Part shown: piece after piece, positions 1 to 64,000 of the stretch | Numbering within the stretch: position 1 is the stretch's first letter | How the letters are laid out: each line of letters opens with the position of its first letter | Assembly: GCA_029717555.1 (NCBI GenBank) | Contig: JAMDHS010000054.1 | Span: forward strand, 1 to 64,000 | DNA: 64,000 nt | Direction: 5' to 3' | Source of the DNA: Peribolospora baueri | Taxonomy: Eukaryota; Basidiomycota; Peribolosporomycetes; Peribolosporales; Peribolosporaceae | Notes under the pieces: model-generated | Database searches by the model: none | The model's input: only the letters and a program-made list of their open reading frames with translations | What the model was told of the DNA's origin: nothing | Translations under genes and position numbers: made by a program

Positions 1-437
1 CCTTACCATCTCCATCTTTCCTCGACACAGGCACACGCCAGGATCGATCGCGCGTTCGAGAACACTGGAACAGAACATAAAAAGCAATATAACCCAAGAC
101 GACGGACGGAAACCCAAGACGACGGACGGACAGCGCGTCCCACGGACGTCTCGTCTCCGATACGATACGATACGATACGATACCTTATGATACGATACGA
201 CGGGGACGGACGTGCGTAGCACGAGAAGAGGAAAAAAAAAAGCCACAGAGAAAGCAGAAGAGCCTTTGAGCAGGAGCAGAAGCCTTACCATCTCCATCTT
301 TCCTCGACACAGGCACACGCCAGGATCGATCGCGCGTTCGAGAACACTGGAACAGAACATAAAAAGCAATATAACCCAAGACGACGGACGGAAACCCAAG
401 ACGACGGACAGCGCATCCCACGGACGTCTCGTCTCCG
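1..437. repeat. Two-copy direct repeat downstream of the HMG-box gene
   Basis: Bases 1 to about 159 and 283 to about 437 are nearly identical. Each copy starts CCTTACCATCTCC and ends GTCTCGTCTCCG, and the offset is 282 bases. Inside each copy a 20-base unit (AACCCAAGACGACGG...) is itself doubled; the second copy has lost four bases there. The spacer holds a (GATAC)n run at about 158-200 and an A-rich, AG-rich stretch. Because copy 1 begins at base 1, the true left edge of the duplication may lie outside the window. It sits in the 3' flank of the minus-strand HMG-box gene. No coding content is visible. Confidence 0.9.
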
Positions 438-630
438 CTATCCGTACCCCTTCCACAGGCTACGACGCTGCGAGCGGGAAGAATAGTAGCGGACCCCCTC
501 CTCGTCGCTGGGCACCGACGAAGAGCCCTTCGGTTTTGAAAACCCTCCCCGCCGTCTCCTTCGTCTCCGGCATTCGCCAGGCCGGGCAGCCCGGGGGAGG
601 TCCTACCGCGAGGGTGGTCGTCGCTCGCGG

Positions 631-3300
631 TCATGTCCGCCGCCTGCACGTCTCTACCGCCTCCTTCCGCGTCTCCGTCCCCGGCAAGGGCGACCAGACC
701 CTGCGAGCGAGCGGCATCGGCATCGGCATGGCCATGGACGCCGGTAGGGCTGCCATCCCGGCGCCCACATCCATGTCGAGTCCCCCTCCAACTCCGACCC
801 CGTCTAAAGGCAGCGAAAGGCCCACAGGCATGTCGCAGAAGAGCGCACGCGCCGAGCCCGACGGGGAAAGGAGCAGTTCCCCTCCCGCGGCGGCGGAATA
901 CGCCAGCGACCCGTCATCGCGCATGCCCGCATACGACCGCCGTTCCGGCGCACCGCCGCCGCCGCCGCCGTTGTCGTCGTCAGGGACAGGAACAGGATGG
1001 TCTCTGGTCGCGTGGACCTCTAAAAACGACCAATACTCGGCAAGGACCTCGGCGATCTGCTCCGGCGACATGGTCTCCATGTCCATCTTGCCAAAATGCA
1101 TGCCGACCAATGCCGTCGCCGCCGAGCGGTCCATCGCGGAGACGGGGGTGGAGATGGGGAATGGATTCGGGGCGAGAGCATAGAAAGAGTCTTGGCCTTG
1201 TTGGCCTTGGTGGGAGAGGGCGGAGTCGAAGAAGAAAGACTTGTCCGACGGCTGGTCCGGCTCGGGATCCGGGTCGATGTCCGCGCCTCCGCCGCCGTAC
1301 AACAATGACTGAGGCTCTTCGTCCTCCGCCTTCGGCTCTACGGTCGCAGTCCGTCCGTGGAAGGACGAGTGGAAGTGCTGTTCGGATGTGAGAGGGGAGG
1401 ACCAGGGTGCGCTCGGGGGCGGGGACGGAAGCAAGGGAATGGGGTGGTGGTGGACACCTGTGTCGGTGTATGCCCTAGCACGGAGCGGCCTTCGCCTGTC
1501 GACGCGGCCAACATGGTCCTCCCCCTCGTCCTCGCCGCCGCCGGCGATCCTGTTTTCGCCCATCCAAAGCGGCTGGGGCGCATTTCCGCCGGCGGCAGAG
1601 CCAAGAAGGCCCGAGCTAGAGCCCAAACCGACTGGAAAGGTGGCTGAGCCCTTGTTCGCGCTCGTGGTCGGTGAGGGCTGATAGATTCCAGCAGAGACGG
1701 GGACAGGGGCAGTGCGTCCTGCGGAGGACTTGCGAGTGCGAATAGGGCCGACGCTGGAGGATAACTGCGGCTGGGTGGGCGAAGCGGAGGAGAGACGCAT
1801 TCCGAAAAGGCCATGGGAGAGGGAGGGCTGTGGCGGTGGTGGTTGGGAACCGCTTGATGCAACCCTCTTCTTCTTCCTCCCTCTTACCTTCTTGCGCCTC
1901 GGCTTGTACTTGTATTCAGGGTACATGGCCCGGTCTGCGCGACGTCCGGCGTTCGAACGGCAGGATGAAAGAAGCGAAGAACGAGGAGCAAATGAGAAGA
2001 AAGGGAAAGGATAAGGATAAGGATAAGAACAAATAGGACGGAGACCGCGACGGACGAAGAGGTCCAACACGACACGATACGACACGACACGGCACGACAC
2101 GACGCGACACAACGCGACACGACGGAACCACTCACGCTCCTGCGCCTTGAGCTCGGCATACTCGTGATACTTCTTCCTGACATCGTCCGATTCTTTCCTC
2201 CACATTTCCGAGACGAGCTTGGAGATGTCAGCCTGTGGCGGCTTGCGGTTGTTGCCGAAAAGCTTCTCTCGGGTGATGGGGGAAATGGTCGAGCTGGGCG
2301 GCGAGGACGCTGTGGGGTTCGGTTTGCCGTCGTTGTTATTGACATCCCCGGCGTTGCCGTCGGCGTTACCGTCGGCGTTGGCGGCGCTGTTGGCGGTGGA
2401 GGGTGGGGATGTAAAGTTGGAGCCCTCGCCGTCGTTACCGCCCTGGGAGGAGGAAGAGGGCCCGGCAGAGGGTGGGGAGAGCTCGGAAGCGAGCGCGGCA
2501 TCGCTGTCGCCCGTGACTGCGGAGGCGTCCGTCGGCGCCTTGTCCTGCTCCTCGGAAAGGGATACGGCGGAACCGGCGCGAAGGCGCTTGAGAACATCGA
2601 TGCGGTATAGAATCCAAGCGTTCGGCGGGCGCGGGATGTCCTCCTCCGAGGGGTCCTCTTCCACTTGCTCGGTCTTGACGGCTGTGTCGGCAGCGGCAGA
2701 TGACATTTCCATGCTCATGCTGGGCGGCGGTGGAAGGTCGTGGAGCTGCCGTTGGAGGTTGTGGTAATGCATCGATGGCTGTGCGTTGTCCAACGGCGCC
2801 TCGGAAGCGGTCCACTGCATGTGCCGATACTGCTGGATGGGCCCATCAGCGGTCGTCGTTGCTGGGGGCCACGCGAAGCCAGCGGCGGGCATCATCGCAG
2901 CTCCGGGCGGACAGGGCAGGTGGACCTGTCCCTGGCCCTGACCGTGGATCTGGCCGGCGGGTGCATATAGGGCGGAGGGCGATCGCGAGCCAGAGGGTAG
3001 AGCGGGCGGACAAGGGTAGGTGGGGCCGAGGTATGGGTACGGGTATGGGTCGTACGGGTGCGGGTGGAAGGGAGAATAGGTGGGGTAGAGGGGGTTCTGA
3101 CCGGCGACGGCGTCCGTGTCAAGGCCTCGTCCTTCTGCGTCGTAGAGTCGCGCATCAAAGTAGCCTGCTGCGTCGTACACGCCGACGCCGATGCCGACGG
3201 GCAGAGGCGGTGGCTCTTGGGGCGGGCGGAGGAGAGAGGAATAAGAGTCGGTGGCGAGGGAGAGGGGCACATGGTCGGCGTTGAACGGTGGTGGCCGCAT
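631..3300 (-). CDS. HMG-box transcription factor (MATA_HMG-box type)
   Basis: Likely nuclear DNA-binding regulator. Two exons, 3300-2136 and 1934-631, give 822 residues. The 201-nt intron (GTGAGT...GCGCAG) splits the HMG box; it is a multiple of three and has no stop, so an unspliced reading also stays open. The box starts RPPNAWILYR at about residue 224 and resumes RKPPQADISKLVSEMW near residue 345; splicing restores AQEHRAMYPEYKYKPRRKK. About 100 Ser/Asn/Asp-rich residues separate the two parts, which is unusual. The N-terminus is Pro/Tyr-rich and the long C-terminus is low in complexity with acidic and Gly-rich tracts. Start: first ATG of the open frame. Fungal relatives include mating and pheromone-response HMG factors, but nothing here proves a mating role. 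Confidence 0.85.
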   Translation of the reverse strand: MRPPPFNADHVPLSLATDSYSSLLRPPQEPPPLPVGIGVGVYDAAGYFDARLYDAEGRGLDTDAVAGQNPLYPTYSPFHPHPYDPYPYPYLGPTYPCPPALPSGSRSPSALYAPAGQIHGQGQGQVHLPCPPGAAMMPAAGFAWPPATTTADGPIQQYRHMQWTASEAPLDNAQPSMHYHNLQRQLHDLPPPPSMSMEMSSAAADTAVKTEQVEEDPSEEDIPRPPNAWILYRIDVLKRLRAGSAVSLSEEQDKAPTDASAVTGDSDAALASELSPPSAGPSSSSQGGNDGEGSNFTSPPSTANSAANADGNADGNAGDVNNNDGKPNPTASSPPSSTISPITREKLFGNNRKPPQADISKLVSEMWRKESDDVRKKYHEYAELKAQEREWFRRVALCRVVSCRVVSYRVVLDLFVRRGLRPICSYPYPYPFPFFSFAPRSSLLSSCRSNAGRRADRAMYPEYKYKPRRKKVRGRKKKRVASSGSQPPPPQPSLSHGLFGMRLSSASPTQPQLSSSVGPIRTRKSSAGRTAPVPVSAGIYQPSPTTSANKGSATFPVGLGSSSGLLGSAAGGNAPQPLWMGENRIAGGGEDEGEDHVGRVDRRRPLRARAYTDTGVHHHPIPLLPSPPPSAPWSSPLTSEQHFHSSFHGRTATVEPKAEDEEPQSLLYGGGGADIDPDPEPDQPSDKSFFFDSALSHQGQQGQDSFYALAPNPFPISTPVSAMDRSAATALVGMHFGKMDMETMSPEQIAEVLAEYWSFLEVHATRDHPVPVPDDDNGGGGGGAPERRSYAGMRDDGSLAYSAAAGGELLLSPSGSARALFCDMPVGLSLPLDGVGVGGGLDMDVGAGMAALPASMAMPMPMPLARRVWSPLPGTETRKEAVETCRRRT
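2068..2124. repeat. Degenerate (CGACA)n microsatellite inside the HMG-gene intron
   Basis: Imperfect tandem pentamers (ACGACACGATACGACACG and variants) fill the donor-proximal third of the HMG-gene intron. A short (GGATAA)3 run lies nearer the acceptor at about 2009-2027. Slippage by whole 5-mers would change intron length but not the exons. Confidence 0.8.
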
Positions 3301-6300
3301 AGCTGGCCGGCGGGTAATATCTGTTGGAGAGGGAGGGGGGGAGGGGGCGGAGGAGGAGTAAGATAGGAGGAGGACAAAAGGGCGTATGGAGAAGAGGAGA
3401 GCTGCGAGGTCGGGGTATTGAGTGTGTCAGGAGTTATTGTACACGACAGAGATGAAAGAGGATGGGCGGCAGGGTTGTGGTGTTAGTGGAGGAGGAGGAA
3501 AAGAGTAGAGGAGGGGATGAGGAGGTGAAGGTGGTGGTGGGAGGAGAAGAAGCGAAGGGGAGCGTGTGGGGGAGAAACGAGGCGGGAAGGAGTGAGTGGA
3601 AGGAGAAAAGGGTGAAGGTGAGCATGGTGGGGGGAAAGGGACAAACGAGGGCGAGGACAAACGAGGAGGAGGACAAACGAGGACAATAATAAGGAGAGGA
3701 AAGGACTGGCTGGGTGGTGGACGTGAGAGGGTTGGAGGGAAGCAAGCTTATTGTTCTGGAGCGAGGAGCGAGGCGAGCCGGGCAGCACGGCCGGGTTGTA
3801 GGTTGGTTGGTTGGTTGGTTGGTCGGTTGGTTGGTTCGATTGGTTGTTGTTGTTTCGTCGTGGTCCGTGCTGTGCGTGCTGCCGGTGCTTCCGGTGGTGT
3901 CGCTGCTGGTGTCGTCGCTGGCGTCGTCGTCGTTCCTGTCATCCGCCGATGCGTGGGCCACTGACGGCTCTGCCGCCGGTCGTGCCTTCTCCCTCGAGCT
4001 GAGCAACGACAGGACGGGCAGACTGGTGAGGGAGTTTGAGCTGCCGTGATAGAGCCGGGCCCTTAAGACCTTCAATATGATTTCTCGATGTCGGGATCGT
4101 TCTGAAGGCTGGTTACCGAGAAGGAAGGCTGCAGGCCTACGAATACACACCGGACGACAGTGAGAGCGTCGAGGGGTTCGACGACTTCCTCGATGAGTTC
4201 GTGCGCTTCATGACCCGAGGCGTTGTTGTTGTCGTTGTTGTTTAGAGAGGCCCGTGCCATGGTTGAGCTCGGAGGAAGGTTAGGTGTGCAGTCGGTGTGC
4301 GTGCATGCGTCGTCACGCGTCCACGTCGAGCGGACGATGGATGGGTTGGTCGAGCCAGTCGGTTTATTTCGGCCCTCCCTCGCGTGCCCGCGTGGAGGCG
4401 AGGCGAGGAGAGGAGAGGAAGGAGGTCGAATGCGGCGGCGGAGACGAAACGGAGAGCGACGCAGGCCGACGCAGCCCAACGCAGGCCCAAACGCAGGCCC
4501 AGACACGGACACGAGATAGAGAAAGAGACAAAGAACAAGAGAAAGAGAAGAAAAAGAAAAAGAGAGACACAGACGCAGACAGGCCAAACAGACGAACGCG
4601 TGCCGCGCGCGGAGAAAGGCCGCGGCGAATTTTTCTTTTCTTCCTCGACCCACACACGTAACCTGCCGAAAGGAGGGGGCGGAGCGACGAAGGCGGGCGA
4701 AGCCTGTCGAGGGTCGAGGTCGAGGTCGAGGCGGAGACGTCCGTCCATCGACGTCCGACGACGATGTCCGAGTCCGGTTTCACCGACTGCTCGCTCGCTC
4801 GCCTTCCGTCCCCGCGGCGCATCGCATCGCATCGCATCGCATCCACCTCGGCGGACGTCGTTATGCGCGTTCAGGCCAAGGCCAGGCCGAAACACGCTCC
4901 TATCTTTGCTCTCGCCTGCGCCGGGCCGGCGAAAGAGAGAGAAAGAAAGGAAAGAAAAAAGGAAAGGAGAGCGGACGAGCGACGGGTGGCCGTCGAGGCG
5001 GGAGATGCATCGGACGACGCATCGTAAGCCTGGGAGAGCATGTGTCCATCACATAGCGTCCGCCAGCGAGCGAGCGAGCGAGAAAGCGAGGAAAGAAAGA
5101 TAGAAAGAAAAGAAAAGACGCCATTTCATGTACGGCCTGATCGTGTGCATCGACGGCGGCGAGTCGACGGCGGCGACGGCGACGATAACCCGTCTCGTCG
5201 TTCGTCCCCCGGTCCGACCGAGTCCCATATGGACCCCCCCCGCCGGCCTTGACGTGCAGCACCCGACCCACGTCGTACGTCGTACGTACGCTCGCGTCTG
5301 CGATGCGAAAGCGAGAGATAGGATGGGATGGGATGGGATGGGAACGGACGGGATGGGATAGGACGCAAATGTAAATGAAACGGAAGGAAATAACAGAAAC
5401 GATTACATCGGATAAAATTTAAACAAACTATGAAAAAGCCCCTAGTCCGTTCCGCCCGTTCGCTCTGTCGCTCCGTCTGTGCATCGTTTAGCGACCTGGC
5501 TAGCTGGCTAGATCAGGTGTACGAACGCAGAGAAGCGTAGGCGCGAGCCAGCCACACACACACACACACACAGACGCCGCCGTCGCTCGTCCCACAGTAC
5601 GTGTACGCGTCCGACGACGTATGCAAGTACGAATGTTGTGCGTACGTACGTATACCCCTCGTACGTACGTATGCACCTCGTCTACGCCAGACCAAGTCGA
5701 GAGGTGTGCGGCGTCTCGCCACTACGTCCCGGTGACGTCGGCGCCATGTCGTGTTCGCGTCGTGTCACGCGGCGGCCCACGAGGGACGGCCGACGTCCGT
5801 CCGGGCGGTCGAGCGGGGTATTCGGTCCGACCGACGGCGCGCAGCAAGCACGCAGCACAACACGTATATTTTTCGCACCTCCACTTCCACGTCCACGTCC
5901 ACTCGATTCGACTCGACTCGACTCGTGGACCATCCCCTCCTGCAGTCCATATCCACATATGCAACCCCAGACTGCTAACGTACGACCCTCGTTAGCGCCC
6001 CCGCCCCCGCCTCGGCTCGTATCGTGTCGTATCGTATCGTATCGTATTGTACCGTGTCGTACCCTTCCCTACCATCTCCCATTCCGTCTTCCGTCTTCTG
6101 TAGGCACGACCGACGCACTGCACACCGCACAGCGTGGGTCGAGCATTGCACCCGCCGCATTTGCCGCCTCCTTTCTTCTTTTCTCCGTTCCGAGTTGAAT
6201 GGAGTCGAGTCCAGTCCAGTCGTTCGTTCGTTCGTGTATGGGATGGGATGGATGTCCACCACCGCGTTCACCGCGTCCACCGCGCCTCGCAGCGCCGAGA

Positions 6301-7374
6301 CACATCCACCGACGAGACACGTCTCCTCTCACGCGATCCAACTTTGATCGAGTCCCGTGCTCACGTCGCCTTGTGTCGCCTTGTTTCGCCGATCAGGCCC
6401 CTCATCCTCGTTCCTTTGTCCCGCTTCCATCCACACCGTCTGCCCGGCGGTCCATCCATCCCCCACACGCCCCGCTCGTTCGTTGAAGCCATCTATCTGC
6501 ACCCCCATCTCATCGTCGGAACGGAGCCGCGCGCGCAGTTCCTCGCTCGACCATCTTCGACGACAGCCACCCACTCATGCGCCCCGACGTGCGACCATGT
6601 GGTCCTTGGTCGCCATCCATCATCCCCGCCTTCATGCCCGACGCGCATCAGCCATCCGCAGTCGCTCGTCTTGTCTTGTCACCGACGTACCAAATGCCGT
6701 GCCCGTGCATCCCCGTCCGTCCGTGCCTAGCGTCAGGCCCAGGTCCCCGTCGACCCTTCTGACCGCCACCCCACTTTAGAACCCGCGCCCACCACCCACC
6801 ACCAACCCCCAACCCCGCCGCTTCGTCCCACCCACCACTCGCCTCCGCGCGCGAAACAAACAATCCCCCGTGTTCGTTCGTATCTCCTCTCCACACAGGT
6901 ACACGCACGACTTGACTTGACTTGACTTGACTTGACACAACGTGATCCATCTTCTCAAGACTACGTCCACGTCCGCACGGACGTTCTCTGTCTCTCTCTC
7001 TCTTCCTCCCCATGCTGATCCTCATGCTCATGCTCATGCTGATTCGATAGGACAGGATCGCGTCGCATCGCGTCGAGTCCAGTCGGTTGTCCGCCCATCT
7101 GCCATGGGGAGCCAAGGGGTACGGTGCGCGCTTGCCGACGTTGTCGATAGACAGGAGATCGTAAACAGATCGACGGATGGATGGACGCATGCTTCTTCCA
7201 ATCCCCTTCCCCAAAGGCAACCAGGTGATTCTGATTCGATTCGAGTCCCCAACATCGCCCAAGTCTTTTCTCTTCTTCAGCTCGGCCTAGCAGCGCATCC
7301 AGCAAAGCCAACACCCCAAGGAGAGGCGGTCCACGTGGGTCCGCCGGGGCACCTTCCCATCCGCCGTCACGCCA
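3301..7374. other. Gene-poor 4-kb region between the HMG gene and the Rad5-like gene
   Basis: I find no convincing conserved gene here. It should hold the 5' leader and promoter of the HMG gene and the 3' flank of the Rad5-like gene. About 3440-3720 is purine-rich on the plus strand, so pyrimidine-rich in the HMG gene's sense, as in many fungal leaders. Short tandem repeats are dense: TTGG-type at about 3802-3845, GCATC at about 4817-4845, GGGAT at about 5318-5345, CA at about 5550-5571, TCGAC at about 5908-5925, GTATC at about 6018-6050, TTCG at about 6219-6235 and ACTTG at about 6908-6935. Long open frames are Arg-, Ser- or Pro-rich and overlap on both strands, as expected for GC-rich non-coding DNA. 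Confidence 0.6.
4072..4260 (-). CDS. Possible small protein or exon, unrecognised (62 aa)
   Basis: An open frame from an ATG at 4260 reads MARASLNNNDNNNASGHEAH, followed by an acidic, amphipathic stretch (LIEEVVEPLDALTVVR), and stops at 4072. Unlike its neighbours it is not dominated by Arg, Ser or Pro. It could be a small gene, a leader-encoded peptide upstream of the HMG gene, or chance. A possible donor (CG then GTGTGT) follows LTVV, so it might also be a first exon. I recognise no family. Confidence 0.22.
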   Translation of the reverse strand: MARASLNNNDNNNASGHEAHELIEEVVEPLDALTVVRCVFVGLQPSFSVTSLQNDPDIEKSY

Positions 7375-10300
7375 TCAAGTCGGAACGCCCACGCGAGACG
7401 AAGACGGCCCCGCCGTCGTACCACCACCATCGCTTCCTCCAAGGTCAAAGATCTCCACCAGATCTCGCAACCTTCCCACGGCCGGCCGGCCAGCGAGCGC
7501 CCGACGACGTCCACAAAGTCGTATGAGCTAGCGCCCACTGGAGGAAGCCGTCGATGCTCTCGCTCGCTCACCTCGTCTCCCTCTTCTCCCTCGCCCGCTC
7601 CGCCGCCGTTCCGCGGTGCTTGATGCCCGCGAAAGCTTGTCGAACTAGCTCCTCCTTCCTCGCTTGGATGTCCAGCACCTTTTCTTCGATCGTGTCCTCT
7701 GCCCCAGGGCATACAAAAAAGGGCGCCCGGATTAGAGCAAGCAGTCGAAAAGGAAGGCCGGGGACGGACCGGTCTCACTCACCTCCGACCATTTGAAACA
7801 CTTTTACGCCACGCGTTTGCCCCAATCTAGTTCGTCCCCGTCCAGTCAGCACAACCGTCGCTCGGCCAGCAGTCGTTCCGTCACTCGGGCTCACCGATGG
7901 ACGCGGTTCAACGCTGGCATTCCGACCAAGGAACAGAAAAAGGGTCAGTCAGCTCGGATCGTAGAAGCCAAACGCGACCTTTGCTCACCTTGATCTTCGA
8001 TTTGGCTTTGCCTGTTTCAAGGGGGCATCAGCGGCAGAAAGGACACTCGGTCAAAACGCATTTCAAGGAGCTCACATCGACATCCGAAGACGTACCACCA
8101 AGGATCTCGAGGACGGCAAAAAGTCACAGAATCAAGAGGATGAGCGCCTGCGAAGCGAACGGGTGATGAATAGAAGGCAGCCATACCCATCAAAAATACC
8201 TGCGAGGCCGCGGTGAGCTTCGGAAGCACAACGTCGGTGGCGGGCAAGCACATTAGCGTACGCCCTATTCCCATTCCAAACAACCACCAAGCGACGGCTC
8301 ACGTTCAGACCCAGTGCACCGCTGCAATGTCGGAGCAATATTATGGCACCGACGATCTCAATGAGTGCCATGCCGGATACACAACAGCCCGACGGCAATC
8401 TGACACTCACGTCTGTATCGAAATCAGCAGCACCTTTGGCCCTCCATCTCCCGCCTTCCCCTTCCCCTTCCCCTTGCCTCTGACCTCACCCACACCTGAA
8501 GAAGACCCGACGAAACGCTGCAAGGCCTCCTCCCGTCTCGCTTTGCTCATGCTCCCATCGAATCGAAGCGTCTCTATGCCTTGCGTCCGCAGTGCCGCCT
8601 CAATCTTGGAGAGAAACTGGACAAAATTGCTGAAGCTGTTCTCGTTGTCGCGGTCTGTACGTCAGTCAGCCGAAGACGACCCATCCAGACGCGGACGCGG
8701 ATACCCTTCTACGAACACTCACACTAACGACTTCACCTCGGCGTCCGAGCGTTCCGTAGCTTTTAAAAAGCGGATGAGCTCAGCGATCTTTGCAGACTGG
8801 GAAGCGTATGATTCCCGAGAAACTCTGTTTTCCGCCTCTTCACCCGTTTCGCTGCCGTCGTCGTCGGCTTTTCTTCCCTCGTTGGGTGAGAGAGGCGCGG
8901 GGCTTATTAACGAACTCGCAGATAGACGTCGGCGATCCATAGGGCACTTGGAGACGATGAGAAGCAAGCATGTGAGCCGGTGAACGTGCATACCAGCAGA
9001 CTCTTTGTCCTCAGCCTCCGTACACACCATCGACTGGACGCGGATCACTTCCTCGATACAGGCGCGGCAGAACGTGTGAGCGCAGACGGTGATGACCTGG
9101 TGAAAAGTGCGCAGCAAAATGAGCACGGAGGATCCTGGTGGATCAAGCGGAAAACTCGTCCTGAATTGGAACTCACGGGCTCCTTCAGAGCGTCGATACA
9201 TATAGGGCACTCCTCGCCCATCTGTTCGCATGATCAAAGCAAAGCAAAAAATCGCTATCAATAGACGGGCGCGCCTAAACGTCGAGCCCGAACCCGAGCT
9301 CACCTCAATAACTCCATTCAACATCTCTCGAAGTCCTGCAAGCTTCTTGGGATCGATCTGCGAAGAAGCGTCCGCCTCCAAACGGCGCTCATCTTTGTGC
9401 TCAATCTTCAGTCTTGCCTCCCGGATCGTTTGCACAAAGTTCGGAGGGCACAGGTCCCGGTGGCTGTATCGTGGAGGATAGAGGAGTCAGTGACGGAGAA
9501 GCGTGTCGATGAGAGCGCCTCCTCAACATCATGTGCTCACCAGGCGATTTGCCTGAGCCTGATGGTTCAGTTGGGGAGATAGCAACCACGACCGGGACGT
9601 AAGCGCTCGAGCATTGTCAACGAAGAGGGACATGCCCGTCGTGCGTGGCTTCACCTGGACAAGAACATCAGCACGTTCATGTACTGCGCCGACAGCGTTC
9701 CACTCTGAACATACGCCAACAAAGTCTTCTTCATCTCCAAAGTCACCCCGTCGTAGATGGCCCGGGTCTTTGCGTCCAATGGCACCTTGTGCAGGTAGAA
9801 GCTAACAGAGGGAAGATAGACGAGGGGACGCCCATCAGGGGTGGTCATGTTCTTGGTGCGGCGTAGGACGATGGCCGTGACGATTGCCTGTGCAGGGTGA
9901 GCAGCAACATGGTGTGGTTCACAACAAATTTTCACAAAAGGCGAGAGCGACGCATTCAGTGAGACGGACGGAAACCCGGCCGAACTAACCTTCAAGATAC
10001 GCGCGCCCTCCACATCTCCAGCTTTGACCGGCCGCTCGATGAAACGGGACCAGTTTGTCTCGTCTCCCAGCGGCTGCATGCGCAAGAACTTGCACAGGGC
10101 ACCCAGGTCCTTTGTTCCGTTCACGATCGGCGTCCTGGCGGGACGAGGAAATAGGTATCAAGGCATTCATCTCCGCACGCAGACCCCGGCTCATAACACT
10201 GCACAGGTATACAAAACGCACCCAGTGACGACCCATCTCCGCTCCGCTTGCAGCATGCAGCACGCTTTTGACGTCTTTGTCTTGCTGTTGCGCTATAGTG

Positions 10301-12838
10301 TGATGATTTTTGAAACCAAAAGTCCCAGGTCAAAGGAAACAGGCCCTGTCTCGCGTATAAGCCAGACTCCGCTCACGATCAAGTGTCCCTCGTCGAGAAC
10401 GACTCTCCTCCACGGCACCTTCATCAAAGCTTTCCTGGCAGGTCTGGAGGCACTCTTCCTTTTTCCCTTCGGCAACGTTTTCGCGCCTTTCACCGGCGAC
10501 CCTTGAAGATGGTCGAGTTCGTCAGGGTATTCCTGTGCGACAGTTTGATACGTCTGTTGGGTCTCCAGACACGGCTACTGCATCAGCCAGGCTACTTTTC
10601 GCACTGAGATGGGTTCCATACATTTTGGTAGCGAAAACTCACGGTGATAACTAGGTCATACAGTTGAAGGTCTTCCTCGCTGACGTCGTTCCTGCTCCCG
10701 CCGTGGTACACGTAGTACCTCAGCTGGCCCTGGGCGACGTGCTGTTCGATCTGTGATTCCCAGTCTGTGTGGACGAGCAGAGAGGAAATCTTTAACGCAA
10801 ACACTCGCATTTACACTCTAATTGATAGAGCTCTCACTGTAAATGAGACTTAGAGGGACGACAATGAGAGTCGTTTTGGCGAAGCGGCTGTCGACAGGTT
10901 CTTGCCTTTGGGTCACAGCGGCACCTGCAGCGTCCGAGAGGATGAGTGCCAGCACCTGAATCGTCTTTCCAAGACCCATGGTGTCGGAGAGCAGACCGCC
11001 TACGCAAAAAGAGGCGAATTAGTAAAACACCGACCATCGACACGGGGCGAGAAGGACTCGGAAAATGTGTGCATTCCACTACGGACCTCGAATGAGCCTT
11101 GGAGCCTCCCTTGTGGGCTGCTTCGTCGCCACGTTCTGATAGACCGCATCTGTTCCGCCTTGACCGCCTGCTCTGATCGCCCGCCAGAGTTGCACTGGAG
11201 GATCCTCCGGCCGGATCGGCAGGATGGGGTGTTCGGCATTGGTCATCCACGCGAGCTGTGATGAGCAGAAGTGTGTGACGTTGAGTGGTCTTTGAGTGAC
11301 TACCTGATGCGGTCGATGGAGTGTACTCACTCCCTGAGACTGCAGACCACGTACACAAATTGGAACAAACGATAGGAAGCCCGTAGGTCAGCATTCGTAA
11401 AGTTCTGTTGTACCAGTTGGGCGAGTCCAGCAAACGGCGCGCACCTGATGAGGCAACAGCTCTACGGTCAGTTGGCCGCTAGCTTTTCCAGGAGGGTTGG
11501 GATGCTTGGGAAGAAGGGCGACGTCCACATCCTTGTCGGCGTCGAACAATTGGCCCAAAGCATCTTCGCCATTCTTCTTTTCCGTGGCCTTGAGCGCATT
11601 GAGAACGGCTTGAAGGTCCTCTACCTCGCGGTCGTTCGGCTGCGACGGTAAAACACCGCCTTCGCTTTTCTTCGAGACCGATGCTGCGCTGACCGATACG
11701 GCGCCTCGAGGCCGGCGGCTGGGAAGACAAATGAAGAGAAGTTCGGGTTGGGTGCAACGTATTCGATAATGTTCTCTGTCTCTCGCCGCCTCACCTGTCT
11801 GTGACGCCGGGCTGGTTGAACCCGCGCTGGCCAGGCGTAGCCCAGACCAAGATATCCCTCAGAGGACCCAGGGCGACGGCGGCGCCGAATATGTCCACAT
11901 CGATCTGAAGCGTGAACGTGTGGTGTCCTTCCATATTCCCCTCCACCATTATTCCTTCCGCGACCACGATGCCTCTGTCTATGAGAGGGGCCAGCCGCGC
12001 GGCCACTTCCCTGGGCATGTGGCCAATCTGCTCGCCCGAGAAATTGTCCACGCGGATAGCATTGGCGTCATAAGGGTTCGCAGGTTGGCGTGTAAGCCTG
12101 GCAACACCGAATAGGGAAGTAAGAGAGTAGAAAGCAGAGCTTGAGTTCGTTGACCGAGCATGCATGCGCATTGATTCGCGCACATGCAGTAAGGCGGAGA
12201 AATGGACGTCGCTCCCTTACGCTACAGCCTCGCCTGCGTCTACCAAGCCATGGTAGTGGCGCACGCCCACCACCTGTGTCTTCAGCGTGACGATCTTGAT
12301 AAACGGCTCGTCTTCTACCTCCTCTTCGCCCAGAGTTTGGTCTGAGACGCCGTCGTCAATCGATATGGGCGCGGCGCGGGACCCAGAGCCGGCCTGCGAT
12401 GCGACGCCAAACGCACGCTTACGCTTAGAGGATAGCCTGGGCGTCTGGGGGTCACGACAGAGAATATGCATCCAAGCAGTCTCAATGATCGCCCGTCCTT
12501 GCTTGCCGGGGAAACACCTGCTCTAGAGCACGAAACCAGAGCCGATTACATCCGCCAGAGTGGAATGTTCTCACATTCGGACCTGCTGCAACTTCTGAAG
12601 TGCCGGCATCGCTATCATCGTTCACAACAATAGGTTGACGAGGACTCTGAGCGAGGGCGAGCAAAGGGGGCAATAAGATGTTTCATCCTTGTTTTTTTGA
12701 AGGACCACGTCGGCCTCCCGTGATCTGATCGAAGCTGAAAGATCCTATGTGGCACCACGGACTCACCCCACCGCCGAAGCGTTCAGATGAGCGAGCGTTG
12801 GCGCCAGGGGCGCGGCCCGCTCCGTCTTCGATGCCCAT
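7375..12838 (-). CDS. Rad5/HLTF-like SNF2 helicase with HIRAN and RING domains
   Basis: Predicted nuclear DNA translocase and E3 ubiquitin ligase of the Rad5/HLTF family, which acts in post-replication repair by extending PCNA ubiquitination and remodelling stalled forks. Domain order is HIRAN (VVGVRHYHGL... NPYDANAIRVDNFSGEQIGH, about 12300-11850), SNF2 ATPase lobe (SDTMGLGKT near 11000; DEGH box near 10400; LRRTKNM near 9860), RING (CPICIDALKEP... CAHTFCRACIEEV... CPMDRR, 9210-8930), then helicase C (KVLLISIQTGALGLN, LTAASQVFLMD, RVHRLGQTRGVKVF). The C-terminus is LRDLVEIF and ends at a TGA at 7375-7377. The gene has many introns; exons 8321-8303, 8217-8187, 8105-8096, 8011-7989, 7913-7895 and 7826-7783 are all 44 nt or less and their phases agree. 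The last RING ligand position is Asp instead of Cys. The N-terminal exon choice (ATG at 12838) is less certain. Confidence 0.88.
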
Positions 12839-13365
12839 CTTAGTGGGCCACGATGGACACGTTTCGTTCCAGGCAAGCAGAACTGCGTGGGTTCGGTCTC
12901 ATTTTTCGCTCAGCAGTCGTCGTCAGTAGGCCGTCGTCGATCGACTCGGCCGCAGCGGACCCCGACCCGACGCTCGCGTTCTTCGATCTCGTTTCGCTGA
13001 TCGAACTTCGAATCCGTCCTGCGAGTCTGGAAACGCTTGATGACTTTCAGCAGAGTCTCGTTGACCTCAACAAGGCGACATCGTTGTCCTCCGGGTACTC
13101 TGAGTGGAAGAGGTTCATATACTGCATTCAGAGTCAGAACAGAGGGCACGATCTTCGCCTTTCTGTTCTGTCCAGGCTCGCCTGCTTCTACGCCAATCTC
13201 TCTATCCCACTTCGGCCTCTATTCTTGCCCTAGCCTGTATGGTCATGACGTTTCCTATTCATGCCAGAATGTGTGCGGGCTGTCCACACCGTCCGCCATC
13301 GGCGCTGATATCGTACACGCGATTCTCCTCCACCCCATAGGCATGTCAGCGAGCCTCGCCTTTCC
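12839..13365. other. Interval between Rad5-like and mL61-like genes, unresolved ORFs
   Basis: This should hold the Rad5-like promoter and the mL61 3' flank. Two overlapping open frames on opposite strands look moderately coding: plus 12853-13233, and a minus frame ending at 12910 with LVEVNETLLKVIKRFQ and a charged tail. I recognise neither, and neither has a clean exon structure. A short unannotated gene is possible. Confidence 0.35.
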
Positions 13366-14077
13366 CTATGACTCCGAAGCCGGCGCAGCCGAGTTCTCTG
13401 CTGCTTCTGGCGCAGTCGATGGTCTCATCGAAGTGGCCTCCGGATGGTTCGTGAGCTGTAAGAGCTCGTTGACGATGGCCGTGTTATCCTTCCTCGTCAT
13501 TACGAGCGTTTGGGAGGGACCATCATCTGATGAATGGGGGAGGGGGGCCATCGAAAAGCGACAACCGAAAAAGCGGAACGGATGTGAATTCCACCTATGA
13601 CAAGACGTGCATGACCAAGTTGATGGGCCAACGGCCAAAACTTTTTTTCTAACTCACGGAAGTCAACAACGAGCTTGGGCTCAAACCGGGCCATTTCACT
13701 TCTTCGATCCACCTTGATCGCAAGGGAAGGGTTGGCGTACGCGAGGCGGGGTAAGTTTTGTTTGATGAAGTACCTGAAGTGGAATACGTGGAAGAAGCAA
13801 CGGAGAACCGAGGTCAGATGGGACAAAGCCTAGGCACGCTTTTAATTCTTTTGTTCGGAAAACTTCGTCGGCTCTCCACAGATGGCTTTGGAGCTCGCCT
13901 CGGCTATCCGTCGGCTCTCCACCAAAACTTCTCAACCCACCTCGCCCCCATGTGCGTGTTCCGCGCGGCCAGCTCGACGGTGAGGCTTTTCACCCGAGGC
14001 GGCAACGGCGTTGCGCCAGGGCCGTGGGTGAGCGAGTGGAGGACCACCGCGAGTGCCGAGGGCTTTTTGGGAGTCAT
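13366..14077 (-). CDS. Mitochondrial large-subunit ribosomal protein, mL61/Mrp49-like
   Basis: Structural protein of the mitochondrial ribosome with an L51/S25/CI-B8 (thioredoxin-like) fold. Exons 14077-13941, 13773-13658 and 13526-13366 sum to 414 nt, or 137 residues, a usual size for the family. Visible landmarks are HGPGA near residue 18, the exon-1 end HMGAR, then FIKQNLPRLAYANPSLAI, and after the third junction HDGPSQTLVMTRKDN. The tail is Glu/Ala/Ser-rich. It is divergently paired with the mitochondrial fission gene MDV1, with start codons about 300 bp apart. Related CI-B8-fold proteins (mS25, mL43, NDUFA2) are alternatives; the N-terminal pattern favours Mrp49/mL61. Confidence 0.75.
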
Positions 14078-14377
14078 TTTGCTAGCTGGTCAGAAACAAG
14101 TAGACTTCTCGTTCCCGGTCAAGTCGTTCGATGTTGCCACGCGTGGGAACCAACCTGCTGCGGCTGTCCCTGGTCCTGCCGACGAAGCGGTCTCATGCGG
14201 GCCGGAAGGCACAGAACGCGGGCAACTGTCACACGCTGCTGTCGTCAGGCCCCACTACCACTCCCTTGCCTAGCAAGGTCTCTCGCCGTCTTCTTCGGGC
14301 AAGTGCGTCTCGAACGTACCCGAGCGCTGCTTGCGCTGCTTGCACTGCCTTTTGCTTCTCCGCTTCTTTCGCACGAC

Positions 14378-17300
14378 ATGAGCGCGAGACACGGCGGCGC
14401 GGACGACCAGGCTGGAGGGGTGCCTGGGGCGCCTTCGACCTCGACGTTCTCCTCAGTCATCTCGTCCACCAAAGCCTATCTCCACCCATTTGCATCGGCG
14501 GCCGCGTCCTCCGCTTCCGCTGCTCCCACTCAACATACGGAACACCATCGCGTCCTCTCCGATCTCGCTCCGCACATCATGCGCCCGCGTATACTCAACG
14601 CCGCCGCCAACGCGTCCGGCTCGGTCGCGTCCGCCGCCAGCTCGAGCCAACTCACCCTTCGTGGCTCAAGGGTCAACGCTATGAGCCGCTACTCGCCCCT
14701 CTCCAATCCCGCTCGCAGCCTGATCCGATATACCGTTACCGGAAACTCGGGCCCGACGAGTAGCACGGACCTGCGCATCCTCGAAATGACCGACGAGATT
14801 CTCGCCTCGGACTTGCCTGACCCGATCGGCATCGCAGACGAGGTTTCTCTCTTCCGGGGCTTTCAGGCCACCATGCCTTCCGCGCTCGATCATCGCTCGA
14901 AGCGGCGCAAGGCGAGGGGTAGGGACGAGCCGCATCTGGGCCTCAAGACGCTTGGTATGCAAGCAAGGGGCCTTTTGACTGAGACCGGTGAGCAGCAGGA
15001 TGATTCCGGTCCTCCCGAATCCGTAGCGAACAAGGCAAGGAGACGAAAGAGGAGGGAGAGCAAAGGCGTGGGTGGTGGGCTCGAATCGAAGCTTAGTCCA
15101 GAGGAGCTCAAGGAGCAAGTGGATGAGATCAGGACGGATAAGGAAAACCTCAACGTTCGGAGGGTGAGTATGGCCATTGATCGTCCCGAGGCGTTTCAAT
15201 GAAAACTCTTGCTCAGCTCTAGCTTGTTTCTATTCCCAGGTGCTCGTCAACGCCGAGATCGCGGAGGTGGACAACAAAATTGCCCAGCTGGAAGCGATAC
15301 GCGAAGGTCTTCGACAGAGCTTGCTTGGTTTGCACGAGGAGGAGCTGGAGCTGAACGATGAACGTGAGTGCTATAGGGAGATGCTGCACGTACTTACCCA
15401 GTTTAGCTCTGTGCTCAGTAGTCTACCTTTATACCTTCTAATGCTCTTTCATTTAGTGGAAGGCGTAAGCGAGATTTTGACGCTTCAGCGAGACCGACGA
15501 GCTATGCCGGGTGCATCGTCCCAGTCGGCCGCAAGATCTTCACGGCGACGGAAGGGTGAGCTCGTCATCCTTCATGAAGCCAGACTTTCATTTGGCCATC
15601 GTCTTACACCCGGTCTTCACTCACTGCGAACCACCTAGGTCCAGCTTTCTTGCCGTCTGAACATGACGACTTGCCGTCGGGGGTCGCCTTCATGGTGTGT
15701 TAAATTCCGCAGGGTTTATCTTGGTCGAAGCTCAGCTGATAAGGCTTTTGCCCGGCTCGTTTCCCAGACGCTGGCCAACCACTCTGCCCCAATCACCGCT
15801 CTCGACCTCTCCGAGCCGTATGGCACTCTCGTCTCCGCTTCGCTGGACGAGTCAGTGCGCGTCTGGGATCTGTCAACAGGCGACGTAGTAGGCCGGCTAC
15901 GAGGTCACCGCGGTGCGGTTAAGTGCCTGCAGGTGGAAGACGAACTGACGATCACCGGCTCGACGGACAGTACTGTACGCCTCTGGGACCTTCGACGGGT
16001 GGAGGACTACGAGAACAGTCTAGCCGTTGCGGCTAAGAATGGGATTGGAGAGGATGAGCTGGCGGCTAGGATGGCTGCTGCCAATATTGAAGGTGCGGCT
16101 GCAGACCCTGGTGAGGGAAGCGCCAACGACTCGGGCTCCGCCATTAGGAACAGCTCGTTCACCAAGGAGGATCAGAGGGGAGATCCGTGTCTGCGCACAC
16201 TCGAGGGTCATTCCAAGGCCGTGACGTGCTTGTACTTTGATGATAGCTGCCTGGTATGTTCTCGCTCCTTCGCCATGCGTCCGCGTTGCAAGGACGTCAC
16301 CTGACTTCTGCCGCCATACCCGTCCATCTGCACAGGTGACGGGCGCCTCAGACAAGACGCTCCGCCAATGGGACCTCAACACAGGCCAATGTATTCTCAC
16401 GATGGACATCCTTTGGGCCATCTCCAACCCTTCCTCCTCCCAAGCTCTCTCTGCCACCTCAGCCGGCGGCTGGGACGACTTAGCCCCATCCACATCTCCA
16501 GGCCGTCGCTCCGCTCGAAGCTCCCTTGGCTACGACGCCACGGGCTTAGGAAGCAGCGTCAATTTTGCCGGCACGTTCTCCCACCCCACCCCGCCCTACG
16601 CAGACGGCAGTTGGGAGATGTACCAGGATTTCGTGGGCGGCGTGCAGTTCTGGGGGTATGCACTTGCGAGCGGCAGCGGGGATGGCGGCGTGCGCATGTG
16701 GGACAGTGAGTGATCCTCTCCTTCGTCTCATTCCGCGAGGCTTTCAACCCATGACAGCGTGACGCTGAACTCGGCCGCTTGATTCTCTGTTTCAAAGTGC
16801 GAACCGGCCAAGCCCACCGAACGCTCCTCGGCCACACAGCGCCCGTTACGTGCCTCCAGTTTGACGAGACGTACGTCATCTCTGGGAGCTTGGACAAGTC
16901 TATTCGGGTGAGTCGACAGCGGTTCAGTAAACGTGTGCCCGTGACCGCCAGCGCTGCCTTCTGTGACCCATGCCATTCGCTGACGTCCGTCCTCCCCTTC
17001 CTTGGCTGATTTTGCAACCGACAGATATGGGACCTTCGCACGGGAGCTATCGCCGACTCAATCAAGTACGACTACCCGGTCACGGCCCTTCAGTTTGACA
17101 CGCGGAAGATCGTTGCTGCTACGGGAGAGAATGGGATCAAGGTGGGTCTTCGTGCTTGTCAGCGCCCGGCCCGTTACCGTCGATTTGCTCTTCGCTCCTG
17201 GCCGTTGTTTAACATGATTGTCAGACGCCTGAATTTGGGCGAGGGCGAAGTCGGGCCGGACAGCCTAGTGGCGAGAATGCGAAAAGCGTGTATCCGGGGG

Positions 17301-17972
17301 CGCAGCAGGAAGCGCAAACGCTCGATAGAGATTTGCTTCTATTCGAAAGTCTGGGCCACTCAATCCTAGCCCTTTCGCCAGTTGGACATGGTCGCTCCAC
17401 TGACGCTGGCTGTTGCCGCAGTATGTCGTCGAACCGCCGAGCTGATCATTTTCCTTTTTTTTCCGGCCACTCGCTTGTCAACCTTCTCCATTCACTCACA
17501 ATACGATAGGTGAGTTCCGTGAAGCCAACCTCTGTCACGTCATCGAGGAGCGAGCGAGGTGGTACACGAGCGGAGCGACGATTCAGCATCTTTGTTATGT
17601 GCAATCTGAGCATGCTTCGGCCTGAGAAACCGACATGCGCACGACGAAAATCTGTATTGTTTTAACCCCATCTGACCGCTTTCCAATGATGGATGTCTCG
17701 CTCGCTCTGGAGAGACTTCTCCTGGTCGGTTGACCGCTCGCAAATGAGGTTCGGCTCGTTGACCCTTTCTTCCTTTTTTTCACGCTTCCCTCTACTCGTT
17801 ATTTTTCTCCCGAACCCTCCGACGCCGAAACAAGATCTACAATCGCACAACCCTCCAGCACACCTCACTCACTGTCAACGGCCACACGAGCCCCGCCGAA
17901 AGGTTACGGTACGCGGACAGTTACCTCGTCAGTGGGGGGAGGGATAATACGGTCAAGGTATGGGCGTTGTGA
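14378..17972 (+). CDS. MDV1: Mitochondrial division protein 1 (Mdv1/Caf4 family, WD40)
   Basis: Cytosolic adaptor that links Fis1 on the outer mitochondrial membrane to the dynamin Dnm1 during mitochondrial fission. A disordered N-terminal half is followed by a coiled coil (NAEIAEVDNKIAQLEAIREG) and WD40 repeats (HSAPITALDLSEPYGTLVSA, STDSTVRLWDLR, GHTAPVTCLQFDE, SGGRDNTVKVWAL). Nine exons: 14378-15163, 15240-15363, 15457-15555, 15639-15694, 15768-16253, 16336-16705, 16798-16907, 17025-17141 and 17835-17972. Together they give 2286 nt (761 aa). The last intron (693 nt) is much longer than the others, and an open stretch from 17225 could be one more exon of unknown validity. The C-terminal IYNRTTLQ and NGHTSPAERLRY match the family's last blade. 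Confidence 0.87.
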
Positions 17973-18550
17973 GTCTTGTTGGTCGTCGGGGGGATGGATG
18001 CATGAAGGAAGGGACGGCTGGGTCGGTGCGCATTACTTTGGCCAGCGGATAGAACTTGGTCGTGTAGAGTCGGTCGCTCGACCGGCCGAGTGTCCATCAG
18101 ACAGGCGGAAGGTAGGGAGAAAGACGGCAGAGCTCGTGGGAGGCACCTCGGCCCATGCTCCTTCGTCCGGTGTTCGTGCTCTCGCGGCCGCAGAGCGGCT
18201 TTGTGGCTCGGACTGAGATGGATGAGAGGAAAGCATATATACTGTGTCTGCAAGCAAACGAGTTTTCGTGGGTCCCACTTCGCTGCGCGTGAAGCTGTCA
18301 CGTCTCAACCGCGCGTCGGTATCAGATTGAACGACGAAAGCCCGCTCGCAGGATTTAGCACGGTCGAACTCTCATGGATACATGCAGATTGTGATGTAGA
18401 GATGGAGCAAGAAGGCAGGTGGCGTGGGAGACAAGAGAAAGTGCGACCGATGAAGGATGGATGATAAAGTGAAGAGGGCGAGAGAAAATGACCGAGCTGG
18501 GACGCAACTGGACTGGCGCACAGCCAACCGTCTCGACTTTTCTCTAACTT
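17973..18550. other. Convergent intergenic region MDV1/GET2
   Basis: Both flanking genes end here. I see no ORF with domain-like content, no tRNA and no repeat. It should contain both 3' UTRs and polyadenylation signals. Confidence 0.6.
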
Positions 18551-20108
18551 TCAATGACGCCCGGTCGACTCCACGTTGTACGTCCCCTTCTCTGAGCCCA
18601 CCTCCCGGACCGTCCATCCGGCGAACGTGACCATGAGCCCTACGGCGAAAACTAGTAGAGCAAGGTCCGTCAGCATGGAGCTGGCGAGAGACCAGTAGCG
18701 CGCGAGGGTTTGGAGCAAGATTCGGAGGGTGGGGAAGGGGAGGTAGGCGGAGAAGGCGTATAGGGTTGAGGACGGTGGTGGGCGGTTCTGGCGGGTGGCA
18801 AAAGAAAAAAACGGTTGAGTTACATAGTATGGAGAAAGGGAGCTAGAGTAGGATTTGAGGCGAGTGGGCTGAAAGAGCACGTGTGAGCATTGGTTCGCTC
18901 GGCTCACCTTGAACAGGAGCAGCCGGGTCGTTTGCAAGACAAGCTCTATGGTAACGAAAATCCAAAAGATGGGGATCTGGAGAAGAAACGATGGGAAGGA
19001 GATGGAACACGCACGCAGCGCTATTTAGTCGACCGGGCAGTCCGATCGAAGCGAGCCGTCGGTAACCTCGTGAAGAACGGGGCCCCCAAGTCATCCGAAC
19101 GCTCACCGAATCGACGCTCGAGGCGCCGCCAACCCCAAACACCTCGTCGGGATGCGGCTTCTGCCATCCGAGGGAGGCCCATCGCTCCATTGCACCCATG
19201 CTCCTTCCGGCTCCCGCTGCCTGTACGCCTTCAAACGCGTCCTCTGTCTTCTCTGGCGGAGGTGCCCCATTGACCCCGGCACCGGACTGACTTCGCCATC
19301 CGACAACGACAAAGACCGCGAGGCCGAGCATGGCGAGAAAGTGAAGTAGATCAAACAGCTTGTCGGCAAACGTTTTCTTAGATGATTGACGGGCTACGTC
19401 TGGAGGAACCATTCCGGGCCCAGGTCCTGCGCCCTGTTGGCCTTGCATTTGAGCGAGGAAAGAGGCAAAGTCCGGCATGCCTTGCGCGCCACCCGGTCCC
19501 TGAGCTGCACCTGCGCCTGCGCCAGGATGCACACCTAGAAGAGCTTGAAGAGGGTTGAACTCTCCCATATTCCCACTCCCGCCGCCGCCGCCGCCGCCAA
19601 ACGTGTTCCTCCACATCTCCGCCTGCAATGACGCCAATTCCTCTTCCCTCTTGCCTCCCGCGCCGCCCGCAACCGAAGAAGAGGAGGGTGAAAAGTGTGA
19701 AATGTCCACTTCTTCCGGATCCGCATGCTCCGCCCGAGCTGCTGGCCTTTGTCGAGCGTTTCGCGCTCCAAGGTCGTCCTCATCCTCCTCCTCGCCGGTG
19801 AAAGTAGCGGTGCTGAGCTTGGGCGTGCTCGTACCTCCCGCACCAGCGGAGAGAGAGGGTGAAGGCGCAGCAGCGGCCGCGGGGGGAGGTGAGGCGTATA
19901 ACTTGCTCCCCTCCTCGCCCCTCCCCGTCTGCGTAATCCGAGCCAGCCGGTCCGAGCCCCGAGCGAGGATCTTGGCCTTGCGAGCTTCGCGCTTCAGGCG
20001 GGCTGCTTCGGCTGGCGATGGCGGGGCGAGAGACGGAGATGGAGAGGGGGAGGGGGAGGAATGCGGTGGCAGGGTCGAGGTTGTTGGGTCGGGCGTCGGT
20101 TCTGCCAT
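18551..20108 (-). CDS. GET2: Golgi-to-ER traffic protein 2 (GET complex receptor subunit)
   Basis: ER-membrane receptor subunit for tail-anchored protein insertion; with Get1 it receives the Get3-cargo complex. The N-terminal cytosolic tail carries the basic Get3-binding motif (RLKREARKAKILARGSDRLA, about residues 36-56). A long Gly/Ala/Pro-rich linker follows, then three hydrophobic segments: LFDLLHFLAMLGLAVFVVV, IPIFWIFVTIELVL and LADLALLVFAVGLMVTFAG. Exons 20108-19107, 18976-18908 and 18868-18551 give 1389 nt (462 aa). Sequence conservation in this family is low, so the call rests on architecture: basic motif, linker, three membrane segments. A diverged CAML-like protein would look the same. 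Confidence 0.75.
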
Positions 20109-20461
20109 GGTCGTCTTCGAGGCTTCTCGAGGCTCGTGTTGGAGAATGGAAGAAGCGATCGCTCGTCGTCATCGGTGACGTTTGCCGCAGCCGATTCTCC
20201 CCGTCTCTGTCCGCTGGCACGTGCAGTCGGAATGGAGACTGCGACGCTTCGACGGTTGCGGACGACAAGGAGACAGAACAGAACAGAACGGTGGATGCTC
20301 AACTCCTTACTGTAACGTTTCTCGGGTCGACTCGGCTCACCTTAGCTCGGCGCTCACCTCCTCCGGCCCTCGCCCTGCCCGGTCCGAGTCGCTTCCAGGT
20401 CTTCCACTCTCGCTTCCCTCATGCCCCCGCTCATCGTCTAAACGGCCACTGCTATCAGGCC

Positions 20462-23181
20462 ATGACGTCCTCGACAGCCCTCACGTTGCCTTTGACGGCC
20501 CAATCCTATCCACCACCACCTACCTCCTCGGGGTCTGGATCCGGCTTGGACGCGAGTGCGGTGACGGTGACGGCGACAGCAGGCACAGACGCATCCTCTT
20601 CCACCGGTGCTGCAGGCTCTGCGTCTGGCACCCTTCTGCACAACCAGCCGGCGGCGACCCCGGCGCATGCCGAGGAGGGGCACAGAGCGCAAGACGCACG
20701 TTGGGCGCCCAAGACGGACTCCCCCTCCAGCAGATCCGGAGAGGACGCGACGGACCTCGAGGACTTGGAGGTATATGCGCTCGATCATGTCGGGCGCGTT
20801 CGAGACAGTTCTGGTGCGGGTGGGCCATGGGACTCAAGGAATGGGAAGACAAGGAGAGGGCGAGTGTCAGGGAACGCGCTACGAGACGAAGAGGAAGAAG
20901 ATGACTACGGCGAAGAAGAGGACGGAGAAACGAGGGGCATACCACCTACGAACGAGCAGATGAGACAGAGATATTGGAAAAGGGGCTTAGTCAACACGCT
21001 TCTCGTTGCCTCTTGGTGAGATAACCCTCCTTCCGCTTTTTGTCCGGTGCTCTGATAGTAGCTCGAGCTGATTTCAGTTGTTCGCCCTTCGACTGCCCAT
21101 TATTGCCCTTGCTTGATCTCGTAAAGGTACTTATGGTCAACTTGTGAGCGTTTCGTCTTCCTCGTTCACACGATCTCGGCTCTCGCTGCGTCTAACGCGC
21201 CAATTTCCTCACCTCTCCTTCGTCGCTCCGATCAAAGGCATCTCCGTCTACAACAAGTTCCTCTTTTCTAGAGACCAGTACAACTTCAAATACCCTCTCT
21301 TCGTCACCTCTCTACATATGTTCGTCCAGTTCGCCCTCTCCTCTCTCGCTTTGCGCCTCTTTCCAAGATGGAAGCCTGCAAATAACCCTAGTAGGAGAGA
21401 TTGGCTGTGAGTCGAGAGACCCTCCGGTTCTCGAAGATCCAGTGATTGAAACTTGACATTGACCTTTGCTTGTCCAACGTACTGGAATTTGTGCACTCGT
21501 TCCTTTGTAGGTTCAAGGTTGTCCCTTGCGCCGTCGCGACCAGTCTAGACATCGGACTGAGCAACCTTTCCCTCAAAACGATCACCCTCTCTTTCTACAG
21601 TGAGTTCGCTCAGACCTTTGTATCTAGGTTTTCGCCCATCTATGGTTTTGGTTTCCCCGGATCGATCGTTTTCTAACCTCTGTTTTTCTAACCCCTCCCT
21701 CCCCGCACTTAGCGATGTGCAAATCCTCCTCTCTCGCCTTTGTTCTCCTTTTTGCGTTCATCTTCCGCCTCGAACGACCTCGTCTCTCCCTCGTAGCCAT
21801 TATTGCGGTCATTACAATCGGTGTCATCCTCATGGTGTCCACGGAGACCAAGTTCTCTCTCGCTGGAGCCATCGAAGTGCTGTCCGCTTCGGCCATGGGA
21901 GGTCTTCGATGGTCGCTCACGCAGATGTTCCTCCATCGAGAGTCAATGGGCATGAACAACCCTCTCGCAACCGTCTTCTGGCTTTCTCCCATCATGGCCG
22001 TCGTCCTCTCCTCCATTTCCCTCATCTTCGAAGGCTGGGGTGAACTCTTCGGCTCGGAACACTTTTCTACCCTCCCCCAAACCCTCAAAACTCTCGGCCT
22101 GGTCATCTTCCCAGGCGCGATGGCATTCGCCATGCAGCTGTCCGAGTTCGGTCTCATCAGCCGCACCTCGGTCGTGACTTTGAGCGTGTTCGGTATCTTC
22201 AAGGAGGTCGGTACCATCGTCGTCGCTAGCCTAGTCTTCGGGGATGAGTTGCATGTCGTCAATGGCATCGGTCTCGGTATTACCCTGCTCGGTATCGCCT
22301 CTTATAACTACCTCAAGTATCGCATTCTCACCTCTGCCGATGCCGCTGCTGCCGTGCAAGCAAAAGATGCGTATGTGCACCACCGCCTTGCGATGGAGGA
22401 AGAGGAGGGAGAGGAGGAAGAGGCGAACGATGGACTCGGTGAAGGCGAGCGCCGGAGCAGCGACAAAGAGAGAGAGGGATTTGGCGATGGTCAGAGCGAA
22501 GGTTCGGGGATCGGATTGTACAACCTGGTGAGTCGATGCCCCTTCAGTGTCATTAAGGTCGGGAAGGTTTTGATCCTCTCTTGACCGTGAATGCCGGACG
22601 TGTCCGACGTTTTCGCTTGCGCTCACCCCGGTTTTTGATATCGTTCTCCTACTGCCCTTTTCTCTCAGGCTGTCGAATCGACGCCGTTCCTGTCCCTCTA
22701 CGCGGCGTCACCGATCCCGCGGCATCCCGACCGGCCCCCGCTAGACCCTCTCAATGCAGCTGGAAGAGCACTCTCCTCACCCGGCGTCCCGAGGAAGAGC
22801 GCCTCCTTGCGAAGGGCGTCGTCTCAGCAGCAAGGATGGAGGTCGTCGTCGGGTCGCGACGCAAACGCGGACATCGCCATGGGCCGAATGGGCGGCTTCG
22901 AGAATCGTGCTGAGGCCTCGTCGGCACAAGGGAGGGAGCGATGGGCGGCGATGGGTCGCAACGAGGCGCTGTTCGACCTAGGAGAGGAGGAAGAGAACCA
23001 GCAGCAACACAACGGCGGCAGCTCCCGCGCCCCTGTCAACTCTCGATCGAGGACGGAAGAAGAGGCGAACATGGACGGGTGGAATCATAGCGGGTTCGAG
23101 AGCACCGGCGGCGGTGTCGTGTTTGAAGAGGACGACGAGAATGGGGCCGGGGAGGACGAATCGCTGGTGGAACGACGATGA
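20462..23181 (+). CDS. Triose-phosphate/nucleotide-sugar transporter family, SLC35C2-like
   Basis: Multi-pass Golgi or ER transporter of the TPT/EamA superfamily, closest by pattern to SLC35C2 and yeast Ymd8; the substrate cannot be read from the sequence. Six exons (20462-21015, 21127-21143, 21238-21406, 21511-21599, 21713-22527, 22669-23181) sum to 2157 nt (718 aa). The second exon is only 17 nt and completes SWYLWSTCISVYNKF, the family's first-helix motif. Later landmarks are VATSLDIGLSNLSLKTITLS, EVLSASAMGGLRWSLTQ and FGIFKEVGTI. An acidic N-terminal region and a long disordered C-terminal tail extend the protein well beyond the usual 350-450 residues; both look cytosolic. Confidence 0.85.
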
Positions 23182-23485
23182 CAGGGAAAGCCCTTTCCTC
23201 TTTTGGTCTGCTCAGTAGATACCCCAGGGTTCTCCGCCTTATCGTCGGACGGATGTGATCCGTGGGATGTGGAACGCGATGGAGAGCTCGCAGAGGGCTA
23301 TAAGAGTCCGTCGCATTTTGCCGCACCTATCTGTCCGTTGCTCAATGCAAGAGAAGGCCAATGCTTCATTCACGCTACGATATGTCGGTACCACCAGAGA
23401 AGCCGCCGGTGATTGCGCGTACAAGAAACCGAATCTCTATCCAATCATGCCATACCCCTGCTCGGCCCCTCTAACACCCACCGTC
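23182..23485. other. Convergent intergenic region, SLC35C2-like/DUF726
   Basis: About 300 bases between two stop codons on opposite strands. No additional feature seen. Confidence 0.6.
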
Positions 23486-26400
23486 TCACTCGTCAAACTT
23501 CACCCGCTTAAGCACAGCTCTCAACTTCTCCCCTTCGCAAACTTCAAAGTGCCCGCAGAGGAGGTCCGACACGTCCACGTTCTCGATCCCCGGCACCGGT
23601 TTGGACGACACGGGCTCCGCGCCGGCCACTTTTGGCAGCTCACCTTCCCGCATTTCTTCCCACTTCAGCCCACTGCCTAGGTGGGCGGCTAGTCTGCAGA
23701 CCATGTCCTTGGAAGCTACGCGGGCGAAGCGAGAAGAAAGACGAGCGGTCTGTGAATTAAAATGAGCATGGAGATGATGGGAGCGGAACAGAAGGCACTT
23801 ACAGTACGCGTCTTTTGCGAGTGAATATCAAGAAATAGAACGATCGTCAGCGAAGGACCAGCTAGCCATTGAGGCACATGTCGATTGGGAGCTCGAGCGA
23901 TGAAGCAACGAACTCACTGACGAACCGCCTCGCGACGACAGTCCTTGCCAGCCTCCACTGGCTCGGGGCCATGCTCAACGGCCCGGATATGAGCAGCACG
24001 CTGTCAACGATATGGGTGTGCAGTTCCGGGTTCTTCGCAAGCTCCAGGAGCGCCGTGACGATAGTGGTGCATCCTAGTGACGTCCCGATCTGCGTCAAGT
24101 CGGGCATGAAAAACGGAAGGAATGACTTAGTGGTGAGTGCGCACTTTGGGCTAAGGCCCTCGTTGGATCTTGACGTCGACTCTATGATCCGTCAAAGCAG
24201 CAATCATCGACGCCCACTAGAATGACGGGCCGGTGGCCTTGAACTTCTTTTGACAACGTCTCCGCCAAGATGACGCCGGCCTTTCGAGCCTATTGCAGCG
24301 TTTCAAGTGCAAAATCCTGCCACGTTAGCGGAGCGATGAGGACTGCTTTGAACCGCAAGCTCACCTTACCTTGTCTTTGGCCCGAATAAAGACAGAGTCG
24401 AGAGAGAACGACGCTGCGCTGAATATGGTGATGGGTAGCCTGAGAAGAAAGGAAGCAGCGACATTCAACATCACGCGGCAACGCGTCGCACGTCAGTTCT
24501 CGTAGAACCCTCCAAACGACATTCGTCTTGGAATACAATGACGTACGTAAGAGCACCGAGACCAGCGAGCGCGGTCTGCTTAATGATCCCCTCTGCCGCT
24601 TTTTGGCCTCCCGATCTGATGGCGAAGTCGATCACGTAGGAGCGCAAGTTTCTTCCGGTCAAGAGCATCGCTTTGAGGGGCAAGGGGTTAAATCACACGC
24701 CGTGGGCAGTGCACGTCAGCCTGGGTCGTTAAAGGGATCCTCGAGCAGAGAGAGATAATCGGGACATCCGGAGAGAGGGTATTGCAGACGCACACGCTGT
24801 CTCGGATTTGATGGCGTACACGTCGCGTCTGTCGATGGTGCGGCCCAGCGCCTCTCTCCATGGCACGATGTACTGGTCTTGTTCAAGCAGGAGGCCTGAA
24901 GCTACGATGGTTGCCTGCGCCACATAAGAGTAGCCAAATTTATGCGCTCTTAGGGCCTCTCTTCGCAGAGCTGCGTCTCACATTCCTTACTCACATGCAG
25001 ACTCGGAATCTCTACGATCCCTTCTAAGTCCTCCGTTTTAATGACCTCAAATTCAAACTCGTCAATGCCTTGCAACCGTCTGCGCGTCTTGTACCCAGCG
25101 AGACCTCCGCCGCCAAGGCCGAACAGGGTGCCCATCAGTACGATGCCTCCCGATGTTGCTAGGAAGCTCGCGCCCGTTAGTCCGGCTAAAAGGGGAGCCA
25201 CGACTGGTGCGGCCAAGCCTGGTTGAGTGGAACGCGCGTGCAAAGGGGGTGAGGAAGGCGTTGAACATCATGGTGAAATGATCGACATCGTCATCGTGGA
25301 TGATCATACCTCCGGTGAGCCCTACGGCAACCCCACCCAGCTGCGCTCAACAGAGAGAAAAGTCAGATGGGCTCGAACTTCCGACGAATCCAGACGATTC
25401 CAATGAGAGCTTTGCTTGCACCCGGCTTATTCATTTCAACTCACGATAAACCCAGTGCCAGTAGCAGCCCACTTAGCCCACTTCCCGGCCTGATTCCGCG
25501 TCTTGACGGCCTGAGCGCCCGAGAAGTTCATCCACGCACGACGTCCACCGTCCCTTTCCTCTGAAGACAAAAGTGTACCCTGAGAGGTGGAGGAAGCGGC
25601 CGGGAGATGAATTTCGTCCTTGGCGTCTGAACCCGTTGATCTCGCCGCCGCTTTTCTCTCTGAGAGGAAGAAGTAGAGAGTCTTTTTTTGACCACGAGAA
25701 TTGCTCAATGAAAAACTGAAAACGGGACGCAACGTTCGGACACTGCGTGGCAGAGTGAATTCTGGTCACCACGGAGGGGCGCTCACCTGGGCGACAGCCT
25801 TCTCGGCCTGCCAAATCTGCTGCATCTCGATGCCGAGGGCCTGGCAGGCGCCGAACAAGATGGCCCTCGCCCGCGCATCGTAGTGGCAAGGGTCGTTCGG
25901 GCGTTCTGGAGGCGCGATTCCTTGCTGCGCTTTCTCCTTCTCCTTTTTCGCTTCCTCCCTGGTCTTGTACTTCAGTTTGACATTCGAGTCCTCCGTAAGT
26001 GGCTCGTCCTCCCTCGCGGACTCTGGAACAAGCTGTAATTCGTCCTTGAGGCCTTGATCTTCCCCTTCGCTCGCCTTGCCGCCAGCCCCTCGCATCGCTC
26101 CATTTTTCTGAACGTCGACCTCCACTTCTCCGAAGAGGTCGTCCTGCTCCCACAGAACCGTTTTGCCGTCCTCCGCTCGCCGCTCACCCATGCCGAGAGC
26201 AACGAGCAAGAGCTCGTTGATCACCTCGAACCCCCTGTCCTTCTCCTTTTCCAACAGGCCTTCCCTCTCATGCTCCTCGTCTCCCTGCGCGGCGGCCCTG
26301 ATCTGCACAACACTTTCGCCCTCGTCCGGAGGTAGCGATTCGGGGAGAACGCCGAGGTGCTGGCACGTAGCGTTGAGGAACTTAGCGCCGTACTCGGACC

Positions 26401-26569
26401 ATTCAGTCGTCGGTGAGGACGGGACCGATTGGTCGGAAGAGGGTCTGGACGAGGCGATGGAGTGAACGAGGGTGTAGGCTGCGTGCTGTACGGCGATGCT
26501 TACCAGCAGGCGGAGAGCAGGAGACCAAGTGGGGGAGAATGATCGCAGGCCGGCGGGCGTTGAAGGCAT
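23486..26569 (-). CDS. DUF726 (TMCO4-like) alpha/beta-hydrolase membrane protein
   Basis: Member of the DUF726/TMCO4 family, predicted membrane-associated alpha/beta hydrolases of largely unknown function. The first exon encodes a long soluble region with an acidic, Lys/Glu-rich linker. A later exon holds a glycine-rich hydrophobic hairpin (VVAPLLAGLTGASFLATSGG... GTLFGLGGGGLAGYKTRRR, about 25210-25060). Next come SGLLLEQDQYIVPW, LTGRNLRSYVIDFAIR and the hydrolase core with GHRPVILVG-like and STTIVTALLEL segments (24250-24020). The C-terminus ends KRVKFDE. It contains many short introns, and I resolved the exons only by their open frames. The start is the long frame's ATG at 26569, 308 bp from the SWC5 start. 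Confidence 0.8.
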
Positions 26570-26877
26570 GATGCGTCACCGACCAGCGGAGGCTGGCAAC
26601 TGAGTCTGATGACTGTAGAAGCCAATATAAAGGCTGTGAATGCACGAGAAGACTGCGAAGACAGATAGGAGAGGGCGAGGTAGAAGTGAACGAAAGGAAG
26701 GAAGGCTTACCTACATCGACCAGAGAGGTTTGTGATTCTCCCACCTCGGAAATGTGCCTGATCGATCCGGGGCGCGTGAAGATGCGATAAATTACGATTA
26801 CTGCGTCGCGGCACTTCTTTTCTTTCCTCCTTCCATCATCCCGTCGCTCAGCTAGTCAGTCCATCCACCACCACAAC
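26570..26877. promoter_or_regulatory. Bidirectional promoter region DUF726/SWC5
   Basis: The 308 bp between two divergent start codons must hold both promoters and 5' leaders. I see no specific TATA box or operator that I would defend. Confidence 0.5.
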
Positions 26878-28122
26878 ATGGCGACATCTCCGCGAGCGAA
26901 TCCCAAGCGCGACGAGCTGCCATCCGACTCGGAAGAAGACGACGAGGATTTCGTTCCGCGGCACAATGGAGGTGAGTGCGTGAGCGAACGGCGCCACGTA
27001 GCGGTCGTACGACTTGTCTTTTCCGATTGACGAATCCGTCTCTCTTTCCCATCGGTCCGATTAGACGCAGACGCCACATCGTCCGGTTCGTGTTCGGACG
27101 ACGATAATGAGGCGCAGAGAGGGAAGCGGGCCAAGTTGGACCGAGGCGGCGTAAGGTGGGGCGGTCTCTAGTTTCCATATCATGAAAGGACGAGCTGAGG
27201 TCAAACGTGACTTTGTCGCTGATCCATCCTGCCTTGCATCCCTGTTCGCCACAGTGCACCATCCGCTACTAGAGCAGACACAGACCTCCTCTGGGCTGAG
27301 CTGAACGCCGAGACACCGTCCAGGAAAGCGTTGGGGTCAGGGGCTACTTCTGGGGACGGAGCAGCACACGCGCCAGACGGAATGATGGTGAAGATCGTGA
27401 CGGAATACAAGTTTGCTAATGACATCATCAGGTAGGCGCTCTGGATTCCTGCACACGCTCTCCCTGGTCCGCTAACTGGTCCTTCTCACATCATCAAACT
27501 TGATTGATGCCCCAGGGAGGATAAACTGGTTCCATCCACCTCACCAGAGGCAATAGCTTACTTCAAGAAACACCCGGAATTGGCACCAAAATCTACAGCG
27601 GAAGTAGGAGCAAAAAGCAGCAGGGAAGCATCCAACAACAAAGGCAAGGGTGAAGCAGGTGAAGGTGCCATCGTTGGAAAACAGACCGCGCAGGGGAAGA
27701 CGGATCATGTCGAGGGGTCCGCATTAGCTACTGAGGGCAAACCTCTCATCAGCGGCCGACCTGGACAGGAAGGCCCATCATCATCAAACTCTTCCAGCGC
27801 TTCGCCGTCCCCATCCACGAGCGATGCCGGTGCAGGCGCGAAAAGACCGCGACCAGGTCCGCGCAAACCGAAGACGTCCCTCGCGTCACGCGCAGCGGCC
27901 GCATCGAACAAGCCGGTCAAGCTGAATACGTTGGAGAAGTCCAAGATGGATTGGGACAAGTACGCGTCGAGGGCGGAGAACGCGGGGTTGAAGGAAGAGA
28001 TGGAGGCGCAGAGGAAGAGTAAGACCGGCTTCTTGGAGAAGAAGGACTTTTTGGAGAGGGTGGAAGGAAGAGCGGGGCAGTTTTTCGACAAGAGCAAGCA
28101 GCTCGGAAAGAGGACGGGCTGA
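26878..28122 (+). CDS. SWC5: SWR1-complex protein 5 (BCNT/CFDP1 domain)
   Basis: Subunit of the SWR1 chromatin remodeller that exchanges H2A for H2A.Z in the nucleus. Exons 26878-26971, 27065-27155, 27255-27431 and 27516-28122 give 969 nt (322 aa). The N-terminus is strongly acidic (SDSEEDDEDFVPRHNG and SCSDDDNEAQRGKRAKLD), as expected of the histone-binding tail, with a DLLWAELN element after it. The C-terminal BCNT domain reads KLNTLEKSKMDWDKYA... LKEEMEAQRKSKTGFLEKKDFL. The middle is a low-complexity linker. All four exon junctions keep frame. The match to the BCNT-C signature is clear. Confidence 0.92.
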
Positions 28123-28407
28123 AGGTGTTTTTTTATGCGTATACCGTGCGTCGGTCGCGTTGTCTCGTTGTATGTAGTAGCTTGTACTTTTAGCTTGAGT
28201 TCATCACCCTGTAATTGTCTGGTCAGGAACACCGACAGAATGGAATCACGAGCCAGTCGACCAGAGGAGGCCCAATTGGCCCAAGACCCGCCCGCTCGAG
28301 CGTCGCGCGACGACTTGGCAACGAGAGCAGTCTATGGCGTGCCTGCTGGAAATATGCCTTCGACGAAAGATTCTAAGAAGCACATAAAGGACGCGCCGCA
28401 ACGGCCT

Positions 28408-30681
28408 TCAAATCACTTCGATCGCCATCTCCTCATCCTCCTCATCCATGCCATCGTTGTCCTCCTCGGGTACCTTCTCAGCGCCGATTTCGTCCTCCAC
28501 GTCCTTATCGGCTCGTGTCTCTTCTGACTCGTCTCGTTGGATCAGGTTCACGAGGCGTTCCATCGGTTCGGCCACCTACCAAGAGGAAGCAAGGTCGGGA
28601 ATAAACAAGGGAAAGGGGCGAACGATAGGCTTGTCAGTCCGAAGCCGTACTGGTGCTGGCTCTTGATCGAGCAAACTTCCGCCCTCGGAACGAACAGAGG
28701 TTCGAAAACGCACCTTGTCATCCTTCTCAGTCAAGTGCGCCGTCTTGATCACCGTATAGACGCCCCTACGCCTCGCAGACTGTCGGCCCCTAAGTGTGGT
28801 GCAGAGCAACAGGAGACTCTCGACGAGCATTAGTCGCAGTGCGGAGTCCGGTTCTCGGATTTTGGTGGGCGGAAGGAACTGGCAGGAGGGAGGGAGGGCG
28901 TCTTGCTCCTGTGTGCCGAGATGGGATGGACGGATTCGAGAGAAGAGCAACCAGAAGGTCAGAAGCCGCCGCGTGGGCATCAATCGTGGTCGACAACTCC
29001 AAGGTCCGGACTGATCACGGTTCCCCGCCCACTCACATCGATATCAAACTCTTCCGGCCCACAAAGCGGCAAGAGCAGGTATGGCAGAAGATCGACGCCA
29101 CGCCAACGCTCAGTCTCTGCCAGCGACTCGTCTTCGTCTTCTGGATTGGGGCGGATGAGGAGCCTGTGTGCGGATTTGACGAAGAGAACGTTCCTGCAGG
29201 TGCAGAGGGCAGCCGCGGGCAAAGGGGGTAGACATAGGCGAGATTGGTCAGACGGCGACATATTCCAGAAGCGTATGTCACTCAAAAGTGGAGAAAGACC
29301 TACTTGATGGCGCTGATGACGCCGCCACGCCGAATGATCTCGGGGTGCTCTGTGTACACCATGATCCGGGAGATGGGGTATTCCGCTTTACGCCTCTCTC
29401 CCGCTTCTTCCTTGGCTTCGGCATTCGTGGACGTGGTGGAGGCCAGGGGAGTGACGAAGAATTGGCGGCCGGACGGGAGCTACGTTTCCGTCCGATTCGA
29501 ATAGACGGTCGGTGCGGGCCGATTCAGCCAATGGCGTCGGCAAACCATGTCGTGCGAGCAGAAGACTACGAGAACTCACGATAGTGATGTTGGCGAACAC
29601 GCTCGCCAGAAAGTGACAATTCCCTTTCCGCTTGATTCTCTTTCTCGGGTTCGTCTCCTTCTCCCTCTCCTTCTCCTCCTTTTCTCTCTTCTCCTTCTCC
29701 TTCTCCTTCTCTCCTTTCACCTCGCCCAAGCCTGAGCCGCTACCTTTGTTCGCCCCTTCTTCAAACGCGTCGAGAAGTTTCGCCATTGCGGAGACCTTCT
29801 TCTTCTCGTCCGCACTGGCTTCTCCCTGCGCCGCCGAGGATCCCCCGGGCTCTGCTCCGTTCGGCGCTCCTCCCGCCGGCCCTGCAACTCCCCCTCCTCC
29901 GGTGGCCATGGATCCGGCTCTAGCAACTTCTTCGACAGAAAGGAACTTGTAAATAGGCTCGTCGGGGACTTGGAGGTTCAAGAGCTTTGCGGAGACAGAT
30001 TCAAGTTTGGTGAGGTTCGAGAGGAGCATGCAGGCCAAGTCTGCTAGGAGGGCGATGGGGTCCTGTTCGGAGAAAAAGTCATATGCTAATCAAGTCAACA
30101 ACGTATGTGATAAGTATAGTCCCTCGAATGAAAGCGACATCTTACTGAAATGTACGAGATGAGGAAAGCCAGAAACTCTTCGTCGGCGATTTTGCGAGCG
30201 ACGATCAGGCTGTCAGACAAATTTGTCAAAGCTGCAAAGGCATCATGCGCTGTGATCTTCCAGACGGAATGAATGTGCACGTGAAGAGAGAAAAGTGGAA
30301 AGCGAGAAAAGGATGAGAAAGCACACGGCACGGCTCCACCCTACCCCATCTCCCTTTCCAACTCACAGGCTCGTCCTTGCACAAGTTCTTCAGCGCGCCG
30401 ATGGCATCCAAGTCTTTCCCATCGCGGCCCTTAACCCTCGGGTACGCGTTCGTGAAGAGAGACCGATGAGGAGAGGTTTTGGAGGAGTGTCCGACGAGAT
30501 TCTGGAGCGCTACTTGGCGCACTTGTGGGTTTGGATCGGTGAGGAAAGGGAGGAGCTGTGCACGTCGGAGGGGCCGCAAGTTGCCATGATTAGCGGTGAG
30601 ACGTTGTGCCGTACATTCTGCTCTCGCCGACGGTTCTCTCCTTTGCATGCGAGCTCATCTCACCTCTGAAAGCTGCGCCAT
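28408..30681 (-). CDS. HGH1: Hgh1 homologue, eEF2-folding armadillo chaperone
   Basis: Cytosolic armadillo-repeat protein that in yeast helps fold elongation factor 2 together with TRiC. It starts MAQLSE at 30681 and, across an intron, continues QLLPFLTDPNPQVRQVALQN. Further conserved pieces are IGALKNLCKDEP, AFAALTNLSDS, ACMLLSNLTKLES, NVLFVKSAHRLL, GVDLLPYLLLPLCGPEEFD and the C-terminal CQFLPPTKIREPD followed by MLVESLLLLCTTLRGRQ. The acidic tail ends EEMAIEVI at a TGA at 28408-28410. A Lys/Glu-rich low-complexity insert lies between the repeats at about 29740-29640. Many introns are present; I did not place every boundary. Confidence 0.87.
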
Positions 30682-31096
30682 CGTAGATGCGTGAGGACGA
30701 ATGACGAAGGAAGGAAGCTGAAACGAGTGAGTCTTACCCGGCGCCTCGATCAAATGCTGCGGCAACTGGTCTCGCCTCGCCCAGCCTCGCGCTGGGTCGC
30801 AGATCGAAACTACATAAGCGCGTCGCCGTCGGTCCCTTTCCCTTCCCATCACCACCACCACGCCACCGCCACCGCCACCGCCACCCGCCCTCACCGTCGC
30901 CATCCGCTCACCCTCTTTTCTCCCTACCCTCTTCTTCCTTTTCCCTTTTCTTTGTTTTCTTCCCCACAGGGTCTGGATGACAGTCTCGACGGCTCGTTTT
31001 CCTTTCCCTGCAGATTTCCTCTCATCCATCCGCCCATCCACCCGTCAACCGGTCAACTCACCTCGGTTCCTTTCCCGTTCGGCTTGACGACACGGC

Positions 31097-31258
31097 TCAC
31101 CGCCTTTTCTTCATAGCGTCCAACCCGCCTTCTTCTGAGCCGCTCTCCGCCACCAACCGCCGCGTCGTAAGGTGCTCGATCGCCTTCTCCCGCTCCCAGC
31201 ATGCGCACAAGGTGTCCGCCGTGAAAACCGGACCGGCTGCCCAAACGACAGGACACAT
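31097..31258 (-). CDS. Possible small protein, unrecognised (53 aa)
   Basis: An ATG at 31258 opens MCPVVWAAGPVFTADTLC, then ACWEREKAIEHLTTRRL and a basic end LDAMKKRR, stopping at 31097. The composition is balanced, with a hydrophobic N-terminal half and a charged C-terminal half, unlike the low-complexity frames around it. That pattern would suit a small membrane-associated protein. The frame also stays open upstream to 31330. I know no matching family, and spliced upstream exons cannot be excluded. Confidence 0.33.
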   Translation of the reverse strand: MCPVVWAAGPVFTADTLCACWEREKAIEHLTTRRLVAESGSEEGGLDAMKKRR

Positions 31259-31285
31259 GAGGAAAGGGCAAGATGCGCCATGCAC

Positions 31286-31387
31286 CTTAGTGTGAAGTTT
31301 GAGGTTACCTCCGGTTTCCACCAAGCTCACACACTCTTAGTGTGAAGTTTGAGAGGTTACCTACGGGTTCCACCATGCTACACACAC
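31286..31387. repeat. Tandem repeat, two units of about 50 bp
   Basis: CTTAGTGTGAAGTTTGAG begins a unit at 31286 and again at 31336. Each continues as GGTTACCT..GGTTCCACCA and ends in a CACACAC run. The units differ by a few substitutions and short indels. Confidence 0.85.
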
Positions 31388-32170
31388 AAACGCAAGACCA
31401 TCGTCCATGACCGGACAGACTCGAAGTACTGCATAGCGTCCAGCAAGCAAGTAATGCCGGCCGATCAGCATGCCCATCTTCACAGCAGGCCTCAAACGCT
31501 TTCCACATTGAGACAAAGGGTGCCACTCAGCAAACGAATATTCCGCTATGGATTGTGTGCACGTCCCAACTTCCCAACTTCTTGGCTGTCATCCGTGCGT
31601 CGACCTATTGAACAACTCAATCACTTCGCCTGGTTTATCGCTCCCGTCCATCACCATAATTGCTACCTTGCCGAACCGCCTCGCATCTGGTTATGAGCTA
31701 CATCAATAGGGTTTCCTTCTTTTGGCCCCTGCGTTACCCGTCTTCGGACCCGGCTTTGCTCCCATTTCAACCCGTAGTTCGGCCTCTGCGCCATGTTTCC
31801 ACCAACCTATCACCCGGGATTTCGTATTCCTTCCATGATCCAGTCCAACCCTGTCGCCCTTCCTTCGCACCGGTTCGTCTCAACCTATTCGCCATTGTCA
31901 CATTACCATCATGTCGTCGCCGTCCATCTTCCGGTCCATCCTCTTCGTCTTTCGGTCCATCACCTTTGAACCTCTGTCCATCGCCCTCCACCGCCCTCTT
32001 TTTCGCCAAGACCCGGGTTGATCTGTACGTACGTTCCCCCATCGGGCGTCGGTATTGTTCCTCTCCGAGCGTCTCCATTGCAGACGTCTCGTTAGCCCCC
32101 ATTGTGGGCGTGCCCCCATCGTGGGCATCATCACAGGCCGTCGGTTCTGGTATTGCGATCTAGGTCGTAC

Positions 32171-32187
32171 CGAGGTTCGAATCCTCG
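32171..32187 (+). other. Isolated tRNA T-arm / pol III B-box-like hairpin
   Basis: CGAGG-TTCGAAT-CCTCG forms a perfect 5-bp stem with a 7-nt T loop, and GGTTCGAATCC (32174-32184) is an exact B-box. CCGCGGC follows at the acceptor position and a T5 run lies at about 32275. I could not fold an anticodon arm, D-arm or matching 5' acceptor strand upstream. This is therefore a tRNA fragment, a tRNA-derived SINE end or chance, not an intact tRNA gene. Confidence 0.4.
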
Positions 32188-32550
32188 CCGCGGCGTTGTA
32201 TTCCTCTTTCCTCGTTGCGTCTTCGCGACGAAGGGTTGTTAAGCCAGCGTCACACGACGCCAGACTTTCTGATCCTTTTTGGACCCCCTCCGCTCAGCCG
32301 ACTGGCCCTGTTTTGCTCTACTGTCCCTGTATTTGACGAGGCGTGCCAAGGCGCGTCTCTCCGTTAGTAGTTGACGAGGTGCGTGATGGCGCGACGTGGT
32401 CACATGCTTCGAACCAAGCTAGCTCCCTGCACTATTCTGCGCGACACTTGGTACATGGCAAGGGTTACTTCCCTAATTTTCCTTTCTCGGCCGCCCACTC
32501 GTCATTCGCCCTTGATATTTAAACCCCCTATGCGTCTGCGAAAAAAGGAT

Positions 32551-34294
32551 TCAGCCTTCATCCGCACCAGCTGTGCCGCTGCCGCGCCCCTCTTCCCCTC
32601 CCTCCTTCCAACCCGCCTGCCATTGCGACCCCTGCTGCTGGCGCTGAACAGATTGGTACGCCCCCGTATAGTAGCCTGCCCAATACCATCCCATGATCAT
32701 ATTCTGGAAAAGCTCGGCCATCGACGGGGCGTGCGTTTGGTGCCCGGGAGCGGGGACTGGGGGTGGAAATGTGACACACGCAAAGAGAACGAGGTGGCGC
32801 ATACACGGCAGAGTCAGCGGCAGAGCGTCAGACAGAAGAAGAACGACGCCCGCGAGAACCAATGACGAGCTCCGCTGTGACATTTCGGGACACTGCACTC
32901 ACAGAAACCAGACCCATAAGCGTGGCCGCCCCATGCACCCCATCCATTCCATCCTTCTTGCCCTTCGGTCCCCCCTTCTCCTTCCCCGTATTCCTCTCCC
33001 TCGCCCCCTTCACCTTCATCCTCCTCGTCCTCGACAATTTTACCGTCTACCTCCATCATCCCCATCCCTAGGTCACTACCGGCGCCTGCGCGACCCTCTT
33101 TCTCAGGGCCGGAACGAGAAGAGGTGGGGCGGGCGCTGCCGGCAGCGTTCGTCACCTGAGCCGAAGAAGCCTTCTTAGAGGGCTCCGTGGTGGCCATTTT
33201 TCGCTTCTTTTTTGGTCTCGGAGGGACAGCGTACCATCTGCGTATTTGGCCCGGATGGAGGAGTAGGAGGGATAAAGTGAGGACGCAACAGGGGCAAAGA
33301 AGGTCAAAGGCCAGAGAAAGTGTCGGGATAAGATGAGAGAACCAAGATCAGCGGGTTACCTCCGACATCCTGAGAGAAAAAAGAGAAAAGAACGGAAAGA
33401 GCAGGGAGGTAGAGGCATAAGAGATAGTCCGGTACGATAAGACTCACAGTGCAGACCGATGTTTCGCTGAAGGAGGTGGTCCCGAGCCAGCGTCGGGGTG
33501 CCATCCTTGCTGGCCTTTGTGGTACATCTGTGGGGTCAGGCGGTCGGCCGGGGGGCGGGACGTGACGTGGGTGATAGAGGTGCGGTCCAAAGAGGTGCAA
33601 CGACAGAAAGGACATGATAAAGACAGACGGGTCAGCGCGCTTCTCCCCCAATATCCTCTCCATCCCCCTCAACTCGGTTCACCAGCGCGACCTCGTCAGA
33701 GAGAGGAATCAACAAAATCGAAACAAAACCCACGTTGTACTCTTCGACAGCGGCGTCCCAAGCGTCAATGAGAGCCGAATCGTCCCAGATCTCCGCGTGC
33801 GTCAGCTCCCTATCCTCCTCCTCCTCCTCCCCCTCTTCTTCTCGTTCGATTTTTTGAGGTGCGTCTGGCCGGGTCGCGTCTTCCTCCACGGTTGCGCGTT
33901 CACCGCCAGCGGCCGAGGACGAGCAGGCCTTGTTAGAGATCCCACTGCCAGCGGCGGCGGCGGCTTCTTGATCTCGTCCGTTCCCGCCCTTCTCATCCAC
34001 TCGCTCCTTCCCCTTCCCTTTCGCGTCTCCCTCGCCCTGCACATCCTCACTGGCGACCTGGCCCGCGACCAGACCTTCAACCGTACCTCCCTTGCCGTTT
34101 CCGCTCCCATCCCCATTGTCATTTCCACTCCCGCCCGTAGTCCCTTTTTGACCACCTTTCCTCTTCCCACCCTGTCGCTGGGGCTGCTGCCGCTGTTCGC
34201 GATGCTGCCGTCCTTCCCCCACCGGCGCGGGAATGAAAGTGGGGTCCGGCGGAGGAGCGATGTCGTCGTAATTTAGAAGCGCACGGCGAGCCAT
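32551..34294 (-). CDS. SMN1: Survival motor neuron (SMN) protein orthologue
   Basis: Core of the SMN complex that loads Sm proteins onto spliceosomal snRNAs. Exons 34294-33734, 33527-33448, 33237-32903 and 32756-32551 sum to 1182 nt (393 aa). The Gemin2-binding helix reads ELTHAEIWDDSALIDAWDAA at the end of exon 1. Exon 2 gives MYHKGQQGWHP, and the exon 2-3 junction gives SALWYAVPPRPKKKRK, a strong basic nuclear signal. A Gly/Glu-rich acidic stretch follows, then the C-terminal YG box MAELFQNMIMGWYWAGYYTG that drives oligomerisation. I see no clear Tudor domain, as in the fission yeast protein. A long disordered Gly/Lys-rich insert precedes the Gemin2 helix. Confidence 0.85.
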
Positions 34295-35487
34295 TCTGTC
34301 GCACCCGTTCGTCCTCCTTGGATGGTGGGGGGGTGGGTGGAATGGAAAAACCTGGCTTGCTTGGTTTAAAACTTGTAAGCCGATCCAATGCTGCGGCTTC
34401 ACGACGGAGGTGGTGTGTGCGTTATTCAATAAAATTTGCTCTACACCGATGCGGGCTGGTGACAAAGTAGTTATTGAGGCTACCGATCGTGCGCCGTCCC
34501 CGTCTCGGGTTCATTCGAGAGAACGGAACGCCAAGGAACGGGCGGAATGAGGGCAGAAAGTTGTATGCGAGAGAGAGGGTTGCTAGAATACACGAGCGAT
34601 TTTTTTTGTTTCCCTTGGCCACGGGCGAACGACCAGCGCCGTTAACAATAAGAGTCGGAGCAAGTCGTCGTCACGTCGTGTCGGGTCCAAGTCGAACTAA
34701 GGTTCGGTTCGGCGCGGCGACACCGTGACGGACAAGCGACAAGCACCTTAAGGATCGGCTTCAGTCACTCGCTGAGCGCGCGCCCGCACCAACCCAGCGG
34801 CCAGCGGCCGAGAGGACGAGGCTTCGACCCAAGTCGCAATCGCCCATAGGAAAAGGGGTAAGAGAGAAGACTGGAAAGATGAGAGGGAGAAGACGATGAC
34901 AGTGCGGAAAAAAACGCGCGGAAAAACACTCAGACCGGAACAAGACAGCTGTACACAGCTCAGTCTATGAAAGATGGAGAAGGATTGGAGCGAAGATGGG
35001 CCCGAGGGAAGGGACATCCTGAAAGCCCAGTGGCATCGCGGCGGCAGATTTCGCTTGTCCATCGACCCGGTCACGGTAGAGATTTCGCCACAGCTGGATA
35101 AGCCTGCGTGGGCGTCGCTTCTCCGTCCATCTGACTCTTGTTCTCGGCGGCGGCATCAGAAGTTTTGAGTGCCGTGACGGTAGGGTGTTGACCGAGCGGG
35201 CTCTTCGCGTAAGAAGGAGAGTCCGGCCTCGAGGGAGGACGAGAAGATGGCCTAGAGGGCGGTTGGGACGATGTGGTGGCGGCGTGGCCATTTATGGAGG
35301 GGACGGGGACAGAGAAAGAGCCGGAGAGCGAGGTGGATGATTGGGCTCGGTAAGGTTGCGGACAGTCGTACGGGCTGCCCGGGCGAGAGGATCAGGAATC
35401 AAAGAAATGAGCGAGTACAGAGTCGACGTCGGCTAAATTCCCACTGAATGAAATTTGGGGCGGGACAAGCGAAGACAAGAATCGGGC
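34295..35487. other. Intergenic region SMN1 promoter / PRPP synthetase 3' flank
   Basis: About 1.2 kb. It should hold the SMN1 promoter on its left and the PRPP synthetase 3' UTR on its right. I see no conserved ORF, tRNA or repeat. Confidence 0.55.
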
Positions 35488-37291
35488 TCACATCTCCTTA
35501 AACAGCACGCTAACGCTCTCCCCGAAATGACTCCTCCGAATCGTTTCCGCCAAAACGTGGGAGATGTCAATCTGGTCGATTTTGGGGCATTTCTCGATGT
35601 TTACTTTCTGTGGGATCGTGTTAGTCACGACGAGCGTTTCGAGCTTGCTGTTGTTGATGCGGTCCAATGCCGGTCCGCTGAGAATACCATGGGTGACCAT
35701 GCCCACTACGCGCTCTGCTCCGCTCTCCGCGAGACGCTGGGCGGCGAGGTCGAGGGTGCCGCACGTGTCGGCCATGTCATCAATCAGGATAGCCACTTTG
35801 CCGCGCACGTCGCCCACGAGCACCATCCGGGACACTTCGTTGGCCTTCTTGCGTTCCTTGTGGAAGAGAGCAAATTCCAGGTTTAGCCGATCTGCCACGG
35901 ACGTCGCCCTGCGAAACGAAGTGGAGAGCGATGGGGGTAATGTGAGAAGGAAATCATCTCGCAAAAAAAGGGGAAGCGGTGAAGGAGCGTCCGCTCACCT
36001 TTTAGCACCGCCAGCGTCGGGTGACACGATGACAGCCTTTTTGATGTCGATCATTTCGCGAATGTACTGGAGCATCGCTGGTTCGGCGTAGAGCTGTGAT
36101 TGGGAAGAGGGCTGCGTGAGTGAGGCTCCGCGCGGGAAGGGCTAAATGGAAGACTGGAGCCGACTCACGCTGTAAGAGAGAAGACAAACGCGTAATGATG
36201 GCGCAAAAAGATGAGGCCGAGCATGAGCTGGAGAACATATCTCAGATCACGGAACGGGCAAAGCCAGCGCTCACTTGTCCACGGGCACGTCGAAAAAGCC
36301 TTGAATCTGACTGGCGTGCAAGTCCATGGTCTGCGCGAGAGGTTGAACAGTCGGAAAGAACCAGTTAAACGCAAGCTCGAAGGAAACATGAAAGGGTAAG
36401 CTGGTGAACGACAATGTACTCACGATGACATGATCGCATCCGGCCTTCTGCAGTAAGTTGGCCACGAGCTTGGCCGTAATGGGTGCCCTGCTCTTGTCCT
36501 TCTTATCCTGCCTCGCGTAAGGAAAGTGGGGGATGACGGCGGTAATTCGTCGGGCGGATGCGACCTTGCAAGCGTGGATCATGATCAGCAGCTCCATGAG
36601 CGCCGTGTTAACCGATCCGCAGCCCGTGTTGATGATGTATACGTCGTCCTCGCGCACGGACTCTGCGATCCGCACTTCCGTCTCTCCTGCTTCATTGCGG
36701 GAGACGTCTGCTAGGGCGAGGGGAAGACCGAGGCTACGAGTCCGGAGAGGGGGGTGGGGTTCAGAGACGAGACAGGTCGCAATGGTGGTCAGATGAATGC
36801 CTCAAACTGCTTGAGCTTCATAGTCTGCTCCTTCTCTCCCGCTCGTGTACGATCACTCTGCTGAAGAAGGTAACCCTCTTCGTCCCTTCGTCCCCTTTGC
36901 CTTCTGTCCTCGCCGCGACAGTCTGTCCATCTCCAAGCGAACTCGTCCCACACGGTGACTCAAAACCAAAAAAAAACCAAAAACCTTGCCAACTCACCGC
37001 TTCGCAATGAGGTGCGCCAGTTCCGGGTGGCTCGTGCCTGAGTGGGAGAGCGGGAAGGGGATGTGCGGAGAAGGGGGTTAGTCCGCAGGTCAGGTCAGGT
37101 CAGGTCAGGTCGGGTTGGAAAGACAGGGTGTGCTATCTCCCCTGTCCACGCCTCCAAGAGCGTTCCCCTCTCGAGCCAATTTCATTCGTCCCACTTATCT
37201 ACTCGCTGCGCACACGCAACACGAGGCGAAGGCGAGGCGAAGAACGCATGCACGCACCGGAAAATAGCTTGACGCCTTTCATAGAATTCAT
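35488..37291 (-). CDS. Ribose-phosphate pyrophosphokinase (PRPP synthetase)
   Basis: Makes PRPP from ribose 5-phosphate and ATP for purine, pyrimidine, His, Trp and NAD synthesis; cytosolic. It resembles yeast Prs2/3/4 more than Prs1/5. Proposed exons are 37291-37258, 37037-36998, 36733-36424, 36330-36275, 36169 (one nucleotide), 36093-35999 and 35908-35488. They total 957 nt (318 aa), the normal family length. Landmarks are [20 protein letters not shown], the flexible loop [55 protein letters not shown] and the PRPP loop [13 protein letters not shown]. Without the one-nucleotide exon the frame breaks between PVD and LYAEP. Intron 1 carries a (CAGGT)5 run. Confidence 0.93.
36169..36169 (-). 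other. Proposed single-nucleotide exon of the PRPP synthetase gene
   Basis: On the minus strand the sequence reads TTACAG-C-GTGAGT. Upstream exon 36330-36275 ends GAC AA before GTGAGC, and downstream exon 36093 begins CTC TAC after TCACAG. Including the lone C makes AAC, so PVDNLYAEP is restored as in the family. The two introns are 105 and 75 nt. Any longer exon from this acceptor either has the wrong length modulo three or meets a TAG. Confidence 0.75.
37086..37111. repeat. (CAGGT)5 microsatellite in PRPP synthetase intron 1
   Basis: Five CAGGT units in tandem lie just inside the 3' part of the 220-nt first intron. Confidence 0.85.
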
Positions 37292-38074
37292 GCTCGGCAA
37301 GCAAGCCTGGAATTCTGCTGTCGCTTATCGAGGCGAGGGAAAGAAAGGAAAGGGAGTGGAAATGCGACTTGGGACGGCGGAGGGCAGACGAGATGGGATG
37401 TGATAGGAGGGTGCGTGTGGAGAGGGCCGAGGCGGGGCGGGTTGGAGAAGCTGGAAACGAGCCGCAGAGGGCGGAGTGGGCGGGATGAAGGAGTGGAGGA
37501 GTGGGAACGTTTGTCTTATCTTTCCTTGTCCAAGACGAGCCGACGCAGCAAAGTCAAGTCAAGGGAAGGAGGAGCGAAGGAGGGGCTGAAGGAAGAGCGG
37601 TCACCCCGACGACGACGATTCGAACCAGATTCGATTTCCTCTTTTTTTTTGGCCTGAACATTTTGGCCGTTGCGTGCGAGTGGCGGATCCAACCGGATCG
37701 AGCCGACGCGGCGGTTCGACAGCGCTGCGGCTCAGGCGCAAGAAGGAACGCGGCGGGGGCGTGGGAATGTCGGCTACCTGGGGCGGCGCCGGCGCGGACA
37801 CAGATAGAAAGAAGATGGGGAAAAGAACGACGAGCGACGACGCACACGACCGTGTATGTCATCCTGTCATATCAGGGATGGATGCCTCAAACGTCACGCC
37901 GATACGCTCTCCCCTCCCTCCTCTCGAGCAGATCACAAGTGGACTGCTCCAGGGCTTGTAGTCATCGATCACATACAGGCAGCAAGACGGAAGGAAGACT
38001 AGAAGCAAAGAGCGAAGGAGAGAGAGCGAGATAGGCAGGTACCAGCGGCCTCGCGCCGTCGACCCTCTCTTCCT
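37292..38074. promoter_or_regulatory. PRPP synthetase promoter and SDH3 3' flank
   Basis: About 780 bp. The left part is the upstream region of the PRPP synthetase gene and is purine-rich on the plus strand, so pyrimidine-rich in the gene's sense. No additional conserved ORF is seen. Confidence 0.5.
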
Positions 38075-39389
38075 TCACAGAGCGCAAAGCCCGACAGTGG
38101 AGACCGCCGTCGCGGCCAAGACGGCGTAGCCGGAGGCATAGGCGCCCTTCAGATTCAGGACTGGGTAGCGAGGGTTAGGGTTAGAGGAAAAGAAGGTGCG
38201 AGCGAGAAAGACAGGCATACGTTGACGTCAGTACATGGTCAGCGTCGAATGAATAATGGCTTGACGAGCATGCCTTGGCAAAGACTCGTCTGGCGGCAAG
38301 GCAGAGATCACCAACTCACAGGATCCAGTATCCCAAAGCAAGTGCCTAATGCCGTTCAAGCTGTGGAAGCTGAACGCAGCCGCGATGGGGACCTTGAGGG
38401 CGAGCTTGAGCGCGTAGGGCATGTGCGCGATGGTGTCGACGATGTGGGCACTGTCAAAAGGAACGCCGAGCATGGGAAGGAAGAGGTAGGACATCCCACC
38501 GGCGTAGAGGCCTGCAAGGCGGGGGTGAGGGAAGGAAACGAATAAGAATTGAGTTCGCTTGACCAACTCAGCGTCTTTGCCCAATCGTTCCAACCGCTGA
38601 AGGTATTATCAACTCTCATTCTCTCTGAACCCGACGCTCTCCATCTCCGTCTGCAGTACCACCGCTAGTACCGTTCACGATCGCAGTCGCCGGTACAACT
38701 TCTCGCCATCCCCAATTTCATCGATCCTTTACGCCCGAACACACACTCACCAGCGCTCATACCGACACCGGTCACCCTGTGGGCGATGGACGCGACCCAA
38801 GTCAGCTGGGGTTGGTAGATGGTGAAGTGAGGCGAGGTGGGTCGGACGGAGCGCTGGGCGTTAAGGAGACGGAGGTTCTCGTCTTCTGAGAACGGGGTGG
38901 TCGAGACGGGGCTTCAAGAGGATAGCATAGGGAAGGGGAGGAGGATAAATTGGGAGGGAAAGGGGATATGAGCGAAGTGCGATCGAGAATGAAACGGGTC
39001 AGGCTAGCACCCTTGTAGCTCGCCCTTCTTTGCCAGCAACTCACCGAGCAAGAGCAGGAGCGACCCTCGCAAGTGCCCGAGAGCGGTCTATATGGTTCGC
39101 GGCGTAGAGAAAGAGAACAAGGCGGAAGATGAGTGAGTGAAGATGAGCGTGGACTGGTCGACGTCTTGGCCTTGACGATGCGACGTCATCGTTCCTTCGG
39201 TGGATTCCATCCACGCAAAACTCCCAGCTTCATCAAAGCACGCGCAAGCCTGAGGACTACGCTGCTCCTCCACTGTTCCCATCCCGTTGCATGGACGAGA
39301 CACCGGAGAGCAGGCACAGGGGAAGACGACTCACGAGCTCCCACAGCGTTCGCGAGCACGCGCATCTGAAGCTGGCGAGTGGATTGCAT
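38075..39389 (-). CDS. SDH3: Succinate dehydrogenase cytochrome b560 subunit
   Basis: Membrane anchor subunit of respiratory complex II; binds heme b and ubiquinone in the inner mitochondrial membrane. Exons 39389-39335, 39087-39045, 38911-38751, 38511-38320 and 38160-38075 sum to 537 nt (178 aa). The Arg-rich N-terminus (MQSTRQLQMRVLANAVGAHR) is a typical presequence. The family signature is RSVRPTSPHFTIYQPQLTWV followed by SIAHRVTGVGMSAG. Helix 2 contains SFHSLNGIRHLLWD, where the His residues include the likely heme ligand. Three hydrophobic helices are visible. The C-terminus is VSTVGLCAL. All exon phases agree. Confidence 0.93.
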
Positions 39390-40198
39390 CTTTTTCGAGT
39401 CTGTCTTCCTGCTTTCTGTTCCTCTTCTTCTCGCTTCCTCTGCCGAGGAGTCAGGTGCGACTGCGAATGAACGGGAGGGACGAGGCAGGAAAAGAAGGGG
39501 AAGGGAAGGATAGGCGAGGTGGGGGTGGGCGGTGGGGTGGAAGAATGTGTGATGGACTCGAGCTGGTTGGTCCGACGAAGCGGGGTGCGGTGCTCCTCCT
39601 GCCGGTCCCTCCGTTCCCTCGGCTCTCTCCGGGTGGGTGAGCGCTTTCGGTTGGCTGGCTGGTCATGTCCGCTTACGTCCGCGCTACGTCGGAATGGATG
39701 AGCCGCTCGTCGTCGACTGGCGATCGGCTCGAGCACAAGGAATCGCTTCCACTCCAACTCGAACCGGTCCCTCTTCTTGCCTCGTCATTGAGCGAGCGGT
39801 AACCGGCGTCTGCTCGAGCGCACTCGCCTCCTGGTGGAGCATTGAGAGACCATTGAGACGCGAGACTGCGAGACTGCTACTCCTCCAACGCCGAGCCAGT
39901 TTCCCCACGCGCTGATCGGCCAGGACGGAGCGGAACGAAGTCGGCGTCGACATCGACCTTACTATCGCCGTCGAGAGCCAAGCGCCATCCGCAAGCCCAA
40001 CCATTGACGCGGCCCTGTTTACTACATAGCTCATACTCTACGATAAGGCCTATCCGGTGTGCGCGTCGTATAAGCACACCGCCTTTGCGCTCGCATCCAT
40101 CCTATCTTCTCGGCTCATAACCGTATACGCACGTACACCCTCCGTCGTCTCCTCTTCGTCCAAGGATTACCCAGGCACGCAGACGCTGGCAGTTCGAG
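39390..40198. promoter_or_regulatory. Divergent promoter region SDH3 / adenosine deaminase
   Basis: About 810 bp between divergent start codons. It should contain both promoters. Open frames here are shadows rich in Arg and Ser; no specific element is defended. Confidence 0.5.
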
Positions 40199-43100
40199 AT
40201 GCCGTCCGACAGGCCCCCATCCATGTTCACCAATCCTCCCGGCGGCTCCTTGCCGAAGGATGCCGCCACCCGAGTCCCTACGGCGGACACGCCAGACATG
40301 GCGTCCTACCTCTCCTCCCGCTCCGCGCTCATCGGCTCAGACAACGCTCAGCGTTTCGACAGCGCCAAGCTGGCCAACCTCACTCCGCTCGAGAGGCAGG
40401 CGGAGAGTATCGTGAGGGCGATTAGAAAGAGGGAAGAGGAGGAGGTTTGGAACGCCGACGAATCCACTTTTCCCGGTATGAAGTTCCTCCTCGGCAAACG
40501 CATTGCTGAGCGGACGGCATTGTACGATATCGTAAAGAAGGTGTGTGTGGCCTCGTTATGGGCTCGTGTTTGTTCTGCTGGATGAGGAGACCGCTTGAAT
40601 TCGTGGTCATCGCTCATGCTCGCTCCCGTGCCTTCACTCCACATAAACCTCGGAATGGGTGCTGCCTCCTAACATTTTACATTTCTCTCGCTTTTCGAAC
40701 GCATGTCTACTGTGTCTCTCCTTGTAGATGCCCAAAGGGGCCCTGCTTCACTGCCACATGGACGCGACGTACGTGGACTGGCTGACTCGAGCGCGACGCT
40801 CATTTTCTTGTGGCATTCACCCGTGTGCTATATTTCCTTGACGTCGTCCTCGTTCTCATTCGTGTCCCTGCCTTCTCCATCTCCCTACGCGATGTAGCGC
40901 CGAAGTATCCTATCTGATCTCGGAAGCGATGAGCACCCCGAACATCGGGTTCTCCTCTCCTCTTCCTCTCACATCCGCAGCCAACATCGCCTCCGTCGTA
41001 CCGTCCTTCAAAGCCTTGCCTCCTCAAGATCCCCTCTTCTCCGCTGCACTATCCAACGAAGGTCTTCCTCCAGAGTGCCGCGTCTATTCTTCCGACTACG
41101 TTCCCAACACCTGGCTCCCCGTTTCGTATGCTCGGGAGAACTTCCCCAACGGCGGTCCTCACGCCTTTGATGCGTGGATCCACTCTCTCATGACTTTCAC
41201 GGCGGACGAAGCCTACACGACCTTCCGCAACCACAAGGATGCGTGGCGCAAGTTCCATAGCACTTTCGGCATTGCCAGAGGCCTCTTGGGCTATGAGCTC
41301 ATTCTCAAAAAGTATATCAGGCGCGTGTTCGAGGATTGCGTGAGCGACGGCATCGGGTGGGTGGAGACGAGGATAAACTTTCTCGACTGGGTAAGTGAGC
41401 AAGCCTTGCAGCTCTGTTCGGCCCGGCTTCGTTCAGTAGTAGGAAGTAGAGACATGCAGGCGAAATGTCTTACCTGGTCAAAATCACCACACCGTAACTT
41501 CGTCCCGTCCCCCACCCCGCAAAGACGATGATTCGGAGGGATGGCACGGACACTTTCTCTCACAGGGATTGGATGCAGACCTACCAGGAAGCCCTCTCCG
41601 AGTTCAAGGCCGACTTGGCCGCCAAGGGACAAGGTGACCGCTTCTGGGGCGCGAAGGTGAGCGATCCAAAATCGGGTCTTGACGCCATCCTGGTTGAGCG
41701 TGGCACAGGGGACGGCGGCACGGTTACTCGCCTCTTTGTGTCGCGTCATCGTTTGGTGATCGTTTCGCCGCTCTCCCTCGTTCGTCGGCATTCCTGCATT
41801 CCTTTCACTCCAAGGTCATCTACACGACGATCCGGATAATCACCAACGAAGAGCTGCGAGAGTACATGGAAGACTGTATCAACCTTAAGGAGGAGTTCCC
41901 TGACCTCATCGGAGGTTCGTGATCTTTGTTCGATCGCGAGAAGGAGCTCGTTCACTGTGGAAGCTCGAGCTGAAGCAGCTGATGTCTGACTTGACCGATT
42001 TGGCTCGAACAGGATTTGATCTCGTAGGCTACGAAGATCCCGGCATCACCCTAAAGGTGTGATCCGCTTTCCTTTCTCTCGCAGCCTCTAGGAGACTTTC
42101 ATCGCTCACTTGACCATTCCTTGCTTTAGGACTACCTTCCCTCCCTCCTCTGGTTCCAAGCTCGCCAGAAGGAGCGGGGCGTGCATGTGCCCTTCATCTT
42201 CCACGCTGGGGAGACGCTCGGCGATGGGACTCCCGCGGATCACAACGTGAGTGAGAGATTCATATCCACGACCGCTTCCGAGCTCATCCCTTTCATTCTA
42301 CACACTCCGGCGCTGCGGCCTGTTCGCACCCGATGCACCGCGGACTCCAGTTATTCGACGCCCTATTGCTCGGCACAAAGCGCATCGGACACGGGTAAGT
42401 CTTGACGAAGCAGTATGGCTTATTGATCGATTCATTTACCTCGCATTCGCCTTTCCGGTGCCTTCTCACAGCTATTCCCTCGCCAGACATCCTGTCTTGA
42501 TGCAAGAGGTCAAGGATCGTGGCGTGCTGATCGAAGTGTGCCCCATTTCGAACGAGCTCCTGGTGAGAACACGAAGGAGATGACGCGGACTCAACTCTTC
42601 CCGATCACTCATCGCCCACATGCCCACTCGCTCGCATGGTCCCTCTTCTGCGTCTCCCCTTTGCCAGCACTATGCCCCCTCGATAAGCTCTCACCCGCTC
42701 CTCATCCTCCTGAACCATGGCGTACCCGTCAGTCTCTCATCCGATGATCCCGGCATCTTCGGAAACCCGGGCGTCAGCTATGATTTTTTCCAGGTGAGCC
42801 AGCAGGCTGCCCAAGGCTGCGATCGATGCGTTCGTCCACTAGTTTTGTCTTGATCTTACGAACCGCCGCCTTTTGACGCCCTCACTCCGTCCCCTTTAGC
42901 TCATCGCCACGAGCGAGCAAACCGGCATCATCTCGTGCGGCGTTCTCGCCCGTCAAAGCATTGAGGCGAGTTTGACATCCCCGTTCTCATCACATCTGAT
43001 CGACGCTTCCGTTTCCCGCTCGCCTGGCTCAATGGGAGAGTGGGCAACGTGCTGAAAGCGACCCCGTGTGGCACATTTCCACCCGATTCTTCCAGTTCTC

Positions 43101-43209
43101 CGAGATGAGCGCCAAAGACAAGGCGGATAACTTGGCCATCTGGGACAGGCACTGGACCGAGTTTTGTTCTTGGACCGTGAAGACGTACGGAAAGGAGATT
43201 TGCAACTAG
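40199..43209 (+). CDS. ADA2/ADGF-type adenosine deaminase
   Basis: Metal-dependent deaminase of the CECR1/ADA2 branch, converting adenosine or deoxyadenosine to inosine compounds. An N-terminal helical region ([20 protein letters not shown]) is followed by [14 protein letters not shown], carrying the HxH zinc motif on a small exon near 40729-40770. Then come RVYSSDYVP, the catalytic [27 protein letters not shown] and [10 protein letters not shown]. The C-terminus is KTYGKEICN with a TAG at 43207-43209. At least ten exons. I see no signal peptide at the chosen ATG, unlike secreted animal ADA2, so an intracellular location is likely. Exact substrates cannot be read from sequence. Confidence 0.88.
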
Positions 43210-43372
43210 GTCCAAGATTTTCGCGACTGAGCCCCTTCGCGACTCGTCGTCTTTTTGTTTCGTTCTCGCGGACGCTTTGCGACGTCAGTCTATGTATTCC
43301 GGGCGAGTCATCGCCGTGTGAGGGGCCTACATGTCCACCCAAAGCTACGTAGGTGTGCTCCTTTCGAGCGTA

Positions 43373-44446
43373 CTACGATCGAGGAGTCTTGTCGAGCATG
43401 GAACTGAGGCCCAAAAAGTCGTCGCCTACTTCACCGCCGAAGAGTCCGCCGCCCACACTTGGCGGCGGGCCAGCAGATGCGCTCTCGGCAGGCGGCGGCG
43501 ACGTCCGTTCGCCCATAGCGGCGGCAGTTGCGCCGAGCGCGTACAGCTTCCCGCGAGAGAAGGGGATGGCAGTGGGAGACTGCTTCGGAGCGCCGCCCGC
43601 TTGGATTTGCAGCTGCTGCACGCTCGACGATGCGAGTGCGGCTCCGTCGACGGCCTTGGCCCAAGTGTTGAGCTGTTCCTTCTCCTTGAGGAAGCCTCGC
43701 TCGATCTCCCCGCGCTTCCACACCGCGCCGTAGGCAGTCGCTTCTAGCTGTGCGGCGCGAAGGGAGGTTTCATATTCGGAGCGGAGGGCGTAGAAATGAG
43801 AGAGGGCATAGTGGTAGGCGTGCCCGAGGGAGAGGCTGTGGTGCTCATGAAGCGAGAGGGCAAAGGCGATGACGCTATATACGCAGCAAACAAAAGACAA
43901 AACCATGATAAGGACGGCAGAGGCCACAAGGTGTCAGCCAGAGTTTTGAGAAGGGAGCGCAGAAAGGGCGGTGGCTGGGAAGAAAAGCGCAACTTACTCC
44001 TCTGCGTTCGGCTTCCTCGTCCTTTGCCTGAGCTCGGTCCATCCCTTTCCAACAAGGCCCCTTTTCTCCCACTCCTCGTCTCTGACCGTCGCACCCTCAA
44101 TGAGGTTCTTCTCCCGATACGCTTCCCATGGGTGATCGCGGAAGAACTGCCTACGAAGCTTGTCCTCCGGATACACGATCGGTTGTGGACGTGGCCTGGC
44201 CGAGCGAAGGTTCTTCTCGGAGAAGCCACGTCGACGGGAGAAGAGAGAGGCAGGGTCTTTGGAGAAAGAGGACGAGGAGGAGGAAGGGAGGTCGAAAGCC
44301 GGACGCTCCGCGGTGCTTCGGGGAGGGGGAGGCACAGGAGGGTTGCGGACGACGACCTCATACCAGGCCGGCGGCGATTTGAGATAGCCGCCTCGCAAGA
44401 GGCGCGAGGCGGCTTGAGAGACTTGGAGGGCAATACGGCGAGGCAT
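43373..44446 (-). CDS. RSM25: Mitochondrial small-subunit ribosomal protein mS23 (Rsm25)
   Basis: Protein of the mitochondrial ribosomal small subunit. Exons 44446-43998 and 43874-43373 give 951 nt (316 aa). The start MPRRIALQVSQAASRLLRGG is followed by the family hallmark YLKSPPAWYEVVVRNPP and later VYPEDKLRRQFFRDHPWEAY. Exon 2 encodes an alpha-helical region (ALSLHEHHSLSLGHAYHYAL...) and a Gly/Pro-rich low-complexity tail. It converges with the adenosine deaminase gene (163 bp between stops) and diverges from the macrodomain gene. Confidence 0.88.
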
Positions 44447-45019
44447 GACAAGGATGTGTCGCCAGTCAGGTGCCGCCCAGACGGAAGAGAGGCAGAGGGA
44501 ACAGGCAAGGCGTGGTTTTGTTTGTTGGACGATCTGGACGTCGTCCGGCAGAGAGGGTCGGGCGAGACTTGGTGGAAGAAGGGTGCTGCGGTACCGTGTC
44601 GGGTTGAGAGTTAATGCAGTATGGATAATCCATTTCAAATTTCAAATGCTCGACGTCGATGGACGACGTCAAGACGATGGATGGCGAAGATGCCGCGGTG
44701 TTGGTCATGAGCTGGGCACAATTGCGACTTTATGCAAAGGACCGGACACTGTCAGAGAGGTGGTCGCTCAGCCGGGGTGTGTTGCTGAGCCCAAAGGATT
44801 TGGGGCTTCTCATCTGAGCTGAACACATGCTGTGTGATTTACCGACCCCTTCACTACTCGCACGTTGCGCACTAACTGCTGGTAAACAGACAGAGGGCGT
44901 ATTTATATAGAGGGGGAAGGCGGCCATACGACAGACACCACTGCCGTCGCGTCCGCTCGCACACAGCCCATTCGCGCATCACAACCCTGCCATTGCCAAA
45001 CGTCTACCGTCGCCATGGT
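44447..45019. promoter_or_regulatory. Divergent promoter region mS23 / macrodomain gene
   Basis: About 570 bp between divergent start codons. A TATA-like TATTTATATAG lies at 44900-44910, about 110 bp upstream of the macrodomain ATG and in the right orientation for it. An out-of-frame ATG at 45015 overlaps that start. Confidence 0.45.
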
Positions 45020-45914
45020 ATGCCCAATGAGTCCCTAGCCAAGGCGACCTTGCAAGCACTGGACAAGCACCTCGACGCGTCGGACCGAGAGCGGTTCACA
45101 ATCATCGAGGAGACGCTGAACAGGCTCCCTGAAGACACCAGGTTCGACTGCATCGTCAGCCCCGCCAACTCGTACGCCCTGCTGGACGGCGGCTTCGACC
45201 ATGCTATCTCTATGCAGTTTGCACCCAGGGTGAGCGAGCGAGCGGCTGAGCGTGCCTTTGATCTTGCAGAAGCGACTTAAGGGACAAGAGAAAGAGAAGA
45301 CGGATGGACTACTGACCCCGAGGGGTCTTCTCGCCGCCCTCTCGTCCCGACAGGACGACTATCATGCGCTCACGCGAGCCTCTCAAAAAGCCTTCTATGA
45401 GCGCTGGAAAGGCTACGCCCCGCCGGGAACCTGCACGTCGTCTCTATTCCCCCACCGCTCCGACCCGTGAACCGGTTGGGGTGCGGGTGGGTCGCCTTCT
45501 GCCCGACAATGAGAACGCCGAAAGACACGCGGTGGAACAGGAGATCGTTTATGACTGTGTCTGGTCTCTGTTGGACGAGCTGTGGGTTCGTAATCAAGAG
45601 ACGAAGGGAGAGGAGAGGATCGGCAAGGTGCTGATGCCCGGATTGGGCACGGGCGCCGGGAAGAGTGAGTACCGCGCGCGCTCCGACATTATCACCCCTC
45701 CCGTCCTCGGCCCGTTTGACCCAGAGGCCAGCGCGGGCGACCCTCGTCCTTTTCCTTGTCCTGTCCAGTCTCGCCACTCTGCTTCGCCCACCAGTTCGCC
45801 CTGGCAGTGAAGCACTTTTCCGCGTCGCTCGCCAATCCGGAGCGGTGGAGCGCGCTGGGGTGGGCGGACGTGATGGGGGAAACGGATGCGGTGGAGGAGA
45901 CGCACACTGTTTGA
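45020..45914 (+). pseudogene. Macrodomain protein (YMR087W-like), two frame breaks in exon 2
   Basis: Related to the yeast YMR087W group, putative ADP-ribose-1''-phosphate phosphatases with a macro domain. Exon 1 (45020-45229) reads MPNESLAKATLQ... FDCIVSPANSYALLDGGFDH, the macro signature. Exon 2 (45354-45664) begins DDYHALTRASQKAFYERWKG and YAPPGTC. The family continuation VVSIPPPLRPVNRLGCGWVA... PTMRTPKDTRWN then lies in a second frame, and IVYDCVWSLLDELW... VLMPGLGTGAGK in a third. Exon 3 (45769-45914) returns ISPLCFAHQFALAVKHFSAS to the stop. One missing base near 45437 and one near 45540 would explain both shifts, and exon phases agree with that. Recent decay or assembly error are both possible. 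Confidence 0.7.
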
Positions 45915-46084
45915 TGGCAGACACGACCGCTCGCGGACAGATGAACAGGGAAGTCGTTGTGTGTGTGGTATGGGCTTGGCTCGCATGCCGGGCCATCATC
46001 GATTGCTGCCGTGGGCGTGCCAAGGTCGTCCGTCCAGGTCAGCGCTGCTATAATTTTGCTTAGCCACAAGCAGAGTCCGTAATA

Positions 46085-46939
46085 CAGTCAAACTAGTCTG
46101 TTAGCATACGGGTCCCTAGGTATGCCTTCGCATAGTGCATAGCGATCTCCCTTTCCCGCTTGTCCCCAGCCAAAAATTGACTAATCCCAGCCAAAACACT
46201 GGTCTATATGCATAACAAACATACCCGCATATTGCAAGACACCGGTGCCGTCCTTACCAGGTATGCACCCTCGGCATGCATAGTTAGGGTTGAGGGTCAC
46301 GTGCATCCTCGTGCTGTTGGAGATTGGCGGCGACGAGCACCGTGGTTACGCGGCTGAAAGCGGACATGACTGTGTAGGCAAAGGTGTTACTGCGGTTTTC
46401 CTCTTTGTATGCTCTCTTAACAATAACGAACAAGTAACATACACTTTCGTCCATCCACCGCCAGTTCTAACATTACTACACGTGAGTGCTTGTCCGCGTT
46501 TCACCATCTCTTTCAAAGAACATGTCAACGAGCAGCGTAAACAAACCGATCTTCGACAGTTCTTTTCTGCACACCGCTTCTTCTTGAACATGGTTGTGTT
46601 ATGACGTGTACATACTCTATAGTAAAGCTTGGAATTCATGTCTTGATGGACGCTATCGACTGTGGCAACGACTGCGGCAACTTTGCATAGACCCCGCCCT
46701 GTACAAGTCAGGTTTTGCTGATGCTGATGCTAGTTTTCAAATTAAGATTTTAGATAGAAAACGAACTAATGGTAATAAAAGGCTAATATATTATTATTAG
46801 ATATTTATTAAAAGACATACTATGTAGTAAATAAAGAAGGAATTAACACATTTTAGTTTATTCCTTTTTTACAAACCCTCCACCATACTGCATAGCCCTC
46901 GGGCTATACAACTTGTATGCCTATAGACAAGTTTGACTG
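46085..46939. mobile_element. Non-autonomous Tc1/mariner-type DNA transposon (855 bp)
   Basis: The ends are inverted repeats. Left CAGTCAAACTAGTCTG... and right (reverse complement) CAGTCAAACTTGTCTA... match over about 25 bases with four mismatches, and both are flanked by TA (46083-46084 and 46940-46941). TA duplication plus CAGT ends are the hallmarks of the Tc1/mariner/pogo group. The interior is markedly AT-rich compared with the rest of the window, with a run near 46780-46860, and contains GGGCTAT/ATAGCCC palindromes near the right end. No transposase motif is seen; the open frame at 46290-46604 matches nothing I know. It lies 170 bp downstream of the broken macrodomain gene. Confidence 0.85.
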
Positions 46940-46941
46940 TA

Positions 46942-47324
46942 AGTAGTTCGGTACTAAAAGCGGCGTGGAACTTCCCACATAGCTGTGTAGTTACACCCGG
47001 TCCATCGGCGCCGCCCGCCGATGTTGGCTGGTCCGTCGGCGCTCGGAGCCAAGCCCAGGACGGTCGTCAGAGTGCGGCTGCAAGTGGACTGACTGCAAGC
47101 CAACCGGAGTGCTGTGTATATTCGCCGCCTCGACCTCTTCTTCCTCCCCTCTGTCTCACCCATCCAACTTACATACCTTACATACCTTCTCAAAGCTCGT
47201 CCTGGTGGCGTGGCAATGTGACTCGCTGGTCGAAGTTGCATACACCTCTAATACCCCCCCTTGCACAACCTCTCGCACCCTTCTCCTCACCCGTTCGCCC
47301 TCGATTACTCACCCTGACGCCCCC
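46942..47324. promoter_or_regulatory. PNS1 upstream region
   Basis: About 380 bp between the transposon and the PNS1 start, turning pyrimidine-rich from about 47120, which fits a fungal transcription start region. The PNS1 frame stays open upstream of the chosen ATG without another good start. Confidence 0.5.
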
Positions 47325-49593
47325 ATGGCTCAAGCGGGCGACTGTCACATGCCGCCACCAGGGCCTCGTCAGAACGACGATCCATTCCAAGATCCTCAGC
47401 ACCCCGGAGCACCTACTGGATACGGCATGCAACCACCGCCCCAACAGAGCTCCTATCTAAACCAACTCCCCGGTCCCCAGCCGCACTACGGCGATCCGTC
47501 TCAAGGCCCCAAAGGAGATGGAAGCGGCGGAGAATCGTATGGCTACAGTATGCAACCGCCGCCACAGTACGCTGTGCCCTACCAGCAGAATAGCTATGGC
47601 GGCGGCGGCGGCAGTGGCGGCATGGTGATGATGGCCGGGCCTGGGTACGAAGGCAAGCGCTTCCAGCCTGAGAAGCCCAAGTGGAACGACGTTTGGGCGG
47701 CGATCCTCTTCGCCGCCCAACTCGCCGGCTTCATCGTCCTCACTATCATCACCCTGCGCGCCTGGAACGTGTCCGGGACGCTCGACCCGGATGGCAACAC
47801 ACTCAATTACCGCACCGGCATCTTGCTCCTCGTCGTTTGCGGCGCCGCCCTCGTGCTGAGCCTGCTCTACCTCGTCGTCGTACGCTTCTTCACCACCTTC
47901 GTGCTCGAGCTCACCCTTGCGCTATCGGTGCTCTTCAACATCGCCGTCGCCGTCTTCTACTGGGTCGAGCACAGGACCTACTTCGCTGTCATCTTCACCA
48001 TATTCGCCGTCTTCTCCGTCCTCGCCTACTTCTTCATGCGCAAGCGCATTCCGCTCTCCAAGCTCCTCCTCATCACCGTCATCGGCGCGGCCAACGATTA
48101 CAAGTCGAGCTATCTCGTTTCCATCGTCGGCCTCATCGTAGCGACCGCCTTCTCTGTCCTCTTCTCCTTCACCCTCGTGGCCATCTTTCAGTCGTACTCC
48201 CCCACCGGCTCGGTGTGTAAGAATCACCACGAGAGCGGGTGCTCGACGGGCAAAGTGGCTGGTCTCGTCGTCTATGCCTTCTTCAGCTTCTACTGGACGT
48301 CTGAAGTCATCAGGAATATCACCTTCGCTACGACCGCTGGCATCTTCGGCACGTGGTATTACGCCGCCGCCGGCGCTCCGCTCCCTACCCACCCCGCTTG
48401 GGGAGCGTTCAAGCGCTCGATGACCTACTCTTTCGGCAGCATCTGCTTTGGCTCGCTCATCGTCGCCATCCTCGACTTGATCCGTGCCCTCCTCAGAGTG
48501 TTCCAGCAGCAGCAGACAAGCGACGGCGACATCGCCGGCGCCATCCTCGCCTGTGTCGCCGGCTGCTGCATTAGTTGCATTGACGGCCTCGTCGAGGTGG
48601 GTGGCGGGTTTAGCATGTGACGGGGTTTGGTTCTCTGTTTTCCATTCCTTCGTTTCCTCTGATTGCAAATCGAGTATCCCGTCTTCTTTCGACTACCCAG
48701 TACTTCAACCGGTACGCATACATCAACATCGCGCTGTATGGCAACAGTGCGTCGTCCGCCTTCTTTCATGAATCGGTGCGCGTGAAAAGAAAAGGCGGCT
48801 CTGACATATGATCCTCCCGCTCAGGCTACATCACTGCGGCCAAAGAGACGTGGCGTTTGCTCATGGACCGAGGGCTGACTGCCCTCATCAACGACAGTCT
48901 GGTCAACATCGTGAGTAGCCACACGTCATCCATTGCGCCATGTCGCATATATCACCCTTGAATCTAAAGGCTTGATTGCTTACACCTCGCGCGCAATAGG
49001 TATGGGTCATGGGTTCCTACCTGGTCGGTCTCATCTGCGCCGTTTTCTCGTACGTCTACCTAAAGAAGGTATGTATGCGGACCATTTCCCCCCATTCGCA
49101 AAGGTGCATTCGGTCGATTTTGCGCTCATTGCTGAATGGAAATCTTTCCGGGCTTTTCGATGCAGACCTGGCCACAAGATACCGCAGAGCCGGCCGCCCA
49201 CTATTTCGCGCCAGCGATGATCTTCGCGTAAGTGCCTCGACCAGTCCATTTTTTTTCTGACGTTGTGTTCATACCTTGGGGCCCTTCGCTTTTTTTTGTC
49301 CGACAGCTTCGCGATCGGCATGAACATCTGTCTCTCCCTCGGCTCGGGCACCATTGGCGGAGGCGTGTCGACACTCTTCGTAGCGCTCGCAGAAGACCCG
49401 CACGTGCTCGCTCAGAAGAATCCTCCGCTGTTCGACATGATCCAGTCCAAATACCCTCAAGTATTGCAGCGTGAGTTTTCTCTTTCTCTTGACTTATCAT
49501 CGTCCTTCCCCTCTTTCGGCACGCTTCTGGGACGGTGGCTGATTGGCGGTCTCGATGTTCCCCCCACCCCCACATCTCTTAGCTGTCGCTTGA
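47325..49593 (+). CDS. PNS1: PNS1, choline-transporter-like (CTL/SLC44) membrane protein
   Basis: Plasma-membrane protein of the CTL family; family members move choline or related compounds, while the role of yeast Pns1 is unsettled. Exons 47325-48596, 48701-48746, 48825-48910, 49000-49068, 49166-49227, 49307-49470 and 49583-49593 total 1710 nt (569 aa). A disordered Pro/Gln/Gly-rich N-terminus precedes about ten membrane helices beginning WAAILFAAQLAGFIVLTII. Conserved pieces are FFSFYWTSEVIRNITFATTA, YFNRYAYINIALYGNSYI and DSLVNIVWVMGSY. The tail is PPLFDMIQSKYPQVLQPVA; the last exon has only 11 nt (two split or whole codons plus TGA). Confidence 0.9.
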
Positions 49594-50022
49594 GCGGGAG
49601 TGCCAGAGCCGGTCGTCTAGTATCTCTGTTTCCTCCCCGGTCCTCGACTTGTCCAACTGCCGTCCATGGTATTGGTCCTCGTGTTTATGCGACATTGATT
49701 GGGCCAACCCGAGAATCGAACCGATGACAGCCCCTGACACAGGCCTCTCTGTCAACGAAAAAGGATTGCCAAAGCCATCAGAACAGGGAGGGCCCTTTTA
49801 AAATGACGGCTTCGAAGAGGACCAAGCGTTCTATTTATTAATTACCAAATTGATGGGTTGATGTTTATGACAGACACCGTATTATTATGAGAGCGTCCTT
49901 CCTCCCCTTCCATCCAAAGGCATCTCCCTTGCGTCCATTCTACGCCCCGCTTTGGAACGGCCTCGACAGCCGGAGGGTCTGCCGAGCGGGATCACAACGC
50001 CCGCCAGGTTGGACGGAGGACT
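49594..50022. other. Convergent intergenic region PNS1 / UMP-CMP kinase
   Basis: About 430 bp holding two 3' UTRs. A B-box-like sequence occurs on the minus strand at 49712-49722 but does not fold into a tRNA. Nothing else seen. Confidence 0.55.
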
Positions 50023-51282
<1,260 letters not shown>

Positions 51283-51364
51283 GTCTCTTCGCTGTGTGGT
51301 ATATGGTACGTGTACGTATGCGGTTGTGTCACGCGGAGCTGCCGCTGTCAGGGGCCTTCTTTAT

Positions 51365-51652
51365 CTACACTTGTTTCCTAGGCGGGTTGAGCGGGTTGGG
51401 ATGGGGTATGGCTTCTTGCAACTTCTGCTTTTGCTTGGGGTCAGCAGCCTGTTTCTGGACGACGTAGGCGAAGGCGCCGAAGCTTGCGATGGCAATGAGG
51501 GCGAAGAAGATGGGGTTTGGCGCCGACGAGCGCTTCTTCCTCGGAGCACCGGCAGACGTGGCAGCGGTGGAGAGAGGGCGGTGCGTGAAGAAGGGAGACG
51601 GCGAGAGAGGGGCGAAGGTGCGAGCGACGAGCGGGTAAGGGCTTCGAAGCAT
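51365..51652 (-). CDS. Small single-pass, probably mitochondrial protein (95 aa)
   Basis: Unspliced frame starting MLRSPYPLVARTFAPLSPSP at 51652. The Arg-, Ser- and Ala-rich N-terminus resembles a mitochondrial presequence. One hydrophobic helix (NPIFFALIAIASFGAFAYVV) follows a basic patch (RKKRSS), then a short Lys/Gln/Pro-rich tail ends at 51365. It lies just 82 bp downstream of the UMP-CMP kinase start, on the same strand. The layout suits an inner-membrane small subunit or assembly factor, but I do not recognise the family. Confidence 0.6.
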   Translation of the reverse strand: MLRSPYPLVARTFAPLSPSPFFTHRPLSTAATSAGAPRKKRSSAPNPIFFALIAIASFGAFAYVVQKQAADPKQKQKLQEAIPHPNPLNPPRKQV

Positions 51653-52175
51653 GAAGGAAGACGAGGAGGAGAGAGACGAAAGACGATGTCGCTTCTTCCA
51701 GGCTGAGAAAGGTCGGACAGCGGCGACGGCGATTCTGGCTTGGCCGAGGAATAATAATTACCACGTCTGTAATGCAAGTTGTAAATGCAAGCAACTTGTA
51801 AAAGCGAGGGAAATCAACAAGCCTCGCCGTGCCGCAGCTCCCTCGCACGTGGCGGCGCGACAGCACAGTTGTACTCCATTTTTGGCCTTCTCTTGTCTCC
51901 GCCGTCGCCTATGAAATGAAAACCTCTGATAGTTATGAAATGGGGACGATCGTTGTGGCCGGGGTCGACCGGACCGGCGTGAGCGACTGCGACCAGGATT
52001 AGGTTTGTGTTCCCCACGTCAGACAAACGACTTCACATGCGTGCGTCTCCAAGCGAACCGCGGTCGTCAACCCACGTCTCCCTCACCTCCGTTCCTCCAA
52101 CTCACAATCGTCTTCTTCTCTATCATAGCACAGGAACATCTTCCAATTGCACCGAGACGAAGCACTATCGCGTGC
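51653..52175. promoter_or_regulatory. Divergent promoter region, small mitochondrial protein / LaeA-like
   Basis: About 520 bp between divergent start codons. No specific motif defended; no further ORF with domain-like content. Confidence 0.45.
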
Positions 52176-53955
52176 ATGTCGCGTCAACGGCAGGACGAAG
52201 AGAGCGAGCAGTCCAGCGAGGCAATGTCCGGCGGTGAGACGCCCAAGTCGACTCTGACGGTCAGCAGCTCTGGCCTTGACGCCTTCTTTCGCGATGATGG
52301 TCAGTGCTTGGCGAACGCTGGCTCTTTCCGAGCTCGCGCCCTTCTAAACATGTTCCACACGATACCCCAGGGGAGCGCAGGTACCACGCTACCGAGAATC
52401 CGTACGCTTTGCCCAGCGACGAGCAAGAAGTGTCTCGCTTGGACCTGCAACACATGGTCCGCATCTTACTCGCACCAGTTTCTACCGAGATCGATGCAGG
52501 GCGACAGCGGTTCACCACGCGTTGCCTTTGTCGTTCGTCGTCCTCTCCTCTTTTCCGAGCACAGGTCCATCAAACGGTCCTCGGAAATAGCAACTACCAT
52601 CGCCGTGCGCCTGTGCGCCAAGTTCTTCTGGATACGTCGACGCCGCGTCGGAAGCGAATTGGGTCTTCCTGGCCCAAACGCTCATATGACACCATCTTCG
52701 CCGCTATAATATAAATTGAACATCGCCACTGATGCTTGTTGGACCTTCGCTTGGCCGTCTCCGTTGCGGCAGTCCTTGATGTAGGGACGGGGTCGGGCAT
52801 TTGGGCTATCGAGATGGCGCTCGAGTTTCCTTTCGCTGAGGTCACAGGAATGGATGTGGTTCCAATTCAATCGCATGACGCGCCTCCCAACGTCACATTC
52901 GAGATCGACGACCTCAACAAGCCTTGGATGGTGAGCGCGCGTTAGCGTGACGATCAGACCCTCAGTCGCTCGTTGCGCTTTCCTCCGCCGGTGATGATGT
53001 CTCTCGTCCCTCTCACTCTGGGAAAATAAACATTCTTCCCCACTTCGCTCCTCCCACTCTCAGGACAGGGAGTCCGAGAGGTACGATCTCGTCCATTCTC
53101 GCCTCGTGGGGTGAGTTGCACCCCACCTTCAACCGACCTGGCTATCTTTGCCTCCTATTTGAGCGAGCTGAAGGTGCACTTTCGTTGTGCGGAAGGTGGG
53201 GTGTGAAGGACTGATCGCAATACCCACCGGCAGTCGTCTCCTCCGTAGTACCCGGCGGGATCGTCATTTTCGTCGAGACATACACTTGGCCCGGTACCCC
53301 CAATGAAGACATGGCCCCGGTCGCGTTGGTGGCATCTCTTTCGTCGAGTGGTGGAGGGAAGGGACGCTTTAGCAGCTAGGGTAAGCGGTGATGGTATTTC
53401 CACATTCCTTGAGAGTCACACCTTACCTCTCGTGACGACGCCTGGCAGGGCCCGGAACTCGTGCGGCTCCTGGAAGCACATCCGGACTTGTGCGACCATG
53501 GTAGCGAACTCTTTGAGTGGCCGGTAGGCCCACGCCTTGATGGTAAGCCACGCAAGGCGATGTGAGGTCCAAGCACCAGCTCATTCGTCAAAGACTGGAA
53601 CATCGTCCTAATAGACCCGCTCAAAAACCAAGCCGGGATGCTCATCGCAAGGGACATGGAGGCTTTTCTTGCCCTCATATACACTTTCTTTGTCAGACCT
53701 GTCCTCGCCGAAGACGGCTACGGCGATGCATAGTGCGTTTTCGCTCATCTCTCCATCTCGGAAGACTCGAGCAAGTCTCCGTCTCTTCATCTGGGTTGAT
53801 GTGTAAAAAGGTTTTGGCGCCGCCTCGACAGCATCGCCCATTTCCTCGGTCAAGTGCGTGCGGAACTTTGGGACGACCGCAAGGTTTTTTTTTCGAACGT
53901 CGTTTACGCTTGGGCACGGAAGAAGGCCACGTCGTCTACGATGTCCGAGCAGTGA
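52176..53955 (+). CDS. LaeA-like SAM-dependent methyltransferase (multi-exon)
   Basis: Class I methyltransferase of the fungal LaeA/TAM type; LaeA itself regulates secondary metabolism, but most paralogues have no known substrate. It starts MSRQRQDEESEQSSEAMSGG. Exon 2 gives RRYHATENPYALPSDEQE and LDLQHMVRILL. The SAM motif I is VLDVGTGSGIWAIEMALEFP, followed by VTGMDVVPIQ and ERYDLVHSRLVG. Later pieces are VPGGIVIFVETYTWPG, GPELVRLLEAHPDL, VKDWNIVLIDPLKNQAGMLI, FFVRPVLAEDGYGDA and the C-terminal VRAELWDDRKVFFSNVVYAW before a TGA at 53953-53955. The segment between VHSRLVG and VPGG is shorter than usual, so that exon is either missed or lost. Confidence 0.68.
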
Positions 53956-54370
53956 GTCGCTTTCCCGTCGTGTCAGTGCAGGTTGGATCTCTCTGGGGTG
54001 TGGAAACTCTATTGTCGGGCAGGTTCGAGGCTTGTGTGAGATCTTTCTAGGACGCACGTCGTCAGACACTCTACTCAAATGACCCCAATGAAGAATCAAA
54101 TGTCGCAAGATTACTTCTCAGGAACGCGTTGGTGGAGAGCGACTGAAGTAATGTCCGATTCATGACATAGAGATATCAAAGAGGATAGAGCATCTCTACA
54201 ATGCTAATGATCCCACGAGATGGTCGTAGGAACGAACATGATGGGGCTGATAGTCCCCTCGATCCTTCTATCCGATGCCCATCGTTCCACATCGCAAGAG
54301 CGCGTCGCTGTCAAACGTCCGAGGAACATGAGCGAGAAGACGTCCGACTAACGAGAAAAGGAAAACTCCG
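53956..54370. other. Convergent intergenic region LaeA-like / MBL-fold
   Basis: About 415 bp with no recognisable coding or RNA feature. Confidence 0.55.
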
Positions 54371-55774
54371 TTAAGCAGAGTCGCTCCCCACGTCGTCTCT
54401 CATCTTCTTCTCCTTCCATCCCTTCTCCATCCACTTCTCCCACCCGCCGAGACTCTTTCCAGGCTCGACATCCAGCTTCTCCGGCACCTCCTTCTCGTGA
54501 GCGAGAATGACCATTACGTTTTCCTCCATCTCCATCCTCCCCAATCTCGCCATCGTCTCGTACGCCAGGGTGACGTCCCTGTGCATGCTGCGCGAAGGTG
54601 GGGCCGCGGGATCGTCTCCTTCGGTGCGCCAAAATCCAATGGAAAGACGGTGATCGAGGGAAGAAGGAGAGGCGGGAGGCGGAGAGAAGAGGCGTTGGTC
54701 GTGCGCCGCGTCTCCGCAGAGAAAAAGGTACGACTCTGGGGATGCGGACACGCGCGCGAGGGCGCACATGTGCCCTTCGCAGTGCTGGTAAGCAGAGAGG
54801 AAGACCAAGGCGTAGGCTGGTCAGCACGGATAACAAGGCCGGAGGAGGTGGAGAGTCGACCAATGTACTCACGCCTGGCGCGTCGACGAGGAAGAGCGAA
54901 CCATCTCCGAACCTGTTCAGCGGCAAAGGGGCCGGTCAGTGCACAAGCGAGCGGACAAAGTGTGCTCGCACACCGCGAAAGAAAGAGCGAAACATGTCGC
55001 TCACCAATCCCAACCTCTCTCAAAAGCGCCCACCGCAACCCACTTCTTCCCTTCCTTTCCCTCCCCGACGCCCCTCCCCAACTCGCCTTCGCCGACCTCG
55101 AAAAGCTCCCTATGGCGCAAGTAAGCGCTGGAAAAAGAGAACAGCCCGTGGGGATTCTCGTCTCCGCCGTTCACGAACGCCTTTGATCCTGGACCTACAA
55201 AGACGGGAACGGAAGGAGGGAAGGCGGTCATATCTCCGTAATGATCGAAGTGGACGTGGCTGACGAAGATGCCTTTCAGGCCCTTTGGACCGATGGGTGG
55301 GTTGAGTGTCTGGAGCATGTAGGGCAGGGCGTGCAACTTGGGCACGACGGGCTTGAACATATTGCGAATCATTGGCTGCATGCCTTCGGGCAGCCTCTCT
55401 GAATCCTGGAGAGAGGAGCCGCACAACAGAGCCATGCGAAAAAAGAAGAGCGAAAGAGAGGGCGGAGTTAGCGAGCGACGCGGTCCTTCGAGCCGAGGTG
55501 AGAAGACGGACGGGTCGGACTCGGCTTACATGCCGCAACCCCAGATCCCACAGCCACTTTTCGCCGTCCTTTTCAATGAGCCAGCCCAGTACGGGTAAGA
55601 GCATCTGCTCTTCCTCCCTGCCCGACCATGTAGAAAGTATTTGCGCTTGCTGTCGACGTAGCCAAGGTGGAGAAGCGCCGCTTTCACCGTCGCGGCCTGG
55701 GAAATGGGAGAGGGGATGCCGTAAAAACGAATCTCATACGGCGGTACGTGGTGGGGCTGCTGCTGAGAAGCCAT
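54371..55774 (-). CDS. Metallo-beta-lactamase-fold hydrolase
   Basis: Zinc hydrolase of the MBL superfamily, similar in layout to fungal lactonase-like proteins. It starts MASQQQPHHVPPYEIRFYG at 55774. Next come LPVLGWLIEKDGEKWLWDLG, then GIFVSHVHFDHYGDMTAFP with the HxHxDH zinc motif, GSLFLVDAPG, HCEGHMCALARVS, CGDAAHD (the bridging Asp) and MVILAHEKEV (the last His). At least five exons. The C-terminus is Lys/Glu-rich and ends at 54371. The substrate cannot be told. It lies tail to tail with the LaeA-like gene and head to head with the cullin gene. Confidence 0.8.
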
Positions 55775-56301
55775 AGCATTAGGATGTGCCTAGGGTGTGA
55801 TGGAGTTGGAGAGGCGATGGAACGAACCCTGTGCTGGTCATAAAAGCAAGAAGAGTACGTGAAGGGCGATGGCAAGGTCAGGATGGGATGGTATCGATAC
55901 GGCCGTAACGGTGAGGGCAACGCCGACGTGGTTGGTGGGCCCACGTGCGACGACATCGAAAGAGGTCAGCATTTGGTCACCACTATCCCGCCGTCTTCAC
56001 CTAGGAGCGTCAAGACCAGTCAAGATAACACCAATTTCACGCCGTCTGGATCGATGGCTGGGCGTTGGTTGCTCACAGCAACTCCTTCGCCAGCCGATTT
56101 GAACAGAGACGGTCCACTCACTCCACACTCCGTCGCCGTCGATCACTTGCACTCTTATCTCCGTCTGTCCCCGAAGCGGTCATATCACTACGACGGGTTG
56201 ACCTCGGCCAATTCCACGGGTGATGACGACCAAGTGCCGAGGAAGCCACACTCGTCCTTTTCTCTCGCTGCCCCCCGCCTGTTCCCCCTCTTCCTCCCGC
56301 C
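55775..56301. promoter_or_regulatory. Divergent promoter region MBL-fold / cullin-4
   Basis: About 530 bp between divergent start codons; no specific element defended. Confidence 0.45.
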
Positions 56302-59300
56302 ATGTTTTCCGTACCCCGTGGTCCTACACTTTCTCTCTCTTCCACCGCCCTCCACTCTGGCTCCCCCCCGCATAAGAGCCCCCGCCTCGCCTTGGCCGAT
56401 AGCGGACCTCGCTCGGCAGGAAGTAGGACTGGAGCGCTATCACTCGCCGCCGGTGATGCACCTTTGTCGACATGGACCGGGTTTGGCGGTGCGGACAGGG
56501 ACGGAGGGGTGAAGAAGTTTGTGGTTAAGAATGGCTTTGGTTAGTCCACCAGCTCGTGACCGTAATCCCTTCATGGAGGAGTTCGGCCACGACCCTCACG
56601 TCGATGGTTCTCTCCTCCATCCTCTGTGAACTGACACGTGGTTGCTTTTCGGATGCCCAGCACAACCAACTCTTACAGACAGCTACACCACCGCATCTCT
56701 CGGCATGCTCACTCGTACCCTCCGCGCGCTCCTCGAGTTTCCCGTGTCGTCACCCCTCCCAGAGCCCCTGGAAACTCTTTACTCGGCGTGTGAGGCCCTC
56801 GTGGTCATCTCTCATCGGGGATCGGATTTGTACGACAGGGTGGTGATGGAGCTGGAGAGGAGCGTGTCTACGATCGCGAAGGAGCTCAGAGATAAGGGCC
56901 GAGAGGGAGAGGTTGAAATTTGGTTAAGAGCAGTCGAGCTGCGGTGGAAAGGTTACATCGAACGTGTGGTGAGAGCACATCTAGCATCGGCACTGGCCAG
57001 AAATCATTCAAGGGCAATTGAACTTACACTCTGTGCCTTTTTTCCATGGATATGCGCAGAATACGATCCGCTGCATCTTCCTTCCTCTCGATCGCATCTA
57101 CGTGCTTGGACAGCCGGAGATGTCTTCGATCTGGTAAGTTGATGATGGCTACCTTGTCATTGCTATATATGTTTATCTCATGCATGTGCACTGTTATTTG
57201 TTTTGTCTCCGTCACTGCTCTTGCCCATATCGCTTCTCTCCAGGGACTGCGCCCTCGATTTATTCTCACGGAAGATGGAAGATGACTCGACCCTCGGAAA
57301 GCGTCTCAGCGAAGGACTCGCGTCCCTGCTTACCTCGGAGCGGGACGGAATTTCTATTGATCGCGATCTGTTCACGTCGTTGGTCAAAATGCTTCTCTCT
57401 CTTTCGGTCTACGACGCCTTTAACGCCACGTTCGTTGCCACTTCTCACGCTTACTATCGGGCTGAGGCAGATCGCTGTCTTGAGGAGCTGGAAACCGTGC
57501 AGTATTTGATGCACGTGGAGAAGAGGCTCGAGGAGGAAGCGGAGCGGGGTGCGGTGCTATTATCCGAGGGAAAGTGCGATGCGGCGGTCGTCATCGTGGA
57601 GGCAGAGATGTTGGCGGCGAAAGTGGATGCTATATTGGATAAAGGTGAGGAACGAAAGAAGCCCGTTTATGTCCCGTTTCTCCAAATAAAGAATGAAATG
57701 TCTGACCTGAGTGGTGACGATTTGAACTGTCGTGCAGGCCTCAAGCAGTTCATGGAGCCGGGTCGGATTGAGGATCTTCGCCGTCTGTACGCCCTCCTGA
57801 GCCGCGTCAAGGAATTGCCCAAGTTGCGCGCCGCGTTCAGTGAATACATCAAGGTATTCTTGCCGTCGCTTCTTCCATATGTTTGATCAGAATGGTATAG
57901 CGCTCATTTCTGCCTCTTGCACATCCCACCACAGACGTTTGGGCAAACAATTGTTATGGACCCCGCCAAGGACGAAGACATGGTTCCAAGCCTATTGGAG
58001 TACAAAAGGCGCATGGACGTTGCCGTCAAGGAGGCCTTTGGTGGCGATGATGATTTCCTTCAGGCGATGAAGGAGGCGTTTGAGTGGTTTGTCAATAAGA
58101 GGGACAATAAGCCTGCTGAGATGATTGGTGAGGAAATTAGTTCGCTCGTTGACCAGGTCTTACCCGTGTACAACGATGCGCCGCTGATCTCTTTGACGCT
58201 TGCTTTGCGGTTCTTACTTGTCCCTTGTAGCCAAGTTTCTCGATGAGAAGTTGAAGAGCGGTCAAAAGGGCATGTCCGACAATCAGCTCGAGGAAGCGCT
58301 CACGGAGGCCCTTGTCCTCTTCCGCTACACTCGAGGTTGGTCCTCCTTATCCTCCCCTAACTGGCACTCACTACTTGCTCTAAATCCGCCATTGACGATC
58401 TTGTGTACCTTGGATGATCTTGCATCTGCCGGCCCCCAGGCAAGGACATCTTCGAGGCCTTCTACAAGCGCGATTTCGCCAAGCGTCTTTTGCTCAAACG
58501 GTCCGCATCTTCGGACGCCGAGAGGAGTATGCTCATCAAGCTCAAGGAAGGTGAGCTGCACCTGCCAGTCTAAATCGTCTCCACTATTGGACTTCATTTT
58601 GACATATCCGCCTTCTCGAACACGTAGAATGTGGCCCCAATTTCACGGCCAAGCTGGAAGTGATGCTCAAAGACATCGAGACCTCGGAAGATGTGATGAA
58701 GTCATACCGCAACTTCAGTGAAAAGGCCGCCAGTATCGATCCGACGGACACGGACAAGTTCGATCTGAGCGTGAACGTCATCAGTCAGGGAAATTGGCCT
58801 ACTTACCCTCCTGCTGAGGTCACGTTGGCAACTGATGTAAGCGTCACATCGACAGAGCGCTACTCCATTTGGGGTTCTGGGAACTGACTTGGTATACTCT
58901 ACCATGGCGACCTTGCTTGCCCCGGCTGATCTACTCGTGGTCAGATGGCACAGGCGCTAGACCGCTTCCACCGCTTTTACCAATCTCACCACCAAGGCCG
59001 CAAACTGACGTGGCAGCACAGCCTCGGCACGACGGCGGTTAAGGCATACTTCTCAAACTCGGGTCAGACCAAAGAGCTCAACGTGTCACTCTTCCAAACC
59101 GTAGTGCTCATGCTCTTTAACCCGCTCGGAGAGGGTGAGAAGCTTGGATATGAGCAGATACGAGAGCAAACTGGACTTGGTGAGCTTCGAACACTATTTT
59201 TTTTGGCTTGGGGAGATAGGAGCGACGTTCCAGGCTGTATCTCTCACCATGCCTTGCTGATGAAACCTCGTTCGCTGCTTTCCTTCACCTCACAGAGGAC

Positions 59301-59818
59301 AAGGAGCTCGTCCGCACCCTACAGTCGCTCGCTTGCGGTCAGGTTCGCGTGCTTACCAAGCACCCAAAAGGTCGCGACGTGAACCCGACAGATGAGTTCT
59401 CTGTCAACGATGGCTTCAAGCATGACCGGTACAGGGTCCGGATCAACCAGATTCAGATGAAGGAGACGGTGAGTGGTATGCTCTTCGCTGGTCGCGTTGA
59501 CGGTCGATAAGCTCCGATACCTCATAACTCACGGTTTCATTCTCCCATCGACGTTGTCTTCAGGCGGAAGAGCAAAAGACCACGACGGAAAGCGTTTTCC
59601 TGGACCGACAAATTCACCTCCAACTCGCCATCGTACGCACGCTCAAGGCGCGAAAGACGATTAAGCACCAGGAGCTGGTCACCGAGACGATAAACCAGAT
59701 CAAAGACCGGTTCCAGGTGGATGTTCCGGAGATCAAGAAGGCGGTCGACATCCTCATTGATAAGGAATACATGGAGAGGGACGAAGACGACCGGGCGTTG
59801 TACAGATATCTCGCTTGA
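56302..59818 (+). CDS. CUL4: Cullin-4 scaffold of CRL4 ubiquitin ligase
   Basis: Scaffold that holds Rbx1 and DDB1-type adaptors in CRL4 ubiquitin ligases. A Ser/Pro-rich N-terminus leads to KKFVVKNGF, matching the Cul4 start of the helical domain. Then come [32 protein letters not shown], and the Cul4-typical [17 protein letters not shown] with [20 protein letters not shown]. The cullin-homology core follows: [38 protein letters not shown] and [16 protein letters not shown]. The C-terminal neddylation domain reads [20 protein letters not shown], with the acceptor Lys expected in RTLKARK, and ends [16 protein letters not shown]. At least twelve exons. Length and motif order favour CUL4 over CUL1 or CUL3. 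Confidence 0.92.
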
Positions 59819-61855
59819 GGTCGCCGCCAGACGAGGGTCTGTGCTGTGACCCGTAGTGACAACATGTCATGCCGAATTGTACTTCTATAGTTTTACCCAC
59901 ATTTGTACGCAGACAATTAAAGAATTGCACTCAAGTATGTCCGTCCTCGGCTTGCGGGGTGGTGTGGGGGTTGGGGGCGCGGCGAAGGCGCCGACGGAAG
60001 ATGGACCGGGTCGGGCTTACGAAGATGACGTCGGGCAACCCATCCCTGCGCACGGGACATATGTGTGACGGTTTAAGGCACATTTTGTACGACCACAGAT
60101 GGAGCGAGGTTGAGGGTTAGAGCGAGGCCTGTCCCGAATCCTTCATAGTCGGCGGGGGCGGCGGGAAAATTCAACGGTCCGGCCCTGCCACGACCGCCTT
60201 CTTCCTTTGGCGCCGCCCTCGATCCCTGACGCTCTTAGTCGCGGACTGGGAGGCGGAGCCAGACGAGGCGAGACGATCGAAGCCGTTGAGCGCTGAGCAC
60301 AAAACGTTCTTCCTTGCTCCATCCACATACCCCTTCTTTTGACCCATCAACCCTCCTTCTCCTTCCTTCCCCCCTTCTCCCCGCAGTCACCTGACCTGCC
60401 GAGAGGACGTCGCCGAGTAACCTTCATCACGGACGAGCGCCGGCGCATCGCTCTGCCTTCTGAAGCCGAGGTCTAAAATATTTATTTCATTTCGCACGCG
60501 CCCTTCTGTCATGACTACCGCCATGCGTCCCGCAGGAGGCTCGGATGTAGCCGTGCACGGGCTTGGTCGCTCATCCGAAGGCGAAATGACCTGCGCCCTC
60601 CAGCGGCAATCAATCCCAGTGTGCCCGCAAGTCAGGGCCATCCATTCATCACGAATGCGTCCGCCGGCCCCCCATTTCACCGGCGCTCAAACGTTGCAAC
60701 CGGCCGCTCTACTCAACGCAAGTCCGTGAATGGCCTAGCGACGTGACCCCCCTGCGCCCGCTGATTGCCCAATTCCGTCATGGTAGCCTCTCGTGTACCT
60801 GCATCATCGACGTGCCTTCATTCATTTTCCCCTTTGCGCCGAGGCGAAGGTGAAGGAAACGAGTGGCTTTCCGAATCTCCGCCGGCCTACTTACAGTGCT
60901 CATTGAGCGCCAGGCCAAGCCCTTCATAACTGCTCGCTCGGAGTGCGGTTGAACGTTAAACCCTGCTTCTCTTTCGTCCCCGTCCTCTGCTCGTCCAGCT
61001 TGGGGTGCAGCTCTTAACGACTCGAGTGGAGCAGACCGCGTCCGCAGGTCCTTCTCGTCCATGCCATCTCATTCCATCCTCTTCTCTCATCGCCTCCTTC
61101 CCCTCTCTCCAAAACCTTGCTCCTTATTATTCCCTTTCGAGTTATTTTCTGCTCGATTTCAGACCGATTTCCGACCAGCCCTCAACTAGCCTCCTCTCGT
61201 TCTCCTCGCAACGACGTAGGTATCCTTCGGGCAGGCTGCCATTCACGTGAGCCCGACTACCTCGTTGTTACCATCGTCACCTTCGTCTACGTCCTCACCT
61301 TTGTCATCGCCGTCGTTCACATTCCTACCTGCAATCAGTTCTACGACCGTCCGACCGTCCGTCCCTTGGCCTCGCTGGCACTCCTTCTCGCATATCCAGT
61401 CCCCGCCCGGCAAGACTCGACCTTGAAGATTGTCTTTCTTCCACCGTTTATCTTGCCCTCCACATACCTCATCGGTTCACCCTCTCTCTCTGCACGCCCC
61501 CTCTGGGCCTCTCTCTTTTTTTCCCTCCCTCTCTTCCAACGCCTGCCGAGCGCACCAGCAACCAGGCGAGCGAGCAGGCATCTCGCGGCTCCCAACTCCC
61601 CTTTTTGTTTCCCGGAGACCTCTCGGTCTAGCTCGCATTTGCAGCCAGTCATCTCCTGCTTTTCATCAGTCGCTGCGCGTACACCTCGCCCATTCTCAGA
61701 GCCCGTGTCTCCTACCTCGTAGCGATACGCCATCGTCTTGGCCTCTCTTTTCCGCTCGCTCCCGCGCCTTTTCCATCATTCCAAGCCGGCCCGGTTTGCT
61801 CCACACTGCCATTCACCCCGCGGATCGTTCAGCTCTTTTCAACTGACTGACCGGA
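59819..61855. other. Two-kilobase intergenic region before the DUF6534-like gene
   Basis: No conserved ORF, tRNA or repeat stands out. The right part (from about 61060) is strongly pyrimidine-rich on the plus strand, as expected for a long leader or transcription start region of the downstream gene. Confidence 0.5.
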
Positions 61856-64000
61856 ATGGCCTCGTTTCCGGATATGGCGGCCGCGGCATCGCCTTCAGCG
61901 CCGGCCGTCGGCCTCCCCGAGGGCATCACGCCCATTGATTTGCTGTCTGGAAAGGCGAGTCGCTCAAGCCATACATGATGTCATGGCTAGAGGTTCTCGA
62001 CCGGACGGTGCGACCTCGGAGAATTGTCGAACTGAACGATCGCTAACGCCGTCTGTGCATCCCCGTCACCATCTGCGTCCAATCTGTTCTTCCAGTTCTG
62101 GGGTATTGTCGTGTCTTTGATGATCGAGTCCGCTCTCAGTGAGTGATGGAGCTGAGCTTGTTCACCGTCTGTCTCTCTTGAGATGCGGCGAGGAGTCGGC
62201 AGCGATGGGACAGTTACGTGCAGTGTTACGGTGACATGGGCACGAGGAAAGGCTCAAATCGCATGAGAAAGACGAACCGTGACTCTATGTCCTCCTAGAG
62301 TGTCGTTGTTGACGCCTTCTACTGAAAAACAAGAGCACCCACTCTGACCTGTGCCTCCCCCGCTCGGGTTTTCGACCCCCCTCCCTATGCTCTTCTTTCC
62401 CCGTCGATGCCATCAGTCATGCAAACGTACAACTACTTTGTCAATTTCGCCGGGCGCCACGCAGTCAAAAGGGATCGGGACGCCCTGCAAGTCCTCGTGA
62501 GTCCAGACATCCTGTGTGGAGCGAGAAGTGAAACCCAGAGGGAGGCGATTTTGGGTTGACTCCTTCATCTTCCTTCCACGTCAAATACAGGTTTTCGTCC
62601 TTTCCGTCCTGAGCCTTATCCAGGCGGCTCTCTACGCGTACACGCTCTTCGTCGACTTTGTCCTCCATTTTGCAGACATAGTGATTGCTCGCCTTCTAAC
62701 CTGGTGCAGAAAGCCTCTGTACTCGTACTGACCCGTTGCATCGCCGTTGCCTTGTCTTTGCTTTTCAGGCCTGGCTGACGCACGTTGGATGGGGTGAGCG
62801 ATGCGTTCTGAAAGAGGTCTGGAAATATTCGTCGGCCGTTGGCTACGGCCACTTCTTACACCGTCGTCTTCCCCCTTCCCGATCCTCCAGAGATGCACGC
62901 AGCGGTGATCATCCTCATCATCTCCTCCGCCCTCTCCCAAACATTTTTCGCCCACCGCATCTGGCGCTTCCTTGGACGTCAGATATCCGCCGCGATCGCT
63001 TTCGCCCTCTTCATCACTTTCACCGTTGTCAGCGGGTCCGTTTGCATGGCTATGGCCATCTCTGCGGACAACTGGACTCGATTGAGGGGTAATGTTTTCC
63101 AACGTGAGCATTGTGTGGCGTGTCGACATGCAAGCTAGCCCTAGATCGTCGTTCAAATCGCTAATACAAATCCCCCCTCTTGGTAGGTCTCTTCATCTCC
63201 TACCTCCTCGTGACGGCCGTTTTCGACGTTGGACTAGCCGTCTCCCTTGTCGTCAGCCTCGTGCGTCTGCGCTCCCGGCCCTTCCACTCAGAGAGACTCT
63301 ACCGAAAGATCTTGCTGGTCGGCACGACCACTTGCGTTATCCCTGCCTCGGCTGCCGTCGCGACCGCCGTGCTTTATATCTGCTTTCAAGACGCAAAGTG
63401 AGTGGAACTGCTTTGCAAGAGTCAATTTGTCGCTCTTGCGTGTCGGGCTCACGTATTGTTCTTCTCCTGCGCACGTCCGTTCTCTCAGCCACTGGCTGGT
63501 ACGTTGACCGCGTCGTTGTCACAGGCGTCGAGGTCTTCTCCACGGACCCATTGACACTTATTCTCTTTTCATGCTTCTGCAGGGCCCCGGAATGCCTCTT
63601 TCGAACCTCTTGGCTTTCTCGGTGCTCACCTCGCTTATCTCCCGCCAAGACTTGAGAGCCAATCAGGCGACCGAAACGACCGCGAACGGTCCCCTCGACA
63701 GCCGAAGACTGTCCTTGCCACTCACTTCCGCTCCTTCTCGGGGCTTCCGCAAGGCCCCTCTCACCTCCGCGCTCCGTCTCAAGCTTGCCCACCGACGTCG
63801 GAACCCGTCCATCATCGCCTCTCAAGGCAAGGACAACGGGCCGTTGTCGGGGAAAACCGAGCACGACTCGACGTCACTCCTTTCTGGCGAAGATACCAAA
63901 CTCGAGCTAACTCTCAACGAGCGCAACGAGGTCGGCCTTATCGCCCCTGTTCCCCGTTCCCCGCACAGTCCCGCGAGCGCGTGGTCGCCGTCGTGGGATA
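61856..64000 (+). CDS. DUF6534-like multi-pass membrane protein (partial, runs off end)
   Basis: Resembles basidiomycete seven-helix proteins with a C-terminal DUF6534 domain, function unknown. It starts MASFPDMAAAASPSAPAVGL. Membrane segments are FWGIVVSLMIESALI, VFVLSVLSLIQAALYAYTLF, AAVIILIISSALSQTFFAHR (the typical SQ..FAHR motif), ISAAIAFALFITFTVVSG, LFISYLLVTAVFDVGLAVSL and VGTTTCVIPASAAVATAVLY. The family-like end GMPLSNLLAFSVLTSLISRQ is followed by a long Ser/Arg-rich cytosolic tail that continues past base 64000. Exon 1 (61856-61954) appears to end at a GC donor (AAG-GCGAGT), joined to 62096. Exons near 62680-62850 are not resolved. Confidence 0.7.

Follow-up and report, generated by a model that had tools for sequence, protein, structure and literature searches.

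Introduction

Among the closest described counterparts of the exon proposed here is the single-nucleotide exon of the Fusarium P450 gene CYP621A, which is supported by RNA and is presented by its authors as the first fungal case (PMC12940212). According to the extracts available from that paper, the exon base is a G (AGGGT) that forms the second base of a Gly codon; the exon is attributed to 20 orthologs in the abstract and to 24 genes in the discussion, and it is backed by 18 SRA reads from two species (PMC12940212). In plants, both inclusion of the one-nucleotide exon of Arabidopsis APC11 and substitution of its base have been examined experimentally, and in the extracts its authors regard intron definition, with the introns removed one after another, as most plausible (PMC4674806). 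The same extracts describe potato invertase, in which the second of the two introns around a 9-nt exon leaves first and in which an artificial one-nucleotide exon was skipped in 33% of transcripts (PMC4674806). A further plant single-nucleotide exon has been described in VPS55 (PMC8831610), and mitochondrial cases are reported for a placozoan and for Ophiostomatales. Gene annotation and read mapping are stated to miss such exons often (extracts of PMC8831610 and PMC12940212).

Related arrangements are known as well. Stwintrons are spliceosomal twin introns of ascomycetes (PMC6616335, PMC5639578), and in ascomycetes and fission yeast intron definition is held to be the rule, with splice sites paired across short introns (extracts of PMC6616335). 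The human MPC1 gene contains a microexon of 4 bp with strong flanking sites, and forms cut to 2, 1 and 0 bp are still spliced; the extracts of the same paper also state that, in human cells, recursive splicing close to a newly formed junction is inhibited by exon junction complexes (PMC9929638).

Here, we describe a locus within the window (the whole stretch of 64,000 nucleotides of Peribolospora baueri DNA that was analysed) that carries a gene for ribose-phosphate pyrophosphokinase (PRPP synthetase). The gene very probably works, and its C at position 36169 very probably serves as a spliceosomal exon of one nucleotide that is included constitutively. As far as the extracts on CYP621A go, both cases concern a fungal nuclear gene with a phase conflict in a conserved motif and with a single base separating AG from GT in an intron that is longer than usual, and in both the family motif is restored. 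Unlike the G in a Gly codon of CYP621A, however, the base here is a C and the third base of an Asn codon, the gene belongs to primary metabolism, a hairpin is predicted, and the exon itself is a prediction from the sequence. With APC11 and VPS55, as they appear in the extracts, the locus shares a one-nucleotide exon required for the reading frame, although those are plants and other genes. With stwintrons, which come closest in layout, it has in common an intervening sequence made up of two short U2 introns, for which sequential removal by intron definition may be expected; as characterized in the extracts, however, an element of the external intron of a stwintron is split, the order of removal is obligatory and nothing is left, whereas in our case a single base would remain and either order would in principle be possible. 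The likeness to MPC1 lies in the strong flanking sites, but its natural exon is 4 bp long, is spliced in human cells and is attributed in the extracts to exon definition. In searches on one-nucleotide exons, fungal microexons and PRPP synthetase introns, none of the titles and abstract openings among the matches listed dealt with a one-base exon in PRPP synthetase. The first-pass annotation of this DNA had called single-base exons extremely rare, which is a fair description, though the plant and Fusarium precedents are in print.

Structure and product of the PRPP synthetase gene

The PRPP synthetase gene extends from 37291 to 35488 on the minus strand. Its joined frame comprises the exons 37291-37258, 37037-36998, 36733-36424, 36330-36275, 36093-35999 and 35908-35488 (34, 40, 310, 56, 95 and 421 nt) together with C36169, and the intervals between these six exons measure 220, 264, 93, 181 and 90 nt, the 181-nt interval being the one in question. 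Along this intact frame, Pfam places PF13793 (169.7 bits), PF14572 (141.2 bits) and PF00156 (58.7 bits), all above the curated cut-off, and a phmmer search of the product against the PDB matched PRPS1/PRPS2 chains with a best E-value of 4.1e-134. We take the matched chains to be human. The domains along the intact frame and the matches to PRPS chains identify the product as a member of the PRPP synthetase family.

With C36169 included, the CDS is 957 nt long including the stop codon, encodes 318 aa and reads PVDNLYAEP. The first-pass annotation had derived the codon AAC, this motif and these lengths from the addition of the C, and translation reproduced all of them. Its further argument that 318 aa is the normal length of the family is weak. 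A possible extra last intron lies at 35491-35375 on the minus strand (GAGAT/GTGAGC ... GGGCAG/CCC), with a donor of 7.4 bits that overlaps the stop codon and an acceptor of 7.2 bits. Use of this intron would replace the C-terminal Met-stop by Ile-Pro-Tyr (...LFKEIPYDC...) and add approximately 100 further Ser/Pro-rich residues. Because the gene finder chose this intron and extends the protein through it, the argument from a length of 318 aa should carry no weight.

A phase conflict and a single base that would relieve it

The two exons flanking the 181-nt interval were placed by the joined translation and by alignment to PDB chains. The upstream exon (36330-36275, minus strand, 56 nt, 18 codons plus AA) ends with CCC GTG GAC AA/GTGAGC in phase 2, and the downstream exon (36093-35999, minus strand, 95 nt), preceded by TCACAG, begins with CTC TAC GCC GAA CCA in phase 0. 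The exons ending at 36275 and starting at 36093 are out of phase by exactly one base, and their direct joining in frame is impossible. Between them, model enumeration singles out the C at 36169 (minus strand), flanked by TTACAG and GTGAGT, as a one-nucleotide exon that supplies the third base of the Asn147 codon AAC. Judged by sequence and site scores, it separates intron A (36274-36170, minus strand, 105 nt, GTGAGC...TTACAG) from intron B (36168-36094, minus strand, 75 nt, GTGAGT...TCACAG). The coordinates, phases and motifs of the first-pass annotation agreed exactly with the sequence.

The predicted mRNA with the single C reads GACAA-C-CTCTAC, or GACAACCTCTAC over a longer stretch of the junction, and would read GACAACTCTAC if the C were omitted; in the assembly, the genomic letters at the two exon edges within 36330-36000 are GACAAGTGAGC and CACAGCTCTAC. 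Five PDB chains of PRPS1/PRPS2, which are near-identical variants and hardly independent of one another, read FFDIPVDNLYAEPA without a gap at the junction. Translation of the direct 36275/36093 join shows that skipping of the exon leads to an early stop; retention of intron A gives a stop directly after VDK, and retention of intron B an early stop.

Splice-site strength and chance expectation

Viterbi gene finder models with a realistic intron cost gave 12 genes and 62 introns for the window. The site matrices were built from 56 of these introns, with A, B and the four introns of the gene model at 631-4260 left out; this model is of low complexity, and its introns are counted among the 62 and not among the sets of 56 or 58. 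One misplaced acceptor (that of a called exon at 42381-42394, discussed below) is contained in the matrices of the shuffle, finder and 44-intron tests and was replaced for the site scores and for the ranking of 444 sites.

Donor A scores 8.47 bits, and 31 of the 56 other donors are lower or equal; the corresponding values are 11.28 bits for acceptor A (56 of 56), 9.88 bits for donor B (43 of 56) and 9.35 bits for acceptor B (49 of 56). In a stricter set of 53 introns, the shares that are lower or equal are 28/53, 53/53, 39/53 and 47/53 in the same order. The 56 other introns measure 73-322 nt with a median of 112.5 nt, and three of them are no longer than 75 nt, so that 105 and 75 nt are legal sizes against the minimum of 73 nt; the locus combines an AG-N-GT with usable sites and two introns of legal size. 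When all 444 AG-N-GT sites on both strands of the window are ranked by summed acceptor and donor score, 36169 takes first place with 21.2 bits, the next site reaching 16.6 bits, which bears out the earlier remark that a good acceptor and a good donor stand one base apart here. Among the other introns of at least 86 nt (n = 44), 11 contain an AG-N-GT that would leave two introns of at least 42 nt, with a best sum of 12.9 bits.

The best-surviving alternative, which we consider very unlikely, is a single 181-nt intron in an assembly or allele that lacks one junction base, TTACAG-C-GTGAGT then being a chance match. An intron of 181 nt would be quite ordinary here, as 13 of the 56 others are at least that long, and donor A could pair with acceptor B, each being a good site. 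However, this explanation needs two independent coincidences, namely that a base was lost exactly at an exon edge and that the AG-N-GT scoring highest in the window happens to be present, with C or T as its central base. Dinucleotide shuffling of the interval, repeated 20,000 times, never attained the observed sum of acceptor and donor, and even at a much looser threshold (each site exceeding the 10th percentile of genuine sites) an AG-[C/T]-GT appeared in only 105 of the 20,000. There is no long homopolymer at the edge: the closest run is a TTTTT situated 18 nt upstream, and an error in it would already disturb the frame ahead of the junction. The remainder of the gene is intact, which argues against a broken allele.

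Enumeration of splice models

All models that place one intron or two between the two exons were enumerated, with GT or GC donors, AG acceptors and a minimum intron length of 40 nt. This yielded 445 models that are open in frame, and a single one of them, the one-nucleotide exon, preserves VD-x-LYAEP in its 50-residue register; it is the only one of these simple models to restore the protein. The subset restricted to GT-AG introns contains 81 open models (10 with one intron and 71 with two), and the best of these against the PRPS segments is again the one-nucleotide exon, with a score of 205. The runner-up, at 189, contains the same one-nucleotide exon followed by a GCAG acceptor 18 nt upstream of the main one (intron end 36112); it inserts PSSQSQ and, unlike skipping or retention, introduces no stop. 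The first-pass annotation had held that no other exon from the acceptor of intron A works, which is right in that only one of the 445 models keeps the register, but it did not mention this in-frame PSSQSQ alternative with the same one-nucleotide exon.

It could also be proposed that the middle exon is larger or different, or that the one-nucleotide exon is combined with the acceptor at 36112, so that a small insertion (PSSQSQ or similar) is made. The 81 open GT-AG models allow for this, and the GCAG acceptor, at 8.65 bits, compares well with the 9.35 bits of the main acceptor. On the other hand, insertion models that keep both conserved halves add residues where the five PDB chains have none, models from the AG at 36228 require an intron of 47 nt, below the 73-nt minimum of the 56 others, and only a few bases separate the GCAG acceptor from the CTCAC motifs that are candidate branch points of intron B. 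Such a product is highly improbable as the regular one, and the PSSQSQ form is possible as a minor isoform.

The one-nucleotide exon was also recovered by the gene finder when the codon statistics were taken from the other 11 gene models and the site matrices were built without introns A and B: its model was picked with 63.6 bits. In-silico loss of acceptor A or donor B lowers the total to 58.0 bits, and the rival then chosen drops the entire conserved exon 36330-36275. The resulting margin of 5.6 bits is modest because the finder ignores protein conservation. When the base at 36169 is swapped, the finder total (codon plus sites) becomes 64.9 for G, which encodes Lys, 62.1 for A and 59.4 for T. 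The finder is a crude instrument: it called two internal exons shorter than 20 nt, and one of them, the 14-nt exon 42381-42394 (plus strand) of an adenosine-deaminase-like gene, was judged to be wrong, since the frame continues upstream from 42351. With one error among its two tiny exons, the case for C36169 rests on enumeration and conservation and not on the finder alone. The exon of the adenosine-deaminase-like gene is probably 44 nt long (42351-42394, plus strand).

That the interval is a stwintron, with an internal intron splitting the donor of an external one and nothing left between, can hardly be credited: two U2-type introns do lie within 181 nt and stwintrons do occur in fungi, but in the donor-disrupted classes [D1,2] and [D5,6], as the extracts describe them, the internal intron sits inside the intronic donor, whereas at this locus the single base C36169 separates intron A from an intact GTGAGT further downstream, the base before intron A is an A and gives no [D1,2] reading, and the frame needs C36169 in the mRNA. 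The first-pass annotation had also offered recursive splicing; its strict zero-length form, in which AG directly precedes GT and no base is retained, does not apply, as one base lies between the two sites, is required by the frame and would stay in the mRNA.

Branch-point candidates in introns A and B

The branch motif CTRAY is present in 24 of the 58 intron tails and absent from both A and B. Counted back from its 3' end, intron A contains CTCAT with the A at 42 or 54 nt and ATCAT with the A at 26 nt. In intron B, a motif search found two overlapping CTCAC candidates (36116-36124, minus strand; A at 36121 and 36117), which lie in the 3' arm of the hairpin described below. The enriched motifs of the intron tails are CTGAC (13 of 58, 2.9 expected) and CTGAT (10 of 58, 2.0 expected), as well as TCATT and CATTT. 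CTCAC stands outside the 15 enriched tail motifs listed, and on motif grounds it is a weak candidate for the branch site of intron B. Intron B also holds a CATTT, which would sit in the hairpin loop.

The possibility that intron A is a duplicate of intron B found no support, as their local similarity score of 12 falls below the shuffle mean of 14.3. Neither A nor B shares any 16-mer with other parts of the window, and Rfam contains no known RNA element matching the window at the gathering threshold or the region 35300-37400 at E <= 1.

A predicted hairpin over the exon and donor B

What is new here in terms of predicted structure is a hairpin in which the exon base and donor B pair with the stretch that holds the branch-point candidates. 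The RNA hairpin (36114-36170, minus strand) is predicted at -24.1 kcal/mol, with 36170-36163 pairing with 36114-36121 and 36161-36156 with 36124-36129. Its first arm runs from the acceptor G through C36169 to the end of donor B, whose GUGAGU is entirely included, and the opposite arm is the stretch with both CTCAC candidates of intron B. In a context of 332 nt, the pair probabilities are 0.95-1.0. The region 36175-36110 folds at -24.1 kcal/mol against -13.8 (sd 2.5) for shuffled sequences, none of 1000 being as low, in a test that is post hoc because the hairpin was first noticed in a fold of the full region; taken as a whole, the fold of these 221 nt is unremarkable (z = -0.12).

A uniform rule, with a segment that starts 7 nt ahead of the donor and ends 66 nt past it, was applied afterwards to 58 introns. 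Intron B came first by z (-4.31) but not by raw energy, for another intron reached -26.3 kcal/mol. None of 111 consensus-like decoy donors outside the called introns reached z <= -3, the lowest value being -2.32, and random 66-nt windows (n = 1000, at least one without a valid z) gave 2 values at z <= -4 and 16 at z <= -3. Donor B is predicted to be the second least accessible of the 58 donors, and it remains that poorly accessible after removal of intron A (0.009). The intron that follows in the PRPP synthetase gene (35998-35909, minus strand) is second of the 58 by z (-2.93), and its donor is again paired. Structure close to the donor, as predicted by these folds, may be a theme of this gene.

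Order of intron removal

Based on the sequence features presented above, we infer that the splicing of C36169 occurs, that it is constitutive and that the introns are removed sequentially. Intron A, of 105 nt, and intron B, of 75 nt, would each be recognised across the intron. Simultaneous occupation of acceptor A and donor B, with one base between them, is hardly possible, a view shared by the authors of the APC11 study (PMC4674806), and the two introns would therefore be removed one after another. Either order of removal would leave a workable second intron. Exon definition would probably be no obstacle, the other introns being short; intron definition is assumed for this organism by analogy.

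There are two weak hints that intron A may leave first. The score of donor B rises from 9.88 to 11.58 bits (+1.7) in the joined context AAC/GTGAGT that removal of A would create, and donor B is buried in the predicted hairpin. By analogy with potato invertase, where the second intron leaves first, the reverse order would be expected, and the inhibition of recursive splicing by exon junction complexes, as described for human cells in the extracts of PMC9929638, also counts against sequential removal beginning with A. The 33% skipping of the artificial one-nucleotide exon in potato invertase is a further point against the proposed splicing.

It is conceivable, if rather doubtful, that the predicted hairpin is part of the mechanism. 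Intron A would then be the only removable intron at first, and donor A would be kept from the branch site of B, so that skipping would not occur; opening of the stem would subsequently free donor B and the presumed branch site together. Our confidence in this role, low from the start, was lowered slightly further by the finding that CTCAC is not among the enriched branch motifs. Alternatively, the hairpin might act as a limit on expression, and it could set the level of PRPP synthetase because skipping and retention both give early stops.

The Asn position in distant relatives

Searches for orthologs returned no fungal PRPP synthetase from viral_contigs or genome_contigs, neither of which is made up of fungi. 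The search of viral_contigs gave four distant viral loci, and that of genome_contigs gave four bacterial loci from 26 candidate stretches. At the position of the Asn, these eight loci have H (four), Y (two), S (one) and N (one), never K, and three of the eight carry one additional residue directly before VD. Judged from these alignments, the Asn column is conserved among close relatives only and variable far out.

Other genes of the window

Between 631 and 59818, Pfam or PDB support was obtained for an HMG-box protein, an SNF2-type helicase, a WD40 protein, a TPT-like transporter and a DUF383 protein, and further supported models encode MRP-S25 (PF13741, mitochondrial ribosomal protein S25), a UMP/adenylate kinase-like protein and a cullin. 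PF13741 is presumably a fungal family. We further assume that the window contains genes for a deaminase-like protein, whose tested frame has no Pfam match, and for a multi-pass membrane protein. The models across the window have several short introns per gene, which together with the PF13741 match suggests a fungal source.

Implications

If confirmed, PRPP synthetase would be a second nuclear fungal gene with a one-base exon; it is unrelated to CYP621A and makes the PRPP for nucleotide synthesis. Where one-base exons are missed, essential genes may be annotated as broken. The locus is also small enough to serve as a convenient test of what the spliceosome does when two sites are separated by a single base and exon definition has no room to operate. 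Should the hairpin indeed take part in splicing, a structure-gated one-base exon would be a control point of nucleotide supply.
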